A stretch of 64,000 nt of DNA, from the NCBI GenBank assembly GCA_017439305.1, contig JAFSJK010000010.1:95949-159948 (forward strand). Reading direction: 5' to 3'. The DNA comes from Bacteroidales bacterium (GTDB taxonomy: Bacteria; Bacteroidota; Bacteroidia; Bacteroidales; UBA932). Below the pieces are notes generated by a model, which saw nothing but the letters and a program-made list of their open reading frames with translations, did no database searches and was not told where the DNA came from. A program made the translations under genes and the position numbers. Of the stretch, positions 1 through 64,000 are shown piece after piece. Numbering within the stretch: position 1 is the stretch's first letter; each line of letters starts with the position of its first letter.

Positions 1-12
1 AAAGGAAAATAG

Positions 13-1155
13 ATGTTCAATTATAAACTGACTGCCCAGGATCCCCAGTGCGCCGCCCGTGCGGGCGTGATCTCGACCGACCACGGTGAGATCCACACGC
101 CCATTTTCATGCCGGTGGGGACGGTCGGATCCGTCAAAGGCGTCTATCACAGGGATTTGGAGGAGGATATCCGGGCGGAGATCATTCTCGGAAACACCTA
201 CCACCTCTATCTGCGTCCCGGACTGGATACCCTCCGCAAGGCCGGCGGCCTGCACCGGTTCGAGCATTGGGACCGGCCCATCCTGACCGACAGCGGCGGC
301 TTCCAGGTCTTCTCCCTGGCCCCCATCCGGAAACTGACGCCGGAGGGTTGCCGTTTCGCCTCCCACATCGACGGTTCCCGCCATACTTTCACCCCGGAGA
401 ACAACGTGGACACCCAGCGCATCATCGGGGCCGACATCGTGATGGCCCTCGACGAATGCTGCCCCGGGGATGCGGACCTCCGTTATGCGACCAAGTCCCT
501 GAAACTCACCCAGGGCTGGCTGGAGCGCTTCGCCCGGCACTTCGACGAAACGGAACCCCTTTACGGCTATGGCCAGACCATGTTCCCCATCATCCAGGGC
601 TGCGTGTATCCGGAACTGAGGCGTCAGGCGGTGGAGCATGCGCTTACCCTGGACAATGACAACCGCGGCGGCTATGCCGTCGGTGGCCTGGCGGTAGGGG
701 AGCCTACCGAGAAGATGTATGAGATGCTGGAGATTACCTGCCCGCTCCTTCCGGTTAACAAGCCCCGGTACCTGATGGGCGTGGGTACGCCGGCGAACAT
801 CCTCGAAGGAATCGCCCGCGGCATCGACATGTTCGACTGCGTGATGCCCACCCGTAACGGACGGAACGGCATGCTCTTTACCTGGAACGGCGTCCTGAAC
901 ATGCGCAACTCCAAATGGACCGACGACTTTACGGAACTGGATCCGGAAGGCACTTCCTTCGTCGACCATTATTACACCCGTGCCTACCTCCACCATCTGT
1001 TCATCGCGAAGGAGATGTTTGCGGCGATGGTGGCGTCGGAGCATAACCTGGCCTTTTACCTGGACCTCGTCCGGACGGCCCGCCGCCACATCGAGGCGGG
1101 GGATTTCGCCGCCTGGAAGGATGTGACGGTCCGTAAGCTGATGCAACGCCTATGA
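13..1155 (+). CDS. tgt: queuine/preQ1 tRNA-guanine transglycosylase
   Basis: This 380-residue protein exchanges guanine 34 of GUN-anticodon tRNAs for a queuosine precursor in the cytoplasm. The first catalytic Asp is D93 in TDSGGFQVF, and the nucleophile region is GIDMFDCVMPTRNGRNG (about 270-286, D275). The usual C-terminal zinc cysteines are not visible: the stretch before YTRAYLHHL reads LDPEGTSFVDHY. From memory this is also so in other Bacteroidetes Tgt proteins, which I could not verify. The gene ends in TGA, and that stop overlaps the ATG of the next gene (ATGA), so UGA must terminate here. Length and motifs make the identification secure. Confidence 0.96.
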   Translation: MFNYKLTAQDPQCAARAGVISTDHGEIHTPIFMPVGTVGSVKGVYHRDLEEDIRAEIILGNTYHLYLRPGLDTLRKAGGLHRFEHWDRPILTDSGGFQVFSLAPIRKLTPEGCRFASHIDGSRHTFTPENNVDTQRIIGADIVMALDECCPGDADLRYATKSLKLTQGWLERFARHFDETEPLYGYGQTMFPIIQGCVYPELRRQAVEHALTLDNDNRGGYAVGGLAVGEPTEKMYEMLEITCPLLPVNKPRYLMGVGTPANILEGIARGIDMFDCVMPTRNGRNGMLFTWNGVLNMRNSKWTDDFTELDPEGTSFVDHYYTRAYLHHLFIAKEMFAAMVASEHNLAFYLDLVRTARRHIEAGDFAAWKDVTVRKLMQRL

Positions 1156-2240
1156 TCGGAGTCAAGAAACTCGACCGGTATATCATCGGGAAGTTCATGG
1201 GGTCCTTCTTCGTGGCCCTGGCGCTTCTGACGGTCATCGTGATCATCTTCGACGTGAGCGAGAAGATCGACGATTTCGTCCAGAAGGAGGCGCCCCTGCG
1301 GGCCATCATCGTGGACTATTACCTGAACTTCATCCCGTACTTCATGAACATGTACAGCCCGATGGTCGTATTCCTGACGGTGATCCTGTTCACGTCCAAG
1401 ATGGCGCAGAATTCCGAGATCGTCGCGATTCTGTCGTGCGGCGTGAGTTTCCACCGGATGATGGTCCCGTACCTTGTTTCGGCGGCTCTGGTCGCCCTGC
1501 TGTCCCTCGGACTGGGCTTGTGGGTGATTCCACGGGCGAACGTGACCCGGGTGGCCTTCGAGCAGAAATACAACCCGCGGGCCAAGGTCAAGTTCGGCCA
1601 CGACATGCATTACAAGCTGGAGGACAACAAGTACGTGTACATCGAGTCCTTCAGCGGCTGGAACAATACCGCCTACAACTTCACCCTCGAGCAGATTTCC
1701 GACGAGCATCTGGTCTCGAAGCTCTCCGCCGAATCGGCCCAGTGGGACAGCCTGGCGGGGAAATGGAAGCTGAGGAACTGGTTCATCCGCGAGTACGGCG
1801 AAGGCCTGCAGGACCGGATCCGGACCGGAAAACAGCTCGATACGACCCTCAGCCTCACCATTGACGATTTCTATTACAACGAATACACCATCGAGCGCCT
1901 GGACAAGAAACAGCTCGACCAGCTCATCGATACCCAGGTCGCCCGGGGTGACGCGACAGTGATGAATGCGCAGATGGAGAAACACCGGCGCTACTCGATG
2001 CCCCTGTCGGCCATCATCCTTACGGTCATCGGCGTCGCCCTGTGCTCCAAGAAAAAGCGGGGCGGCATGGGATGGAACATCGCCATGGGCCTGGCCCTCG
2101 GCTTCTCGTACGTCCTGTTCGAACAGTTCAGCAAGATGTTCGTCGTCACAGGCACTTTGCCGGCCGGCATCGCCACCTGGATCCCGAACATCCTGTATGC
2201 GATTATCGCTACCATCCTGTATGTCCTTGCCCCCAAGTAA
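1152..2240 (+). CDS. LptF/LptG-family (YjgP/YjgQ) permease
   Basis: This 362-residue inner-membrane protein belongs to the LptF/LptG family, the permease subunits of the lipopolysaccharide export ABC transporter. It has an N-terminal transmembrane block (about 15-115, including [10 protein letters not shown]-type start residues and [21 protein letters not shown]-like helices), a periplasmic middle domain rich in charged residues, and three C-terminal membrane segments (about 275-360). Its start overlaps the tgt stop by 4 nt, implying translational coupling. I cannot tell LptF from LptG by sequence alone. A single LptFG-like gene next to tgt is a common Bacteroidetes arrangement as I recall it. 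Confidence 0.85.
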
Positions 2241-2241
2241 C

Positions 2242-2673
2242 ATGAAAGTGAAGATTGTCAACAAGTCCGGCCAGCCGCTGCCGGCCTATGCCACCGCGCT
2301 TTCCGCCGGAATGGATCTCCGGGCCGACCTGGAAGCCCCCGTCATCCTGGAACCTCTCGAGCGGATCCTGGTGCCTACGGGCCTTTTCATCGCCCTTCCG
2401 GCCGGATTCGAGGCGCAGGTGCGCCCCCGCAGCGGCCTCGCCGCCAAGCACGGCGTCACCGTGCTGAACACCCCCGGCACCATCGACGCCGACTACCGGG
2501 GCGAAATCAAGGTCATCCTCGTGAACCTGTCCCATACCCCATTCACCATCGTTCCCGGCGAGCGGATCGCCCAGATGGTCGTCGCCCGTCACGAACGGGT
2601 GGAATGGGAGGAAGCGGAATCCCTGGACGAAACGGCCCGCGGTGAGGGCGGATTCGGAAGTACTGGAAGATAA
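2242..2673 (+). CDS. dut: dUTP diphosphatase
   Basis: This trimeric-type dUTPase of 143 residues hydrolyses dUTP to dUMP and PPi. All five family motifs are present in order: [33 protein letters not shown] and the C-terminal glycine-rich [10 protein letters not shown]. The frame is open further upstream, inside the permease gene. I chose the ATG at 2242 because it lies one base after the preceding TAA and gives the normal family length. It is followed by murF after 4 nt, so the two probably share a transcript. Confidence 0.96.
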
Positions 2674-2677
2674 TACT

Positions 2678-3973
2678 ATGGAAATCAACGAACTGTATGC
2701 TCTTTTCCTGGCCTCCAAGGGGGTGAACACGGATACCCGCACCCTGGAACCGGGACAGATCTTCGTCGCCCTCAAAGGGGAAACTTTCGACGGAAACACC
2801 TATGCCCTGAAAGCGCTGGAGGGCGGCGCGGCGTATGCTGTCGTCAATGAATACGTGGAGGGCGATGATTCCCGCCTGATCAAGGTCCCAGACACCCTAC
2901 GCACCCTGAAGGAATTGGCCGCTTTCCATCGGCGTCAGCTGGGCATTCCTGTCATCGGCCTGACCGGTACCAACGGGAAGACGACCACGAAGGAGCTTAT
3001 CCGCGAAGTCCTTTCCACCCATTATCGCGTCGCTGCGACCAAGGGCAACCTGAACAACGATATCGGCGTGCCCCTGACGGTCCTGTCTATCGGTTCCGAG
3101 GCGGAAATCGCCGTCGTGGAAATGGGCGCCAGCCATCCCGATGACATATCGGCCCTGACCTGGGTAAGCCAGCCCGACTACGGACTCATTACCAACGTGG
3201 GCAAGGCCCATCTGCTGGGATTCGGCAGCTTTGAGGGGGTCAAGAAAGCCAAGGGACAGCTATATGACTGGCTGTCGGAGCATGACGGGCAGGCCTTTGT
3301 CAATGTGGACGACGAAAACCTGTATGGCATGGCCGTCTCCCGGCCGCTGTCCATCATCCCGTACGGGGTGGCCGGCGAGGACGCCGTCATCCTGCCCACC
3401 TCGGCCGACCAGCCTTACCTGCGGATGGAAATCGGCGGACAAGAGCTTGATACACACCTTGTCGGGGCTTACAATTCCGCCAACGTGATGGGCGCTCTCG
3501 CCGTCGGCCGCCAGTTCGGCATCTCCCTGGAAGAGGGAATGGCCGCCATCGCCGCCTATGTGCCCTCCAACAACCGTTCGCAGATGACCCGGACGGAGCG
3601 CAATGTCGTCATCGAGGATGCCTACAATGCCAATCCCTCGTCGATGGCCGCCGCCCTGGACAATTTCGCCGCCCTGGCGGATCCGTGCAAGATCGTCATG
3701 CTGGGCGATATGCGCGAGTTGGGGGAGGATTCCGTTCAGGAGCATATCGGCATCGTGAAGAAACTGGATACCTGCGGCTTGACCCATGCCTGCCTGGTAG
3801 GGGAGGAATTCCGGAAAGCACTGCAGGAAGCCGGAACGCCTGCCTATGTCAAGTGGTTCGCCACGTCCGACGACCTGGCCGCAGCGCTGGCCGAACGTCC
3901 CTTGACGGGTGCGACAGTCCTCGTCAAAGGCTCCAACAGCATGCGGATGGGAAAGGTCCTTCCTACGCTTTAG
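2678..3973 (+). CDS. murF: UDP-MurNAc-tripeptide--D-Ala-D-Ala ligase
   Basis: This cytoplasmic Mur ligase of 431 residues adds D-Ala-D-Ala to the peptidoglycan precursor. The ATP-binding loop is GLTGTNGKTTTKEL (about 101-114), followed by the Mur-ligase central domain (KGNLNNDIGVPLT, EMGASHPDDI) and a C-terminal domain with DAYNANPSSM. I chose the ATG at 2678 over the earlier in-frame start because it follows the dut stop by 4 nt and starts a typical N-terminus. The 3' end overlaps the convergent PAP2 gene by 11 nt. Confidence 0.94.
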   Translation: MEINELYALFLASKGVNTDTRTLEPGQIFVALKGETFDGNTYALKALEGGAAYAVVNEYVEGDDSRLIKVPDTLRTLKELAAFHRRQLGIPVIGLTGTNGKTTTKELIREVLSTHYRVAATKGNLNNDIGVPLTVLSIGSEAEIAVVEMGASHPDDISALTWVSQPDYGLITNVGKAHLLGFGSFEGVKKAKGQLYDWLSEHDGQAFVNVDDENLYGMAVSRPLSIIPYGVAGEDAVILPTSADQPYLRMEIGGQELDTHLVGAYNSANVMGALAVGRQFGISLEEGMAAIAAYVPSNNRSQMTRTERNVVIEDAYNANPSSMAAALDNFAALADPCKIVMLGDMRELGEDSVQEHIGIVKKLDTCGLTHACLVGEEFRKALQEAGTPAYVKWFATSDDLAAALAERPLTGATVLVKGSNSMRMGKVLPTL

Positions 3974-4559
3974 CCGGCTCCAGCCAGCGGCGGATTACCC
4001 CGCGGCCCAAGGCGGCGGTAAACAGGCCTACCGCAATCCCGAAAACGGTTCCGACCAGGATGTCCCCGAAATAGTGGGCCGCCATCATTACGCGGCTCAC
4101 CGCTACGAGGAATGCCCAAAGGAGGGCGCACCAGCCGTAAACCTTATAGTCATGGGACGGATCGTTGAGCCGGAATCCCAGCCAGGAACAGACTGCGAAT
4201 CCGAAGGCGTTGCTCGCGTGTCCGGAGAAGAAACCGAAGAAACTGTACCGGCTCAGCGGCCAGTGAAGCCCATGCTGGAGCATCCAGGTGGAATAGCACG
4301 GCCGCAGCCGTCCGATGCCGTCCTTGATGTGGGCGGAAATCTGGTCGGCCAGGACGACGGTCAGTACGCAGGACAGGATGACCACCAGCCCCTTTTTCCA
4401 ACCCAGCCGGTAGATCATCATCCCCATGATGGCGCCATAGGCCGGAAACCAGATCCGGATGTCCGAGAGGAACATCCAGAACGGGTCCGTGAATGCGGAA
4501 TGGAAGCCGTTGAGCCAGAGGGTGATATCCTGGTCTATGCCGATGAGCCGCTCCAACAT
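3963..4559 (-). CDS. PAP2-superfamily membrane phosphatase
   Basis: This 198-residue integral membrane protein has the three PAP2 signature motifs: KDGIGRLRPC (K-x6-RP), FSGHASN (the PSGH position, with Phe for Pro) and SRVMMAAHYFGD (SR-x5-H-x3-D). Enzymes of this family dephosphorylate lipid phosphates such as undecaprenyl pyrophosphate or phosphatidic acid on the outer face of the inner membrane. It sits 1 nt downstream of obg and is probably co-transcribed with it. The exact substrate cannot be told from sequence. Confidence 0.85.
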   Translation of the reverse strand: MLERLIGIDQDITLWLNGFHSAFTDPFWMFLSDIRIWFPAYGAIMGMMIYRLGWKKGLVVILSCVLTVVLADQISAHIKDGIGRLRPCYSTWMLQHGLHWPLSRYSFFGFFSGHASNAFGFAVCSWLGFRLNDPSHDYKVYGWCALLWAFLVAVSRVMMAAHYFGDILVGTVFGIAVGLFTAALGRGVIRRWLEPAKA

Positions 4560-4560
4560 G

Positions 4561-5553
4561 CTACTTGTTCAGGGCTTTCCAGAGTTCTTCCTTGAGTTCG
4601 TTCAGCCCCGTCTGCGCGACGGAGGAAATGAACACGTGCGGAATGCCCTCGGGAAGCTTTTTCTCAATCTTTTTCCGCTCCTTTTCGTCGATGAGGTCGG
4701 TCTTTGTGACCGCCAGGACGCGGTCCTTCACCAACAGTTCGGGGTTGTATTCCTTGAGCTCGTTGAGAAGGATTTCATAGCATTTGGCCACGTCCGGCTC
4801 GTCGGCGGCGACCATGAACAGCAGGACGGAGTTCCGCTCGATGTGCCGCAGGAACCGCATCCCGATGCCGCGGCCTTCGTGGGCGCCTTCGATGATGCCG
4901 GGAATGTCGGCCATGACGAAGGAACGGTCGTCATAATACTTGACGATGCCCAGGTTCGGCTCCAGGGTAGTGAAGGCGTAATTGGCGATCTTGGGCTTCG
5001 CCGAGGTGATGGCGGCGAGGAGGGTGGACTTGCCCGCGTTCGGGAACCCGACCAGGCCGACATCGGCCAGCACCTTCAGTTCCAGGATGAACCAGCCTTC
5101 GACGCCTTCCTCACCGGGTTGTGCGTAGCGCGGGGTCTGGTTGGTGGGCGACTTGAAATGGTCGTTGCCCCAGCCGCCGCGGCCGCCCTCGCACAGGATG
5201 TACTCCTGGCCGGGCTCTACGATTTCGGTGATGATCTCATCGGTCTCCGCGTCCTTGACGGTTACGCCGAGAGGCACTTCCAGGACGATGTCCGCCCCGT
5301 TCCTGCCCCGGCGGAGGGCCGCTCCGCCCGGGTCGCCGTTCTCCGCCCGCACGACCTTCCGGTAGCGCAGGTGGATGAGCGTCCAGAACTGCGGGTTCGC
5401 CCGAAGGATGATGTGTCCGCCGCGTCCGCCGTCGCCGCCGTCCGGACCGCCCTTGGGTACATATTTCGCCCTGTGCAGATGCATCGACCCGGCTCCGCCG
5501 TGTCCGCTCGCACAGAAGATTTTCACGTAGTCTATGAAATTCGATTCGGCCAT
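4561..5553 (-). CDS. obg: Obg-family GTPase
   Basis: This ribosome-associated GTPase is involved in late 50S assembly. The N-terminal Obg fold is glycine-rich ([12 protein letters not shown] near residue 35). The G domain has G1 [10 protein letters not shown]3 DIPGIIEGA and G4 TKTD. The protein is 330 residues from the ATG at 5553 (MAESNF). An upstream in-frame ATG at 5574 would add seven residues but would crowd the divergent promoter region. It lacks the long acidic C-terminal extension of E. coli ObgE. Confidence 0.93.
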
Positions 5554-5620
5554 GATGATCCGCTTTGCCTGCAAAGATACCGTTTTTTTCGGAATGGGTG
5601 GAAGAATCGAAAAATAATCC

Positions 5621-5628
5621 TAAATTTG
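5621..5628 (+). promoter_or_regulatory. sigma-ABfr type -7 box
   Basis: TAAATTTG matches the Bacteroidetes -7 consensus TAnnTTTG and lies 35 nt before the ATG of the Big2/Omp28 lipoprotein. The region between obg and that gene is divergent, so obg needs a separate promoter on the other strand. Confidence 0.6.
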
Positions 5629-5663
5629 TAGTAACTGCAATTTGATAACCTATTCATCTAATA

Positions 5664-8600
5664 ATGAAAAGAATCCTGCTTTTCTTATTCCCGTTTCTTC
5701 TCCTTGCGGTTGCGGTATCGTGTTCGCAGATAGGGGAGAAGGAGATTGCCGTGGAGTCTGTCACCCTGAGTCAGCCCACGGCCGAGATGCTGATCGGGGA
5801 AACCATCAAGCTGGTGGCAACCGTCCTGCCGGGCAATGCTTCGGACAAGTCCGTGAACTGGGCTTCGTCCAAACAGTCCGTGGCGACGGTGACTCCCTTC
5901 GGCGAAGTCAAGGCCTTGGAAGTGGGAACGTCCACCATTACGGCGTCCTGCAGCGGAAAATCCGCCACATGTGTGGTTACGGTGTCCAAGGGTGCCGTCA
6001 AAGTCGTATCCGTTACCTTGGACCGGTCGGATTGCAAGCTGTCGGTAGGCGATGAGATTGTTCTCACGGCAACCGTAGCCCCGGACAACGCAACGGACAA
6101 GGCGGTCAGCTGGCAAAGTTCGAATCCCCTGGTCGCCAGCGTCGACCAGGGCGGTAGGGTGAAAGGTCTCTCGGAAGGAAAGGCTACCGTCACCGCAACG
6201 GCGGGCGGCCAGTCGGCCAGTTGCGAGGTGACGGTTTCCCAGGATGTGATTCCCGTCGCTTCGGTCGGATTGGACCGCACGTCGGTCACGCTGGAAGAAA
6301 AGCAGCGTACCCAGCTGATCGCAACGGTCAGTCCCGGTGACGCTACGGACAAGACCGTTACGTGGTCCACGTCCGATCCTTCTGTTGCGACGGTGGACCA
6401 GGAAGGCTGGGTGACGGCGGTCAAGGAAGGAAGCGCCACCATCACGGCGAAGGCCGGCGCGCAGTCCGCAAAATGCAGCGTTACCGTCCAGAACAAGGTA
6501 ATCCACGTTACTTCGGTTTCCATCAACAAGTCCAGCCTGCAGCTGACGAAGGGGCAGTCGGAAACCCTGACAGCTACGGTCAGCCCCTCGGATGCCACGG
6601 ACAAGACCGTCACATGGAGCAGTTCAGACGCAACGATCGCCAGCGTGACCAAGGATGGCAAGGTGACGGGCCTCAAGGGCGGCAGTGTCACCGTGACGGC
6701 GAAGGCCGGTGAAAAATCGGCGGAATGCAGTGTCACCGTGACCGTTCCGGTCGAGGATGTCTCCCTGGACCGCACCAGCGTGACCCTGGAAGAAAAGCAG
6801 ACCACGACGCTGGTCGCGACGGTCAGTCCTTCCGATGCCACGGACAAGACGGTATCCTGGTCATCATCCGACAGCGATGTCGCAACGGTGGACCAGAACG
6901 GCAAAGTGACGGCTATAAAGGAAGGTGTCGCAACTGTCAAGGCGGAAGCGGGCGGCAAGTCAGCCACCTGTTCCGTCACGGTCAGCAAGGCCGTGGTGCC
7001 GGTTTCTTCCATCAGCCTGGATGTGAGCCGTCTGGACCTGGTGATCGGCGGCACGGCCACCCTGACGGCCACGGTAGCTCCGGATGACGCTACGGACAAG
7101 ACCGTTACTTGGAGCAGCACGGATGCGACGGTCGTCAGCGTGGACCAGAAGGGCAAGGTGACGGCCCTGAAGGGCGGTACGGCAACGATTACGGCCAAAG
7201 CCGGCGAGAAGTCGGCCAATGCCCTGGTCGACGTGATGGAAGTGACGCCTGCTGCCCTGGAAGTGGACGGAGAAGGGGAGAATTTCGATGTCACGGTCAT
7301 CACGACCCGCTCCTATCACGTGAGTTCCAAGCCGGATTGGATTACGGAGAAATCCGTGGAGAAACAGGTCCATCATTTTGAAGCGGCTCCCAACGATAAG
7401 ACGGAGGAAAGGACCGGCATCATCGTCTTCTGTGATGATGTGGGTTCCTGCATCCCCTGCGAAGTGACGCAGAAGGGCAACTTCGGACTGGCCTTGACCC
7501 CCGAGGAACTCACTTTTGAGCTGGAAGGTGGGGAGGGCACTCTCAGTGTCGTTACTGCGCTGAACTGGACGGCTTCTTCCAACGCCTCCTGGTGCCGGAT
7601 CTCTCCCGCGAGCGGCTCCGGAAAGGGAACCGTGAAGGTGACGGTCGACGAGTATCGGGTGGTCGGCGACCGCAATGCCGTCATTACGGTCAAAGCCGGA
7701 GACGTCGTCCGTACGGTCAGCATCTCCCAGCACGGTGTCATTCCGTTCTCCGTTTCTCCCGCCTCGGTGGATCTGGGAGAAGAGGGCGGCAGTTTCGAAG
7801 TGACGGTGTCCGGTTCCTATGGGTATCACGTCAGCGGAATGCCCGATTGGATCAGCCAGACCTCCGTCAAGGACAGGGTCCATACGTTCCAGGCGACGGC
7901 CAATTCCGCACTGGAGGTACGCAGCGGGGTGGTTACTTTCTGCGATGACGAAGGAACCTGCCTGTCTGTCTTCGTGCAGCAGGCCGCCCACCTCCGTGGA
8001 CCGGACGAAGTGGACTGGTCCAAAGAGTTCTACCACCGCTCCCTGTTCATGCGCTTTACTGCTACCTGGTGCGGATGGTGTCCGCGGATGGCCTCCGCCG
8101 CGAAACTGGCCCAACAACAGAATCCGGGCAAGATCGAGGCGCTCAGCCTGCACGGAAGCGGGAGCAATCTGGTATTCCAGGCCGGCAGTACGCTGGAAAA
8201 CACCTATGGCATCACCGGCTATCCGAGCGGCGTAATGGACGGCCGGAAGCGGATTGCCAACTATGAGATGGAGACGTCGGCCAGCTACATTTCCGAGGCC
8301 CTCAGGCAGCGGGAGGCGGCCTATCCCACCGTTTCCGCGATCGGATGGACCTCTTCCTTCTCCGGCCAGAAACTGTCCCTCGAAACCTATGTCTTCATCA
8401 AGGAACCGGGTAACTACAAGTACACGGTCCTGCTGGTGGAGGACGATATCGTCGGCTATCAGGCCGATTATGAAAACGGAGACCATCAGGATTATCACCA
8501 CACAGGAATCGCCCGGGTGGCGGTGACCAGCATTTCCGGTGAGGCATTCTCGACCTCGTCCTCCAATACGGTGAAGACCAAGTCCTTCACAGTCAATCTT

Positions 8601-8813
8601 CCTTCTTCCTATAAGAAGGAGAATCTCCGGATCCTCGTCTACGTGCAGCGGGCCTATGGCTCCCTGTCCAAGATCGAGTCTTCCGACTATGACGGTTACT
8701 TCGTAGACAACTGCGCTTCGGGCAAGGCCGGCGGTACCATGCGTCCCGCTGTCGTCTCCGAGGCCGGCGGGGGAAACGAGGACTTCATCGATGGTAAACC
8801 CATTAACTGGTAA
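5664..8813 (+). CDS. lipoprotein with six Big2 domains, BACON-like domains and Omp28-like domain
   Basis: This 1049-residue surface lipoprotein has an SPII signal with lipobox AVSC (Cys20). Six tandem Big2 (bacterial Ig-like group 2) repeats cover about 29-525, each with the form SVxLDxxxxxL, ATVxPxxATDKxVxW and GKxTVTA. BACON-like segments follow (about 530-770; motifs KPDWI, ASWCRISPASGSG, MPDWI). The C-terminal domain (about 790-1049) begins RFTATWCGWCPRM, a CxxC thioredoxin-like motif typical of Omp28-related proteins. It is the first of three same-strand surface genes (next start 5 nt after its stop). A binding or redox role outside the cell is inferred, and the ligand is unknown. Confidence 0.85.
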   Translation: MKRILLFLFPFLLLAVAVSCSQIGEKEIAVESVTLSQPTAEMLIGETIKLVATVLPGNASDKSVNWASSKQSVATVTPFGEVKALEVGTSTITASCSGKSATCVVTVSKGAVKVVSVTLDRSDCKLSVGDEIVLTATVAPDNATDKAVSWQSSNPLVASVDQGGRVKGLSEGKATVTATAGGQSASCEVTVSQDVIPVASVGLDRTSVTLEEKQRTQLIATVSPGDATDKTVTWSTSDPSVATVDQEGWVTAVKEGSATITAKAGAQSAKCSVTVQNKVIHVTSVSINKSSLQLTKGQSETLTATVSPSDATDKTVTWSSSDATIASVTKDGKVTGLKGGSVTVTAKAGEKSAECSVTVTVPVEDVSLDRTSVTLEEKQTTTLVATVSPSDATDKTVSWSSSDSDVATVDQNGKVTAIKEGVATVKAEAGGKSATCSVTVSKAVVPVSSISLDVSRLDLVIGGTATLTATVAPDDATDKTVTWSSTDATVVSVDQKGKVTALKGGTATITAKAGEKSANALVDVMEVTPAALEVDGEGENFDVTVITTRSYHVSSKPDWITEKSVEKQVHHFEAAPNDKTEERTGIIVFCDDVGSCIPCEVTQKGNFGLALTPEELTFELEGGEGTLSVVTALNWTASSNASWCRISPASGSGKGTVKVTVDEYRVVGDRNAVITVKAGDVVRTVSISQHGVIPFSVSPASVDLGEEGGSFEVTVSGSYGYHVSGMPDWISQTSVKDRVHTFQATANSALEVRSGVVTFCDDEGTCLSVFVQQAAHLRGPDEVDWSKEFYHRSLFMRFTATWCGWCPRMASAAKLAQQQNPGKIEALSLHGSGSNLVFQAGSTLENTYGITGYPSGVMDGRKRIANYEMETSASYISEALRQREAAYPTVSAIGWTSSFSGQKLSLETYVFIKEPGNYKYTVLLVEDDIVGYQADYENGDHQDYHHTGIARVAVTSISGEAFSTSSSNTVKTKSFTVNLPSSYKKENLRILVYVQRAYGSLSKIESSDYDGYFVDNCASGKAGGTMRPAVVSEAGGGNEDFIDGKPINW

Positions 8814-8817
8814 GGCG

Positions 8818-11800
8818 ATGAGAAAGATTGGACATTTGCTCGGAATCTTGCTGGCTCTTGGCCTCTGTGCCTGCCAGAATCTGTTGGAAGAGGACCTTTT
8901 CCAGGATGCCCGGATGCACCCCGGAGAGACGATCCTGAAAGCGACCATAGAATCCGCGTCCTCGACAAAGACTTCGCTTTCTCCCGAAGGGAACGGTGTC
9001 AATAAGGTCCTGTGGAGCGAGGGAGACGCTATTGGTGTCTTTGTCGATGATGCTGCAGATGCCAGCGTATTCCGTCTAGTTGACGGGGCCGGGACCCGGA
9101 ATGGAATATTCTCCGGCTCCGGCCAGGGCAGCCGGTATGTCGCGGCCTATCCTTATGGACAGATCAAATCCCTGGAAGGGGATGTCCTGACGCTCGAACT
9201 TCCGGTCGAACAGGAATCTGCCGATGGAAACGTCGGTTCCGGGTCGCTCCCGATGGTTGCGTCCGGAGTCTCTACGGACTTGTCCTTCAAGAATGTGTCT
9301 TCTGCCCTGAAACTTTCCCTGAAGGGACACCAGCTTGTCACCAGGCTGGTTTTCAGGCCGAAGGATCCCTCCATCAAGGTCAGCGGTCCGATGAACGTTT
9401 CCCTGGCCCGTCCCGACGATCCGGTGGCCACGATGTCTCCTGACGGCGTGGACAGTGTCGCCGTCAATACCGGCGGTGTACTGTTGGACAAAGCCGAGGA
9501 GACAGTATTCTATATCGGGCTTCCTGCCCAGACTTACAAGGGCGGTTTCACGGTGCGGATCTATACCTCCACCGGATACATGGACAAAACCTATGGCGCG
9601 GACTTCACGATGGAGCGCTCCAAGGTGCATGCGGCCGGTGTGGTCACGGTCCAGCTGGACAGCGGCGTGGAGGTCAGCGAGTCCCTGGAGGGGCAAGGCA
9701 CGGAGAAGGACCCGCTCAAGATAGCTTCCCTCGGTGATTTGCTCTTGATGCAAACTGCAGTGAATGCCGGTAAGGCGGTCAAGACCGTGGGTGGGGGAGA
9801 AGTGGACGCTGCCACGGCCTCCTATCTCCTCCTTCAGGATATTGACATGGGGGGCCTCTATAATGACAAGACAGGAAAGAGTTGGACACCGATCGGTACT
9901 TCTTCCAGCGTTTTCCGCGGAATCTTCGATGGTGGCGGACATGAAATCGCTCATCTGTATATCCATGTCGAAGAGGATTGCCAGGGCTTGTTCGGGGCTG
10001 TGGAAAGCAGTACGATCCGGAATCTGACCGTTTCCGGCGAAGTGACCGCCCATGGTTATTGCGGTGTGCTGGCCGGTGATACGGGAAGGTATACCACGGT
10101 GGATGGTGTCATCACAAAGGGTACGGTCAAGGGCGAAGGGTATGTAGGAGGACTCACCGGTCACGCCTATCGCGTGACGATGACATTCTGCAGGAACGAG
10201 GCTGATCTTCGGGATTGCGAGTACTATTGTGGAGGTCTCGTCGGATTTGCCGAGTTCTGCTGGATCCAGCATTGTACGAACAGCGGAAAGGTCGGGGCCA
10301 ATCAGTTGAGCGGTGGTTTGGCGGGATACCTGAACGGAGCGAGGATCGTCGACTGTACCAACACGGGTGATGTGACCGGCAGTTGGAGGATCGGTGGCCT
10401 GGGAGGCTATTTCAGGCAGGGAGGAAAGATTCTCAACAGCATCAATTACGGGAATGTGAGCGGATCGGAGTATGTGGGGGGCATCGGCGGTTTCGTATCC
10501 AGCCGCGCCATTTCCTATCAGCAGGAAGCGACCATCGCCAACTGTATCAATTTGGGGAAAGTTGAAATGAAGGATGGGACCTATGGCGGATGGCTGGCTG
10601 GTTTTATCGGATTGGCCGACGGTGAAACGCCCATTGGCGACGAACCTGCTTCCGGAGCCTGGGTGAAGAACAGCTACTGGCTTCGGAACGATCAGATACT
10701 CCTTCCGGATGTGGGCGGCGGCCAGGGCATCGCGGAAAACAATTACGCGCTGACCGAAACCCAGTTGAAGGGGGACCCTTATCCCGGAACGTTGTATGTG
10801 GCACCGGACGGCACCGGATTCAATTTGCTGATCGACGCCCTCAATGCCGGTGCCGTGTATTGGGGCAATGTCTGGGAGAATGGTTTAGGCTCCGGATGGG
10901 ATGGGAATCCACCTCTTTCCGGCTGGGTTTATCCCGCACCGGGATCATATCCTGCCCTGACGGACCTGGAGGCACAGATGCCCGGCAATTCCAAACCGAT
11001 CTTCCGGATCTCGGCGGATTCGTTTGAAATGGATGCCGTGAGTGGCACGTTCCAGGTGGAGGTGACCTCCAGCCAGGATTATACGGTCAGCAAACTGCCG
11101 GGATGGATTTCGGAGGTATCTTCGGAATCTCCGGCCAATCAGCCCCATACGCGTATCTATACGTATTCGGTGGCTGTCAACAGGACTGATTCGGAGCGCA
11201 AGGAATCCATCACGTTCACGAATGCGGCAGGAACGGTCCTCACGGTAAAAGTGACCCAGAAAGCGCCGTATCTGACCATTTCCGTGACCGAGATCCTTTT
11301 CTCGGACGCCGGCGGTTCGAAACGGATTCCTGTTTCCTCCAGCGTCGACTGGAAAGTGACGTCGGATTCGGACTGGTTCTCGGTGACCCCGGCCAGCGGT
11401 ACCGGCGACGGTGCCCTGTCGGTCCTTGCCGGGGAAAACGGCAGTGCTTCCGCGCGGGGAGGGTCCATCGTCCTATCCGCGGTGGATTTTCCCTATGAGT
11501 ATGTCATCAATCTGGTCCAGTCCGGGTATGCCGGTGAAGAAACCGGTGACTGGAAGCAACTTCCGTTCGTCCATCAATCCGTCGCCATGCGGTTTACGGC
11601 CACTTGGTGTGTCTGGTGCCCGTATATGAACAGCTCCATCACCCGGGCCCAGGAACTGTATCCCGGCAAGATCCAGCATCTGGCCTTGCACGGAGGCGGA
11701 AGCGACCTGCAGTTCGATCCGACGGGCACTTTGATGAGCCTGTACAAGACCAATGCTTTCCCTACGGGCATCATGGATGGGCGCATCAAGGTGAATAACT

Positions 11801-12360
11801 CCACGGATACTGAATCCGTCGCCGCGAAGTTCATTGAAGCCAGTAAGCAGACGGAGGAGACCTATGGTACCATGTCCGGTCTGGCACTCCGTTCCGTTTC
11901 CACCGGCCAGCAGGTTACCATCGATGTCGACGGCTACTTCAAGCAGGCGGGAGATTACAAGATCACCGTGCTTCTGGTGGAGGACGGCATCGTCCACTAT
12001 CAGGAGAATGGCGGCAACGATTATGTGCACGATAATGTGGTCAGGGTGACGGCTACCAACATCCTGGGCGATGCCTTCACGGTAGGCAGTGACTTCTCAC
12101 AGAAGTCGTTCCACTATTCCGTGACGGTTCCCTCGGGTTACAAGATCGAGAACATGCGGGTTTTCGCCTATGTCCATAAAGCATTCGGATCCGCCCCTGT
12201 CATCCAGACGGAAGACTACGGAAATTACTACATTGACAACTGTGCGACGGCTCCGGTCGGAAGTGTACTGAAACTGGCTCTGGTCGGTGGCGGTGCCGGA
12301 GGAGGCACCGGTGGCGGTGACAATGAGGGAATTACACCCGGTGATGACATCAACCTGTAA
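8818..12360 (+). CDS. lipoprotein: fimbrillin-like N-terminus, GLUG repeats, BACON, Omp28-like domain
   Basis: This is a 1180-residue lipoprotein (lipobox LCAC). The N-terminal third resembles the fimbrillin/Mfa-like family (SSTKTSLS, VLWSEGDAIGVF, YVAAYPYG). A GLUG-type repeat region (about 380-570) has recurrent GYxGGLxG and ITxC(T/R)N units. Two BACON-like domains follow (LPGWISEV; SDWFSVTPASGTGDG). The C-terminal Omp28-like domain contains RFTATWCVWCPYM and is clearly paralogous to that of the preceding gene. I chose the ATG at 8818 over the upstream in-frame ATG because the lipoprotein signal starts there. It probably shares a transcript with its neighbours. Confidence 0.83.
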   Translation: MRKIGHLLGILLALGLCACQNLLEEDLFQDARMHPGETILKATIESASSTKTSLSPEGNGVNKVLWSEGDAIGVFVDDAADASVFRLVDGAGTRNGIFSGSGQGSRYVAAYPYGQIKSLEGDVLTLELPVEQESADGNVGSGSLPMVASGVSTDLSFKNVSSALKLSLKGHQLVTRLVFRPKDPSIKVSGPMNVSLARPDDPVATMSPDGVDSVAVNTGGVLLDKAEETVFYIGLPAQTYKGGFTVRIYTSTGYMDKTYGADFTMERSKVHAAGVVTVQLDSGVEVSESLEGQGTEKDPLKIASLGDLLLMQTAVNAGKAVKTVGGGEVDAATASYLLLQDIDMGGLYNDKTGKSWTPIGTSSSVFRGIFDGGGHEIAHLYIHVEEDCQGLFGAVESSTIRNLTVSGEVTAHGYCGVLAGDTGRYTTVDGVITKGTVKGEGYVGGLTGHAYRVTMTFCRNEADLRDCEYYCGGLVGFAEFCWIQHCTNSGKVGANQLSGGLAGYLNGARIVDCTNTGDVTGSWRIGGLGGYFRQGGKILNSINYGNVSGSEYVGGIGGFVSSRAISYQQEATIANCINLGKVEMKDGTYGGWLAGFIGLADGETPIGDEPASGAWVKNSYWLRNDQILLPDVGGGQGIAENNYALTETQLKGDPYPGTLYVAPDGTGFNLLIDALNAGAVYWGNVWENGLGSGWDGNPPLSGWVYPAPGSYPALTDLEAQMPGNSKPIFRISADSFEMDAVSGTFQVEVTSSQDYTVSKLPGWISEVSSESPANQPHTRIYTYSVAVNRTDSERKESITFTNAAGTVLTVKVTQKAPYLTISVTEILFSDAGGSKRIPVSSSVDWKVTSDSDWFSVTPASGTGDGALSVLAGENGSASARGGSIVLSAVDFPYEYVINLVQSGYAGEETGDWKQLPFVHQSVAMRFTATWCVWCPYMNSSITRAQELYPGKIQHLALHGGGSDLQFDPTGTLMSLYKTNAFPTGIMDGRIKVNNSTDTESVAAKFIEASKQTEETYGTMSGLALRSVSTGQQVTIDVDGYFKQAGDYKITVLLVEDGIVHYQENGGNDYVHDNVVRVTATNILGDAFTVGSDFSQKSFHYSVTVPSGYKIENMRVFAYVHKAFGSAPVIQTEDYGNYYIDNCATAPVGSVLKLALVGGGAGGGTGGGDNEGITPGDDINL

Positions 12361-12378
12361 AGAAGAGGAGGAAAGAGT

Positions 12379-15300
12379 ATGAAACACAGCAAATTCTACT
12401 TTGTCACGCTCCTGCTTCTCGCTGCAGGATGCCAGCAGATCACCGAGGAAGATTTCCTTCGGGATGAATGCGCGACCGATGCCCCTCAGCGGCTCATCAC
12501 GGCGTACCTGGAAGGGCATGATGAGACCAGGACCGAACTGAGCGGTCCGGACGCAGACGGAATCTACTACCCCTATTGGTCGGTAGGCGATGAAGTGGCG
12601 GTCTGGGCGGACGGAATCAACATATCCGACAAATACAGACTTGCCGATGGATCCGGAACCGGAAAGGCCACTTTCGGTGGAACCTTGTCCGGCAACCGCA
12701 TGGTGGGTTTGTATCCCTACTCGGACAAGACGCAGGAAGGGCTGGACGGAAATGTCCTGACGTTGGAACTACCTTCCACACAGTCCTATGCGGCCAGTTC
12801 TTTCGGTCAGGGAGCTTTCCCGATGCTGGCCGTCAGCGAGTCGGATGCCTTCACTTTCAAGAATCTGTGCGCCGTCCTGAAGCTTTCCCTGACGGGAGAG
12901 GAAGCGGTCAATGAAATCCTTTTCCGGGCCCATGACAGCGGAATGCCGGTCAGCGGCAAGGCGACAGTCCGGACGGATTTCGACCAGGATCCTGAATTGG
13001 TCATGTCGGCGGGAGGCTCTCCCGAGGTGACGCTGTCCTGCGGGTTTGTCCCGCTGGACAAGACCGTTCCGACGGATTTCTTCATCGTCATTCCTGCCGG
13101 AACGTACAAGGGCGGCTTCACCGTGGAGATCAAGACTTTCACGGGAACCGTCACCAAGAGTACCTCGGCGGATATCACCTTCCAGCGCTCGCAGCTCCGG
13201 GCCATCCCTGCGTTTGAATGCATCGGGACGGGTGAAATCGACATCGACAATATCCCTTACAACCAGATCTGGTATGCGGACCAGTACAACCGGGTTTTCG
13301 GTTTTTCCGCCAATCAGTTCGATGTTCCCATCGTTTCCGTCAAGTATGAGAACGGCTGGGGCATCATTACGTTCGAAGGACCTGTTACGGAAGTGGGCAG
13401 TTATACCTTTTCCAACCTCTATCTGACGGATGTCATCCTTCCGAACTGTGTGGAAACGATCCGTCGTAATGCGTTCGTGAATTCCGGCATCCTGTCGTTC
13501 CGGACTCCGGACGCTTTGAAGACCGTCGAAGACCAGGCTTTCAGGAACAATCATCTGACGAGGATCTACGGAAAATGGGCGTCGGAAGACGAGAAGGCGA
13601 TCATCATGCCGGACGGAATGATGGTAGCTTATGCGAACGGGGCGATCGAGGCTTCCCTGATTGTTCCCGACGGAGTCAAGAGTCTCCAAAACTATCTTTT
13701 TTATGGCAATGAGTCGGTCAAGGACGTCATCCTTCCTTCCGGATTGGAGTCTGTCGGCAGCAATTGTTTCTGTCAATCCACCCTCGAAACGGTCAGCCTT
13801 CCCGAAAGCCTCAATAGTGTCGGCAACTATGCTTTTGCCTATTGTCCTGCCTTATCGGCGTTCAGGGGAGACAGCCCGATGGTGATGGGAGATCGGGCCC
13901 TTGTCTCCAATGGAAGCATGATCGCCTATGCGGGAAAGGGGATGGCCGATTATGTGATTCCAGAGGGCGTGACAGAGATTAGCAGCGACGTTTTTGCAAA
14001 CTGGGAGGATCTCCGTTCCCTGACCTTCCCGTCCACCCTGGGCAATCTCTACTCGGGATTCCTCTCGAACTGTCCCAACCTTGAGTTCTTCTATGGAGAG
14101 GGTGCCAGCGACGACCACCACTGTCTGGTGCTCTATGGTGAGTATCTGGTTGCCGTAACGTCCATTTGTCCGGCGGAGTACCGGGTTCCGGACGGTGTGC
14201 AGCGCATTTTCCTGAGTGTCTTTGACGGCAATCCCTCCATTGAGCGTCTGACGATTCCGGACGAGGTATATTTCATCCATTACTATGCGTTCGCCAACAT
14301 GCCCAACCTCAAGAGCCTGACATTGTCGTCGGGTCTGACGCAGATGGCTGGAGATTGCTTCAGGGGGTCCAATGCCCTTGAGGAACTGTATCTTCGTTCC
14401 TATTCGCCTCCGTCCAATACGGAATCCGAAGGCGACTGGGCCAAGTGGGGGGCTGACAACCTGGTCATCTATGTTCCTGAAGGTTTCCAGGAGCAGTACA
14501 AGTCGACATCCCCCTGGTCCAAACACGCCGACCGGATCCAGGGCTATGTCTACGATGACCTGGAAAAGCCGGACTATTACATGTCTACCGACTACTCTCA
14601 GGACGGCAAGGTGACGAACCTCCAGCAGGCGAGTGGCGGAAACGGAATCGAGCTGGTGCTGATGGGCGATGCGTTCTCAGACAGGCAGATAGCCGATGGT
14701 ACCTATGATACCGTGATGAGGAAGATGGCGGATGCCTTCTTCTCCGAAGAACCGTATGCGTCCTTCCGGCATCTGTTCAACGTCCGTTCGGTGAAGGTCG
14801 TTTCCTCGACGGAAGGGTATGAACATGGCGGTCAGGCGCTGGCCGGCTGGTTCGGCGACGGAACGGCGGTAGGTGGCAATGACAACCGGTGCATGGAGTA
14901 TGCGCAGAAGGCCGTTTCTTCCGACAAGATGGACCAGACGCTCATCATCGTGGCCATGAACTCGTCCAGGTACGCAGGTACCTGTTATATGTACTATCCT
15001 TCCGGCGGAGACTATGGGAACGGTCTCTCCATTGCCTATTTCCCGATCGGGGAGACGGATGAAGGCCTTGCGCAGCTGGTCCATCACGAGGCTGGCGGCC
15101 ACGGTTTTGCCAAGCTGGCCGACGAGTATGCCTATGAGAATATGGGGACGATCCCGCAGTCCGAAATCGACAACCGGGAAGCCAATGTCCCTTACGGATG
15201 GTGGCGGAACTGCGACTTCACCGACGATCCCGAGCTGGTGAAATGGAGCCATTTCCTCGCCGACGACCGTTACAAGTTTGACGGCCTTGGCGTCTTCGAG

Positions 15301-15621
15301 GGTGGATTCACCTATTGGAAAGGTGTCTGGCGGCCTACGGAGAACAGTATCATGCGCTACAATACGGGTGGTTTCAATGCGCCGTCCCGGGAAGCGATCT
15401 GGTACCGGATCCACAAACTGGCCTATGGTGACAGCTGGGATTACGACTACGAGGAATTCGTCGCCTATGATGCGAAGAACCGCAAGACTTCCGCCAGTAC
15501 GGCACCGCGTGAGAACAAGGTGGACCGTCACGCCAAACCGACATCCCCGCCCGTGGTCATTCCGAGAAGGTGGAATGAACCGGCCCCGGGACCATCGGGA
15601 ATGGTGAAGGGTACCCGATAA
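12379..15621 (+). CDS. lipoprotein: fimbrillin-like, BspA-type LRR and M64 peptidase domains
   Basis: This 1080-residue lipoprotein (lipobox AAGC) has three parts. The N-terminus (about 30-290) resembles fimbrillin-like adhesins (YWSVGDEVAVWADG, VGLYPYSDK). The middle (about 300-690) has BspA/LRR_5-type leucine-rich repeats (IRRNAF, VEDQAF, SVGNYAF, LKSLTLSSGLTQM). The C-terminus (about 750-1060) is an IgA-peptidase M64-like metalloprotease: MGDAFSDRQ, then the zinc motif HHEAGGHGFAKLADEY. A surface-anchored protease with an adhesive or ligand-binding stem is inferred, and the substrate is unknown. It starts 18 nt after the previous stop. Confidence 0.85.
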   Translation: MKHSKFYFVTLLLLAAGCQQITEEDFLRDECATDAPQRLITAYLEGHDETRTELSGPDADGIYYPYWSVGDEVAVWADGINISDKYRLADGSGTGKATFGGTLSGNRMVGLYPYSDKTQEGLDGNVLTLELPSTQSYAASSFGQGAFPMLAVSESDAFTFKNLCAVLKLSLTGEEAVNEILFRAHDSGMPVSGKATVRTDFDQDPELVMSAGGSPEVTLSCGFVPLDKTVPTDFFIVIPAGTYKGGFTVEIKTFTGTVTKSTSADITFQRSQLRAIPAFECIGTGEIDIDNIPYNQIWYADQYNRVFGFSANQFDVPIVSVKYENGWGIITFEGPVTEVGSYTFSNLYLTDVILPNCVETIRRNAFVNSGILSFRTPDALKTVEDQAFRNNHLTRIYGKWASEDEKAIIMPDGMMVAYANGAIEASLIVPDGVKSLQNYLFYGNESVKDVILPSGLESVGSNCFCQSTLETVSLPESLNSVGNYAFAYCPALSAFRGDSPMVMGDRALVSNGSMIAYAGKGMADYVIPEGVTEISSDVFANWEDLRSLTFPSTLGNLYSGFLSNCPNLEFFYGEGASDDHHCLVLYGEYLVAVTSICPAEYRVPDGVQRIFLSVFDGNPSIERLTIPDEVYFIHYYAFANMPNLKSLTLSSGLTQMAGDCFRGSNALEELYLRSYSPPSNTESEGDWAKWGADNLVIYVPEGFQEQYKSTSPWSKHADRIQGYVYDDLEKPDYYMSTDYSQDGKVTNLQQASGGNGIELVLMGDAFSDRQIADGTYDTVMRKMADAFFSEEPYASFRHLFNVRSVKVVSSTEGYEHGGQALAGWFGDGTAVGGNDNRCMEYAQKAVSSDKMDQTLIIVAMNSSRYAGTCYMYYPSGGDYGNGLSIAYFPIGETDEGLAQLVHHEAGGHGFAKLADEYAYENMGTIPQSEIDNREANVPYGWWRNCDFTDDPELVKWSHFLADDRYKFDGLGVFEGGFTYWKGVWRPTENSIMRYNTGGFNAPSREAIWYRIHKLAYGDSWDYDYEEFVAYDAKNRKTSASTAPRENKVDRHAKPTSPPVVIPRRWNEPAPGPSGMVKGTR

Positions 15622-15660
15622 GGATGCCTTTCCGGTCAAATTGCATATAGCAATCCTTTA

Positions 15661-15693
15661 TTCCGGCATTTCCCCCAAGGGGATTTGCCGGAA
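15661..15693. terminator. intergenic hairpin after the M64 gene
   Basis: TTCCGGCA and TGCCGGAA form an 8-bp inverted repeat that encloses a second pair, CCCC/GGGG. It lies 40 nt after the M64 gene stop. It lacks a long T-run, so termination strength is uncertain, and it directly abuts the promoter of the GH2-GH43 gene. Confidence 0.5.
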
Positions 15694-15699
15694 TATTGT

Positions 15700-15707
15700 T
15701 ATATTTG
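15700..15707 (+). promoter_or_regulatory. sigma-ABfr type -7 box
   Basis: TATATTTG lies 25 nt upstream of the GH2-GH43 start and matches the TAnnTTTG consensus. Confidence 0.6.
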
Positions 15708-15731
15708 AGAAAACTGCATAGTAATAACAGA

Positions 15732-18700
15732 ATGAGAACCAAGACCTTGTTGCTGGTCGCCATCCTATTGGCGGTCTTCTCTGCGGAGAAAGCCTCCGCG
15801 CAGACTTCTTTCGGGAACAGTTCGCTGTTCAATGACGGCTGGACTTTCGTCCGGGGCGACGTCGAGGGAGCGGAAGCTCCGGCTTTCGACGATTCCAAGT
15901 GGATGCGTGTCCAGCTTCCGCACGACTGGTCCGTAAAGGGGACGCTGTCGCCTGACAACGCTTCCTGCACCGGTTATCTTCCCGCGGGAATCGGCTGGTA
16001 TCGCAAGCACTTCAATACCCGCCGTCTGCCCGAGGGGAAGACGTTCATCTATTTCGAGGGCGTATACAACCGCTCCTCCGTCTACCTGAACGGGCATCTT
16101 CTCGGGGAGCGCCCCAGCGGCTACGCTTCTTTTCTGTATGACCTGACTCCCTACCTGAACCGTACCGGGGATAACGTCCTGGCCGTTCGTGTGGACCATA
16201 GCCGGATCGCCGATTCCCGTTTCTATACGGGCTCGGGTATCTACCGGAACGTCTGGCTGGTTTCTTCGGGAGATACGCATTTCGCCCTGTGGGGCGTCGG
16301 TTATGCCACCCGCAGCCTGACGTCCAAGCAGGCGGTCGTAACGGTGGATACCCAGGTCGAGGGTCCGTTGTCTTCTGCCGCAAAACTGTTCCTGACCCTG
16401 AAGGATGCCGCCGGCAAGGTGGTCGCCAAATCGACCACGAAGGCTGCCGCGAAACAGAACGTGGACCTGAAAGTGAAGGCTCCGCACCGCTGGGACCTGG
16501 ACGATCCGTACCTGTATACGCTTGAGGCTGTCCTGACCTCCGGCAAGGAGGAGTTGGACCGGACGGAGGTGAAGGTCGGTATCCGTACCTTGTCCTTTGA
16601 CGCCAACACCGGATTCGCCCTCAACGGGGTCAACCGCAAGGTCAAGGGCGTGTGCCTGCACCACGACGCCGGTGTCCTCGGCGCGGTGGTCCCGGAGGAA
16701 GTCTGGGAAAGAAGGCTCCAGAACCTCAAGGCCATCGGTGCCAATGCCATCCGGACGGCCCATAACCCCCAGACACCCGTCTTCTATGACGTGTGCGACC
16801 GGCTCGGCCTGCTGGTGATGGACGAGGCTTTCGATGAGTGGGAGTATAACAAGAAGAAGTGGGTGGAAGGCTGGAACCTGGGTACGCCTGCGATGGAAGG
16901 CACGGCGGATTTCTTCAATGAATGGGGCGAGCGGGACGTCACCGACATGGTGCGCCGCGACCGGAACCATCCGTCCATTTTCCTGTGGAGCATCGGCAAC
17001 GAGGTGGATTATCCCAATGACCCGTATTCCCATCCCATCCTGGATGGCGGCAACTTCGAGTTCAACCAGCCGATGTCCGGCGGTTACAAACCTGATGCTC
17101 CCGATGCGATGCGGATCGGCGAGATTGCCAAACGGCTGGCCGCCTGCGTGCGCGCCGCGGATCCGTCCCGTCCTGTGACAGGTGCCCTGGCCGGCGTGGT
17201 GATGTCCAACCAGACTGCGTATCCGGAGGCCGTGGACGTCGTCGGCTACAATTACACCGAAAGCCGTTATGCCAAGGACCACGCGACCTATCCCGACCGG
17301 ATCATCTACGGTTCCGAGAACAGTTCCGGCTATGACGCCTGGAAGGCAGTTCGTGACAATGAATTCATCTTCGGACAGTTTATCTGGACCGGTATCGACT
17401 ATCTGGGTGAGTCCAATGCATGGCCCTCCCGTGGCTTCTACAGCGGTTTGCTGGATTTTGCCGGCAACGTCAAGCCCCGCGGCCGGATGCGCGCTGCGAT
17501 GTGGTGCGAAGAACCCGTCTGCTACATCGGTACCTATCCCAAACCGCAGCCCCGTCCCGGCCGCCGCTGGCCGATGGGCGACAGCAGCGATGCCTGGGAT
17601 ACCTGGAACTATGAGGAAGGACAGATGATCCGCGTCGTCTGCTACACCAATGCCGCCAAGGCCCGTCTGCTGCTCGACGGCAAGGAAGTGGGCGAGATGA
17701 CCCCGTTCAACGATGCCACCGGCATCATCGGCTGGGACGTCCCTTACAAGGCCGGTGTCCTGAAGGCGGAAGGCTACGACGCTTCCGGCAAGAAAGTGTC
17801 TGAATATGAGATCCGTCCCGCCCAGCGTCCGGCTGCCCTGAAGGCGGTTGCGGACCGGAACGAACTCAATGCCGGCGGCCTGGTCCATGTGGCCGTCGAG
17901 GTGGTGGATGACAATGGCAACCTCGTTCCGCTCGGTGACAACGAGATTACCTGCACGGTGGAAGGCCCCGCCCAGCTGCTCGGTCTGGAATCCGCCAACA
18001 ACACGGACATGGGCAACTGGAACGACAACGTCCAGCGTGCCTATCGCGGGCATCTGCTGGCCTATGTCAAGACGGGTGCCAATCCCGGGAAGATCAAGGT
18101 ACGTTTCACTTCTCCTTACATCAAGGGCGCCGAAGCGGAGATCGCAACCCATAAGTATGCAAAGACCGAGGAGATCCGCCTCAGCGATCCGTTCATCCTG
18201 GCCGACAAGGCTTCCGGCATGTACTATATGACCGGTACCGGCGGCATGCTGTGGAAGAGCCCCGACCTCAAGGTCTGGGACGGTCCGTTCCAGGTTACCC
18301 GGACCGATCCGAATTCCTGGATGGGCCCGCGCCCGATGATCTGGGCGGCGGAGATCCACGAGTACAATGGAAAGTATTATTACTTTGCCACCTTTACGAA
18401 CCAGGCAGAGATCATCCAGTCCTATCGCGGAAACGACATCAACCGCCGGGCCTGCCACGTCCTGGTCGGCGACAGTCCGGAGGGACCGTTCTATCCGATG
18501 AAGGACGAGACGTACCTGCCGGCTGACCAGCCAACCCTGGATGCCACCCTTTGGTTCGAAGACGGGAAACCGTATCTGATCTTCTGCCACGAATGGCTCC
18601 AGAACTGGAACGGTACGGTGGAGGCGATTCCGCTCAAGCCGGATTTCTCCGGAACCTATCCGGAAGGCCGGAAATTGTTGTTCCGGGCATTCGATTCCCC

Positions 18701-19061
18701 GTGGAGCAAGGAGAAGTACGAAGATGGTACCATCGGCCCGAACAAGGTTACGGATGGACCGTACGCCTTCCAGACGAAGACCGGCAAGCTGGGCATGATC
18801 TGGACCAGTTGGGTGTACAATGACTACACGCAGGGTGTCGCCTATTCCACGAGCGGCAAGCTTGAAGGACCTTGGGTTCAGGAAAAGGATCCCATCACGC
18901 CTCCCAACTTTGGGCACGGTATGATCTTCACGACCTTCGACGGGAAACGCATCCTGTGCTGTCACTCCCATCGTCCTGCCGACTTCATGCGGATTCCCGC
19001 CTACTTCCTGGTGGACGATTCCGGTGACAAGCTGAAGGTGCTCGGGCGTTACTACCCGTAG
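15732..19061 (+). CDS. GH2 (beta-galactosidase type) - GH43-like fusion, secreted
   Basis: This 1109-residue exported glycosidase has an N-terminal signal peptide ending near AEKASAQ. Residues about 25-800 form a GH2 enzyme: sugar-binding domain (NDGWTF, LPHDWSV, GIGWYRKHF), acid/base region SIFLWSIGNEVD, and nucleophile region IIYGSENSSGYDAW. From about 815 the sequence changes to a five-bladed-propeller GH43-like domain (RLSDPFILAD, GMYYMTGT, MIWAAEIHEYNGKYYYFATF, QPTLDATLWFEDGKPYLIF, GPNKVTDGPY). Two catalytic domains in one chain suggest stepwise removal of a branched plant-glycan side chain. The glycan cannot be named from sequence. I chose the ATG at 15732 because it starts the signal peptide. 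Confidence 0.9.
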   Translation: MRTKTLLLVAILLAVFSAEKASAQTSFGNSSLFNDGWTFVRGDVEGAEAPAFDDSKWMRVQLPHDWSVKGTLSPDNASCTGYLPAGIGWYRKHFNTRRLPEGKTFIYFEGVYNRSSVYLNGHLLGERPSGYASFLYDLTPYLNRTGDNVLAVRVDHSRIADSRFYTGSGIYRNVWLVSSGDTHFALWGVGYATRSLTSKQAVVTVDTQVEGPLSSAAKLFLTLKDAAGKVVAKSTTKAAAKQNVDLKVKAPHRWDLDDPYLYTLEAVLTSGKEELDRTEVKVGIRTLSFDANTGFALNGVNRKVKGVCLHHDAGVLGAVVPEEVWERRLQNLKAIGANAIRTAHNPQTPVFYDVCDRLGLLVMDEAFDEWEYNKKKWVEGWNLGTPAMEGTADFFNEWGERDVTDMVRRDRNHPSIFLWSIGNEVDYPNDPYSHPILDGGNFEFNQPMSGGYKPDAPDAMRIGEIAKRLAACVRAADPSRPVTGALAGVVMSNQTAYPEAVDVVGYNYTESRYAKDHATYPDRIIYGSENSSGYDAWKAVRDNEFIFGQFIWTGIDYLGESNAWPSRGFYSGLLDFAGNVKPRGRMRAAMWCEEPVCYIGTYPKPQPRPGRRWPMGDSSDAWDTWNYEEGQMIRVVCYTNAAKARLLLDGKEVGEMTPFNDATGIIGWDVPYKAGVLKAEGYDASGKKVSEYEIRPAQRPAALKAVADRNELNAGGLVHVAVEVVDDNGNLVPLGDNEITCTVEGPAQLLGLESANNTDMGNWNDNVQRAYRGHLLAYVKTGANPGKIKVRFTSPYIKGAEAEIATHKYAKTEEIRLSDPFILADKASGMYYMTGTGGMLWKSPDLKVWDGPFQVTRTDPNSWMGPRPMIWAAEIHEYNGKYYYFATFTNQAEIIQSYRGNDINRRACHVLVGDSPEGPFYPMKDETYLPADQPTLDATLWFEDGKPYLIFCHEWLQNWNGTVEAIPLKPDFSGTYPEGRKLLFRAFDSPWSKEKYEDGTIGPNKVTDGPYAFQTKTGKLGMIWTSWVYNDYTQGVAYSTSGKLEGPWVQEKDPITPPNFGHGMIFTTFDGKRILCCHSHRPADFMRIPAYFLVDDSGDKLKVLGRYYP

Positions 19062-19064
19062 TCG

Positions 19065-21911
19065 TCAGAGAACGGTCCATCCTTTGTCGGTGGCAATCTG
19101 AAGTTCCCCGTCCGTGAGTTTCCCTTTGTTCTCCGAACCCAGGGTCACGGTACGGGGGACTTCCGTATGTGCCAGGCCGTTCAGGATGTTGAGAAGGGAT
19201 TCGTGAGAGAGGGACGTACAGTCAGACACGTTGAATGAAATGCTGATGCCCTGGAAGCCGCCGAAATCCGTGAGCCGCTTCTGTCCGGTAAGTACGTCCG
19301 TGGCCGATGAAAGGGAGGCTGCATCGATAGCCTGCAGGGTGCGCAACGAACCCCGGCCGTAGTGGCATTCGAAGCTTTCCGTGAGCGAGGTGGCCCCGCT
19401 GAAATCGATGGACGGCAGGGTTGTCAGGGCGTAGCAGTTCCGGAAAAAGGCATACCAGCTGGTCGCTTTGGGGAAGGATATATCCCTGACGAGGGAAAGT
19501 TTCTGGCAACCGTCGAAAATCTGGCTTACCGACGTAGCGTTGGGACCGTTCAGGGAAGGGGATTCCACCAGCGCGGTGCAACCGTAGAAAAGCAGGGGAC
19601 CGGTTACCATTGAACTGACATCCAGGGAGGCTACCCGCTGGAGAGCCGTGCACCCGCTGAACATCGATTCGAAGTTGGTGCAGGAGGAAGTGGCGATGTC
19701 CGTCCCAATCTCCCGGAGGGCTGTGCATCCTTCGAACATATGATAGCAGGACTTCATCGAACTCCAGTTCCAGTCGGGAACGGAAGCCAGGCGCGTGCAT
19801 CCGGCAAACATATAATGATGGGAGGATGCTTTCACGAAGTTGAAAGCGGGTATTTCCACCAGGGAAGTACAGTTAAAGAACATCCGGTCGAAGTCGGTTC
19901 CGGAGGCTGTGTCGAATCCGTCCACGCGGACAAGCCTGGAGCAACCTGAGAACATTTCGGAAAAGTTGCTCACCTTTTCTGTCCGGTAGGGCCAGGTTTC
20001 CGTCAGGGACGTGCAGGACGAAAACATCGCGTGCATGTTCGTGGCGGCCGATGTGTTCAGTTCCGGGCAGGAAGTCAGCGCCTTGCAGCCTGAGAACGTC
20101 TCATAGAAGGTGGTTACCCGCCGGGTATCCAGCAGCGGAAGCCCCTCTAGGCGGATACAGTTTTTGAACATTTCCCGGAACGTTGTCCCGGCAGACGTGT
20201 TCAGGAGCGGAATGCTCCGGAGGCTGGAGCAGCCGGAGAACATTTCACTGAAGTTCGTCCCTCTGCCCGTTTCAATGGGGTAGACTTCCTGCAGGGAGGT
20301 ACAGTTGCTGAAGGCTGCGCTGAAGTTGGTTCCGGCCGAGGTGACCAGGGCTGGGATTTCCCGGAGAGACGTGCATCCCTTGCAGAACGAGGAAAAATCC
20401 TTTCCTTTGCGCATGTCATAGGCTGGCAGCTCCAGGAGGGAGGAACATCCGTTGAACATGAAGGAAAAGTCCGTCCCCTTGGTCAAGGTGATGTCGGGCG
20501 CTGTGGCCAGACTGGAGCATCCGTTGAACATCGATGCGAAAGTGGTTCCTGATGCCGTATCCATCCGGGGGACGGTGCGGAGTTTCCGGCATCCGAAGAA
20601 CATCGAGGAAAAATCAGTGCAAGGTTTGGTGTCGAGCTCATCCGGAAGATCCGTGAGCGCCGAGCAGTTGTAGAATGCCCAGGACCATGTCGTCACTTTG
20701 CCCGATGGAATCTTGCAATAGATGCCGGTCAGGCCGGAGCATCCCTGGAACATCCGCTGGAAAGTGGAGCGGGTGGCGAGAATGTCTGGCAGCCGGGTGA
20801 CGGTCTTTAATCGGGCATTCCGGGCGAAGGAATAGGAATGGCGGGCATGGGTCAGTTCGGGAACCAGGACGCTGAAGGATCCGTCTTCATTCACGGGAAC
20901 GTCGCAGATTTTGTAGATGGACGTTCCGCTGACGACCCCTTTGAAATAGTAGACGCTGAAATTTCCGCTGGCCGTTCCTTCAAAGAGGTACATGCTCCGG
21001 CAGCCCGTCCCGAGGGTCAGGATCTGTCCGGCCTTCAGCTCCAACCCTTCCAAAGGAACGGTATAGGTGAAATCCACTCCGCTGAAAGTCAGGCTGATGG
21101 TGATGGACGCTCCGGAAGAGAGGACTTGCGGAACGAGCATCAGGGTGAATTCCGTTCCGGCATATCCGGTTTCGGCGGTCACGCCGGTCTTGTCGGTCGA
21201 CAGGATGGAAAAGTCCGTGGTCCGGTCCGCCAGTTCCCAGGTTCCGGTCCAAGGGTCCAGGATCCCTTCCGCTATAACGCCGCTGAGGGTGACGGAATGG
21301 ACGGTACAGTTCGGAAAAACGGTTCCGGGAACGATCTGGAGTCCCGCCAGTGCATGGGAGAACACCAGGGGAGTGGGCCCCTTGTCCAGACGTCCCATTT
21401 CCGGGGAGATGGCGGTTACAAGATCCGGCTGCAGGGCGATGTCGTCCGGCGCGGCGTAGTGGAGGAGACCTCCGTCCGTCCATGAAAGACCGGCGCCATT
21501 GTCCGGCGCCCAGCAAAAGAATCGGTTTCCGTCGTCTTTGGGTAGATTAAAGTATTGAAGGTCACCCACTTCATACAGGTCTTCGCCGGAGGGTGCGGCC
21601 TGCCCTTGCCATCCTTCGTCAGACCGGTAGGAGAATCCGTCATACATCCCGCTGACCGGTGTCCCTTTCGTGGCGGCTCCCGCTTCCGGGAATCCGTCGG
21701 CGGACATCGGGCGGAGAAAGGCTTCGACGGTCAGCGTCTTCCCCTCGGAGGTTGTGGCGTACAGCTCTGTTGCGGTCGATTTTGTTGCGGAAACGGGGGA
21801 CAGGGTCGCCGTGAAGGAGATACGGTCCGGCTCCTGCGGATCGAAGAAGGCTTCTTCCGCCGTGCAGGAGACGAGGGCGGGAAGGAGGATGAGGAAAAGG
21901 TTATGTTTCAT
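19065..21911 (-). CDS. lipoprotein: fimbrillin-like N-terminus with DUF285-like 23-24-residue repeats
   Basis: This is a lipoprotein of about 948 residues (lipobox LVSC). Residues about 25-320 look like a fimbrillin/Mfa-like domain (FCWAPDNGAGLSW, FSHALAGLQI). From about 370 to 900 there are about 20 near-perfect repeats of the pattern xSxGTxFSxMFxGCSSLxxIPxL, as in DUF285/BspA-like surface repeats. Such repeats usually form an extended solenoid for adhesion. It ends in TGA and converges on the GH2-GH43 gene. It follows the fimbrillin-like gene at 21924 with a 12-nt gap, so the two are probably one operon. A start at 21917 is also possible. Confidence 0.75.
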   Translation of the reverse strand: MKHNLFLILLPALVSCTAEEAFFDPQEPDRISFTATLSPVSATKSTATELYATTSEGKTLTVEAFLRPMSADGFPEAGAATKGTPVSGMYDGFSYRSDEGWQGQAAPSGEDLYEVGDLQYFNLPKDDGNRFFCWAPDNGAGLSWTDGGLLHYAAPDDIALQPDLVTAISPEMGRLDKGPTPLVFSHALAGLQIVPGTVFPNCTVHSVTLSGVIAEGILDPWTGTWELADRTTDFSILSTDKTGVTAETGYAGTEFTLMLVPQVLSSGASITISLTFSGVDFTYTVPLEGLELKAGQILTLGTGCRSMYLFEGTASGNFSVYYFKGVVSGTSIYKICDVPVNEDGSFSVLVPELTHARHSYSFARNARLKTVTRLPDILATRSTFQRMFQGCSGLTGIYCKIPSGKVTTWSWAFYNCSALTDLPDELDTKPCTDFSSMFFGCRKLRTVPRMDTASGTTFASMFNGCSSLATAPDITLTKGTDFSFMFNGCSSLLELPAYDMRKGKDFSSFCKGCTSLREIPALVTSAGTNFSAAFSNCTSLQEVYPIETGRGTNFSEMFSGCSSLRSIPLLNTSAGTTFREMFKNCIRLEGLPLLDTRRVTTFYETFSGCKALTSCPELNTSAATNMHAMFSSCTSLTETWPYRTEKVSNFSEMFSGCSRLVRVDGFDTASGTDFDRMFFNCTSLVEIPAFNFVKASSHHYMFAGCTRLASVPDWNWSSMKSCYHMFEGCTALREIGTDIATSSCTNFESMFSGCTALQRVASLDVSSMVTGPLLFYGCTALVESPSLNGPNATSVSQIFDGCQKLSLVRDISFPKATSWYAFFRNCYALTTLPSIDFSGATSLTESFECHYGRGSLRTLQAIDAASLSSATDVLTGQKRLTDFGGFQGISISFNVSDCTSLSHESLLNILNGLAHTEVPRTVTLGSENKGKLTDGELQIATDKGWTVL

Positions 21912-21923
21912 ATGCATGGATCG

Positions 21924-22970
21924 TTATCGGTTGAACGGGCTTTCCGCTTCTCTTTCCGTCTGCTCTTCGGACCAGGGAATGAAGCTGTCGATGGTAAAGG
22001 TTATGTCCGGCGCCCCCGGCATCACGATGCCGGAAATCCGGGCTTTCGTACCGGCCGGGATGGAGAGGGGACTTCCATCCTTCCTGTTGAGAATCAAGGT
22101 TTTCGTTCCGAATACCGTATCAAAGACGACCTGCAGTCCGCTCAGTTCCAGCGGAAGACAAAGCAGGGTGAAGGTGACCGGATGGTCGCGGGTCAGGGTC
22201 TGGTCCAGGGGAACGGTGACGGAGGTGCTCCCTTCGACAGGCGTAACGGTTGAATGGTCTGTCAGCCGGCCGGTTCCGGTATCCTGCCCCATTCTCAAGG
22301 AGAAGGTGCCTGACACCGGCCCTCCGGCAGACTCGAGCCTGCAGCCGGCGAGGTAAACGGGATTCTTGTCTTCCAGGGCCAAGTTGAATTCCAAGGCCGT
22401 GAAAGCAGGCTGGAATACCAGGTGGACGTTGGATTGTTCTTCGACCTCTTTTGCAGCGGCAAGGAGGACGAGCCCGTCCGCAGAAGGGACACCGGTCCCG
22501 TCTTTCCAGACCAGAGTCTGCATCGTAGGAATCGAACCGGTATAGACATCGTATTCCAGCGAGGTGCCTTCCATGATAGAAGGGGAGGGATAAACCGCGT
22601 AAAAGTCGTGATTCCCTGTACCCCAGGCAAGTCCTTTGTTCCCACTGCGCTCGATGGAAGCGTGGTTGGCCTCGCTGCCGGTATGGACGGAAGAGATCCG
22701 GTAATCGGCTTCAGGGGTTCCTTCCCCATCCGCGGGAAGGGCTTGCCTGGAGCAGATGCGGATCAGGTCTCCGCGTTGCCAGTCGATCCGTTCGATTCCG
22801 TCGGCCCCGGTTTCTCCGGAGAACGAGGCCCGGGTGAAAGGGCCGCCTCCCCGGGCGTCGACGCTGAAATGGACCATTCCGTCGCGGAACAGTCCGGCCT
22901 TCCCGCAGGAAGAAAGGATGAGGGCGGCGCAGCAGATGGCGGCCGCACGCAGGAAAAAGGTTTGGTTCAT
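21924..22970 (-). CDS. fimbrillin-like lipoprotein
   Basis: This is a 348-residue lipoprotein with lipobox SSCG. It has fimbrillin-like features: FTRASFSGETG, an RIDWQRGDLIRI segment, FYAVYPSPS and a beta-rich remainder. It is a probable stalk, anchor or tip subunit of a surface fibre, as in Mfa/Fim systems. The ATG at 22970 overlaps the TGA stop of the small upstream gene (ATGA). The longer frame from 22985 would overlap that gene further. Confidence 0.7.
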   Translation of the reverse strand: MNQTFFLRAAAICCAALILSSCGKAGLFRDGMVHFSVDARGGGPFTRASFSGETGADGIERIDWQRGDLIRICSRQALPADGEGTPEADYRISSVHTGSEANHASIERSGNKGLAWGTGNHDFYAVYPSPSIMEGTSLEYDVYTGSIPTMQTLVWKDGTGVPSADGLVLLAAAKEVEEQSNVHLVFQPAFTALEFNLALEDKNPVYLAGCRLESAGGPVSGTFSLRMGQDTGTGRLTDHSTVTPVEGSTSVTVPLDQTLTRDHPVTFTLLCLPLELSGLQVVFDTVFGTKTLILNRKDGSPLSIPAGTKARISGIVMPGAPDITFTIDSFIPWSEEQTEREAESPFNR

Positions 22971-23152
22971 AAGTTTTCCTCCCATTGAAAATCGAAGGGG
23001 TTTCCTTCGGTGCTGAAATCATACTCTTCTGTCTGGATTCCCGCGGATTCCACTTCCACGTCCGTGGCGATGTCCGATCCGGCGCAGAAATTGCGTTCCA
23101 GGACCAGGTCCACTTCGGAAAGGATGGCGGGAGTGACGTATTTCATATCCAT
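22967..23152 (-). CDS. small protein upstream of fimbrillin-like genes
   Basis: This protein of about 61 residues starts MDMKYVTPAI and continues through VLERNFCAGS to an acidic, aromatic C-terminus (FDFQWEENL). Short proteins with a K-Y-x-T-P start and an N-x-x-A-G-S segment often sit directly upstream of Bacteroidales surface-lipoprotein genes. Their function is unknown to me. The stop is TGA, overlapping the next ATG. A comparable small gene precedes the lipoprotein at 51613. Confidence 0.6.
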   Translation of the reverse strand: MDMKYVTPAILSEVDLVLERNFCAGSDIATDVEVESAGIQTEEYDFSTEGNPFDFQWEENL

Positions 23153-23364
23153 GGCTGATGATGGACAAAGCGGCTTCGGAAAGGATGTCCGGTCCCGATT
23201 CCCTTTCCGGAAGCCAGGGTGGCACAAGGGAGCGGACGTGCAAACTTAGGAAGCCGTGTGCGTCCGGACAAGATACGTACGTAGACGCTTTTCGGTTTCT
23301 TGCCCGGATTGACGGTTTCTTGTGCCCGGTTTTTCCGTTTTTTGCGCTCCGAAAGATTTATTCT

Positions 23365-23372
23365 TATCTTTG
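23365..23372 (+). promoter_or_regulatory. sigma-ABfr type -7 box
   Basis: TATCTTTG is a perfect -7 match located 16 nt before the ATG of the MscS-family gene. It supports the start at 23389 rather than the long upstream frame extension. Confidence 0.7.
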
Positions 23373-23388
23373 TAGGGATTGTCGACAT

Positions 23389-25992
23389 ATGAAAAAGAAA
23401 AGAATACTCACCCTGGTTTTGACCCTGCTCGTCCTGGTCCCCGCCTATGCGGTGCTGAACGAGAAGGATCTGGCGCAGACGCTGTCCGTCTTGCGGTATG
23501 AACTCCGGTCTGCGTGGCTGGCTTCGGAGGAACGGGCCGAACGGACACAAGGACGCGGTGCACGGCAGCACGCCCAGCTTGTGCAGATGATGCAGCGCAG
23601 CAATGAACTGTCCCTGATGCTATATTCGCAGAAACAGGACTATACCTTCGATATGACGTATGCCCTGAACGAGGTGTCGCGCCAGTATGACGAGTTCAGT
23701 TCCCGGAAACTGCCGTTCGACGATATCATCACGCGGCTGGACATCGACATCGACCGGTATGACCGTCTGATCCATACGCTCAAGCGCCTTCCGCCGGCGC
23801 AGATTATGGCCTATCGGGACAGTACCGGGCAACTGGTGTACATGGATGCGGCCGTCTGGCGGAACCGGCGGGATTCGCTGCGCCGGGCCCGGGGGGAAAC
23901 GGTTACGCGGCGGGTGATGGACACAACGGGCCGGACCCGCCCTTTCGTGCTTGATTCGCTGGGGCAGCAGGACCGCGACAGCTGCATCTTCTATGCGGAG
24001 AACCTACTGAGAATCTGTAGGATGCAAAAAGAACAGCTGGTACGGGACAGTACGCATTATGCAGAAACCGCCGCGCTTCTGAAATCGACCTATGATTATG
24101 CCCAGCAGCGCTATAAGACGGTCCAGAACCGCATTTTCATAGACGGGCAGACGGCTTACGGCACCCTGTTGAAGGCTTTCCCGCGTTATTGGCAGCAGGC
24201 TGTCGCCGACGCACAGGACAAGTACAGTCCCAGGGCGCTCGGCGATGTGAACAGCCAGTGGCGCGGGCCCATGGTCACCGCCTTCTCCCTGTTCCTGATG
24301 GTCTATCTCCTGATTTCGGCTGTCCTGGCCGTTGCGCTGGTCGCGCTCCTGACCCGGAAGGTACCCTTCTTCAAGAAGGAGCGTTTCATCAATCACCGGT
24401 TTGAGATGACCCTCATCACGGGCGTAATCATCTTCGCCGTTTCCATCATGATCGCCAGCTGGGCCTCCAAGCAGAATTTCTTCGCCATGGCCTCGAAGCT
24501 TCTCGTGGAATTCGCCTGGATGCTCGCCGCCATCCTCATCTCCCTGGTCATCCGGCTGAAAGGAGAGGAGATCCGGAAGGGAATCCGCCTGTATTTCCCC
24601 ATCCTCCTCCTGAGTTTCATCGTCATTTCCCTGCGCATCGCCTTCGTCCCGAACAGCCTGCTGAACATCCTCTTCCCGCCGCTGCTTCTGGTATTTACGG
24701 TTTTCCAGGGTTGGACGTTGTTCCGGAACAAGAAAGATCTGCCGGCCTGGGATGTCGCCTATGGATGGATCTCCATGCTGGTCCTGGTAGCTACGACCAT
24801 CATCGCGTTCCGAGGCTTCGTGCTGCTCGGCATCCAGCTGCTCATCTGGTGGATCTTCCTCCTGACCCTGTTGCAGACCATCACGGCCGTGTACGACCTC
24901 GTCCACATCTACTATGTGCGCCATATCCGGGATATGAAGACCAAGTATATCGAGGCGCACCCGACCCTTCCGGACGAAACCGACGAGGACCTGATCGCCG
25001 TGACCTGGCCGCATTCGTTCCTCAAGCAGGCCCTGCTGCCGATCGCCATCGTCCTTTCCATCCCGTTCAGCCTGTTCATGGCCTCCAGCGTGTTCGATCT
25101 GGGCGAAGTGTTTGACCAGTATTACCGGTATCCGTTCTTGAACCTGGAGGGTTACATCAGCCTTTCCTTCTACAAGATCATCCTGGTGGTTGTCCTGTTC
25201 TTCCTGTTCCGCTATCTGGTGTATGCGGGAAAGGCACTTTATCGCCTGCTCAAGATCAAGTCCCTCCTGAAGGGTTCCAGCGGCCGTCTGTTCCATGAGA
25301 ACCAGGCTAACTTCACCCTGGCGGAGAACGTCATCGCCATCTCCCTGTGGGGCATTTACGTCATTGCGATCTTCATCCTGCTGAAGATTCCTACGGCCGC
25401 CATCAAGGTAATCGGTGCCGGCCTCGCGACCGGTCTCGGTTTCGCCATGAAGGATATCCTGAACAATTTCTTCTACGGCGTCCAGCTCATGTCCGGCCGC
25501 GTCCGCGTGGGCGACTTCATCGAATGCGACGGCATCCGCGGCAAGGTGGACAGCATCAATTATCAGAGTACGCAGATCATCGCTTCTGACGGTTCCGTGA
25601 TGGCCTTCCCGAACGCCACGTTGTTCAACAAGAACTTCAAGAACCTCACGAAGAATCACTCCTACGAGCTTCTTTCCTTTGATGTGGGCGTCAAGTACGG
25701 GGTGGACGTGGACAAGGTCCGGGCCATCATCCAGGAAGCCCTGGTTCCGCTCGAGAAGAAAGATGTGTATGGCCGCGAGATCGTGGACCCGAAGTACGGG
25801 ATTCAGGTACGGTTCAAGGATTTCGGGGACAACAGCGTGAATCTGTCGGTGTACCAGTACATCACCGTGGATGAGCACTATACCTATCCCGCCAGGGCGA
25901 AGGAGTTGATATACAATGCTCTGAATGCCAATGGCATCGAGATTCCGTTCCCGCAGCGCGACCTGTACATCAAGTCGATGCCGGAGAGCTAG
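23389..25992 (+). CDS. large MscS-family mechanosensitive channel
   Basis: This 867-residue inner-membrane protein has a signal-like N-terminus, a periplasmic alpha-helical segment (about 20-290, rich in Arg and Gln), many membrane helices (about 300-640), and a C-terminal MscS core. The pore-lining helix and beta domain read VIGAGLATGLGFAMKDILNN, RVRVGDFIECDGIRGKVDSI and FPNATLFNKNFKNLT. It resembles the large multi-helix MscK/YbdG-like members that gate under osmotic downshock. The start is set by the promoter at 23365. The end overlaps convergent mutY by 4 nt. Confidence 0.9.
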   Translation: MKKKRILTLVLTLLVLVPAYAVLNEKDLAQTLSVLRYELRSAWLASEERAERTQGRGARQHAQLVQMMQRSNELSLMLYSQKQDYTFDMTYALNEVSRQYDEFSSRKLPFDDIITRLDIDIDRYDRLIHTLKRLPPAQIMAYRDSTGQLVYMDAAVWRNRRDSLRRARGETVTRRVMDTTGRTRPFVLDSLGQQDRDSCIFYAENLLRICRMQKEQLVRDSTHYAETAALLKSTYDYAQQRYKTVQNRIFIDGQTAYGTLLKAFPRYWQQAVADAQDKYSPRALGDVNSQWRGPMVTAFSLFLMVYLLISAVLAVALVALLTRKVPFFKKERFINHRFEMTLITGVIIFAVSIMIASWASKQNFFAMASKLLVEFAWMLAAILISLVIRLKGEEIRKGIRLYFPILLLSFIVISLRIAFVPNSLLNILFPPLLLVFTVFQGWTLFRNKKDLPAWDVAYGWISMLVLVATTIIAFRGFVLLGIQLLIWWIFLLTLLQTITAVYDLVHIYYVRHIRDMKTKYIEAHPTLPDETDEDLIAVTWPHSFLKQALLPIAIVLSIPFSLFMASSVFDLGEVFDQYYRYPFLNLEGYISLSFYKIILVVVLFFLFRYLVYAGKALYRLLKIKSLLKGSSGRLFHENQANFTLAENVIAISLWGIYVIAIFILLKIPTAAIKVIGAGLATGLGFAMKDILNNFFYGVQLMSGRVRVGDFIECDGIRGKVDSINYQSTQIIASDGSVMAFPNATLFNKNFKNLTKNHSYELLSFDVGVKYGVDVDKVRAIIQEALVPLEKKDVYGREIVDPKYGIQVRFKDFGDNSVNLSVYQYITVDEHYTYPARAKELIYNALNANGIEIPFPQRDLYIKSMPES

Positions 25993-26963
25993 AGTTTCTC
26001 CAGCAACAGTTCGAACAGGCGGGGTTTGGCGTATGCGCCAAGCTCCGCTTCTTCAATCCAGACGTAACCGTCCGGGAGGGAAGGACGATCCGAAGGTTCC
26101 CAGAGATAGAAGTCGGCATAGAGGGTACGGTGCGTAAGCTGGTGCTTGAAAGCCTTGATGACCGGACGTGCTTCCGGAGGAACCGAATCGGTCAGGAGCG
26201 GTTCCCACAGTCCTTGCCAGATGTCTCCCGGGCCGCGGCGGTGGATGGCGACATGCCCGTCGACCCGCACATGGACATAGGTCAGATGGCGCTCCACCGG
26301 CTTGGCGGGCGCTTGCTTGACAGGCAAGAGTTCGACCCTTCCCGTCCGGAAAGCCTGGCAGGAACCCTGAAGCGGACAGGTCATGCAGGCAGGGTTGACC
26401 GGCGTGCAGCAAGTGGCGCCGAAATCCATCATCCCCTGGTTGAAGGCGGCGGGTTCATCCGGAGGAAGCAGCCGTTGCGCCAGGTCGGTGAATTCTTTCC
26501 TGGCGGCCGTCGTCCCGACGGGTGTCGCTATTCCGAAATACCGGGCAAGCACCCGGTATACGTTGCCGTCCACAACGGCAGCGGGTAGCCCGAACGCGAT
26601 GGAACCGATGGCGGCAGCCGTGTAGTCGCCGACGCCTTTCAAGGCGCGGATTCCCTCCAGGGTATCGGGAAAACCGCCCAGGGCCACGATCTGCTTGGCC
26701 GCGGTGTGCAGGTTCCGGGCTCTTGAATAATACCCCAACCCCTGCCAGAGCCGGAGGACCTCGTCTTCAGGAGCGGCGGCCAGATCCTCTACGGCAGGGA
26801 AGTGCTCCATGAACCTTTCCCAGTAGGACCACCCTTGGGCGACCCGTGTCTGCTGGAGGATGATTTCGCTGAGCCAGATGGCATAGGGATCACGGGTCCT
26901 CCGCCACGGGAGGTCCCGGCCGTTTTCGGCATACCAGTGCAGGATGGTTTCAGAGAAGGCCAT
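25989..26963 (-). CDS. mutY: A/G-specific adenine glycosylase
   Basis: This 324-residue base-excision repair enzyme removes adenine opposite 8-oxoguanine. It has the helix-hairpin-helix and catalytic region (LKGVGDYTAAAIGSIAFG, VVDGNVYRVLAR), a C-x6-C-x2-C-x5-C iron-sulfur loop (CTPVNPAC, CMTCPLQGSC) and a C-terminal Nudix-like recognition domain. A longer frame starts at 26993. On the minus strand TACATTTG (26979-26972), a -7 box, lies inside that extension, so transcription probably begins near 26965 and translation at the ATG at 26963, almost leaderless. Confidence 0.94.
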   Translation of the reverse strand: MAFSETILHWYAENGRDLPWRRTRDPYAIWLSEIILQQTRVAQGWSYWERFMEHFPAVEDLAAAPEDEVLRLWQGLGYYSRARNLHTAAKQIVALGGFPDTLEGIRALKGVGDYTAAAIGSIAFGLPAAVVDGNVYRVLARYFGIATPVGTTAARKEFTDLAQRLLPPDEPAAFNQGMMDFGATCCTPVNPACMTCPLQGSCQAFRTGRVELLPVKQAPAKPVERHLTYVHVRVDGHVAIHRRGPGDIWQGLWEPLLTDSVPPEARPVIKAFKHQLTHRTLYADFYLWEPSDRPSLPDGYVWIEEAELGAYAKPRLFELLLEKL

Positions 26964-27030
26964 TTCGGATGCAAATGTAGTGAAATCCGACATTTTTTGC
27001 TATCTTGGGGCGGACAAAACGAACTGATTT

Positions 27031-28194
27031 ATGCGCTGGGACAAGGATTACCTGGGACGGACCTTCCGGTACTACGCCAATATCTACGACCATATCGATA
27101 CCGACGGCGCTGCCCGGAGGATCAAGAACGGAATCTGGTTCCGGGGGCCGAATGTCTGGATTCTCGCCTTCTCTATCATCATCGCTTCCGTGGGACTCAA
27201 TGTGAACTCCACGGCGGTCATCATCGGCGCTATGCTCATCTCCCCCCTGATGGGGCCGATCATCGGTCTGGGACTGGCCCTGGGAACCAATGACCTGGAC
27301 TTGCTCAAGCTCTCTTTCAAGAACCTGCTGGTGATGGTCCTCATCTCCCTGGTGGCATCGACGCTCTTTTTCCTGATTTCCCCGCTGGACCTGATCAATC
27401 CTACGGAGCTGGAGGCCCGGACCAGTCCGACCATCTATGATGTGCTCATCGCCCTTTTCGGCGGTCTGGCAGGTATCCTGGAGAACAGCCGGAGGGAGCA
27501 GGGAACCGCCATTGCCGGCGTTGCCATCGCCACCGCTTTGATGCCGCCTTTGTGCACGGCCGGCTACGGCCTTTCCTGCCTGCGGTTCCACTATTTCTTC
27601 GGAGCGATGTACCTGTTCATCATCAATACGGTGTTCATTACGTTGGCAACCTATGTGATGGTCAAGTACTTGCGTTTTAAGACGGTGACGGGTTTGGAAC
27701 CTGCGACCGCCACCAAGCGGCGTCATATGATCACCACAATCATCGTCATTGTGGCCATTCCCAGTCTGTTCTCCGCCATTGCGATGGTCCGGGACACCAA
27801 TTTCGAGCGGAATGTCGAGGCGTTCGTCCGGGAGAACCGGCTTGTCTCCCGTTCCTATATCTCCGATTACCGGATTTACAAGGACCACGGGCGCAAGGTG
27901 GAAATCTTCCTGACCGGGGAGCCGATGACCTATGAGACGCAGATGGACCTCTATGCCTCTGCCGAATCCCACCGGATTGCGGCTGACCAACTGGTCATCA
28001 AGGAGCACACCCTGGGAATGACCGGGGAAGAGATGAACGAAATGGTCCGGGAAATCTATGACCGGACAGACCGGATCCTCTCAGAGAAAGAGAATCAGTT
28101 GAATGAGCTTCAGACAAAGGTGGATTCCCTGACCCGGCGGGTTGAATCCCTCGTCATGAATCCCAACATTACGATCGCGCCGCCTGCGGATTAA
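27031..28194 (+). CDS. DUF389 (TIGR00341-like) membrane protein
   Basis: This 387-residue protein has a hydrophobic core of six or so helices (about 45-255) with the family-like stretch NSTAVIIGAMLISPLMGPI. It has a cytoplasmic or periplasmic C-terminal domain and a final coiled-coil segment (about 335-375, heptads of Leu and Val). DUF389 proteins are widespread membrane proteins of unknown transport role. A TATCTTGG element about 24-30 nt upstream resembles a -7 box. The 3' end overlaps the convergent symporter gene by 4 nt. Confidence 0.8.
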   Translation: MRWDKDYLGRTFRYYANIYDHIDTDGAARRIKNGIWFRGPNVWILAFSIIIASVGLNVNSTAVIIGAMLISPLMGPIIGLGLALGTNDLDLLKLSFKNLLVMVLISLVASTLFFLISPLDLINPTELEARTSPTIYDVLIALFGGLAGILENSRREQGTAIAGVAIATALMPPLCTAGYGLSCLRFHYFFGAMYLFIINTVFITLATYVMVKYLRFKTVTGLEPATATKRRHMITTIIVIVAIPSLFSAIAMVRDTNFERNVEAFVRENRLVSRSYISDYRIYKDHGRKVEIFLTGEPMTYETQMDLYASAESHRIAADQLVIKEHTLGMTGEEMNEMVREIYDRTDRILSEKENQLNELQTKVDSLTRRVESLVMNPNITIAPPAD

Positions 28195-29852
28195 TAGGTC
28201 TGTTTGGGAATGTCCAGGCGTGCCTCCACGACATTCATCACGTAGTCACCGCACTTCTCGCATTCATTCACGATATCCATGTAGATCGTGCCGCTGGAGA
28301 AGCCGTAGACGTGATTGTCCACGTTCATGGAGTTCTGCTCGCGGAGCAGCAGCCGGGTGTTGTCGAGTTCTGCCTCGATGTAGTTGGAGGCACCGGCGCT
28401 TTCCTTCCGGTCCTTCAGGATGGCGTTCATCCGTTCCAGCGCCTGGTCGATGAGCGTGAACATGCTGCGGACGCCGTTGTTTTGCTCTTCCGTGAAGGGC
28501 ACGTTCTTCCGTTTCATCGCCCGGGCCAGGTTGTAACAGCTGTCGCCGATGGATTCCAGTTCACTGATTTCACGGAGCATCTGGCGGATCTTGCCTTTGG
28601 TGTCATCGGACAGATGGGCGTCGCTCACCTTGCCCAGATACAGGCCGATCTCGTTCTCCATGTTGTCGGAGATGCCTTCGTATTTCTCGATCCGCTGGAA
28701 GATGTCCTCCTGGCCATCCTTGGCATCGAACAGTTCCTTGACCATGCCGAACATGCGCTGCATCCGCTCTCCGAAAACCTCGATTTCTTTCTGAGCCTGG
28801 AGCACGGAGATTTCCGGGGTCTTCATGATACCGCTCTGGATGTACTGCAGGCGCGATTCCTCGTCCACGTTCTCCTTGTGCGGGATGAGCTTGCAGACGA
28901 ATTTCTCAATCTGCGGAATGAACCAGATGAGTACCAGCGTGTTGGTCACGTTGAACATCGTATGGAAAGCGGCGAGCACGAACGAGATACGGGCCGGATC
29001 CAGCGGGCCTTCGGGATCCACGCTCACCAGCCGGCAGGCCAGCCGGACGAACGGGAAGAAGACACAGAGCACCCAGCAAACGCCGAAGAGGTTGAAGACA
29101 AGGTGCGCCAGGGCAGCCCTCCGTGCCTGGGTATTACCGTTCATGGCTGCCAGGTTCGCGGTGACGGTCGTTCCGATGTTCTCGCCCATCACCAGCGCGA
29201 TGCCCTGGAAAATGGTCAGGACGCCGCTCGAACAGAGGACCATCGTGATGGCCATCAAGGCGGCTGAGGATTGGGCGATGGCTGTCAGGATGGCGCCGAT
29301 CAGGAGGAACAGCAGGATGGTCAGATAGCTTCCGGAGTCAAAGCCGGCGAAGAAATTCACCACGCCCTCGTTATGGGCGAGGTCCATTTCCCGTCCGGTC
29401 AGGTTCAGGGTTCCCAGGGCGAAGAACATGAAGGAGAGACCGAAGAGGAAATCGCCCAGGTAGCGGTGTTTCTTGATATTGATGAGGATGATGGCCGCCA
29501 GGAAGGTGGGCCACACCAGCATCGTGATGTTGAAGGAGAAACCCGCGGACATGATCCAGGCCGACAGGGTGGTGCCGATGTTGGCGCCCATGATGACGGA
29601 AATGGCCTGGGCGAGGGTCAGGAGGCCGGCGTTGACGAAGGATACCGTCATCACGGTCGTCGCAGCCGAGGACTGGACGGATACGGCCACGGTCATGCCG
29701 GTGAGGACACCTGTAACCCGGTTGGTCGTCATGGCGCCGAGGATGTGACGGAGCTGGGGCCCCGCCATCTTCTGGAGGGCCTCGCTCATCACTTTCATAC
29801 CGTACATCAGGAGGGCGATGCACCCGAGAAGCTTGAAAATCGTTGCTATCAT
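28191..29852 (-). CDS. Na+/Pi-cotransporter family protein with PhoU-like domain
   Basis: This 553-residue membrane transporter has the duplicated Na/Pi-cotransporter signature: VQSSAATTVMT (about 60) and AQSSAALMAIT (about 215), each followed by a GxNIGTT motif (MGANIGTTLSA, MGENIGTTVTA). The cytoplasmic C-terminal part (about 345-540) is helical and PhoU-like. It probably imports phosphate with sodium. It lies 14 nt downstream of the nucleoside kinase gene on the same strand. Confidence 0.9.
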   Translation of the reverse strand: MIATIFKLLGCIALLMYGMKVMSEALQKMAGPQLRHILGAMTTNRVTGVLTGMTVAVSVQSSAATTVMTVSFVNAGLLTLAQAISVIMGANIGTTLSAWIMSAGFSFNITMLVWPTFLAAIILINIKKHRYLGDFLFGLSFMFFALGTLNLTGREMDLAHNEGVVNFFAGFDSGSYLTILLFLLIGAILTAIAQSSAALMAITMVLCSSGVLTIFQGIALVMGENIGTTVTANLAAMNGNTQARRAALAHLVFNLFGVCWVLCVFFPFVRLACRLVSVDPEGPLDPARISFVLAAFHTMFNVTNTLVLIWFIPQIEKFVCKLIPHKENVDEESRLQYIQSGIMKTPEISVLQAQKEIEVFGERMQRMFGMVKELFDAKDGQEDIFQRIEKYEGISDNMENEIGLYLGKVSDAHLSDDTKGKIRQMLREISELESIGDSCYNLARAMKRKNVPFTEEQNNGVRSMFTLIDQALERMNAILKDRKESAGASNYIEAELDNTRLLLREQNSMNVDNHVYGFSSGTIYMDIVNECEKCGDYVMNVVEARLDIPKQTY

Positions 29853-29866
29853 AAATCGAATCTACA

Positions 29867-31534
29867 TTACTTGAAACTGGACCCGCCGACGAATTCCCGC
29901 AGCAGGGAGGTGGCCGGAATCTCCTTGTCGGGAACCGGGGTGAAATAGTGGATGAACTTGAGCAGGCGGTGTGCCTCGGAGAACTCGGGACAGTTCTGGG
30001 GCACGCTCCGGAGGATGGGCTCGGCGTGGTTCTTGAGCACGGCGAATTCGATGAGATAGGCCGAATTGAACATTACGTCGGCCGTCTCCTGGAACGGGTA
30101 GATCCACTGGTCCTCGGCCCGGCGGACATTCGGCCACTGGCTGATGGACTCCCGGGCCGTGAAAGCGCCCTTGTTGTAGTCACGGACGATCCGGCGGAGG
30201 AGCCGGTTGTCGCTTGTCGGGATGCAATTGTGGTTGTCCAGCAGGTTGCCGGTGAGGGTGTTGATGAAGACCTTGAATTTGGCGTGGTCCGGGATCTGGG
30301 ACGTCAGGCCCGGATTCAGGGCATGGATTCCCTCGATGAGCAGGATGCAGCCGGGCCCCAGCTTGATCCTCTTGCCTTTGTATTCACGAAGGCCGGTGAC
30401 GAAGTTGAATTCGGGAACTTCCACCTCCTCTCCGTCCAGCATCTTCATGATGTCCCGTTCCATGAGGGCGTGGTCCACGGTATCGAAGTTGTCGAAGTCA
30501 AAACTGCCGTCCGGGAACTTCGGGGTGTCCAGGCGATTCACAAAGTAATCGTCCGTGGACATGGACAGCGGCTTGAGGCCGCAGGCTTTCAGCTGGATGG
30601 ATAGACGCTTGCAGAAGGTGGTCTTTCCGGAAGAGGACGGTCCCGTGATGAGGACGACCTTGACCGGATCCTCGCTCCGGTAGCGGCTGTCGATTTCCTC
30701 GGCGATCTGGACGATCTTCTTTTCCTGCAGGGCCTCCGCGATCTGGATGAGTTCGGTAGCCTGTCCATGGAGGATGGAATAGTTGACATCTCCCACCGTG
30801 TTCAGGCCCATGATCATGTTCCACCGGAGATTCTCCTTGAACATCTCATAGGTCTTGGGCTGGTCCGTAAAGGGCGCAAGAACGTTCGGGTTCTGCCGGT
30901 CGGGAACCCGGAGAAGGATGCCGTCGTGGTAGGGCTGGATGCCCCAGACGGTCAGGTAACCCGTTGACGGGACGAGCTTTCCGTAGTAATAGTCGGATGT
31001 GTCATCCAAGGTGTAGTAATCGGTATAGGCCTCGCCGCTGGTTTCCAGGAGGCGGACCTTGTCGTCATAACCGGATTTCTTGAATTCCTTGATGGCCCGC
31101 TCGGTCTGGACGTCATAGCGGTGGAAAGGGAGGTCCTTCTCCACGAGCTCCTTCATCTTCGACTCCAGGAGTTTGAGGTCGTCGCAGGTGAGGTCCGTTC
31201 CGTCGGCCTTGCGCAGGTGGCAGAAATAGCCGCCGGAAATGGGATGCTCCATGTACAGCTGGCTGTCCGGGAACACGTCCGTGGCGGCCTTGTACATCAG
31301 GAAGCAGAGCGAACGGAAATAGACCCGCCGGCCACTGGCTTCCCGGACATCCAGGAATTCGATGTCCTTGTTCTGGTAGACCTTGAACTTGAGGCCCTGG
31401 GAAACGTTGTTGACCTTGGCGGAGACGATGGGGTAGGGGCGTTCGAATTCGAAATCCGCCAGCATCTGGACGAGGGAGGTCCCTTCCGGAAACTTCCGGG
31501 TGGTACGGGTGTTCTTGCAGTAGACCTGGAGCAT
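29867..31534 (-). CDS. nucleoside (uridine-type) kinase with TGS and ThrRS-like N-terminus
   Basis: This is a 555-residue fusion. Residues 1-60 are TGS-like (CKNTRTTRKFPEGTSLVQML). About 60-200 resembles the threonyl-tRNA synthetase second additional domain, with HPISGGYFCHL. The C-terminal half is a phosphoribulokinase/uridine kinase domain with P-loop GPSSSGKTTFCKRL (about 290) and DDYFVNR. This architecture is commonly annotated as nucleoside kinase in Bacteroidetes and Firmicutes. The substrate is inferred, not proven. Confidence 0.88.
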   Translation of the reverse strand: MLQVYCKNTRTTRKFPEGTSLVQMLADFEFERPYPIVSAKVNNVSQGLKFKVYQNKDIEFLDVREASGRRVYFRSLCFLMYKAATDVFPDSQLYMEHPISGGYFCHLRKADGTDLTCDDLKLLESKMKELVEKDLPFHRYDVQTERAIKEFKKSGYDDKVRLLETSGEAYTDYYTLDDTSDYYYGKLVPSTGYLTVWGIQPYHDGILLRVPDRQNPNVLAPFTDQPKTYEMFKENLRWNMIMGLNTVGDVNYSILHGQATELIQIAEALQEKKIVQIAEEIDSRYRSEDPVKVVLITGPSSSGKTTFCKRLSIQLKACGLKPLSMSTDDYFVNRLDTPKFPDGSFDFDNFDTVDHALMERDIMKMLDGEEVEVPEFNFVTGLREYKGKRIKLGPGCILLIEGIHALNPGLTSQIPDHAKFKVFINTLTGNLLDNHNCIPTSDNRLLRRIVRDYNKGAFTARESISQWPNVRRAEDQWIYPFQETADVMFNSAYLIEFAVLKNHAEPILRSVPQNCPEFSEAHRLLKFIHYFTPVPDKEIPATSLLREFVGGSSFK

Positions 31535-31538
31535 GGCT

Positions 31539-31853
31539 TTATTCCTTGATGGTGGTGGACTTTTCGACGGGGAGGGAGAAGACGATTCCCTGGGCCTCGC
31601 CGGACAGGCCGTTCTCCTTGTAGATGGCCTTCATCACCTCGTCCTTGATATCCTTGGGGACCAGGATCATCACCATTTCCTTGTTCGGCTGGACGTTGAT
31701 GTGGAAGAATTCCTCCGACTCGGGATTGGCCGAGCCGCGGGCGCGGATGATCGTGCCGCCCTGGGCTCCGGCGGAGCGGGCCGCTTCCATCACGTTCGTG
31801 GAAAACCCGGCGTTGGCGATGCAGACTACCAGTTCTAACTTTTTTGCTGACAT
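31539..31853 (-). CDS. P-II-like signalling protein
   Basis: This is a 104-residue ferredoxin-like-fold protein resembling P-II/GlnB: LELVVCIANAGFSTNVMEAARSAGAQGGTI at the N-terminus (seen as two consecutive short motifs) and SEEFFHINVQPNKEMVMILV. The uridylylated T-loop tyrosine of GlnB is not apparent. It overlaps the next P-II-like gene by 1 nt and follows the DUF1538 membrane protein in one operon, so it probably controls that transporter by binding a small ligand. Confidence 0.75.
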   Translation of the reverse strand: MSAKKLELVVCIANAGFSTNVMEAARSAGAQGGTIIRARGSANPESEEFFHINVQPNKEMVMILVPKDIKDEVMKAIYKENGLSGEAQGIVFSLPVEKSTTIKE

Positions 31854-32224
31854 TATGCTTCCTCCTTGACTGTTCGCTTGTCGTTGCTTAAGAATCCGTA
31901 TGCGAGGGTTCCGATGATGCTGGTCATCGGAATGGTGAATGCGATGCCCTTGTAGGCCTTTCCTTTCTTGAAGGTTTCGTCCAGCAGGCTGATGAGCGGT
32001 CCGGACTGGTCGGCGCGGATAACGCTGATAATCAGTGATTTGGGCCGATCTGTAAAGCCTAGGTAATTCAGGATCAGATGCGTCGTCCCCTTGGCCGGGG
32101 TAGTCAGCTGGAGGTTGGCCTTATGGGACTGGATGAGGCTGGCGAAATAGGCGGCCTTGTCGTTATGCACGACGGCGACCAGCAGCTCCAGTTTCATGGG
32201 GGCTATGTTGCGCGTTTCGTCCAT
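31853..32224 (-). CDS. second P-II-like protein
   Basis: This 123-residue protein has an MKLELLVAVVHNDKA start and GTTHLILNYLGF, matching P-II-like folds more weakly than its neighbour. The C-terminus (IPMTSIIGTLAYGFL) is hydrophobic and could contact the membrane partner. It starts 3 nt after the DUF1538 gene stop and overlaps the next gene. It is inferred to act with DUF1538 in sensing or transport control. Confidence 0.6.
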   Translation of the reverse strand: MDETRNIAPMKLELLVAVVHNDKAAYFASLIQSHKANLQLTTPAKGTTHLILNYLGFTDRPKSLIISVIRADQSGPLISLLDETFKKGKAYKGIAFTIPMTSIIGTLAYGFLSNDKRTVKEEA

Positions 32225-32227
32225 AGG

Positions 32228-33784
32228 TCATTCGAAATAGATGATCTGGTCGTCGGCCGCGGCCAGGATGCGGCGGATGGCGGCATCCTCACGCCGGCGC
32301 ACGGCCAGGACGGACTTGAATCCGAGGGACTGGATGGTGATGAGCGGAGTCATCGCTACCATCGCCACGACACCGAAGGCGAAATCCAGGACCGCGGCTT
32401 CCCCTTGAAGGGTGACACAGGACCCGATGACCAGCGGCAGGATGAAACTCGATGTGAGCGGACCGCTGGCCACGCCGCCCGAGTCGAAGGCGATGGCCGT
32501 ATAGAGCTTCGGCACGAAAAAGGACAGGCCGAGCGACAGCAGATAGCCCGGAATCAGATAGTAAAGGAGGGAGAACCCGTAGTGGACGCGCAGGACCGAC
32601 AGGCCGATGGAAACGCCCACGCCTACGGACAGGGCAACCATCATCTGCCGCTTGGACACTTCGCCGCCGGTGATTTCCTCCACCTGGTTGTTGAGGACGT
32701 GGACGGCCGGTTCGGCCAGCACGACGACCATGCCCAGGAGGAAAGCGAAGGCAATGAGAAGGATCGGGTTCGCCTCCGCCAGCTGGCTGCCGATCTTGTA
32801 ACCTATGGGCATGAAGGCCATCGTGACCGCCGACAGGAACAGGACCAGACCGATGAAGGTATAGGCGATGCCGAACAGAATCTGGATGATCGTGCTCATC
32901 GGAAGCTTCAGGATGGCCGCCTGGAGGATGAAGAAGAAGATGACCACCAGGACCAGGGATTTGCCCACTTCCAGCGCCTTGTCCGCGAAAAGTCCCCGGA
33001 ATCCTTCTTCCAGGACCGTTTCCATCGAGTAGTCCGGAATGGCGAAGCTCAGGTCTCCCTTCGCAGTCAGGGAAAGCAGGAGCACGGCCGCGACAGGGCC
33101 GATGGAGCACAGGGCGATCAGGCCGAAGCTGTTCTCGCTGGCGTTCCGGCCGCCGATGGTCAGGGCGATGCCGACGCCAAGCGCCATGATGAAAGGTACC
33201 GTGATGGGACCGGTGGTAACGCCGCCGGAATCGAAGGAAAGCGGAAGGAAGGCTCCTTTCCCGCTCTGGATCAGCAGGGCGACGATGCAGAACAGGAACA
33301 TGTAGAAGAACAGCAGGATGCTGGTCAGGTCATGGTGGAAGACGATCTTGATGACGGCAAGGAGCAGGAACAGCCCGACGCCGATCCCGACGGTAGTGAT
33401 CAGGAGAGTCCCGTCCATGACGGCGCCAACCTGCCCGGCCAGGACGGACAGGTCCGGCTCGGCGACCGTGATGAGCAGCCCCATCACGAAACTGACGGGA
33501 ATCAGGATGCCCAGTTTCCGGGATTTGGTAAGACCCTCTCCGATGTACTGTCCCATCGGGGTCATGGCCATGTCGGCTCCGAGATTGAACAGGCTGATTC
33601 CCAGGATGAGGAGGATGGCGGCGCCGGCGAAAACGAAAAGTTCATGCCGGGAAATGTCCACCCACGGGGTCACGGAAAGCAGAAAAACCAGCACACTGAC
33701 CGGTACGACCGAGACCAAGGACTCCTTGAGTTTCTCCCGCAAGGATTTCCAGAGGTCTTGAAAGATGGCTGAATTGCTTCCCAT
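32228..33784 (-). CDS. DUF1538 duplicated-domain membrane transporter
   Basis: This 518-residue polytopic protein consists of two homologous halves. Each carries a FxLGxxxxxAEPxxxVLxxQV-type stretch (VMGLLITVAEPDLSVLAGQV near 100; LLGMVVVLAEPAVHVLNNQV near 350) and an AFDSGGVASGPLTSSFI-like motif (SFDSGGVTTGPITVPFI earlier). It is DUF1538 by these motifs; the function is unknown, but the P-II-like genes behind it suggest a regulated transporter. The stop codon is TGA. Confidence 0.85.
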   Translation of the reverse strand: MGSNSAIFQDLWKSLREKLKESLVSVVPVSVLVFLLSVTPWVDISRHELFVFAGAAILLILGISLFNLGADMAMTPMGQYIGEGLTKSRKLGILIPVSFVMGLLITVAEPDLSVLAGQVGAVMDGTLLITTVGIGVGLFLLLAVIKIVFHHDLTSILLFFYMFLFCIVALLIQSGKGAFLPLSFDSGGVTTGPITVPFIMALGVGIALTIGGRNASENSFGLIALCSIGPVAAVLLLSLTAKGDLSFAIPDYSMETVLEEGFRGLFADKALEVGKSLVLVVIFFFILQAAILKLPMSTIIQILFGIAYTFIGLVLFLSAVTMAFMPIGYKIGSQLAEANPILLIAFAFLLGMVVVLAEPAVHVLNNQVEEITGGEVSKRQMMVALSVGVGVSIGLSVLRVHYGFSLLYYLIPGYLLSLGLSFFVPKLYTAIAFDSGGVASGPLTSSFILPLVIGSCVTLQGEAAVLDFAFGVVAMVAMTPLITIQSLGFKSVLAVRRREDAAIRRILAAADDQIIYFE

Positions 33785-33841
33785 ACCGCAAATATAGCAA
33801 AAACCTGCCTTATCCCGAAGACAATCTGCCCGGTTTTTTGT

Positions 33842-33849
33842 TATATTTG
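33842..33849 (+). promoter_or_regulatory. sigma-ABfr type -7 box
   Basis: TATATTTG lies 22 nt before the ATG of the AraC-family gene. Confidence 0.6.
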
Positions 33850-33871
33850 TACTTGCTAACTACACAATTCC

Positions 33872-34699
33872 ATGAAAAGAGTCATTCCATATTGGGAAAG
33901 AGAGGAAGAATGGTCCCAGAATGGGTTCTTCGTCAAGCGGGTGGAGTCCAATCTCCCTGCCGAAGTTACGGAGATCCGGCGTACTTCGCTGCCATACTTT
34001 TCCTTTCTGTTCCTGCTGGAAGGTGAGATACTTGCGGACGTCAACGGTGAATCGTGCCTGTGCCGTGGCGGCCAGTTGCTGATGGTTCCTGCGAACGTAC
34101 CTTTTTCCGTTCATCATTTTTCGAATCTGGTCGGCTATACGGGCGGTTTCTTCCTGTCTGCACTTCGGGATATCTCCTATAGTTTTCTGACCAGCGGCAA
34201 GCCGGTCAGGCGCACCTACTGGTTCGACAGCGCCGCCTTCATCGCCCAGATCATGGACCGGATGATTGCCGCGTACGCCCGGGGGGATATCGGATACCTG
34301 TCCCGCGCGTTCGACCTGTTCCTCTATTCGATCCCGTCTCCCGGCGAAGCCATGGCCCATCCGCTCGTCAACCGTTTCTTCGAGCTGCTTTTCGAAAGGG
34401 ATCAGGTATTGGATTCCGTTTCTGGCTATGCGCAGCGTCTGGGCATTTCGCCCAGCTACCTCAACAAGCTTGTCCGCACCCAGACCCGCCACAGTGCCAT
34501 GGACTGGGTGGAGATTTCCCGGGTCAACTGGGCCAAATCCCTGCTCAAGGACGGCAGCCTGTCCATTGGCGACATCTCCGTTGCCATCGGCGTAGACGAT
34601 CCGTCCTATTTTACGCGTTTCTTCCGGAAAAGCACGGGAATGACCCCTTCCGAGTTCCGCCGACGGATGGCACGGAACCCGAAAGAAGGCATAATGTAG
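33872..34699 (+). CDS. AraC-family transcription regulator
   Basis: This 275-residue protein has a cupin-like N-terminal sensing domain (SFLFLLEGEILADVNGES, CRGGQLLMVPANVPF) and a C-terminal two-helix-turn-helix AraC domain: LGISPSYLNKLVR, then SLSIGDISVAIGVDDPSYFTRFF-type residues ending FFRKSTGMTPSEFR. The ligand and targets are unknown. It converges on the golvesin/amidase-like gene with a 4-nt gap. Confidence 0.9.
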   Translation: MKRVIPYWEREEEWSQNGFFVKRVESNLPAEVTEIRRTSLPYFSFLFLLEGEILADVNGESCLCRGGQLLMVPANVPFSVHHFSNLVGYTGGFFLSALRDISYSFLTSGKPVRRTYWFDSAAFIAQIMDRMIAAYARGDIGYLSRAFDLFLYSIPSPGEAMAHPLVNRFFELLFERDQVLDSVSGYAQRLGISPSYLNKLVRTQTRHSAMDWVEISRVNWAKSLLKDGSLSIGDISVAIGVDDPSYFTRFFRKSTGMTPSEFRRRMARNPKEGIM

Positions 34700-34703
34700 G
34701 AAC

Positions 34704-37682
34704 CTATCTCACCAGGAATCCCATCGAAGCCAGGAGCACTGCTTCCAGCGCCCCTTCCGTTGTCAGCGTTTCAATCGGGAAACCGAAGGCGGCCACGCGG
34801 TGGGTGCCGTCGTCGAAGACCGTGGCTGCCGGAATCTGCGTGCCGGCATAACGCAGGATCGTCTGCGCCTTGTCACTGGCAGGTCCGATTCCGTCGGGAT
34901 TCTCCACCCGGTAGATGCGGTCGCTGAACAGCCGGTTATAGTTCATCGGGTCGGAGAACTGGATGGGAGCCCCGGCTTTCGGGACGACGATGCCCGAGAT
35001 GTCTCCGAAATTGGTAATCCATTTGTATCCAAGCACTTCCTGGATGAAGGCCCGGGTCTTTTCGCGTTGGGAAGCGTTGACGGGACCGGGATAGACCTGG
35101 TCCCAGGCGTCGGTGCCGATGTAGGATCCCGAAATGAGGATGGATCCTCCGGCGGAGGCATATTTCCGCAGGGCATCCTGCAATGCTGACGGGAAGACGG
35201 TGTACCGGTCAGGGACGGCTCCCCGGCCAATCTTCGTGGTCACCTGCTTTCCGCAGATGATGTCCAGGGCCGGATAGACGGAGGCGTCCAGGGTGGGGAA
35301 GGCATCGACACTGGTCGAACTGACTGCGTAGCCTGCGTTCAGCAAGGCTCGCCCGTGCACGGAAGGGAAATCAAAGGTGTTTCCGGCGACGATCCGGCCG
35401 GCCCGGTTGGTGAACGACCCGCCGAATCCCGGGTTGTCGTCATCGGTCCAAGGCTTGGTGCGGTCGAACTCGTTCACCTCGCCCACGAAGTTGATTTCCC
35501 GGATGTAGGGAACGCCGCTGTCGATATTGTCCATGAAGCCTCCATAGGAGGGCGTGTCGAACCAGGCCGGGGCGGAGATGCGGGTGAAATTGTTGACAAT
35601 CAGGACCTTCTTGGCGTCATCGCCGGGAGTTCCCACCGCCAGGGTCTCGGACGGAAAACTCTTTCCTCCTTCGTTGTAGGCGACGATGCGGAAACTGTAC
35701 AACCGATTCCGATGGAGGGGAACCGTGGTTGTGACGCGGTTTCCATCGATTGTCACATCCTCCAGGCGTACTCCTTCATTGAAGGCGCCGTTTCCTTCGC
35801 GGGTATAAAGGATGTATCCGGTCGGGTTGGCCGTCGGTTCGTCCTTGTCCACGGCGGCTTCCCAGCTTAGGACCGCCTTCGTCCCCCTGACTTCGGCGGA
35901 GAACGCTTTTACCGGCAGCGGCTGGACGACATAGGAGCATCCGTACCTGGTGCTGAGGTACTTCAGGATACCTTTGTAGATGGAACGGGAGACCGTGAAA
36001 CGGAAGGCGGGATCCAGCCCGTATTTCATGTCGGCGAAATTCTGGTGGGAAAGCAGTTCCAGCAGCATGGCAGGGACCGATGTCGTCCTGGATTCGTTAT
36101 AGGAACGGTCCCAGGTCTGGCGGCGGGTCCATTTGGGTTCGTACTGCTTCCGGATGTCTTCCACGACCTGGGTCTGGACGATATCGGTCAGCAGGCGTCC
36201 GTTCATCCGGGACTCTCCGTTCGGGAGCACGTCACTGTTATCGCAAAGGAGGGTGTAGATGCCCAGGGTGCCGACAATGGAATCGTTCGGTGTGACTCCG
36301 GCATCGCTGTGGAAGGCGAGGGAGAGGTCGAAGGGCACTTTCCGTCCCGGGGCCGAAGGATTGGTCCGGGAGCCTCCGCCCATATGGGTGACCCAGCGGC
36401 CGCGCGAGGCATAGTCACGGGTATAGTCGTTTTCCCATTCGTCGAACAGATGCATGTCCATGCCGGCCCACTGCAGGGAATAGAGGGCGCCTTCGGCAAA
36501 TGCGGGGTAACCGGAGATCTCACCGCCGCGCTCGACTTTCCCCATTCCTCCGCCGAAACGGACGGCATCGGCGCTGAGGATACCGCTGGCATGGTCTCCG
36601 GAGGTCATGCGGACGAATCCGGAGTCGCCTTCATCGAACGGGAATGTGCCCAGGTATACCCACGTCCCACCGGCCATCCGCTGGTTTACGTGGAATTCCG
36701 TTTCTCCGCCTAGATGGTGGACGGAGTAGCAGGCATCCGTCGTGCTGTTGGCGAATGACTTGTAGGAAACATAGACGGCATATTCCCCCCGTTCGGGAAT
36801 GTCCGGACGCCAGGTAACGGTGGGTTTCCGGAGCGGTTCGGCGTCGGCATCCAGTTCGCACATCCTGGCAGTTCCTGCCTGGAACGGATTTTCGTATTCA
36901 CCGTATACAGGCTTGATGTCCGCGAATCCCGTCCCTGCATCGGCCCAAAGCCCGGTTTCCTTGTAATTCCCGCTTCGGCGCATCTTTCCTTTCCGTGGTC
37001 CCGTGAAGGACGGGTCATTGTCGCAGACGACTTCCCAGGACTGGATATCCCTTTCCCTGGGCGTCATCACATAGGCTCCCGCATTCTCCAGCATGGGGAT
37101 GAGGAAGGGCAACACGTAACTCTGGGTGTACATGTCCTCCACGGTATGGTGGGTAGGGGCACGCTGCCATTCCCAGCGCTCGGTTTCGGCTTCATAATAC
37201 AAGCCATGGCTCTGCCAGAGGGCGATATGGCGGCCGGAGAGCCCTTTGGTCCAGGTGTCGGAAGAACGGACCAGGGGGATGGTCTTTCCCTTGGGATCGG
37301 ACACCCGGAGCGAAGTGGACATCGGTTTGCCCGAATTGGTCACCTTCGGCATCGGAAGGGACTCAAGCGGGATGTCCTTGGCCGTGATGTTCCCGAGGGT
37401 ATAGGCCCGGTAAGGCGATGGCATCAAGGCCCGGAGCTGGTCCTTGATCCAGTCCACATCGGAGGACCGCAGGGGATAGTCCCCCAATTCGGGGCTGAAC
37501 TGGAAATCCAGGGTCGTCCCCCGTTTGGTCACCTTGGTCAGCTTCAGGTAACTTTTGACCGAAGTACGCCGCTGCAGGCGGGCCCGCAGGGAGTCGGTGG
37601 CCTGCTTGAATTCCCGGACGGTCTGGGCCTGGGCAGACAGGGTGGAAAGAAGAATGGTCGTAAGGAGGAGGAGCTTACGCAT
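34704..37682 (-). CDS. secreted amidase_3/golvesin-like protein with FN3 domain
   Basis: This is a 992-residue exported protein with signal peptide MRKLLLLTTILLSTLSAQAQ. Parts resembling N-acetylmuramoyl-L-alanine amidase_3 occur at IALWQSHG (about 176), SLAFHSDAGV (about 450) and LLELLSHQNFADMKYG (about 540). A golvesin-C-like insert (about 295-380) includes YAVYVSYKS, YSVHHLGG and GGTWVYLGTF. An FN3-like domain lies at about 600-690. The last third (KVLIVNNFTRIS, ILISGSYIGTD) is glutamine-amidotransferase-like. Proteins of this layout are often labelled xanthan lyase; I regard a cell-wall or glycan hydrolase role as inferred only. Confidence 0.65.
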   Translation of the reverse strand: MRKLLLLTTILLSTLSAQAQTVREFKQATDSLRARLQRRTSVKSYLKLTKVTKRGTTLDFQFSPELGDYPLRSSDVDWIKDQLRALMPSPYRAYTLGNITAKDIPLESLPMPKVTNSGKPMSTSLRVSDPKGKTIPLVRSSDTWTKGLSGRHIALWQSHGLYYEAETERWEWQRAPTHHTVEDMYTQSYVLPFLIPMLENAGAYVMTPRERDIQSWEVVCDNDPSFTGPRKGKMRRSGNYKETGLWADAGTGFADIKPVYGEYENPFQAGTARMCELDADAEPLRKPTVTWRPDIPERGEYAVYVSYKSFANSTTDACYSVHHLGGETEFHVNQRMAGGTWVYLGTFPFDEGDSGFVRMTSGDHASGILSADAVRFGGGMGKVERGGEISGYPAFAEGALYSLQWAGMDMHLFDEWENDYTRDYASRGRWVTHMGGGSRTNPSAPGRKVPFDLSLAFHSDAGVTPNDSIVGTLGIYTLLCDNSDVLPNGESRMNGRLLTDIVQTQVVEDIRKQYEPKWTRRQTWDRSYNESRTTSVPAMLLELLSHQNFADMKYGLDPAFRFTVSRSIYKGILKYLSTRYGCSYVVQPLPVKAFSAEVRGTKAVLSWEAAVDKDEPTANPTGYILYTREGNGAFNEGVRLEDVTIDGNRVTTTVPLHRNRLYSFRIVAYNEGGKSFPSETLAVGTPGDDAKKVLIVNNFTRISAPAWFDTPSYGGFMDNIDSGVPYIREINFVGEVNEFDRTKPWTDDDNPGFGGSFTNRAGRIVAGNTFDFPSVHGRALLNAGYAVSSTSVDAFPTLDASVYPALDIICGKQVTTKIGRGAVPDRYTVFPSALQDALRKYASAGGSILISGSYIGTDAWDQVYPGPVNASQREKTRAFIQEVLGYKWITNFGDISGIVVPKAGAPIQFSDPMNYNRLFSDRIYRVENPDGIGPASDKAQTILRYAGTQIPAATVFDDGTHRVAAFGFPIETLTTEGALEAVLLASMGFLVR

Positions 37683-37684
37683 GG

Positions 37685-38083
37685 TTATCGCTGTTTCCGG
37701 AGGTCAAGGATAAAGACAAGGAGAGAACTGATGCCGAGGGCCAGCAGGTCGGCCCGGAAGTCGTTCGGGTCGCCGCTGCGGTAGCTGGTCAGGAAGGCCT
37801 GGCCCACTTCGGTCCCTGCGGCGAGCAGGATGCCGGCGAGGAATGAAACGCCTGTCCAGAGGACGGACGGCCAGAACTTTTCCGTGTACCGGTCGAAGGC
37901 GAAATAGGACAGGATGGGGAAGGGGAGGAACATCAGGAAATGGACGATCTTGTCGGTCGGGATTCCCCAATAGTAACGTTTGACATCCGGCATCGAGTCG
38001 AAGTGGCCGAAGCACAGCCAGAGGAGGGCTATCAGATACAGGACCAGCAGGATGCGTGCGGCGGTCAGCTGGCGTCGGGTCAT
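37685..38083 (-). CDS. VanZ-like membrane protein
   Basis: This 132-residue protein has four transmembrane helices and the VanZ-like pattern DKIVHFLMFLPFPIL followed by EVGQAFLTSYRSGDPNDFRAD (two adjacent short motifs). Family members are linked to glycopeptide resistance and envelope functions, but the reaction is unknown. Its ATG overlaps the TGA of the CBM9-like gene, so these short genes form an operon. Confidence 0.8.
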   Translation of the reverse strand: MTRRQLTAARILLVLYLIALLWLCFGHFDSMPDVKRYYWGIPTDKIVHFLMFLPFPILSYFAFDRYTEKFWPSVLWTGVSFLAGILLAAGTEVGQAFLTSYRSGDPNDFRADLLALGISSLLVFILDLRKQR

Positions 38084-38715
38084 CGGAGGAGCAGTTCGCC
38101 GAAGAACTCCGGCCGATGGAAGTCAGGGGAGGGGGTGCCGATGGGATTCCAGCTCAGGAAATGCGGGTGGGCGGTCTTGTCGCCGCATTTGTAGATGTTG
38201 GCGCGGAGTTTCTCCGGCAGGTTGTCCGGGTCCACGCCGATCAGTACGAACGGAATCAGGACGGTGACACGCCAGTTCCAGATGCCGCCGTCGAATTCCT
38301 GCGGCCCCTCATACTGGGCGATGCGGAGGATTTCCTCCATCTCTTCCGCCGGCCTCTTGACCCGGTCGGCACGGCCGGCCCCGCGGGCGGCGAGGACCTT
38401 GCCGAGCGGATTGATCTCAAAGTTGTAGTATTCACTTCCATCCGGATTCTCCACGAAGAACTCGACGCAGCTGTCCTCCCACTGGGAACCGTTGTCTTCC
38501 AGGTTCAAGGCACGGAGATCCAGGCCGCTGACGCGGAAATCCACGACAAGGGCATCCTCGGTGCGGGCAATGCGGCCGGCACAGAGCGGAGCGTAGGGGA
38601 ATGCGGAAGGCCAGTTGACCTGGTCCACCAGGAAACGGGCACCCTCGAGCTCGAGGGCGGTATCGAGGTCGACTTCCTCGAAGTCGGCGATGAAGGGGAC
38701 TTGTATCGTTTTCAT
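38080..38715 (-). CDS. CBM9/DOMON-like carbohydrate-binding protein
   Basis: This 211-residue protein has WEDSCVEFFVENPDG, YYNFEINPLG and a C-terminal FHRPEFFGEL, resembling the carbohydrate-binding family 9-like domain of Bacteroidetes proteins. There is no signal peptide, so it may be cytoplasmic. The start overlaps the ABC exporter stop (ATGA) and its own TGA stop overlaps the VanZ-like ATG. Confidence 0.75.
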   Translation of the reverse strand: MKTIQVPFIADFEEVDLDTALELEGARFLVDQVNWPSAFPYAPLCAGRIARTEDALVVDFRVSGLDLRALNLEDNGSQWEDSCVEFFVENPDGSEYYNFEINPLGKVLAARGAGRADRVKRPAEEMEEILRIAQYEGPQEFDGGIWNWRVTVLIPFVLIGVDPDNLPEKLRANIYKCGDKTAHPHFLSWNPIGTPSPDFHRPEFFGELLLR

Positions 38716-40562
38716 AAGGCTTGCATGTCGTTCAGTTTCTTGTAATAGCCGTCCAGGGCGATGAGTTCCTCGTGCCGCCCGCGCTCGACGACCTTGCCTT
38801 CGTGCATCACGATGATTTCGTCGGCATTCTTGATGGTTGAGAGGCGGTGGGCGATGGCGATGGTGGTCCGGCTAGACATCAGGCGGTCCAGGGCGTCCTG
38901 CACGATGCGTTCGGATTCGGTGTCCAGCGAGGCGGTGGCCTCGTCCAGGATCAGGATGGGCGGGTTCTTGAGGATGGCCCGGGCGATGGAAAGGCGCTGG
39001 CGCTGGCCACCGGAGAGCTTGGTGCCCCGGTCGCCGATGTTGGTCTGGTATCCTTCCGGCTTCTCCATGATGAAGTCGTGGGCATTGGCGATTTTCGCCG
39101 CGGCGATGACCTGTTCCTCCGTCGCCCCATCCACGCCGAACGCGATGTTGTTGAAGATGGTGTCATTGAACAGGATCGGGTCCTGGTTGACATTGCCCAT
39201 CAGGGCACGGAGATCCTTGATCTTCAGGTCCTTGACATCCTTTCCATCGATGGTGATCCGCCCGCCGTCCGCGTCGTAGAAACGGGGAATCAGATCCACG
39301 AGGGTGGACTTTCCGGCACCGGATTCCCCGACGATGGCGACCATCTTGCCGCGCGGGATATCCAGGCTGACCCCTTTCAGGATCTGCCTTCCTCCCTCAT
39401 AGGAGAACGTGACGCCTTCGAAGGTGATCCGGTCCTGGAACGCCTTGATTTCCAGCGGATGGGCCGGTTCCTTGATGGGATTCTCCGCTTCCAGGATCCG
39501 GTTGATGCGCTCCATCGAGGCCAGTCCCTTGGGAATGCCGTAGGTGGCACGGGACAGTTCCTTGATGGGCTCGATGACCGAGTAGAGGATGATCATGAAG
39601 AAGATGAACTGGGAGGCGTCCATGAAGGTGCCGCCGAACAGGCCTTTCCCGCGGATGATCAGCCAGCCGCCGAAAGCCAGGACCGCCATGATCATCACGG
39701 TGCCCAGGAACTCGCTCATCGGGTGGGCGAGGGCCTGGCGGGTGTTCACCCGGTTGATTTTCCGGCGCATCCGGTCCGTGACGTTTTCGAAACGGGCCGA
39801 CATCTTCTTCTCGGCATTGAAGGCCTTGACGATGCGGAGGCCCCCCAGGGTTTCCTCCACCTGGGACATGGTGTCGCTCCAAAGGGTCTGGGCCTCCAGC
39901 GACTGGCGCTTGAGCTGCTTGCCGATCACGCCCATCACCCAGATGAAAGCCGGGACGAAGGTGAGCATCACCAGCATCATTTCCGGGCTAAGGAAAATGA
40001 GGATGCCGAAGTAGAACAGGATGAGGATCGGGTCCTTGATCAGCATCTCGATGGAGGCGGTGATGGAGGTTTCCACTTCGGAGACGTCGCCGCTCATCCG
40101 GGCGATGATGTCGCCCTTGCGCTCCTGCGAGAAGAAGCCGATGGGAAGTTGCAGGATCTTGTTGTAGATCCGGTTCCGGATGTCCTTGACGATGCCGGTG
40201 CGGATGGGGATCATCACAGCCGCCGACCCGAAATAGCAGGAAGTCTTGAGGGCGGTGAAAAGGATCATGATCCCGCACAGCAGGAGGAGGGCCGTGACGG
40301 CCCCATGGGCGGCGGAGAAGTCGGAAACCAGCCAATAGGCGTTGTTCACGAGGATGTCCTTGAATTTCATTCCTTCGGTTCCCCAGGGAATGAACGCATA
40401 TTGGACAGTGTCCAGCTTGAACAGGATGTTCAGGAGCGGGACGATGACGGCAAAGGAGAAGATATTGAAGATGGCGGACAGCATGTTCAGGATCACCGCC
40501 CCCGCCAGGTAACGCTTGTAGGGGGAGGCATACTGCCGCATCATCTTGAAGAAATCGTGCAT
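38712..40562 (-). CDS. MsbA-like ABC exporter (fused permease and ATPase)
   Basis: This 616-residue half-transporter has six N-terminal transmembrane helices (about 18-320), then an ATPase with Walker A GESGAGKST, Q-loop NVNQDP, signature LSGGQRQR, Walker B ILILDEATASLD and a switch His in AIAHRLST. It probably flips lipids or exports a hydrophobic substrate. The frame stays open to 41186, but that part is antisense to the glycosyltransferase gene. I chose the ATG at 40562 because a promoter lies just upstream. It ends in TGA. Confidence 0.92.
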   Translation of the reverse strand: MHDFFKMMRQYASPYKRYLAGAVILNMLSAIFNIFSFAVIVPLLNILFKLDTVQYAFIPWGTEGMKFKDILVNNAYWLVSDFSAAHGAVTALLLLCGIMILFTALKTSCYFGSAAVMIPIRTGIVKDIRNRIYNKILQLPIGFFSQERKGDIIARMSGDVSEVETSITASIEMLIKDPILILFYFGILIFLSPEMMLVMLTFVPAFIWVMGVIGKQLKRQSLEAQTLWSDTMSQVEETLGGLRIVKAFNAEKKMSARFENVTDRMRRKINRVNTRQALAHPMSEFLGTVMIMAVLAFGGWLIIRGKGLFGGTFMDASQFIFFMIILYSVIEPIKELSRATYGIPKGLASMERINRILEAENPIKEPAHPLEIKAFQDRITFEGVTFSYEGGRQILKGVSLDIPRGKMVAIVGESGAGKSTLVDLIPRFYDADGGRITIDGKDVKDLKIKDLRALMGNVNQDPILFNDTIFNNIAFGVDGATEEQVIAAAKIANAHDFIMEKPEGYQTNIGDRGTKLSGGQRQRLSIARAILKNPPILILDEATASLDTESERIVQDALDRLMSSRTTIAIAHRLSTIKNADEIIVMHEGKVVERGRHEELIALDGYYKKLNDMQAL

Positions 40563-40585
40563 TTGGATAGACAATGTATAACAGA

Positions 40586-40612
40586 CAAATTTAATCATTT
40601 TCACTATCTTTG
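40586..40612. promoter_or_regulatory. divergent promoter pair
   Basis: On the minus strand TAAATTTG (40593-40586) lies 23 nt before the ABC exporter ATG. On the plus strand TATCTTTG (40605-40612) lies 20 nt before the glycosyltransferase ATG. Both match the Bacteroidetes -7 consensus. Confidence 0.65.
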
Positions 40613-40632
40613 CAAAGTTAATCCCTCCTGTC

Positions 40633-41502
40633 ATGCCCGAGATTGTCTTTGTCATTCCGGTCCGGAACCTTGAAACGCTCCACCGCGCCCTTTCCATGCT
40701 TTCATTCCAAAAGGGGGGCGGCGTCAGCGCCGTCGTCGTGGATTTCGCCGGCTCCGATGCGGTCGAATCCGCCGTCGCCGACTTCGAACACCGTCTGCCC
40801 GTTACCATCCGGAAAACGGCCCTGGAAGGCCAGCCGCTATGGAAATGCTGTCTGGATTCCGCTCCTGATGCGGAATGGGTGTGCTTCGTCACTCCTGGCG
40901 TAGACCTGACGGAAACGAGCGTGATGCGGATGCGCCGGTGCATCGACAAGCATCCTTCCTTCGATGTTTTCCGTTGGAATCTGGCGGAACCCGCCCGGAA
41001 ATGGGGGCTCAAGACCTCTCCCGAGCGCCTGTTCCTCCGCGTTTTCGAGGAAGGGGATGAGGCGCCCCTCACCTCCTTCGTCTTCCGTGCCAAGACCCTC
41101 CGGGATGCCTTCGAAGCGGATTCCGAAGCTGCCGGCATGGCCCAAGCCATCATCCTTACCGCCGCCAAGGACTCCGGTATCCGCACGGTACGGTGGGAGC
41201 GTGTCGGTTACATCGCCCCGGCCCATTCCACCGATCCCTCCATGGTGGAGAAGGAAGTCCGCTCCCGGCTGGCCTTCTTCCGCTGGTCCGAGCGCTATTT
41301 CGGGGAGGAATATCCTCTCGGCACCGGCGACCGCCTGGACCTCTTCGCCCGCGAGTTGGCCCGCCTCTATCCGAGCTTTACCCCGGATGAATTGAAAGAG
41401 GACCTGAACACCTTCGCTGTCGTGAACGGACCCATCCGTCGGATGCGTGCTGCATCGGCCCTGAAAGCCGCCCTGAAGGAACGTCAGGAATCTTTGAAAT
41501 AA
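40633..41502 (+). CDS. glycosyltransferase family 2-like protein
   Basis: This 289-residue protein starts with a GT-A-like segment, IVFVIPVRNLETL and VVVDFAGSD. It lacks an obvious DxD, the corresponding part reading FVTPGVDLTE, so the activity is uncertain. The C-terminal part (about 190-289) is helical and charged. It is the last ordinary chromosomal gene before the tRNA gene and the AT-richer accessory region. It ends in TAA. Confidence 0.6.
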   Translation: MPEIVFVIPVRNLETLHRALSMLSFQKGGGVSAVVVDFAGSDAVESAVADFEHRLPVTIRKTALEGQPLWKCCLDSAPDAEWVCFVTPGVDLTETSVMRMRRCIDKHPSFDVFRWNLAEPARKWGLKTSPERLFLRVFEEGDEAPLTSFVFRAKTLRDAFEADSEAAGMAQAIILTAAKDSGIRTVRWERVGYIAPAHSTDPSMVEKEVRSRLAFFRWSERYFGEEYPLGTGDRLDLFARELARLYPSFTPDELKEDLNTFAVVNGPIRRMRAASALKAALKERQESLK

Positions 41503-41560
41503 TTTCTTGCTTTTTCGGAAAAGAATACCGATATTTGCAATCCCTTTCAAACAGGGACCT

Positions 41561-41633
41561 CTGGATGTAGCGCAGTTGGTAGCGCACCTGGTTAGGGACC
41601 AGGAGGTCGCTGGTTCAAGTCCAGTCATCCAGA
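41561..41633 (+). tRNA. tRNA-Pro, anticodon read as AGG
   Basis: A 73-nt cloverleaf: acceptor CTGGATG/CATCCAG, D stem GCGC/GCGC, anticodon stem CCTGG/CCAGG around loop TTAGGGA, T stem GCTGG/CCAGT around TTCAAGT, discriminator A73. C1-G72 with A73 fits tRNA-Pro. By standard geometry positions 34-36 are AGG, an unusual proline anticodon in bacteria. CCA is not encoded. It marks the left edge of the accessory region and could be an integration target, though no integrase is seen. Confidence 0.85.
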
Positions 41634-41645
41634 CAACACTGAATC

Positions 41646-41680
41646 AAGCACTTGCGGAAACGCAGGTGCTTTTTCTTTTT
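41646..41680 (+). terminator. rho-independent terminator after tRNA-Pro
   Basis: AAGCACTTGCG and CGCAGGTGCTT pair in an 11-bp stem (one G-U) around a GAAA tetraloop, followed by TTTTCTTTTT. It ends tRNA transcription 13 nt past the discriminator base. Confidence 0.85.
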
Positions 41681-42072
41681 CTAGTCGCAGTTTTGTCGCA
41701 GTTTCAGCCTTTTATAACGTATCTTTTATGCTGCTTTGAACGGTAGAAAGACTGCGTTGAAGAGGATATAAAAGCAGTCACATTCGATATAATACCGAGC
41801 GTCATACCCTGGTCCTGGAGGTAAATGAATTGATCCGGCTTCTCAAAGGTCGTCAATCTCCCCGAAGAATCCAAGATGGTCTTGTCGCTTTTTTCCGGAA
41901 GTCGGATTGTAATAGAATCGTGGATATGGCAGGATAGGTATTACTATAGAACCCAGTTCCTAATATGTTCTTCGTTCCTGAGTAGATATTTCTCTGTAAT
42001 AGATATGACGTTGGCAAAAGCAAAGAAACCTGGGGATAGCGGTTAGATATGGCTCTTCTACAAAGGTAAGGG
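41681..42072. other. non-coding segment between tRNA-Pro and recoded operon
   Basis: No convincing gene is present. A tandem 11-bp repeat GTCGCAGTTTT/GTCGCAGTTTC occupies 41684-41705 and may be a recombination scar. Short open frames on both strands have no recognisable motifs. The segment is visibly AT-richer than the sequence to its left. Confidence 0.5.
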
Positions 42073-42103
42073 TTTGATTGTTTGTGGGAAATGCCTATCT
42101 TTG
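42073..42103 (+). promoter_or_regulatory. promoter of the recoded lipoprotein operon
   Basis: TTTG at 42073-42076 and TATCTTTG at 42096-42103 are separated by exactly 19 bp, the textbook Bacteroidetes -33/-7 spacing. Transcription would start near 42110, giving a leader of about 295 nt before the ATG at 42405. Confidence 0.8.
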
Positions 42104-42109
42104 TTCCTA

Positions 42110-42404
42110 AGGATAACCGGACTGTCCAAAGGTCCGGGAGCATGCGGAGGGGGTGACATTCGGGAGTAGCGCTTATCCACGTTCACGGCCCGGATTGTCA
42201 GAGAGGAGAGGCCGGGAAAGAATGGTGCAAGGACGGGGAATGGAAAGTACGCTGTATTACGCTGGATAGGGATATTCAGGCAAGTCAGTGCGGCTGTCGT
42301 CCGGAGATAGGCACATAAAGGCAGTTCTTTCCGAAGGGGCTGGTTTCCTAATCCCCATTTCCCATGTCTCCCAAGCCGGATAGTCCATAGATGACCTGGG
42401 ATAT
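42110..42404 (+). promoter_or_regulatory. long 5' leader of the recoded operon
   Basis: The leader is GC-richer than the genes that follow and can fold: CCGGAC/GTCCGG at about 42117-42136 and CCCGG/CCGGG at about 42191-42219. I do not recognise a riboswitch or known RNA family. It also contains the small frame described at 42142. Confidence 0.45.
42142..42318 (+). CDS. possible leader ORF with UGA as codon 5
   Basis: From the ATG at 42142 the frame reads MRRG, then TGA, then 53 further codons to TAA at 42316. If UGA is glycine this is a 58-residue cysteine-containing peptide (HGPDCQRGEAGKEWC, SQCGCRPEIGT). With UGA as stop it is a 4-residue peptide. No homologue is recognised and the frame may be chance, but its position in the leader would suit a sensor of UGA decoding. 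Confidence 0.25.
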
Positions 42405-44771
42405 ATGCACTGAGACAAACCCTTATTCTGAATCCGGCATATCTTCAAGTCCCTGACCGCTTCTCTCCTGGTGGCCTTCTTCCTTGTGTCCTGTGGTGGG
42501 AAAGAGCCTGTCGATCCAACTCCTACTCCCGGTCCTGGTCCCGATCCAAAACCGCCCGTCGAAACCAAGGATACCAAAGCCCCTACCATCACCGTCAAGA
42601 TAACCGAAAAGAATGTCATTGCCGGAGTGGTCGTGTCAGTGAAGGACAATCAGCTCTTCTTTGACCAAGACGTTGCCACCTCCTGGACTGATGACATTTC
42701 CAAGTCATGCAAGGTTGAATTATCCCTTCTCCCTTCCGGCGGACAATCCAAAACCATTAATTCCGGCGACAAACTGGAAGAGGCCGGAACATTACAATTG
42801 AAGGTTCTTGATGAGGCCGGGAATTCTTCATCCGCCGAAATCAAACTCACCTTATCCGATACCAAGGCTCCGGAAATTGAGGTTAAAATCTCCGAGAAGA
42901 ATGTTGTCGCCGGTGTCAAAGTCAATGTCGAAGGCGATCAACTCTTCTTTGATGACCAGGTAGCAGCTTCGTGGAAAGATGACTATTCTGAAAGCCTCAC
43001 AGTCAATGTCCAGTATTTCCCTGAAAACTCATCAACCGGCAAGTCCATCGAATCTGGAGAAACCCTCTTCGACGCCGGGAAACTTACCATCCAAGTGGCT
43101 GATGAGTTCCAGAACAAGGCTACTGCCGAGATAACCCTGACTGCAGTTGCTATCTATGGGCTCGAGATTCTCCAGGGTAAGACTCTTCAGGTGGACCAGG
43201 AAGTCAATCTCCTCGAAGGATTGACCATCACGGAAGGACTAATTCTCAAGAAGGTCGAGGTAGAAGAGAACGGAACGAGGGATGTGGTCACTGAGCCAAA
43301 GACTTATACCCCTGAATATCCGGGAACCATCAATATCATCCTCACCCTCTCAAAACGGGATGGAAGTACAATGGAAGTTAAAGCCGAGAATCTGGTAATC
43401 AATCCTCTGGGTTACGATAAACTGGCAGTCATCGACTTGAAACCCGTCGATATCCTCCCCATCATAGGACAGGTCGAATCAGGAGACAAGCAAGTCTATG
43501 ACCATATCGACCACCTCCGTCTGGCCGAAGCGACCCGAATGAGGGACATGATGTGGGAGTACGGAGCTGGGATTCATTCAACCGACGAATACCGTCAACT
43601 GATGGGGAGGCTCGTAGCCGGAATGGTGGATGAGTATCCTGGGGGATATGATGATTTCGAGGTCATCGGGCAGATCAATCCAAACTTGAAAGGGAATGAG
43701 CATTCCCACAGGGAGTGGAGCATCCTTCATACGCTGGTCAACCATGCGAATCTCAAAGTCGTATATACACATCTGGAACAATGGCAAGATAAACTGGATT
43801 CATTTATTCAGGATCATCCAACGTCCATCTCTATTTTCTGATGCTCACAATATGCGCAGGTCAGCAAAGATAAATTCCTGAAATGGACCGAGAACGATAT
43901 AGTTGTGGAGTTATGTAGATCGGGGAAACTCATTCTGTTCAAGTCTGGAGGAAATATCGAAACTGAGAACTGAATCCTAATCAACAAGACCTTCCACAGA
44001 GACATCGACGGAGACGAGCACGGTTTCTACTCCCTTCAGGCCAATGCCAACGGAAAGAATGATGCCTCTGCGGACAAAACACTGCTGGTCACCATCGGAA
44101 CGAATGCCGCTGGAGACATCGACCAGACCGATGAGATATATGCCAGCAGCGTGTTCCCCGTAGGGTTTCACGACCAGGCCCTATTCGCCTGACGTGCTTT
44201 CCCGTATCATAGGTTAAGTGATGGCAAAATCGGAGCAGAAGGGAATACAAACAACAGGAAATACGCCACATCCTACACGAATTACGTTAATACAGCCATG
44301 ATGTCCATCTGCTTCCAGATGTACGCTGAAGTCAAAGACGTCGATGAACTGCTTGAAATGGTCCGTTCAACCGCCCTGACCGACTACATCAGACTCGACG
44401 GAATGACTCAACCCCTCCAACTCATCAATCCGGCTGGCTTCTATAAAAAGTATCTAACTCCCTCCACAATTCCCTCTTCCATATCATTGGGTGAAACCAC
44501 GGAACTACAGAAAGGCTACTACAAAGGCGTTATCTTCAACATCCCTGGTGCCGAAGTCAAGATTAACGGCGAGTGGATTTCCTTTGACGCCAAGAATAAA
44601 GACCTCATCCTCGCTCAAAATCCTATGAACCTTGAATGGAGACTCAATGGTGCTTTCCTTAGGAAATATGGTTATACCTCTGGTCAGACTCTCCAAGGTC
44701 AAATCATTACAGTAGATGACCAGTGGAATGGGCTGAGGCTGGAGAAAGATATTACAATTCAAATCAACTAG
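42405..44771 (+). CDS. recoded lipoprotein A (UGA read as Gly), Ig-like and subtilase-like
   Basis: One frame of 788 codons runs from the ATG at 42405 to TAG, through TGAs at 42411, 42429, 43839, 43971 and 44190, with no in-frame TAA or TAG. The signal peptide ends LVAFFLVSCGG, an SPII lipobox followed by a Pro-rich linker. Two HYR-like Ig domains follow (DTKAPTITVKI; DTKAPEIEVKI), then a unique domain with VYDHIDHLRLAEATRMRDMM. A region faintly like a degenerate subtilase comes next (NEHSHREWS, FKSGGN, YATSYTNYV), then a C-terminal domain ending GLRLEKDITIQIN. Trp is encoded by TGG, so UGA is not Trp. TGAs at 43839 and 44190 face GGA and GGC in paralogues. It is the first gene of three, with 3-nt gaps. 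Confidence 0.9.
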
Positions 44772-44774
44772 GCC

Positions 44775-46820
44775 ATGCATAAATTCTTCCCCTCCCGACT
44801 TTTGGCCTGATTCCTGGTGCTCTCTGTCCTGCTTTCCTGTGGTGGAGACGAGCCGATAGATCCAACACCCGTCACTCCCGTTACCCCAGTTAATCCTCCC
44901 ACACCGGAGAAGGATACCACGGCTCCGACAATTACTGTGTCCAAGAGCACCATAAACGTCATTTCAGGCCCTTCATTGACAGTCTCAGGGAATGAACTGA
45001 AGATTGGTTCCGACCTGGTTGCATCCTGGAAAGACGACAAATCCACAGCCTGCACTGTCTCTACCACCTTAACGCCAATGGGAGGTACTGCAAAGACCAT
45101 CAATTCCGGAGACAAACTCTCCGAAGAAGGAAAGCTACAGGTGAAAGTATCCGATGAAGCCGGGAATTCTTCGACATCAGAGATAACTTTGACGGCCATA
45201 GCGGTATACGGACTAGAGATTCTACAAAGCAAGACTCTTCAGATAGACCAGGAAGTTAATCTCCTCGATGGAATTACGTTTGCAGATGGCCTGACACTCC
45301 AGAAAGTCGAAATCGAGCAGGATGGAACGAGGAGCGTAATTCCCGATGCTACCAAATATACTCCTGAGGTTCCTGGCTCCATCAATATTATCCTCACTCT
45401 TTCCAGAACAGACGAAAGCACAATAGAAGTTAAAGTTGAGAATATGACGGTCAATGGGATTGAATATCTCCCGGTATCCATTACCGATATCAAACCGGTC
45501 GATGTTTTCCCGCAAATAGCCCAGATAGAAGCGGGTGACCCAAACATCTACAGTTATGTCGAAGACCTGAGAGTGGCAGAAGCTTATGTGATTAGAGAGA
45601 TGATGTCTATGTATGGGGTCGGCAATTATAGTCCTGAAGAGTATCAGCAACTATTGTCGAGAATCAATATTGGCTTGATTAACGAATTACCGGATGACTA
45701 CGCAAATTATGAATGGATTTGACCCAGCACTGATAATGTGAGCATCTCCGATCATTCTAGATACACCTTCCAGAACCTGACCTCTTTAAAAGGAGAATAC
45801 ACTTGTATAAAGAATCTTAGCGACTTGGGAGAAGGTTGGGCTAAGAATCTTTACTACTTTGCCTCAATACACCCCGATGACATTTTTATATTCTCCAGTT
45901 CAACATCTCGTGAGTACTATACTCATAATCAATACAAACAATTTATATTCAATCAGAGCCTCATAGACTTATGTAATCTCCCGAATGTGTTAATTTACGT
46001 GGCATGATGAGATACAGGTACAGTCAATTGAGTGCTTTATAAAAAAGTGTATAACGGGCTCTACGAGTCGGATTGAGATGGTATGTATAATTCCTCTTCC
46101 ATGGCAAATTCGGATCAGAACAATTATCCGGACAGCAATATGAGGGTGGTAATATGAAGTAATGACAAATGAGATGTCGATATGACTAATTCTATGGGAA
46201 GCACGTTCCCTGTCGGGTTTGATGATGGTGTTATCGTATCAGGCCATCCGATACTGCCTTATAACTTGAATTGAAAACTTTTTGGTGAAGATTTACCAAG
46301 GAACTGATCGTATGTCACTTCACTTGTCACTCCAGCCACAGCCAGCGAAGTGCAGCTGATATTCGGTCTATACGCCGATGTGAAAGACGCCGATACATTA
46401 CTGGAGATGATTGAAAGTGAAACGGAGGCTGACTACATTTCGCTGAACGGTATAACTCAAGCTCAGCAAAAGTATAGCCCGGCGATCTTTGTCAAAAAAT
46501 ACTGCATGACAGTGGATATTCCTGGCAGTATGGCCCTGGATGAAACAGTTTCCTTGAACAAAGAATGGTACAAAGGCCTCATCTTCAACATCCCCGGTGC
46601 TGAAGTCAAGATTAACGGCGAATGGATTCCCTTTACCGCCGAGAATGCAAGCCGAATCAAAGCCACCAATCCAATGAATCTCGAGTGGAGGCTTAATGGT
46701 ACTCTTCTTAGGAAATATGGCTATACTTCCGGGCAGACTCTCCAAGGTCAGATAATAACAGTTGACGACCAGTGGAATGGACTGAGATTAGAGAAGAATA
46801 TTACAATCCAAATCAACTAG
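44775..46820 (+). CDS. recoded lipoprotein B (UGA read as Gly)
   Basis: This is 681 codons from the ATG at 44775 to TAG. In-frame TGAs lie at 44808, 45720, 46005, 46008, 46029, 46074, 46155, 46170, 46272 and 46305. The first TGA lies within the hydrophobic core of the signal peptide (MHKFFPSRLLA-TGA-FLVLSVLLSCGG), so without UGA decoding the protein cannot be made from this start. It has one Ig-like domain instead of two, then the shared EATRIRDMM-like domain (here EAYVIREMM), the subtilase-like region with TSLVTPATAS, and the conserved C-terminal domain. The double TGA at 46005-46010 faces GGA GGA in both sister genes. TGAs at 45720, 46074, 46155, 46170, 46272 and 46305 also face GGN codons. 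Confidence 0.92.
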
Positions 46821-46823
46821 TCC

Positions 46824-49199
46824 ATGCGTAACCCTTTCTCCCTCCCGACCAAAATACTCTCCTGACTTCTGGCGCTATCGTTCATCATAGCCTGCTGAGG
46901 AACTGAACCCGATGTCCCTTCACCCGGTCCAACGCCTCCCAATCCAACCCAAGACACGAAAGCTCCTGTGATCTCCATCAAGATTCAAGAGCAGAATGTC
47001 ATCGCCGGAGTCAAGGTCGACATCAAAACAGACCTGATTCTCTTCGACCAGACCGTTGCAGCCACTTGGAAGGATGATATCTCCAAGTCATGCAAGGTTG
47101 ACGTCGGGTTTATCGGCGAAGGAGGTGCTGTGAAGGCTGTCAAATCAGGAGACAGGTTAGAAGAGCCCGGGAAACTGCAAATCAAGGTCACCGATGAAGC
47201 CGGAAATGATTCATCGGCAGAAATCAAACTCACCCGGGTCGATTCCTGAGCACCTGAAATCTCCATTTTCATCGGCGAAAAGAATGTCGTTGCAGGCATC
47301 AAGTTCAAGGTCGATGGGAGCCAACTCTTCCTCGATGACCAGGTAGCAGCTTCCTGGAAAGATGACTATTCTGAAAGCCTCACGGTCGATATCCAACATA
47401 TCCCCGAAAACTCATCAACCGGCAAGGCCATCGAATCTGGAGAAACCCTCTTCGACGCCGGGAAACTTCAGATAGTCGTTCAAGATGATGCCAAGAACAA
47501 ATCGACCGCTGAAATCAAACTCACATCTGTTGCCATCACCGGTCTGGAATCGCTGATGGGAAAAGAACTCACGGTCGATGTGCCAGTTAATCTTCTTGAG
47601 GGTCTTACGATTGCAGAAGGATTGACACTTCAGAAGGTTGAAATTGAACAGGATGGACAAAGAAGTGAGATTGCCAATCCGAAAGCCTTCAGTCCACAAA
47701 TCCCTGGCACCATCGGCATTGTCCTGACATTGGCAAGAACAGACGGAAGCACTATCGAAGTCAAAGTCGACAACCTGACAGTCAAGGGAATCCAGTATCA
47801 AGCCATGAAGATAACCGACCTCAAGCCGGTGGAGATTCTGCCAATTATCGGACAGATTGAGGGCGGAGACAAAAACGCTTATGACCACATTGATCATCTG
47901 AGGGTGGCCGAAGCGACCAGAATTCGTGATATGATGTGGAAATATGGCACGGGGAAGCACTCCCCGGAACAGTATCAACAATTAATGATGAGATTGAATA
48001 CGGGGATGATTCAAGAATATCCTAAATGATACAGTAATTTTGAATTCATCGGTACTTGAGAATATGGCGATCTAGGAGATAATCATGCTCATATAGAATG
48101 GAGTATCCTAAACTCTTTGTTAAACCATGTGAATATGAAGTGCGTGTTAGTCACACTCAATGAAATGTGGTGGGATAAGGTAGAAGCTTTCATTAGAAAC
48201 AATCCTGATGCAATTACAATTTTGGGATGCTCTACTTCCGCAGATGATAATAAAGAAGATTTTATTAATTCACCCGAGAATGCCAAAGTTAAAGAATTAT
48301 GTAAATCAAGAAGACTCATTATCTTCAAATCTGGAGGAAATATTCGAACAAAAGACTGAGTTCTTCTCACTAAGACTTATCAAAAGGATGTAGATGGAGA
48401 TGAACACTGACGCTATCATTTGGCTTCGCTCGCAAACTGAAAAAATGACAGCGTTGTTGATATGTCATTACTCATATCTGTATGAACAAATGCTCAATGA
48501 GACGCGGACCAAACTGGTGAAACGACCGCTAGTAGCCGCTTCCCTGTGTGATTTCATAATAAAGTGTTGTTTGCTTGACGTGCTTTCCCTTACCACTCAT
48601 TAAGTAGTTGAACAATCGCAGCAGAAGGTAGTATAAATAATGGCAAATATGCAACATCATATGTCAATTATGTAAATGTTGCCATCATGGATATATGCTT
48701 CCAGATGTTTGCTGAAGTTAAAGATGTCGATGAATTATTAGAGATGGTTAGATCGACTTGCCTTACTGATTGTATTAGGTTAGATCTTAATTGAGATGGA
48801 GATACAAACGATACTGTTGATAATCAACCAGAGACTCAACCTCTTCAATTAATGAATCCCGCTTGATTCTTTAAAGAATACACTATGAAGGCGGATGTCC
48901 CATCCTCCATCTCTATAAACGAAGTAGTTAACTTGGGCATCGGTTATTACAAAGGCCTCATCTTCAACATCCCAGGTTCCGAAGTCCTGGTCAATGGTGA
49001 GTGGATTGCCTTTACTGCCGAGAATGCAAGTCGAATCAAAGCGACTAATCCTATGAATCTCGAATGGAGACTAAACGGAGTTCTCCTCAGGAAATATGGC
49101 TACAGCCCGGGTCAAACCATCCAAGGTCAAATCATTACTGTTGATGACCAATGGAATGGCTTAAGGTTAGAGAAGGATTTCACCATTCAGGTCAGATAG
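46824..49199 (+). CDS. recoded lipoprotein C (UGA read as Gly), most TGA-rich
   Basis: This is 791 codons from the ATG at 46824 to TAG, in the same frame as A and B. Fifteen in-frame TGAs lie at 46863, 46896, 47247, 48027, 48057, 48357, 48408, 48438, 48483, 48498, 48549, 48576, 48609, 48792 and 48864. The TGA at 46896 directly follows the lipobox Cys (AC-TGA-GTEP), where A and B have CGGKEP and CGGDEP. The TGA at 48792 completes a calcium-loop-like DLN-Gly-DGDTND. Ten of its TGAs face GGN codons in A or B. Domains follow gene A: two Ig-like, the EATRIRDMM domain, subtilase-like region (DNHAHIEWS, FKSGGN, YATSYVNYV) and C-terminal domain. UGA density increases along the operon. Confidence 0.92.
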
Positions 49200-49229
49200 A
49201 AGCAAAGGTCCGGCGATGAGCCGGACTTA

Positions 49230-50228
49230 TTATTTCTGCTTGTCCAGGAGATGCTGCCTTTTCCTGGCGCTCATGGGCTGGGCCTCTTTGGCGGCTTTGG
49301 CGGCAGCTCTGGCGTTGCTCTCGGTCCTTCTCTTCTTCGCCTCCGCCTGGGTGGCACGCCGACGGGCATCCCTGGCCTTGGCAATTTCGGCCCGTTCTTC
49401 TTCCTTCTTGGCCCGGAGTGCTTCCTTGGCGGCGTCTCTTTCGGCAATTTCAGCTTCCCTCTGTGCCTTTTCTTCCTCCAGGCGGGCTTGTATTCTTGCC
49501 TGATAGTCCGGATTGGAGAGTAGCGCTTTCCGACCAGGTGTAGCCAGGAGATTCAGGGCCATCTTGGAAACCTTCGTCCGGGCATATCTCCAGCTCTTGC
49601 TGCAGGCTTCACAGAGGACAGAGCCATCCGAGAGTACAGCTTTGGCCTTATGTTTTCCATCCTCGAGAACTTCCATTTCCAGAGATAGACGCCTACCATC
49701 AATCTGTCGGGTTATCTCATCGGCCTGGGAAATGATGTCCTTGTTCCTTTTCCGATGGGTGAACAGGTGCTTTACGTCATCGGCAAGGATGTACTTGGAG
49801 ATGAACCAGCCTCTGAGGTCTTCGGAAAGGGTCGATACATATCCGAAAATGGCATAGACGAAGATGTGTTTATGGCTGGAGATATCAAAGTTTTCTCCCG
49901 CTCTCACGAATTGGCCCAGTTTCCAGTCGTCATACATCCTTTCCAGCCGTTCTTTACCGAAAAGATTGCCGAGGATATGTTGCAGTCGAGTTCCATCGCC
50001 GGAGAAATACTGACAGAGAACATCTGCCACCTGTCCTTTGAAAACGAACATTCCGGCGAAGATATATCGGCTGTTTCCCTTTCCTTCCTTCTCGTAAAAA
50101 GAGCTGTGAGTGAGAACTGACCTGAGCTGCGACCGAGAGAATACCTTCCGAAGGTCGGAATACAGCGGATCTTCCCAGGCTTTGTAATTATCCCGGGGAC
50201 GAGGCTGCTGTATCCGTTTTTCATCCAT
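49230..50228 (-). CDS. RNase III-like protein with dsRNA-binding domain, catalytic residues lost
   Basis: A 332-residue protein. Residues about 20-150 follow the RNase III pattern: LRSVLTHSSF (like LTHRSY), NSRYIFAGMFVF (where active enzymes have NERLEFLGDAVL), LGQFVRAG, and IFVYAIFGYVS at the second acidic motif. The catalytic Glu and Asp positions are occupied by Ile, Met, His and Tyr, so cleavage activity is unlikely. Residues about 180-230 match a dsRBD (MEVLEDGKHKAKAVLSDGSV, then CSKSWRYARTKVSKMALNLL). The tail (about 235-332) is a charged Arg/Lys/Glu/Ala helix. It starts 4 nt after the UCA tRNA gene and is probably co-transcribed with it. A frame from 50285 would run through the tRNA, so I chose the ATG at 50228. 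An RNA-binding role is inferred. Confidence 0.78.
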   Translation of the reverse strand: MDEKRIQQPRPRDNYKAWEDPLYSDLRKVFSRSQLRSVLTHSSFYEKEGKGNSRYIFAGMFVFKGQVADVLCQYFSGDGTRLQHILGNLFGKERLERMYDDWKLGQFVRAGENFDISSHKHIFVYAIFGYVSTLSEDLRGWFISKYILADDVKHLFTHRKRNKDIISQADEITRQIDGRRLSLEMEVLEDGKHKAKAVLSDGSVLCEACSKSWRYARTKVSKMALNLLATPGRKALLSNPDYQARIQARLEEEKAQREAEIAERDAAKEALRAKKEEERAEIAKARDARRRATQAEAKKRRTESNARAAAKAAKEAQPMSARKRQHLLDKQK

Positions 50229-50232
50229 CTCG

Positions 50233-50324
50233 AGCGGGTGACCGGAATCGAACCGGCTCTTGCGTACTGGATATACGCCGGCCAAGATCTGAAGTCTTGT
50301 GTGCTGCCATTACACTACACCCGC
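50233..50324 (-). tRNA. tRNA-Gly-like UGA decoder, anticodon UCA, long variable arm
   Basis: A 92-nt cloverleaf: acceptor GCGGGTG/CACCCGC (7 bp), TA, D stem GTGT/GCAC with loop AATGGCA, anticodon stem CAAGA/TCTTG around CTTCAGA (anticodon TCA at 50292-50290), T stem GCCGG/CCGGT around TTCGATT, discriminator T73. G1-C72, C2-G71 and U73 are bacterial glycine identity features, and the D arm resembles tRNA-Gly. The variable region is about 25 nt with a GCGTA/TACGC hairpin, unlike normal tRNA-Gly. It is not tRNA-Sec: the acceptor/T lengths are 7/5 and the D stem is 4 bp. CCA is not encoded. It fits the Gly-for-UGA pattern in the facing operon. Confidence 0.92.
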
Positions 50325-50332
50325 AATGGTTA

Positions 50333-50340
50333 CAAAGATA
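50333..50340 (-). promoter_or_regulatory. promoter -7 box of the UCA tRNA
   Basis: On the minus strand TATCTTTG ends 8 nt before the tRNA 5' nucleotide (50324), the expected distance for initiation at or just before the mature 5' end. It shows that the tRNA is set up for expression by Bacteroidales RNA polymerase. Confidence 0.75.
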
Positions 50341-50411
50341 ATGAAAATACGACGAAGTGTTCCCCCATGTACTCTCCTTTGGCTCATCTCACTCCGAACT
50401 TCGCCTTCAAT

Positions 50412-50582
50412 ATGACCACTTACTATTGCCATACCCTTGAAGAAGCCCTGAGAAGAGCCAAGAAAGCCGGGAAAAGACCAGGTAGTTTCTATGGTGGAAT
50501 TGTCTTGAAGTCAGGTAAGACCGGGTTTGCAATCTATCGGGAAGGGAAAGTAATTGAACAGTATACGGTTATTGGGAGATAA
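50412..50582 (+). CDS. MTTYYCH small protein, copy 1
   Basis: A 56-residue protein, start MTTYYCHTLEEALRRAKKAG, then a Gly-rich YGGIVLKSGK segment and GFAIYREGKVIEQY. It is one of four copies in 5 kb (others at 51220, 53799, 55233). Predicted order is a helix followed by a beta hairpin. There is no signal peptide and no recognised family. It is transcribed divergently from the UCA tRNA. It ends in TAA. Confidence 0.7.
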   Translation: MTTYYCHTLEEALRRAKKAGKRPGSFYGGIVLKSGKTGFAIYREGKVIEQYTVIGR

Positions 50583-50680
50583 TCAGCCACTCTGCAATTA
50601 TCCGCGGCCGACTATGTTTAGTATAGTTTGAAGATTTGGATGAGAATGGTTATCTTGCAGGTTGTAAACGCCTGTTTTTC

Positions 50681-51112
50681 ATGAATCAAGATTGTAAACC
50701 CATTCTGCACTTCACTTTAGGAATGATGCTTGCCTCCATTGTAGCATTCCTTATGCATCCTCTGTTATGGATACAGGCAGGGCCCTATTTTGATTGGAGT
50801 TTCCTTTGGGTGGGCGTTTTGTACATTCTTGTTTATGGCGCCGTTGGCATGTTTATCCGGTGGAAATGGTGGAAGTATACCTGGAAGAAACATGCAATCA
50901 TCGTGCTCTTTATTGTCAATACAATCTTGGCTATCTCTCTTCTGATTTACCTTCATTGGCCTCGGTATATTGAGATTGACGGAGTCCGGGAGCGATGGTA
51001 TATGGATGGATTGACAGGTATGATGATCTTGTCAACCAGTGCCGTGGCAGCCCTTTTTTCTGCCATACCGATATCCCTTTGTTGCTACTGGTTCAAACGA
51101 AATCGGGAATAA
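50681..51112 (+). CDS. small four-helix membrane protein
   Basis: A 143-residue protein from the ATG at 50681 (MNQDCKP). It has four hydrophobic segments: about 10-30, 40-60, 75-97 and 115-137, separated by basic or aromatic loops (RWKWWKYTWKK). I do not recognise a family. An in-frame ATG at 50636 would add 15 residues. It lies between copies 1 and 2 of the small-protein family. It ends in TAA. Confidence 0.6.
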   Translation: MNQDCKPILHFTLGMMLASIVAFLMHPLLWIQAGPYFDWSFLWVGVLYILVYGAVGMFIRWKWWKYTWKKHAIIVLFIVNTILAISLLIYLHWPRYIEIDGVRERWYMDGLTGMMILSTSAVAALFSAIPISLCCYWFKRNRE

Positions 51113-51219
51113 CAAAAAAAGAAGCCGCTCCACCCCAATCCATTCTCGGGCGGGAACTATAACGGCTAATTCATTTGTACTTCACCTTAGCACATCGACG
51201 GCCTACCTTTACCGCCGAT

Positions 51220-51390
51220 ATGACCACTTACTACTGCCATACCCTCGAAGAAGCTTTGAAGAGAGCCAAGAAAGCCGGGAAGAAACCTGGCTGTTTCTAT
51301 GGTGGAATTGTCTTGAAGTCAGGTAAGACCGGGTTCGCTATCTATCGTGACGGTAAGGTGGTTGAACGGTATAGCGTGATTGGAAGATAA
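51220..51390 (+). CDS. MTTYYCH small protein, copy 2
   Basis: A 56-residue copy with MTTYYCHTLEEALKRAKKAG and GFAIYRDGKVVERYSVIGR. The differences from copy 1 are mostly conservative, indicating selection on the protein. A TACCTTTA element about 16 nt upstream could be a -7 box for a near-leaderless start. It ends in TAA. Confidence 0.7.
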   Translation: MTTYYCHTLEEALKRAKKAGKKPGCFYGGIVLKSGKTGFAIYRDGKVVERYSVIGR

Positions 51391-51425
51391 ACAAGATTAG
51401 AGGGTCCGTTTTCCGGTTTTTTCTG

Positions 51426-51433
51426 TATTTTTG
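51426..51433 (+). promoter_or_regulatory. sigma-ABfr type -7 box
   Basis: TATTTTTG lies 20 nt upstream of the small gene at 51454 and probably drives it with the lipoprotein at 51613. Confidence 0.55.
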
Positions 51434-51453
51434 CAGGACAACGCTATCCGCAT

Positions 51454-51597
51454 ATGAAGAACAACACACCTGACGAGATAAGGAAAGACTATCTTACTCC
51501 TTCCTTTAGATTCATCGAAACAAATCTGGAGATATCATTCCTTCAGTCCAACCTCGAACCCATTGGTGGTGGGGATGATCCTGACATTGACTGGTAA
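51454..51597 (+). CDS. 47-residue small protein before lipoprotein
   Basis: It starts MKNNTPDEIRKDYLTPSFRF and ends with an acidic GGGDDPDIDW tail. Its shape (basic start, Y-x-TPS, hydrophobic middle, acidic aromatic end) parallels the small gene at 22967-23152, which also precedes a fimbrillin-like lipoprotein. Function unknown. It is 15 nt before the lipoprotein and probably co-transcribed. Confidence 0.6.
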   Translation: MKNNTPDEIRKDYLTPSFRFIETNLEISFLQSNLEPIGGGDDPDIDW

Positions 51598-51612
51598 TCA
51601 AATAAATACGAT

Positions 51613-53694
51613 ATGAAACGCTTTGCATTATTCATTGGGATTGCTGCCGGATTGGTGGCGTCCTGTTCCATCCAGGAGGATGACATTAAGACTCCGCAGG
51701 AGGATGACGTAATCTATTATGCATCCTTCGAACAGCCCGCCGAAGATGGAACGAGGGTCTATGCCAACGAGGACCTTCTCCTCCGTTGGACTGCCGATGA
51801 TCGGGTATCTATTTTCGGCAAGAATACCTATAACCAGCAGTATAAGTTTCTGGGCGAGACGGGTGACAACTCCGGTGGCTTTAGCAAGGTCGCTGGTGCA
51901 GAATACGTGACGGGTAATCCCCTCTCTCATACGGTATCCGTCTATCCGTATCAGGCGTCGACCAAAATTACGGAGGGTGAGGTTCTTACAATCACCCTTC
52001 CGGCAGAACAGCACTATGCCGAGAATACCTTCGGCCTTGGTGCCAACACTATGGTTTCCGTTACGGCCGATGATTTCCTCCAGTACAAGAATGTCGGCGG
52101 ATACCTGGTGCTCAAGCTATATGGAGAAGGTGTTTCCATTTCTTCCATCACGCTGAAAGGCAATAACGGCGAGAAATTGGCCGGCAAGGCGACGGTGACG
52201 ATGCCTCTGGACGGCGTGCCCACAGCTGCGCTGGCAGAGGATGCTACAGACCAGATTACGCTGGTTTGCGACACCCCCGTGGCCCTTGGTGCGACAGCCG
52301 AGGAGAGCACTGAATTCTGGCTCGTTGTCCCTCCGACAACCTTCAGCAAGGGCTTTACGCTGACTGTGAGAGATAAAGCAAAAGGTTTCTTCGAGAAATC
52401 CACCGACAAACCGCTGGACCTTTCGAGAAATATGCTGTCGAAAATGGCCGCATTGGACATCGACATTGACACTACATCCCCGGTAGAATCCACGTTGGCG
52501 GAAATCGCCTGCCGCCCTAATGGCACCCCGGTCAAAACGAATCCCGTCCAGGTGATGGCGAAAACGCTGCGCGGTTTCATCCTTGCCGATGATACCCGAA
52601 CGATGTTCTTGTATTCCATGACCGATATAGAAGACATTGCAGTGGGCGACATAATCCAAGTCACATCGACCTTTACTCATTATCGTGACCTGCCCGAACT
52701 GTCCGGAATTGACGCTTATACGTGTCTCTCAAGCGGCAATACCCCCTCCTATCCCAGTCCAACGGACATTACAGCCCGGTCTGACTTCGACGATGACTTC
52801 TTCAAGGACTTCCAGTATATCAGCCTGACAGGATCGTTGGAATCCATTCGTACCAACCACATCGGTAACAGCTTTTTTGTCGAACGTTCCGCGGATGACG
52901 AACTCTTCCCTTTCAATATCTTCTATCCGTATGACTATCAGGATACGGAGGGATACTCCATCGGAGACGCCATCCGGGCAGAGGGATACTTTGCCGGTTT
53001 CAACAGCAGCGATATTTGTATTATCATTACTTCCATGACCGCTCAGCATCAGCCTGAAGCCGTTGACCTGGGGCTTCCTTCCGGGCTTAAGTGGGCCTCT
53101 TACAACCTGGGGGCTTCCAAGCCGGAAGAATACGGCGATTACTATGCTTGGGGCGAGACTGAACCTTATTATAGCAGTCTGGACCCGCTGACGTGGAAGG
53201 AAGGCAAGGAAAATGGGTATGGCTGGCCTTCCTATCGGTGGTGTAATGGGTCAGTCAATACACTGACCAAGTACTGCAATGACTCATCATGTGGATATAA
53301 TGGCTTCACAGATGATGAGACTGTACTTGACCCGGAGGACGATGCGGCTCATGTGAATCTTGGAGGTAACTGGAGAATGCCAACCTACGCTGAGGGAATG
53401 GAGTTAATAGAAAATTGCATAGTGGTTTGGGTTATTAAGAATGGAGTAAGGGGGCTTTTGTTTACCGCAAGAAACGGGAACAGTATCTTTCTTCCCGAAA
53501 GTGGCTCATGGGCTGGGGTTACTTATAGATCGGTTCCAGACAATGGCAATTATTCCGGCTACTATATGACTTCTACTCTCAGCAGCACAAATGCTCGAGC
53601 TGCAATGACTATGTTATTAGTTAACGAGGGTGTCCATTTCGATGGTATGTCTCGCGTTATTGGGAAATCCATTCGTCCCGTTTACGCTGAATAA
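51613..53694 (+). CDS. lipoprotein: fimbrillin-like, OB-like and FISUMP-like domains
   Basis: This is a 693-residue lipoprotein (lipobox VASC). The N-terminal part (about 30-290) is fimbrillin-like: LLLRWTADDRVSIFGKN, VSVYPYQAS, FWLVVPPTTFSKGFTL. The middle (about 295-480) resembles an OB-type DUF5689-like domain (FILADDTRTMFLYS, VGDIIQVTSTF). The C-terminus (about 480-693) has VDLGLPSGLKWASYNLGAS, YAWGETEP and GGNWRMPTYAEG, typical of FISUMP-like surface domains of Bacteroidetes and Fibrobacter. It is a probable surface adhesin or fibre component. It ends in TAA. Confidence 0.78.
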   Translation: MKRFALFIGIAAGLVASCSIQEDDIKTPQEDDVIYYASFEQPAEDGTRVYANEDLLLRWTADDRVSIFGKNTYNQQYKFLGETGDNSGGFSKVAGAEYVTGNPLSHTVSVYPYQASTKITEGEVLTITLPAEQHYAENTFGLGANTMVSVTADDFLQYKNVGGYLVLKLYGEGVSISSITLKGNNGEKLAGKATVTMPLDGVPTAALAEDATDQITLVCDTPVALGATAEESTEFWLVVPPTTFSKGFTLTVRDKAKGFFEKSTDKPLDLSRNMLSKMAALDIDIDTTSPVESTLAEIACRPNGTPVKTNPVQVMAKTLRGFILADDTRTMFLYSMTDIEDIAVGDIIQVTSTFTHYRDLPELSGIDAYTCLSSGNTPSYPSPTDITARSDFDDDFFKDFQYISLTGSLESIRTNHIGNSFFVERSADDELFPFNIFYPYDYQDTEGYSIGDAIRAEGYFAGFNSSDICIIITSMTAQHQPEAVDLGLPSGLKWASYNLGASKPEEYGDYYAWGETEPYYSSLDPLTWKEGKENGYGWPSYRWCNGSVNTLTKYCNDSSCGYNGFTDDETVLDPEDDAAHVNLGGNWRMPTYAEGMELIENCIVVWVIKNGVRGLLFTARNGNSIFLPESGSWAGVTYRSVPDNGNYSGYYMTSTLSSTNARAAMTMLLVNEGVHFDGMSRVIGKSIRPVYAE

Positions 53695-53798
53695 CAATCA
53701 CCTCCATGACATTCATCAAGGACCTTCACTTCATCGGTGGAGGTTCTTTTTTATTGTACCAACCTTTGGCAATATCTCAGGCTATCTTCGCCTCCGAT

Positions 53799-53969
53799 AT
53801 GACCACTTACTACTGCCATAGTCTTGAGGAAGCCCTAAGACGGGCGAAGAAAGCCGGGAAAAGACCAGGCTGCTATTATGGTGGGATAGTCTTAAAGTCC
53901 GGGAAGATGGGGTTCGCTATCTATCGGGCAGGAAAAGTGATTGAGCAGTATTCGGTTATTAGAAGATAA
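53799..53969 (+). CDS. MTTYYCH small protein, copy 3
   Basis: A 56-residue copy (MTTYYCHSLEEALRRAKKAG, YYGGIVLKSGKMGFAIYRAG). TATCTTCG at 53783-53790 is a near-consensus -7 box only 8 nt before the ATG, so the message is probably leaderless. About 40 nt of upstream DNA is nearly identical to copy 4, so promoter and gene were duplicated together. It ends in TAA. Confidence 0.7.
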   Translation: MTTYYCHSLEEALRRAKKAGKRPGCYYGGIVLKSGKMGFAIYRAGKVIEQYSVIRR

Positions 53970-53973
53970 TCGC

Positions 53974-53981
53974 TATATTTG
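53974..53981 (+). promoter_or_regulatory. sigma-ABfr type -7 box
   Basis: TATATTTG lies 44 nt before the ATG of the small lipoprotein at 54026. Confidence 0.5.
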
Positions 53982-54025
53982 AATCAATAGAATGTAATTG
54001 ACCCAATTGAAATCCAAATCTATTC

Positions 54026-54547
54026 ATGAAGCATCTTTTTCTTTTTTCAACCATAATTCTCTTTGCTTTCATTTCTTGTTCAAAACAGTATTCGGATGCT
54101 CACGATGCGGCCCTGATTGAAGGTCGTTGGAAAGTGGAAAGTATCCGATATGTCGGGACCCTGAACGATGGGACCGAAGTTAGCAATGAAGAGAATGACT
54201 GTGATTTCTTTTGGGTGGGAGATATTGTTGAATTCAAGGGAGGAGAATTATTCCTCGGCGAAAAAGGTTCAGGTTTATATTCTTTATTCAGTGGGTATCC
54301 TGGAAGTATTCAGTATTCCATCGTTAATCACCAACTATTTATCCCAGAACAGGTCTTTGAGGACTATCCTCAAGACACTGGGAATGGATGGACTGCAACG
54401 ATGACCATTACTGTTGGGGAGTGGACATTACCTTATTCTTTGTCTGAAGACACGTGGATTATCTGGCGAAAACATAGGATATGGTCTGCCGTAGGATATG
54501 GACAGTTTTACTGTGATTTTGAGTTTATTTTGAAAAGGGTAGAGTAA
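54026..54547 (+). CDS. small lipoprotein, lipocalin-like
   Basis: A 173-residue lipoprotein (lipobox FISC) beginning with a typical hydrophobic signal. The mature part opens IEGRWKVESIRYVG, reminiscent of lipocalin-like proteins of Bacteroidetes (GxW start), and is beta-rich with many aromatic residues. Ligand unknown. It is AT-rich compared with the chromosomal flanks. It ends in TAA and is followed by a terminator. Confidence 0.6.
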   Translation: MKHLFLFSTIILFAFISCSKQYSDAHDAALIEGRWKVESIRYVGTLNDGTEVSNEENDCDFFWVGDIVEFKGGELFLGEKGSGLYSLFSGYPGSIQYSIVNHQLFIPEQVFEDYPQDTGNGWTATMTITVGEWTLPYSLSEDTWIIWRKHRIWSAVGYGQFYCDFEFILKRVE

Positions 54548-54580
54548 GTCGGCCATCGTTCTCTTCCAGCAGCAACAAAA

Positions 54581-54633
54581 AAAGAACCGCTACCCATATC
54601 TTCCTTCATGTTGGGTCTAAGCGGTTCTTTTAT
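54581..54633 (+). terminator. terminator after the small lipoprotein
   Basis: AAAGAACCGCT (54581-54591) pairs with AGCGGTTCTTT (54620-54630), extended by ACCCA/TGGGT inside. A-rich sequence before and T-rich sequence after make it potentially bidirectional. Confidence 0.75.
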
Positions 54634-54780
54634 TATAATGTTAAAAATAATCTAAAGTGGCAGGGAGGTACAAGTCGGGCAGATGTACAGCTTCAGTGTA
54701 TTGCCTTTCCTGGACCGGCTGTTGATGTTGTTCCATAGTCCTCCTCGGCATGGCATCAAGGGCTTTTCCCTTTTTCCTGA

Positions 54781-54815
54781 AAAAGAAAAAAGCCCCCGGA
54801 ATGCTTCCGAGGGCG
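54781..54815 (-). terminator. terminator of the SSB-like gene
   Basis: Read on the minus strand, GCCCTCGGAA and TTCCGGGGGC form a 10-bp stem (one G-U) with a GCA loop, followed by TTTTTTCTTTTT. It lies 20 nt past the end of the SSB-like reading frame. Confidence 0.7.
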
Positions 54816-54834
54816 ATTTCATGTAATAGAAGAT

Positions 54835-55134
54835 CAGTTCTCCATCAGTTCAACTTCACTGGCGATGACTTCGAAGACGCTTCTCTCTGTGCCATCAACT
54901 GCAGCGTATCTCTGTATCCTGACGCGACCGATGTAAGCCCCAACAAAGTACCCTTGAAGCCCTGCGAAAGCGGGGCTTTTGGCTAACTTTTCAGTCTCGC
55001 CTTTACAGCCGTATCAGGAAATCCACTCCCCGCCGTTTTCTGGTATCGAAGGAAATCGCCTGGAATAATTGACTTCTTCCGTCCTCGATGACAAAACTCT
55101 CGGTATTTGTCGTCGAAAAGCCCAAAAACCTCAT
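54835..55134 (-). pseudogene. decayed SSB-like single-strand DNA-binding protein
   Basis: The minus strand carries GRVRIQRYAAVDGTERSVF followed by EVIASEVELME, matching the SSB pattern GRL-x-T-R-x-Y-x-D-x-DG-x-x-R-x-x-x-E-V-x-A. Upstream, GEWIS-TGA-YGCKGETEKLA resembles the SSB W-x-x-V-x-x-G-K-x-A-E segment and holds an in-frame TGA (55017-55015). Farther upstream the likely N-terminal half (FQAISFDTRKRRG) is in another frame, shifted by one base at a GGGG run. The frame could begin at the ATG at 55134. It is either a decayed gene or one with a sequencing slip. SSB fragments are common in mobile elements. Confidence 0.45.
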
Positions 55135-55166
55135 TTCGACGACAAAAACCAGGATATCTGTCATCG
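55086..55166. repeat. nested inverted repeats
   Basis: The inner pair TTTGTCGTCGAAA (55106-55118) and TTTCGACGACAAA (55134-55146) is a perfect 13-bp inverted repeat with a 15-nt spacer. The outer pair CGATGACA (55086-55093) and TGTCATCG (55159-55166) is related to it by one base. The four half-sites alternate in orientation, as in a folded recombination site, a MITE remnant or a binding site for a dimeric protein. Confidence 0.7.
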
Positions 55167-55232
55167 AAAAGGGGGCATCAGCTCAACCTGTACCACCCTT
55201 TGGCCATATCACGGGTTATCTTCGCCTCCGAT

Positions 55233-55418
55233 ATGACCACTTACTACTGCCATAGTCTTGAGGAAGCCCTGAGACGGGCGAAGAAAGCCGGGAAGCGCCC
55301 CGGTTGCTTCTATGGTGGGATCGTCATGCGGTCGGGAAAGAAGGGCTTTGCCATCTATCGGGACGGGAAAGTGATTGAACAGTATTCGGTTATCGAAGGC
55401 CGCCCGCCGGTTTGGTAA
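55233..55418 (+). CDS. MTTYYCH small protein, copy 4
   Basis: A 61-residue copy (MTTYYCHSLEEALRRAKKAG, FYGGIVMRSGKKGFAIYRDG) with a divergent tail EGRPPVW. A TATCTTCG box lies 8 nt upstream, as in copy 3. It is the last copy and lies just before the return to chromosomal-type sequence. It ends in TAA. Confidence 0.7.
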   Translation: MTTYYCHSLEEALRRAKKAGKRPGCFYGGIVMRSGKKGFAIYRDGKVIEQYSVIEGRPPVW

Positions 55419-55464
55419 TCTGCCGGGGAATGGCTATCTTTCGGATAGTTAATGAATCTGTCTT

Positions 55465-56676
55465 TTGAAAGCCTCGAACAAACAACTCTTCTGGTGGCTC
55501 GGCGCCCTTGTGTTGGGAACCGTTCTGGGACTCCTGCATAACGGCGTCGTAGATGCCGTGTGCGGGTTTGTCGCCACCGTTTATACCCGCCTGTTCCAGT
55601 TCCTTGCAGTTCCTACCGTGGCGCTTGCAATCATGACTACGCTCATTCTGTTCGGGAAGCAGCGGAGTACCCGGAAGGTATTCATCCACACGGTGACTTA
55701 TACCCTTCTGACCACTTTTGCGGCCGCGCTTGTCGGGATGGGCCTGTATCTGCTGATCACTCCGGAAAACTTGCCGGCTGAACTGGTTTCCTCGGCTGGG
55801 CAGGTGGATGCAGGGGGAACCACTTTCCATGACCATATCATTTCGGTCATTCCCAACAACGTCGTCCAACCCTTCCTTTCCGGGAATGTCCTGTCTATTC
55901 TCCTGATCGCCATCGCCTTCGGACTTGCCCTGGCATGGATGCCCGACAGCGACGGAAAAAGGGTCGTGGTAAAGGGTATCCAAGGACTGCAGGAACTGTT
56001 TTTCACGCTGATCAAGGCCCTCATATGGACGCTTCCTTTAGGTATCACCGCCTTTGCAGCTCAACTCTCCGCCCAGCTCAGCGGGGGAGTTGTCCTCGGC
56101 TCGCTCGGCAAGTATGCGGCCGTGATCCTGGCGGGGAACTTCCTTCAGTTCTTCATTGTCCTGCCTTTGTTCCTGCTTGCCCGGGGAATCAACCCGCTGA
56201 AGGTTTTCAAGGCGATGAGCCCAGCCGTGGTGATGGCGCTTTTTACGAAGAGCTCTGCGGCCACTCTCCCTGTTACCTTGTCATCGGCGGAAAAGCGGTT
56301 GGGCGTGGACCCTAAGGTGTCCCGGTTCGTCCTCCCCATCTGCACGACCATCAACATGAACGGTTGTGCGGCTTTCATCCTGGTGACATCCCTGTTTGTC
56401 ATGCAGAACGGCGGGTTGTCCCTCGGCGTCGGAACCATGCTTCTCTGGGTATTCATTTCCGTATTTGCAGCTGTCGGCAACGCCGGTGTGCCCATGGGCT
56501 GCTTCTTCCTGACGGTCTCTCTCATGACGGGTCTGGGTGCCCCTGTCGAGGTCCTGGGCCTGATCCTTCCGATCTACACCGTCATCGACATGGTGGAAAC
56601 GGCGGAAAACGTCTGGTCCGATTCCTGCGTCTGCGCTATGACCGACAAGGACTGCGGCCGGACGGGCGGCCAGTGA
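55465..56676 (+). CDS. dicarboxylate/amino-acid:cation symporter (DAACS)
   Basis: A 403-residue transporter with eight or so membrane helices and re-entrant loops. Family motifs are the serine-rich loop FTKSSAATLPVTLSSAEKRL and the substrate helix motif NMNGCAAFI. It takes up C4-dicarboxylates, glutamate or aspartate with H+ or Na+. The start codon appears to be TTG at 55465 (no ATG gives a better start). It ends in TGA, the first TGA-terminated intact gene after the accessory region. Confidence 0.9.
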   Translation: MKASNKQLFWWLGALVLGTVLGLLHNGVVDAVCGFVATVYTRLFQFLAVPTVALAIMTTLILFGKQRSTRKVFIHTVTYTLLTTFAAALVGMGLYLLITPENLPAELVSSAGQVDAGGTTFHDHIISVIPNNVVQPFLSGNVLSILLIAIAFGLALAWMPDSDGKRVVVKGIQGLQELFFTLIKALIWTLPLGITAFAAQLSAQLSGGVVLGSLGKYAAVILAGNFLQFFIVLPLFLLARGINPLKVFKAMSPAVVMALFTKSSAATLPVTLSSAEKRLGVDPKVSRFVLPICTTINMNGCAAFILVTSLFVMQNGGLSLGVGTMLLWVFISVFAAVGNAGVPMGCFFLTVSLMTGLGAPVEVLGLILPIYTVIDMVETAENVWSDSCVCAMTDKDCGRTGGQ

Positions 56677-56759
56677 TATCAGCCGGAAAGGCTGTTTCCG
56701 CACCCGTGCTCCAAACTGGCGGGCCAGTTGTTTGTTCCGGGCTTTCATTGGGACAAAGA

Positions 56760-59204
56760 TCAGCGGAATCCGATCCTATGGGTTGGTGCTCTTCTTGTCG
56801 AGCCCTTATCCTGATGGACACGGAGGACTTCTCTTGCCTTTGTCAGTTCACGGGGAACGGCAGCCCGGGCCTGTCCGGGAGCGCCGGACGCATTCACGCC
56901 GGCCATGGAAACCGTCCGTCCCGTGAAGCTGGGCACGCCGGACGAATTAAAGGTATACCATTTCTGATTGTTGTAAATGTACTTGAAATACTGCATCGTA
57001 TTGTAGGTCACTGTTGCTCCGTCGGTGAGATCGAAGGATTCAGGGACAAGCGTAATGGTACCGGCCTTAAATACGGTATGGGAGATATCGTATAAATTAT
57101 CGACACCTTCGACATCGATATAGTTTATTCCATTATATATATACCCGCCGGCAAACACTTTGTCCGCATTGGAACTGTATTTCTGGTCTACGTAAGATAC
57201 GATGTCCTGGCCATAGAAACTCATCATCCCGTCTTCCTTCCGATACCGGGCATAGAACCAGTCGTCGCTGCCATTCATTTGAACGGTTACTCCTGAACCG
57301 GTTTCCCAGCCATTGACATAATACAGATAGTTCGCCTCGCAGGAGGATATGTCGATGTAGAAAGCCGAATAGCCGTCACTGACCCGCCATCTGCCGATCC
57401 ACCGGCGAAATCCCTCCGTCGGCGCCTCCTCCACCACGATGCAGGGACATTTTGAATAATTACCGGTAGCGACACCGTCTGCGGTGATCTCAATCAGGTA
57501 GGCGGTATAGTTGCCATGGATAAGCATGTCGAAATAGGCTGAAGCGTCGTATCGATCGAAAACGCCCCTTAATTCGGAAACCGACACCCCCTGGTTCTGG
57601 GCCCGGGATGCCAGAACTCCGGCCTGATTGTCGAAATATGCCTTGATGTCACCGTTGAATGATGTGTTGATCTCCTCGGGAGTGACCGTCCGGATAAAGA
57701 AATAATTGTTCCCTGTATACTTGAAATGGAACGACTCCAGACGGGAAACGGTTCCATCCGATTCGGTATAATCGACGCGTCCGTCATATTTGATCGACCA
57801 GTCCGGTACTTCCCGGAGTCCGGGATCCTCCAATGAATGGAACGTGCGGATTTCACCGAATTTCCAGTATGAATCGTCGTCATAGGCTGCGAAAGCACGG
57901 TAATAATACAGACAGTTGGGCGTGAGCCCGTCGGCCGTTCCGCTGAACGCCCCGTTGGCCTTCCTGTCGCAGAGGAAAGCGTGGAAGTCCGACGGTACGT
58001 CATCTCCTTCAAGAGCCTCTTCACTGACGCTTTCCGCGTAGACGGAGTATACGAAACCGACCCGGAGACCGGCTGACGGATACGTGGCGAGAACCGTGGC
58101 GGAACCATTCAGGACAGCCGTGTTGAAGGTAATGTCGGAAGCAGATCCGGTCGTGACAGACAGGGCCGGTGCAGTTTCGAAAGACCGGATTTCCCCATAA
58201 TGGTAGATGCCGCCATACAGGATGTAGGCCTTGTAGTAATAGCGTGTCTCCGGCATCAGTTGATCGGCCTTGACCTTGAATAGATTCTGCTTGTCGAGTT
58301 CCTGGGTGGACAGGTCCATGCTATTGCTCCTGTCCGGGTTTTCCTGGTCGGAAATGAGGAAGCCCAGGAGAATCGAACCCATCTCCGACGTCGGATGGGC
58401 TTCGCCGACCAGGGTCGCGGAAAAAGAACCGATATCGGTCGCATCACCCGTCATGATCTCATCACTTTGAGGAGGCACGTCATCGTCGTCCGTCGTGAAA
58501 GACCGGATATCCCCATAGACTTCATACTCGTCATAAGTCGCGGAAGCGCGGTAATAATAGGTTGTCGCCGGCTTCAAACCCTCCACGGTTTTCGAAAAGG
58601 CATCGTTCTCACCTTTCTCTCCTTTGGTGTATTTATCCTTTCCCGAAGTCAGGTCTTTTTCACTGTTGGCATAATGGAACCCGACCTCAAGTCCGGACAT
58701 AAACTCTTGCCCAATCGAAACCTTCCCATTGAACGTGACGGACCGGGACGTGACGTCGGTCTCTTTTTGCGTGAGGACGGAAAAAGAGACCGTAAACGTC
58801 TTGAACGATTTCGCCCTCCCATAACGATAAGCGCCTCCATAGTAGAGATATGCCTTGAAATAGTACTTGGTATCGGGCTTCAGCCGGTCAGTCGTGACCT
58901 TGAACTGATTCTGGCTGTTCAGTTCCTTGGATGGAAGGTCAATGCTCCCGTCGTAGCCGAAATCCTCCTTTTCCGAGACCAGTATCCCGAACCGTATCTC
59001 TCCCATCTCGTGCGTCGGTTTGACGGTTCCCGAAAAAGTCGCAGAGAAAGCCGATATGGAAGAAACCTCTCCCGTGATAACTGCGTCTTTCTGTTCCTGT
59101 TCCGGCACCGTCTGCTCCGTCGGTTTATTGCACCCCGACGCAAATAGCCCCGTCATGAGGATAAGAGAAATCCTGAAGGCTCGAGAAATCAGATTCGTTT
59201 CCAT
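56760..59204 (-). CDS. lipoprotein with repeated FN3-like domains
   Basis: A lipoprotein of about 814 residues (lipobox ASGC) from the ATG at 59204. Four FN3-like domains follow (about 40-450), each with a TSxxVTFNGxV or AFSATFSGTV strand and a xLxPxTxYYFKAY or YYYRAxAxYD ending. The C-terminal half (about 460-760) is a beta-rich domain of unknown type (YTGNNYFFIRT, YIYNGINYIDVEGVD). The last 50 residues are basic and of low complexity. A -7 box, TATCTTTG, lies on the minus strand at 59239-59232. It ends in TGA. Confidence 0.7.
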   Translation of the reverse strand: METNLISRAFRISLILMTGLFASGCNKPTEQTVPEQEQKDAVITGEVSSISAFSATFSGTVKPTHEMGEIRFGILVSEKEDFGYDGSIDLPSKELNSQNQFKVTTDRLKPDTKYYFKAYLYYGGAYRYGRAKSFKTFTVSFSVLTQKETDVTSRSVTFNGKVSIGQEFMSGLEVGFHYANSEKDLTSGKDKYTKGEKGENDAFSKTVEGLKPATTYYYRASATYDEYEVYGDIRSFTTDDDDVPPQSDEIMTGDATDIGSFSATLVGEAHPTSEMGSILLGFLISDQENPDRSNSMDLSTQELDKQNLFKVKADQLMPETRYYYKAYILYGGIYHYGEIRSFETAPALSVTTGSASDITFNTAVLNGSATVLATYPSAGLRVGFVYSVYAESVSEEALEGDDVPSDFHAFLCDRKANGAFSGTADGLTPNCLYYYRAFAAYDDDSYWKFGEIRTFHSLEDPGLREVPDWSIKYDGRVDYTESDGTVSRLESFHFKYTGNNYFFIRTVTPEEINTSFNGDIKAYFDNQAGVLASRAQNQGVSVSELRGVFDRYDASAYFDMLIHGNYTAYLIEITADGVATGNYSKCPCIVVEEAPTEGFRRWIGRWRVSDGYSAFYIDISSCEANYLYYVNGWETGSGVTVQMNGSDDWFYARYRKEDGMMSFYGQDIVSYVDQKYSSNADKVFAGGYIYNGINYIDVEGVDNLYDISHTVFKAGTITLVPESFDLTDGATVTYNTMQYFKYIYNNQKWYTFNSSGVPSFTGRTVSMAGVNASGAPGQARAAVPRELTKAREVLRVHQDKGSTRRAPTHRIGFR

Positions 59205-59256
59205 ATGGTCCAGATAAAGGGTTGATTCGTACAAAGATATTTAAAATACTTGAATC

Positions 59257-59287
59257 TTTGACATTCCCGGGAGAATTACTACCTTTG
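59257..59287 (+). promoter_or_regulatory. promoter of the AmmeMemoRadiSam genes
   Basis: TTTG (59257-59260) and TACCTTTG (59280-59287) are 19 bp apart, a full sigma-ABfr promoter 14 nt before the ATG at 59302. Confidence 0.75.
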
Positions 59288-59301
59288 AAAAACCCTGCTT
59301 T

Positions 59302-60723
59302 ATGCCTGGCTATCCTTACCCCCAAAGAGTGAGAAAACCCGCCGTTGCCGGTTCTTTCTATCCTTCTTCCGCAAAGGAAATCAAATCCATGTGCAGCGCT
59401 TGGTTGCATCCGTCCGGAGAAAAACCTCCGCAGGCCCTGATCGTGCCTCACGCGGGATATGTATTCAGCGGGGAAGTGGCGGCATCGGCCTTCAGCCGCA
59501 TTCCGAAGGGGCACTCCTACAAAAGGATTTTCCTGCTCGGGCCGAGTCACCGGGTCGGTTTTGGCGGTGCGAGCGTGGATACGCTGTATTCCTTTGCCGA
59601 GACTCCTCTGGGAAGGGTTCCGATCGATGTGGCCATGGGCAAGGAACTGGTGCGGCAGGGATTGACCTTCGTCAGTAACGCCCATGACAGGGAGCATTGC
59701 CTGGAAGTCCAACTGCCTTTCCTGCAGATGGTATTCGACGAGGTCCCGCCCATCGTCCCTATCGTCATCGGGACGGAACGCCCGGGTGTGCTTCAGGAGG
59801 TCGCCGATATCCTAAGACCCTATTTCAGTGAGGATAACCTCTTCATTATCAGTTCGGATTTTTCCCACTATCCGTCCTATGAAGATGCGAAGAAGTCCGA
59901 TCTCTATCTGGCGGACACGATTGCCTCCGGGGGGCTGGATGAGTTCCTGAAGGCGCTTTCGTATATCCGGAAGATGGATTACACCGGGGAGGATACCGTC
60001 GCCTGCGGAGCCTGTGCCATCGAGATCCTTCTGTCGATGATGGATGCGGAGGGGCGGAACCGGTTTGAGACCGAGCACGTCATGTACCGGAATTCGGGAG
60101 ACTCTCCGTATGGCGACAAGGATAGGGTCGTGGGATACAACTCCATTGTCATCACGCGGCTACCGAAGGCCGATGACCACCTCTTCCATTTCACTGACGA
60201 AGAAAAGGCGGGGATGCTCGCTACCGCAAGGGCTTCCATCTTTTCCGCCCTGGGCCTGGCTTTTACCGGTGACGATACCCCGGTCGGAATCTTGAAAAAG
60301 AAAGGCTATGGGGTCTTTGTCACTCTCCATCTGGACGGGCGTCTGCGGGGCTGTATCGGCCGGTTCACCTCCTCTTCAACCCTCCATTCCACCATCCGGG
60401 AGATGGCGCAAAGCGCCGCTTTCTCCGATCCGCGCTTCCCGTCCCTTTCCCGGAGCGAAGCCCCCAGGATCGAGATCGAAGTGTCCGTGCTTTCTCCGCT
60501 GAAGAAGATCTCTTCCATCGAGGAGTTCAAGCTGGGCCGGGACGGAATCTATATGATCAAAGGCGGCCATCATGGCACTTTCCTTCCCCAGGTCGCGGAG
60601 GAAACCGGCTGGGACACGGAGGAATTCCTGGGACACTGCGCCCGGGACAAGGCCGGCATCGGCTGGTTCGGTTGGAAGGATGCCGACCTGTATACCTATC
60701 AGACAGAGGTGGTTAAGGAATGA
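59302..60723 (+). CDS. MEMO1-AMMECR1 fusion (AmmeMemoRadiSam proteins B and A)
   Basis: This 473-residue fusion has an N-terminal MEMO1-like domain (about 1-275): VRKPAVAGSFYP, LIVPHAGYVFSG, GPSHRVGFGG, HSLEVQLPF-like HCLEVQLPFLQ and SSDFSHYPSY. These carry the dioxygenase-like metal ligands. The C-terminal AMMECR1 domain (about 290-473) contains GVFVTLHLDGRLRGCIG and IEIEVSVLSPL. The stop TGA overlaps the ATG of the radical SAM gene. The three parts are conserved neighbours across bacteria and archaea, but the reaction they share is not known to me. Confidence 0.92.
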   Translation: MPGYPYPQRVRKPAVAGSFYPSSAKEIKSMCSAWLHPSGEKPPQALIVPHAGYVFSGEVAASAFSRIPKGHSYKRIFLLGPSHRVGFGGASVDTLYSFAETPLGRVPIDVAMGKELVRQGLTFVSNAHDREHCLEVQLPFLQMVFDEVPPIVPIVIGTERPGVLQEVADILRPYFSEDNLFIISSDFSHYPSYEDAKKSDLYLADTIASGGLDEFLKALSYIRKMDYTGEDTVACGACAIEILLSMMDAEGRNRFETEHVMYRNSGDSPYGDKDRVVGYNSIVITRLPKADDHLFHFTDEEKAGMLATARASIFSALGLAFTGDDTPVGILKKKGYGVFVTLHLDGRLRGCIGRFTSSSTLHSTIREMAQSAAFSDPRFPSLSRSEAPRIEIEVSVLSPLKKISSIEEFKLGRDGIYMIKGGHHGTFLPQVAEETGWDTEEFLGHCARDKAGIGWFGWKDADLYTYQTEVVKE

Positions 60724-61583
60724 AAGAGGCAAGGTTTCATACGACTGCCGATGGGGGAGTGCAGTGCCTCCTCTGCCCCCATCACTGCCGGATCAAGGAA
60801 GGTGGCCGGGGGCTCTGCCGCAGCCGTGAATGCCGGGACGGCAAGCTGTATGCCCTTTCCTACGGACGGCCTTGCGCCCTCGCCATCGACCCTGTCGAAA
60901 AGAAGCCCCTGAACCGGTTCATGCCGGGAACCCATTGCCTTTCCCTCAGTTGCACAGGTTGCAACCTTTCCTGCCGATGGTGTCAGAACAGCGACATCTC
61001 CCAGGTCGCCCCCGAAGAGGCAGACTCCACTGTCTTTTCACCCGGGGATATCGTGGAGGCTTGCCTGAGGCACGGTCTTCCCTCCATCGCTTATACCTAC
61101 ACCGAACCTTTTACCTGGTGGGAATACATGTACGACATTGCGGTCCTTGCGCATGACCGCGGTTTGAAAAACATCCTCGTTTCAGCCGGCTATGTTGAGA
61201 AGGCTCCCCTTCAGGAACTGTTGCCTTTTATCGATGCGGCCAACATCGACATAAAAGCGCTCGATGATATCATCTACCGCCGGTATTGCGGTGCCACCCT
61301 TGCTCCCGTGCTGGAGAACATCCTGCTGATGGCATCCGCCGGCATCCATCTCGAAATCACCAACCTCCTCGTCACCGGCCTGAACGACTCGGAGCAGCAG
61401 GTTGCCGCCCTTTGCCGCTGGATGACCTCCAATGGCCTCCAGGATGTCCCCCTGCACCTGAGCCGTTTCTTCCCGCGTTATCGGATGAAAGAGCCCGGGC
61501 CGACCCCGGGAAAGACGCTCTTCCGCGCCCGGGAAATTGCCTTTTCCTGCGGCGTGAAGACGGTGTTTCTTGGAAATATTTGA
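60720..61583 (+). CDS. AmmeMemoRadiSam system radical SAM enzyme
   Basis: A 287-residue radical SAM protein related to pyruvate formate-lyase-activating enzymes. The iron-sulfur motif is CNLSCRWCQN (C-x3-C-x2-C, about residues 81-90), preceded by a CPHHCRIKEGGRGLC cysteine pair region. The SAM-binding residues include YTYTEPFTWWEYM. It is translationally coupled to the MEMO1-AMMECR1 gene by ATGA. It ends in TGA. Confidence 0.92.
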   Translation: MKEARFHTTADGGVQCLLCPHHCRIKEGGRGLCRSRECRDGKLYALSYGRPCALAIDPVEKKPLNRFMPGTHCLSLSCTGCNLSCRWCQNSDISQVAPEEADSTVFSPGDIVEACLRHGLPSIAYTYTEPFTWWEYMYDIAVLAHDRGLKNILVSAGYVEKAPLQELLPFIDAANIDIKALDDIIYRRYCGATLAPVLENILLMASAGIHLEITNLLVTGLNDSEQQVAALCRWMTSNGLQDVPLHLSRFFPRYRMKEPGPTPGKTLFRAREIAFSCGVKTVFLGNI

Positions 61584-61589
61584 GATCGT

Positions 61590-61991
61590 TCAGCCTTTTT
61601 TCCGCTCCAGCCCGGCCAGGCGGTCCGCCCAGCGTTCCGGCCAGAAGTGATAGTAGGACATCCGTCGGCCGGGATGCCACCAGACGGCCCAGAAAAGGGA
61701 TGGAAGGCCGATGACAAGCAGGTACAGCGGGCCCAGGATACGGGATTGGCGGCAGTGGCCATATTCATGCCGGATGATCCGTACGTCGTCGCTTCGTTTC
61801 ACATAGATGAAATGACCCAGGGAGATGCCTCCGGACATCGACGGCGAGCACAGGACGTGGATGGTATCCGGGATACCCTGGATTCCCCGGACACGGCGTT
61901 TGTCTTTCATGAAAAGGCCGAAGACCAGGCCGACGAGATCCTGGGGCAGTTGCCACAGGCAGGACAGGACGATAAGGAGAGTCAGGATCAT
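61590..61991 (-). CDS. small membrane protein with HExxH motif
   Basis: A 133-residue protein with an N-terminal membrane helix, a HEYGHCRQS motif (about 76-84) and a second helix (LYLLVIGLPSLFWAVWW). HExxH after a strand suggests a zinc-binding, metalloprotease-like membrane protein. Activity is unproven. The ATG overlaps the TGA of the M28 peptidase gene by 4 nt. Confidence 0.6.
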   Translation of the reverse strand: MILTLLIVLSCLWQLPQDLVGLVFGLFMKDKRRVRGIQGIPDTIHVLCSPSMSGGISLGHFIYVKRSDDVRIIRHEYGHCRQSRILGPLYLLVIGLPSLFWAVWWHPGRRMSYYHFWPERWADRLAGLERKKG

Positions 61992-62977
61992 ATCACCCGT
62001 ACCAGGTAATAGAACATCGCCAGGACGCGGCGGCGGAGGATCCCGTAATCCAGGGACTCCAGATTGTCGTCAACCTTGTTGTTGCGGAGGGTGATGCCGG
62101 AGGTGAACATCACGGAAGGGATGCCGTTGTCCAGGAAAGGTTTCTGGTCCGAGATGCTGCGGTAGAAAACCCGCGTGAAATCCTTGCTGCCATAGTAGTC
62201 GAAAGCGACGTCGAGGCTCACGTCGGGGCTCATGTTGGCGATGAGGAGCGCGTCCCGGCGGCCGGATTTTTCCTCAGAAAGCATGATCAGGAAATCCGGC
62301 CGGTTCTTGTGCAGCGGGGCTTCGGTGCCGCCCACCTGGTCGATATTGACCATCCGGTCGATGACACCCGGGGTGATGACCTGTCCGGTCCGGGGGTTGG
62401 TCAGCCGTCCGCCGGCGATTTCGTTCCAGAGATGGAAGGAGCCCCCGAGGCTCTGTTCCTTGGCATCGAAGGCGACAAAGATGATGGAGTGCGCGTAGGT
62501 CTTTCCCAGCGATTTCAGATGCTGGAACATCCGGGCCAGCGTCAGGAGCGAGGAGACTCCGGATGCGTTGCTGTCGGCACCGGGATACAAGGTTCCGGAA
62601 AGGGTGCCGATATGGTCGTAATGTGCCCCGACCACCACATACCGGTCCCCGCTGCCGGGAAGGATCCCGACGACGTTGTGGGCCTTCGAGCCGGTCATGG
62701 TCCGGAATCCATGGTAGTAGCTGCCGCCGGCGGGAAGGAGTCCGGCCGATTCGAACATTTGTCCGATGAGGGCCTGGCTCCGGACCGACCCGACCGTACC
62801 CGTGGCCCGGCCGGTACACAGGCTGTCGGTCAACAGCCCGACCTGGTAACGGAGATCCTCCTCGGAGGCAAGCGGTGCGGCGTTCGAGGCGCTGATGATG
62901 TAGCTCTGGGACTGGGCCGCCGCCGTCAGGCAGGACACGAGCAGGAGAACTCCGATATGGAAAAATTTTACTTTCAT
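61988..62977 (-). CDS. M28-family zinc aminopeptidase, exported
   Basis: A 329-residue exported peptidase with signal MKVKFFHIGVLLLVSCLTA. Zinc-ligand motifs are VVVGAHYDHIG, GADSNASGVSSLL, FVAFDAKEQSLGGS and the late IPSVMFTSG. The AKEQ replaces the usual GEE with conserved acidic character; one ligand may differ. It cleaves N-terminal residues from peptides in the periplasm. I chose the ATG at 62977; 62992 is also in frame. It ends in TGA. Confidence 0.85.
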   Translation of the reverse strand: MKVKFFHIGVLLLVSCLTAAAQSQSYIISASNAAPLASEEDLRYQVGLLTDSLCTGRATGTVGSVRSQALIGQMFESAGLLPAGGSYYHGFRTMTGSKAHNVVGILPGSGDRYVVVGAHYDHIGTLSGTLYPGADSNASGVSSLLTLARMFQHLKSLGKTYAHSIIFVAFDAKEQSLGGSFHLWNEIAGGRLTNPRTGQVITPGVIDRMVNIDQVGGTEAPLHKNRPDFLIMLSEEKSGRRDALLIANMSPDVSLDVAFDYYGSKDFTRVFYRSISDQKPFLDNGIPSVMFTSGITLRNNKVDDNLESLDYGILRRRVLAMFYYLVRVI

Positions 62978-63002
62978 CCGTACGACGGGCACGATAAATG
63001 CT

Positions 63003-63010
63003 TATCTTTG
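63003..63010 (+). promoter_or_regulatory. sigma-ABfr type -7 box
   Basis: TATCTTTG lies 52 nt before the ATG of the TPR gene. Confidence 0.6.
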
Positions 63011-63062
63011 CATAATTGGTGCGAAATTAGCCATTTCAACCGTGATTTGAAAATTTTTCTAG

Positions 63063-64000
63063 ATGAAGTGCCCGCAGAAAGTCATCCTGTGCCTCGTCGC
63101 CGTGCTGCTTGGCGCCTTTCAGGCGCGTGCGCAGTATGACAAGGATGTCTTTATGTTCCGGGGACGTAACGCCCTGGCGGAAGGCCATCTGGCGGAGGCC
63201 GTCTCCCATTTCAACGTCCTTGCCCAGCTGGATACCACCGACTACTGGACCTTCTTCTACCGGGGTATCGCCAAATACAACCTGGGCGATATCCGCGGCG
63301 CGCGGGCGGATTTCAACACCGCTGTCCGCCTGAATCCCGTCTTCACCTCCGGCTACCATTACAGGGCCATTACGGCGAGTCGTTTCGGCGACTATGAGGA
63401 TGCCTTGCAGGACCTTGAAAAGGCGATTTCGCTCCGTCCGGGTTCTTCCGGCCTCTATTTCACCCGGGGCGTCACCTATTTCCTTAGCCAGCAGTTCGAA
63501 CCGGCTGTCAAGGATTTTGACAAGTACATCCGCCAGGAGCCCAAGGACCCGTCGGCCTATTTGAACCGGGGCGCTTCGTACCTGTTCCTGGGGGATACCC
63601 TCAAGGCGGTCGCCGACTACAACAAGGCCATCAAGATCGACCGTTTCGAACCCGAAGGCTACATCCGCCGGGGCCGTCTGCTGGCCGCCCGGGGCGACTA
63701 TGATGCGGCCATCAAGGATATGGACAAGGCCATCGAGCTGGACAGCACCAATACCCTGGCTTATTTCAACCGGGCCATCCTCCATTCCGAGCAGAACCAT
63801 CTGAACGAGGCGATGGCGGATCTCAACGCCGTCCTCAAGCACGAACCCGGCAACGCCCTCACCCTGTATAACCGCAGCCTCATCTCGGCCCAGGTGGGCG
63901 ATTTCGCATCGGCCCTGTCTGATATGGACCGCGTCATCAACATCAATCCCAACAACGTGCTGGCCTATTTCAACCGGGCCGGTTTCTTCCTGGAGATGGG
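63063..64000 (+). CDS. exported TPR-repeat protein (3' end outside window)
   Basis: The start MKCPQKVILCLVAVLLGAFQARAQ is a signal peptide. About eight TPR units follow with repeats such as AYFNRAILHSEQNHLNEAMADL and AYLNRGASYLFLGDTLKAVADY (each about 34 residues). No other domain is seen before the window ends, so at least 312 residues are present. TPR arrays mediate protein-protein contacts; partners are unknown. Confidence 0.88.
   Translation, partial: MKCPQKVILCLVAVLLGAFQARAQYDKDVFMFRGRNALAEGHLAEAVSHFNVLAQLDTTDYWTFFYRGIAKYNLGDIRGARADFNTAVRLNPVFTSGYHYRAITASRFGDYEDALQDLEKAISLRPGSSGLYFTRGVTYFLSQQFEPAVKDFDKYIRQEPKDPSAYLNRGASYLFLGDTLKAVADYNKAIKIDRFEPEGYIRRGRLLAARGDYDAAIKDMDKAIELDSTNTLAYFNRAILHSEQNHLNEAMADLNAVLKHEPGNALTLYNRSLISAQVGDFASALSDMDRVININPNNVLAYFNRAGFFLEM

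Follow-up and report, generated by a model that had tools for sequence, protein, structure and literature searches.

A chromosomal cassette that appears to give a standard-code Bacteroidales bacterium a second reading of UGA, as glycine

Two genetic codes appear to be in use at once in one standard-code bacterium, one of them tied to a small chromosomal cassette. In the window (the whole stretch of Bacteroidales DNA analysed, 64,000 nt), comparison of sequences indicates that a cassette tRNA very probably decodes UGA as glycine locally, in three adjacent genes:

42405..44771, plus strand: recoded surface lipoprotein gene 1, with 5 in-frame TGA codons; starts AUG-CAC-UGA and ends in a TAG stop
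44775..46820, plus strand: recoded surface lipoprotein gene 2, with 10 in-frame TGA codons, the earliest at codon 12; TAG stop
46824..49199, plus strand: recoded surface lipoprotein gene 3, with 15 in-frame TGA codons, the earliest at codon 14; TAG stop

The frames were recounted from their ATG codons at 42405, 44775 and 46824. The description in an earlier note on this DNA (30 TGA codons, TAG ends and no in-frame TAA or TAG) was reproduced (5 + 10 + 15), and the zero count of TAA and TAG compares with about 58 expected from the positional base composition of the frames. Standard-code annotation would break these genes into pieces. Realignment of the paralogues recovered the all-TGA column (43971, 48357 and 46029) and the pattern of TGA opposite GGN codons, which was counted at 19 TGAs in 15 columns and not at the 20 in 16 first reported. 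The paralogue alignment begins at 42429 and therefore covers 29 of the 30 window TGAs. Searches of PDB sequences, PHROG and PADLOC with the cargo proteins gave no match. Matches to Pfam and NCBIfam were all weak, some of them to Ig-like or repeat families; our guess, read from motifs, is that the central domain is subtilase-like.

Residues opposite UGA were counted in homologues, as the earlier note had proposed, using homologues from other genomes only and masking TGA, CGA and CGG. Of 29 window TGAs, 20 faced columns in which no residue outnumbered glycine (mean Gly fraction 0.44); among other window codons this held for 135 of 2217 (binomial p = 3e-18, with three paralogues that are not independent). 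The top residues at the remaining nine were Ser (3), Ala (2), Glu, Glu/Thr, Asn/Asp and Val, and the worst-fitting codon, at 46074, faced 13 Glu. Across 30 homologous ORFs with 401 TGA codons, the residue profile was close to that of GGA (mean Gly 0.44 for TGA and 0.48 for GGA). The 22 complete recoded family-1 C-termini ended in TAA (12) or TAG (10), never in TGA. In two genomes where no cassette was seen, lipoprotein homologues carried no internal TGA (G023; and G033, with 152 residues covered and a TGA immediately past the aligned end); a weak fragment in G025 contained one TGA and one TAA. Beside one cassette (L094), Pfam matches to GNAT, PHP, DUF3800 and UDG were obtained with TGA read as Gly, the only residue tried.

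It is very improbable that these frames are pseudogenes, or an assembly or binning artefact in which contigs of a UGA=Gly organism were misbinned into Bacteroidales. Most records are indeed MAGs, several contigs end within recoded genes, and Absconditabacteria contigs in other assemblies gave apparent stop reassignments, according to the part of PMC8629427 available. Decay is opposed by the missing TAA and TAG codons and by the closest pair of tandem copies in L078 (central-domain dN/dS 0.15 at dS 0.40), and the pseudogene reading was dropped on these grounds; most central-domain pairs had dS >1, and dN/dS was near 1 in 3 of 12 listed pairs, all with L077. MAG contamination was dropped because neighbouring ORFs in these loci use TGA as a stop and because a copy occurs in Prevotella sp. 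tf2-5, one of the 30 loci described below, whose record is not titled as a MAG.

The tRNA, an RNase III-like gene, a leader RNA, a start-proximal UGA and the apparent reading of CGA as tryptophan in relatives lie beyond the earlier note. The first two adjoin the three recoded genes, with the RNase III-like gene directly downstream of the tRNA:

49230..50228, minus strand: RNase III-like protein with dsRNA-binding domain and basic tail, from Pfam matches of homologues; catalytic signature apparently lost
50232..50324, minus strand: class II tRNA, anticodon UCA, with glycine identity; labelled tRNA-SeC by ARAGORN; 3 nt short of the RNase III-like start codon
50333..50340, minus strand: TATCTTTG, fitting TAnnTTTG, 9-16 nt upstream of tRNA(UCA)

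TAnnTTTG is the Bacteroidales -7 promoter motif, and 19 of 28 loci have it in the 70 nt preceding the tRNA, compared with 1.5 for shuffles. Cassette tRNAs belong to class II, having a long variable arm; they are nearly invariant across many genomes and have a 7/5 acceptor branch in ARAGORN drawings and the consensus fold. All 28 UCA tRNAs, including that of the window, carry G1:C72, C2:G71, G3:C70 and U73, the glycine identity set given for UGA-reading tRNAs in the accessible text of PMC8629427. Both marks of a code 25-type system, this tRNA and UGA at glycine columns, were thus found. Searches of eight genomes argued against a dedicated synthetase, which was rejected: glyS exceeded the cut-off in six, the other matches being fragments or weak and no second full GlyRS being seen, and trpS gave a single match in seven and none in G419. 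Its identity elements suggest that the host's ordinary GlyRS would attach glycine to tRNA(UCA); transcribed from its own promoter-like element, the tRNA would compete with RF2 at UGA.

The ARAGORN label invites a selenocysteine reading, in which the UCA tRNA is tRNA-Sec and the genes encode multi-selenocysteine proteins. We consider this scarcely credible. No selA match exceeded the cut-off in 10 cassette genomes (the window's own genome gave one weak match of 25.9 bits), the tRNA is 7/5 with U73 and glycine acceptor pairs, and UGA columns over the 30 homologous ORFs are mainly Gly, with Cys outside the five commonest residues. Selenocysteine was ruled out on the selA search and the tRNA identity elements. 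UGA=Gly, the central claim of the earlier note, gains support from the homologue alignments, the adjoining glycine-identity tRNA, the recurrence of that tRNA with such genes and the lack of selA above the cut-off.

Loci were collected from a named-genome collection using relatives of the RNase III-like protein as marker. Thirty were found, with tRNA(UCA) in 27, tRNA(UCG) in 22 and tRNA(CCG) in 4; in the three lacking tRNA(UCA), at most 227 nt were available upstream of the marker match. The named relatives also point to a Bacteroidales origin of the window's own genome. One locus (L095) has the tRNAs and no recoded gene within 14.6 kb. A tRNA-Ala(cgc) called by ARAGORN in L036 and L075 lies, by eye, inside a phosphosugar mutase-like ORF and was taken as spurious. 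Marker relatives were absent from phage and plasmid records and from viral_contigs, and a phage or plasmid element, or a phage code switch, was rejected on these empty searches. Ten neighbours from six loci included no phage family by name, and a loose D-arm pattern retrieved 10 viral contigs, none with an ARAGORN-called class II UCA tRNA.

NCBI genetic code 25, reportedly due to Campbell in 2013, makes UGA glycine genome-wide and never a stop. The host departs from this: prfB was found over the cut-off, and TGA is the stop of 9 among 28 ORFs chosen from outside the cluster, in keeping with the standard-code surroundings assumed at the outset. In UCG-positive loci, 30 of 134 host ORFs end in TGA, and the avoidance of CGA expected there was not found (CGA share of Arg codons in host ORFs 0.081, against 0.068 in six UCG-negative loci). 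Since host ORFs keep CGA and TGA stops, any suppression has to be weak or regulated, or else confined.

Cassette relatives also appear, from aligned columns, to read the arginine codon CGA as tryptophan. In genomes with tRNA(UCG), 15 of 36 CGA codons occupied Trp columns; the other Arg codons did so once in 255 (Fisher 1.7e-14, inflated by related sequences). In loci without this tRNA the figure for CGA was 1 of 13, and L080, which lacks the UCG tRNA, has a single CGA facing a Trp column. The tRNA(UCG) of 22 of the 30 loci has G73 and A/G1:U72, so that both marks of the Absconditabacteria-type CGA=Trp assignment were seen in relatives and not in the window; the rule as it stands in the part of PMC8629427 available has a further clause, no A20. 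This second tRNA would read CGA as tryptophan in most relatives. For CGG, none of four codons tested in UCG loci lay at Trp or Arg columns, and the evidence for tryptophan consists of the four class II tRNAs (CCG).

The RNase III signature motif carries catalytic acidic residues. Among 21 aligned RNase III-like proteins, 20 had no acidic residue at positions 54-68, and the single Glu of the other (L096) lies, by eye, off the aligned catalytic site. Pfam matches at E <= 0.01 were to Ribonucleas_3_3 (21/21) and DSRM_2 (15/21); the fold match of the window protein is under the gathering score. The protein would therefore seem to be a pseudo-enzyme, and it would probably bind the unusual tRNAs or the leader RNA as a dsRNA-binding protein.

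The region 5' of gene 1 holds three further features:

42096..42103, plus strand: TATCTTTG, fitting TAnnTTTG, upstream of the leader RNA
42158..42316, plus strand: core of a new structured leader RNA (model R1), just 5' of recoded gene 1
42411..42413, plus strand: start-proximal UGA, the proposed gate, codon 3 of gene 1

Of 22 loci, 20 have the promoter motif in the 110 nt before the leader RNA core, where shuffles would give 1.0. Model R1 has 37 pairs, 17 of them changed on both sides, with 97.5% of cells paired and none of 500 shuffles equal; it matched the window at 161.8 bits, the window belonging to its training set. Nothing above chance was returned by Rfam (best E-value 8). The leader RNA was found in 3 of 101 relatives, all three with the cassette. 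In a search of 40 sources it was absent from 18, mostly incomplete, duplicate or cassette-free stretches, but also L090, with a family-1 gene containing 3 TGA, and L095, with its tRNAs. G047, which has the tRNA and whose contig ends inside the next gene, gave no leader either.

The order in the recoded operon is structured leader RNA, AUG, then UGA at codon 3-5. This UGA is present in each of the 23 genes that come first after the leader RNA, over different cargo. We favour, with some reserve, a translational lock on surface-protein genes as its role: in a cell lacking the cassette tRNA, translation should halt after two to four residues. The targets would be the neighbouring surface-protein genes, which family-wide use UGA for about half of their central-domain glycines and UAA or UAG as stops.

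A passive relic would do without the lock while agreeing with UGA=Gly. Genes and suppressor tRNAs would have come from an Absconditabacteria/Gracilibacteria donor and been slowly rewritten, with no regulatory role, the early UGA being part of imported signal peptides. This is a possible account that we regard with some doubt. The central domain is AT-rich (21 of 26 copies have GC3 0.17-0.36, other parts of the genes 0.35-0.82), window gene 1 appears rewritten (centre GC3 0.57, 3 TGA), several unrelated genes containing TGA lie within some 3.5 kb of GC 0.24-0.29 in L094, and the Absconditabacteria code, in the text of PMC8629427 at hand, combines UGA=Gly with tryptophan for both CGA and CGG. 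A relic does not readily accommodate the start-proximal UGA kept in 23/23 despite a TGA-poor N-terminal half (91 of 6844 codons), the conserved leader RNA and promoter-like motif, or tRNAs that vary so little between genomes. As for the cargo domains themselves, import from an AT-rich same-code donor is rather likely, most plausibly from Absconditabacteria, known here from their published code.

A bolder reading, somewhat less likely than not, is a portable second code used as a start-proximal lock, in which one stop codon and one sense codon, possibly two, would be reassigned for the cassette's own operon alone. Leader RNA and pseudo-RNase III would confine the tRNAs, and surface proteins with partly Absconditabacteria-derived domains would be made solely in cells with matching tRNAs. 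The cassette would be a natural, testable intermediate for the rise or spread of UGA=Gly and CGA=Trp and a possible gene route between Absconditabacteria and Bacteroidales; it brings a new structured RNA, and its tRNAs are of interest for code engineering.

Changes of code are known either from whole genomes or as a strategy of phages, and standard-code bacteria are known to carry stray suppressor tRNAs. Allo-tRNAs and selC*-type opal suppressors, reportedly described by Mukai in 2017, are chromosomal with a long variable arm, and some are proposed nonsense or missense suppressors; their acceptor branches are of the 8/4 or 9/3 type and their identities are different. Cassette tRNAs differ from them (review PMC7609411, in the part available) in their 7/5 branch, Gly or Trp identity elements and candidate target genes. 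Suppressor tRNAs in standard-code bacteria occur in 0.3% of the genomes of PMC13092985 and are explained, in the sections of it available, as decoding stops that arose by nonsense mutation. The cassette tRNA is likewise a stop-decoding tRNA within a standard-code genome, but it is of glycine type and class II and recurs together with UGA-rich targets and a leader RNA, joined in relatives by a tRNA for a sense codon; the present cases are not named in those sections. Alternatively coded phages carry suppressor tRNAs (TAG=Gln, TGA=Trp), for which the excerpt of PMC10746230 available cites a function in restraining late proteins. As there, a suppressor tRNA in cis would make recoded genes readable in a standard-code host; glycine, the sense codon CGA, the leader RNA, the RNase III-like partner and a marker missing from phage records set the cassette apart. 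The closest likeness in decoding is to the Absconditabacteria code, which Shulgina and Eddy (2021; PMC8629427, as far as available) extended from code 25 by CGA/CGG=Trp: UGA=Gly via a tRNA(UCA) whose acceptor identity elements agree, and, in relatives of the cassette, CGA=Trp with tRNA(UCG), G73 and A/G1:U72. That code is genome-wide, whereas the cassette code appears confined, in a host that keeps prfB and TGA stops.

Three tandem lipoprotein frames in the window, described in the earlier note as running through TGA without TAA or TAG and closing on TAG, were borne out. They lie in a cassette composed of a class II tRNA(UCA), an RNase III-like gene and recoded surface-protein genes behind a structured leader RNA:

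42158-42316, forward strand: leader RNA core, a conserved RNA about 90 nt upstream of the first recoded gene
42405-44771, forward strand: recoded lipoprotein gene 1, with 5 in-frame TGA and 0 TAA/TAG, ending in TAG
44775-46820, forward strand: recoded lipoprotein gene 2, with 10 in-frame TGA and 0 TAA/TAG, ending in TAG
46824-49199, forward strand: recoded lipoprotein gene 3, with 15 in-frame TGA and 0 TAA/TAG, ending in TAG
49230-50228, reverse strand: RNase III-like gene (Ribonucleas_3_3, E 2.5e-6, below the Pfam gathering score; dsRNA-binding domain, E 7e-4)
50232-50324, reverse strand: class II tRNA, anticodon UCA (ARAGORN and Rfam; labelled tRNA-SeC)

Positional base composition predicted about 58 TAA and TAG codons across the three frames, and 0 were observed. 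When the three paralogues were aligned, 19 TGAs in 15 columns faced GGN, close to the 20 in 16 claimed before, and a column with TGA in all three was again present. UGA is an ordinary stop elsewhere in the genome, since prfB is present and 9 of 28 non-overlapping ORFs selected outside the cluster end in TGA. Beside the cassette, a short ORF was seen by eye in two similar copies (50400-50582 and 51220-51390; MTTYYCHTLEEAL...YGGIVLKSGKTGFAIYR).

A profile of family 1, to which the window lipoproteins belong, was searched over cassette and homologue loci (handles L###; genomes are G###, the window's own being G000). The search gave 35 hits and 33 ORFs above the score limit; 3 duplicates were dropped, finally yielding 30 ORFs, several partial. 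The residue profile of each codon was taken as the mean of the other sequences in its column, and columns with fewer than 4 others were dropped. TGA columns (n = 401) averaged 0.44 Gly, with Ser next at 0.11; GGA columns of the same ORFs (n = 238) averaged 0.48 Gly and 0.11 Ser. The proposed glycine reading held against homologues from other genomes only (TGA, CGA and CGG masked), where Gly was top or joint top at 20/29 window TGAs versus 135/2217 other window codons. Complete C-termini of recoded family-1 genes (n = 22) ended in TAA (12) or TAG (10) and never in TGA. These ORFs were delimited by TAA/TAG, yet aligned ends lay at most 4 residues from the stop except in four copies (two in L079, one each in L082 and L099), where a TGA-free tail of 44-45 residues preceded the stop. 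Such tails (e.g. ...KPTKPGVYIENGQKVIIR) are absent from the window genes, and family-1 ends may follow host lineage. The family-1 copy of G033 has a TGA directly after its aligned end. With TGA read only as Gly, genes of locus L094 matched the Pfam families GNAT (E 9e-13, 9 TGA), PHP domain (1e-13, 12 TGA), DUF3800 (6e-14, 3 TGA) and UDG (3e-8, 7 TGA).

The window tRNA(UCA) combines a 7/5 acceptor/T stem and a long variable arm with G1:C72, C2:G71, G3:C70 and U73, and its 3' end lies three nucleotides upstream of the RNase III-like start. A TAnnTTTG element, the Bacteroidales -7 motif, was found upstream of the tRNA in 19/28 cases (1.5 expected). Where the RNase III signature is expected in the RNase III-like protein, 20/21 aligned homologues had no acidic residue (one Glu in L096); we read the protein as a probable pseudo-enzyme. 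The three base pairs and U73 of the tRNA are the set that Shulgina and Eddy apply to tRNA(UCA) for glycine (PMC8629427).

CGA behaved as a tryptophan codon in relatives. Within tRNA(UCG) genomes, 15/36 CGA codons stood at Trp-top and 1/36 at Arg-top columns, versus 1/255 and 108/255 for other Arg codons of the same genes (Fisher 1.7e-14, inflated by sequence kinship). Among the remaining loci (including L076, of unknown tRNA content), CGA was at Trp columns in 1/13 and at Arg columns in 3/13; the sole Trp-column case was L080, where no UCG tRNA was found. CGG gave no Trp signal (0/4). No UCG tRNA was found in the window, and none of its five CGA codons is at a Trp column. All 22 UCG and 4 CCG tRNAs carry G73 and A/G1:U72, the elements compared from the provisional Trp tRNA rule of PMC8629427, which also has an A20 clause. 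In most copies, the cassette tRNAs for Gly (UCA) and Trp (UCG/CCG) have the same D arm and a variable-arm loop containing UCCA, which suggests common ancestry or the same binding partner. Between tRNA(UCG) and tRNA(UCA) of L067/L071 (G361), a third class II tRNA-like sequence was seen by eye (414-506; possible CAG anticodon, irregular stems); ARAGORN made no call there.

The leader RNA was folded with RNAalifold into 37 pairs, 17 of them changed on both sides, with 97.5% of cells paired. None of 500 shuffles reached any of five measures, and a slide of 1-3 columns collapsed the structure. No Rfam counterpart was found. The leader model matched 22/40 sources, including six outside its training set (L096, L073, L084, L085, L091, L099). 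The 18 sources without a leader were mostly truncated, duplicate or cassette-free; real exceptions were L090, which has a recoded gene but no leader, and L095, where tRNAs but no recoded gene were seen. The leader was present in 3/101 relatives (G000, G001, G038), all cassette-bearing, and was not found there in G047, the contig of which stops within the RNase III-like gene; 10/10 chosen cassette genomes had it, mostly as the same copies. TAnnTTTG lay upstream of the leader in 20/22 (1.0 expected). In 22/22 loci an AUG, picked by eye from open candidates listed by script, followed 86-106 nt past the RNA core, with UGA at codon 3 (16), 4 (4) or 5 (2); a further copy (L142, codon 3) made 23/23, far beyond chance at the N-terminal-half TGA density of 91/6844 codons. 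The cargo behind the leader was family 1, a second family of secreted proteins carrying RSADAQQ-like repeats (family 2; L085, L089, L094) or neither profile (L083, L084, L096), and because it differs, the early UGA seems part of the leader module. Window genes 2 and 3 lack it, their first UGA being at codons 12 and 14. Contigs C24 and C68 of G425 (the L087 genome) each hold one leader copy, then family-1 cargo in which codon 3 is UGA.

The window's own genome has one such cluster only. Near-full-length DNA relatives of the tRNA(UCA) occurred in 3 other genomes of 150 (G047, G001, G038). Weaker short matches were found in many more; of 4 inspected, 2 fell on ordinary tRNAs (Gly and Gln) and 2 on no called tRNA. 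Lipoprotein matches occurred in 10/300 genomes of the genus (own included). Six (G000, G001, G038, G189, G275, G335) had cassette parts and TGA-containing copies. No cassette was seen in the other four: G023 (0 TGA, one in-frame TAG), G033 (a 152-residue piece without TGA), G025 (a weak fragment, 1 TGA and 1 TAA) and G316 (a weak match). The RNase III-like protein matched in 7/298 relatives (own included; a 28-residue end only in G173), and at E <= 1e-20 in 3/393 genomes of the order: own, G361 and G659, the latter two of other families and again with tRNAs UCA and UCG. The genome_contigs collection (described as 84,980 species) was scanned with four aligned RNase III-like copies, yielding 30 loci titled Prevotella, Prevotellaceae, Bacteroidaceae, Muribaculaceae, Bacteroidales, Bacteroidia or uncultured bacterium, with ruminant names frequent; one is in Prevotella sp. 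tf2-5. A class II tRNA was present with anticodon UCA in 27 of these loci, UCG in 22 and CCG in 4; in the three loci that lack tRNA(UCA), the sequence upstream of the match is no longer than 227 nt. Ten neighbours at six loci had nine differing Pfam contents (ATP synthase subunit, methylase, SecDF, ArgRS, kinase, CoA ligase, IS110, starch synthase, oxidoreductase) and one no match; this alone is no proof of mobility, because hosts differ. A long run of N lies inside the recoded cargo gene of L083 (NZ_FOWK01000011.1) and several MAG contigs break off within cargo genes, so assembly of the cargo may be difficult.

Family 1 combines a lipobox and Ig-like repeats, the latter recognised by eye and through weak Pfam hits, with a C-terminal part and a central domain some 310 residues long; it fitted no known family in sequence and profile searches. 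At alignment columns 600-900, TGA/(TGA+GGN) was 0.50-0.59 and GC3 0.24-0.30, versus 0-0.3 and 0.37-0.67 elsewhere; central GC3 was at most 0.36 in 21/26 copies with central codons (exceptions: window genes 1 and 2, L058, L060, L090). In L094, several unrelated genes that contain TGA, lying in both orientations, occupy some 3.5 kb at GC 0.24-0.29. Such composition suggests that cargo was imported from an AT-rich donor sharing this code. Tandem copies in L078 had a central dN/dS of 0.15 at dS 0.40; among the 12 lowest-dS pairs of 131 computable, nine gave 0.15-0.42, and the other three, each involving L077, gave 0.94-1.10, although most dS values exceed 1. Downstream of cassette and leader in L071/L096, two AT-rich genes (1893-2642 and 2782-3000) have a common signal-peptide-like stretch (TITGTALL / TIITG-TGA-ALL), one with TGA at a Gly-like position; they are a possible third cargo family.

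The correspondence of codons to residues, the identity elements of the tRNAs, the structure of the leader and the conserved early UGA are shown at the level of sequence. Host GlyRS and TrpRS would charge the cassette tRNAs; no extra full synthetase was seen for glycine or tryptophan, and trpS was not found in G419. The tRNA would compete with RF2 at UGA, the cassette would include a lock function, and the RNase III-like protein would have a partner role. Host ORFs showed no avoidance of CGA (0.081 of Arg codons in UCG-positive versus 0.068 in UCG-negative loci), and 30/134 and 19/60, respectively, ended in TGA. This would fit tRNAs that are scarce or regulated, or else confined by leader and protein; confinement, if true, would be a new principle. 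Searches of the open-access literature turned up no account of a cassette like this. Suppressor tRNAs are described in 0.3% of standard-code bacterial genomes and ascribed to nonsense mutations (PMC13092985). An Absconditabacteria-Bacteroidetes association has moderate support in cyanobacterial mats (PMC8406219), and in Absconditabacteria UGA is reported to encode Gly, and CGA and CGG to encode Trp (PMC8629427).
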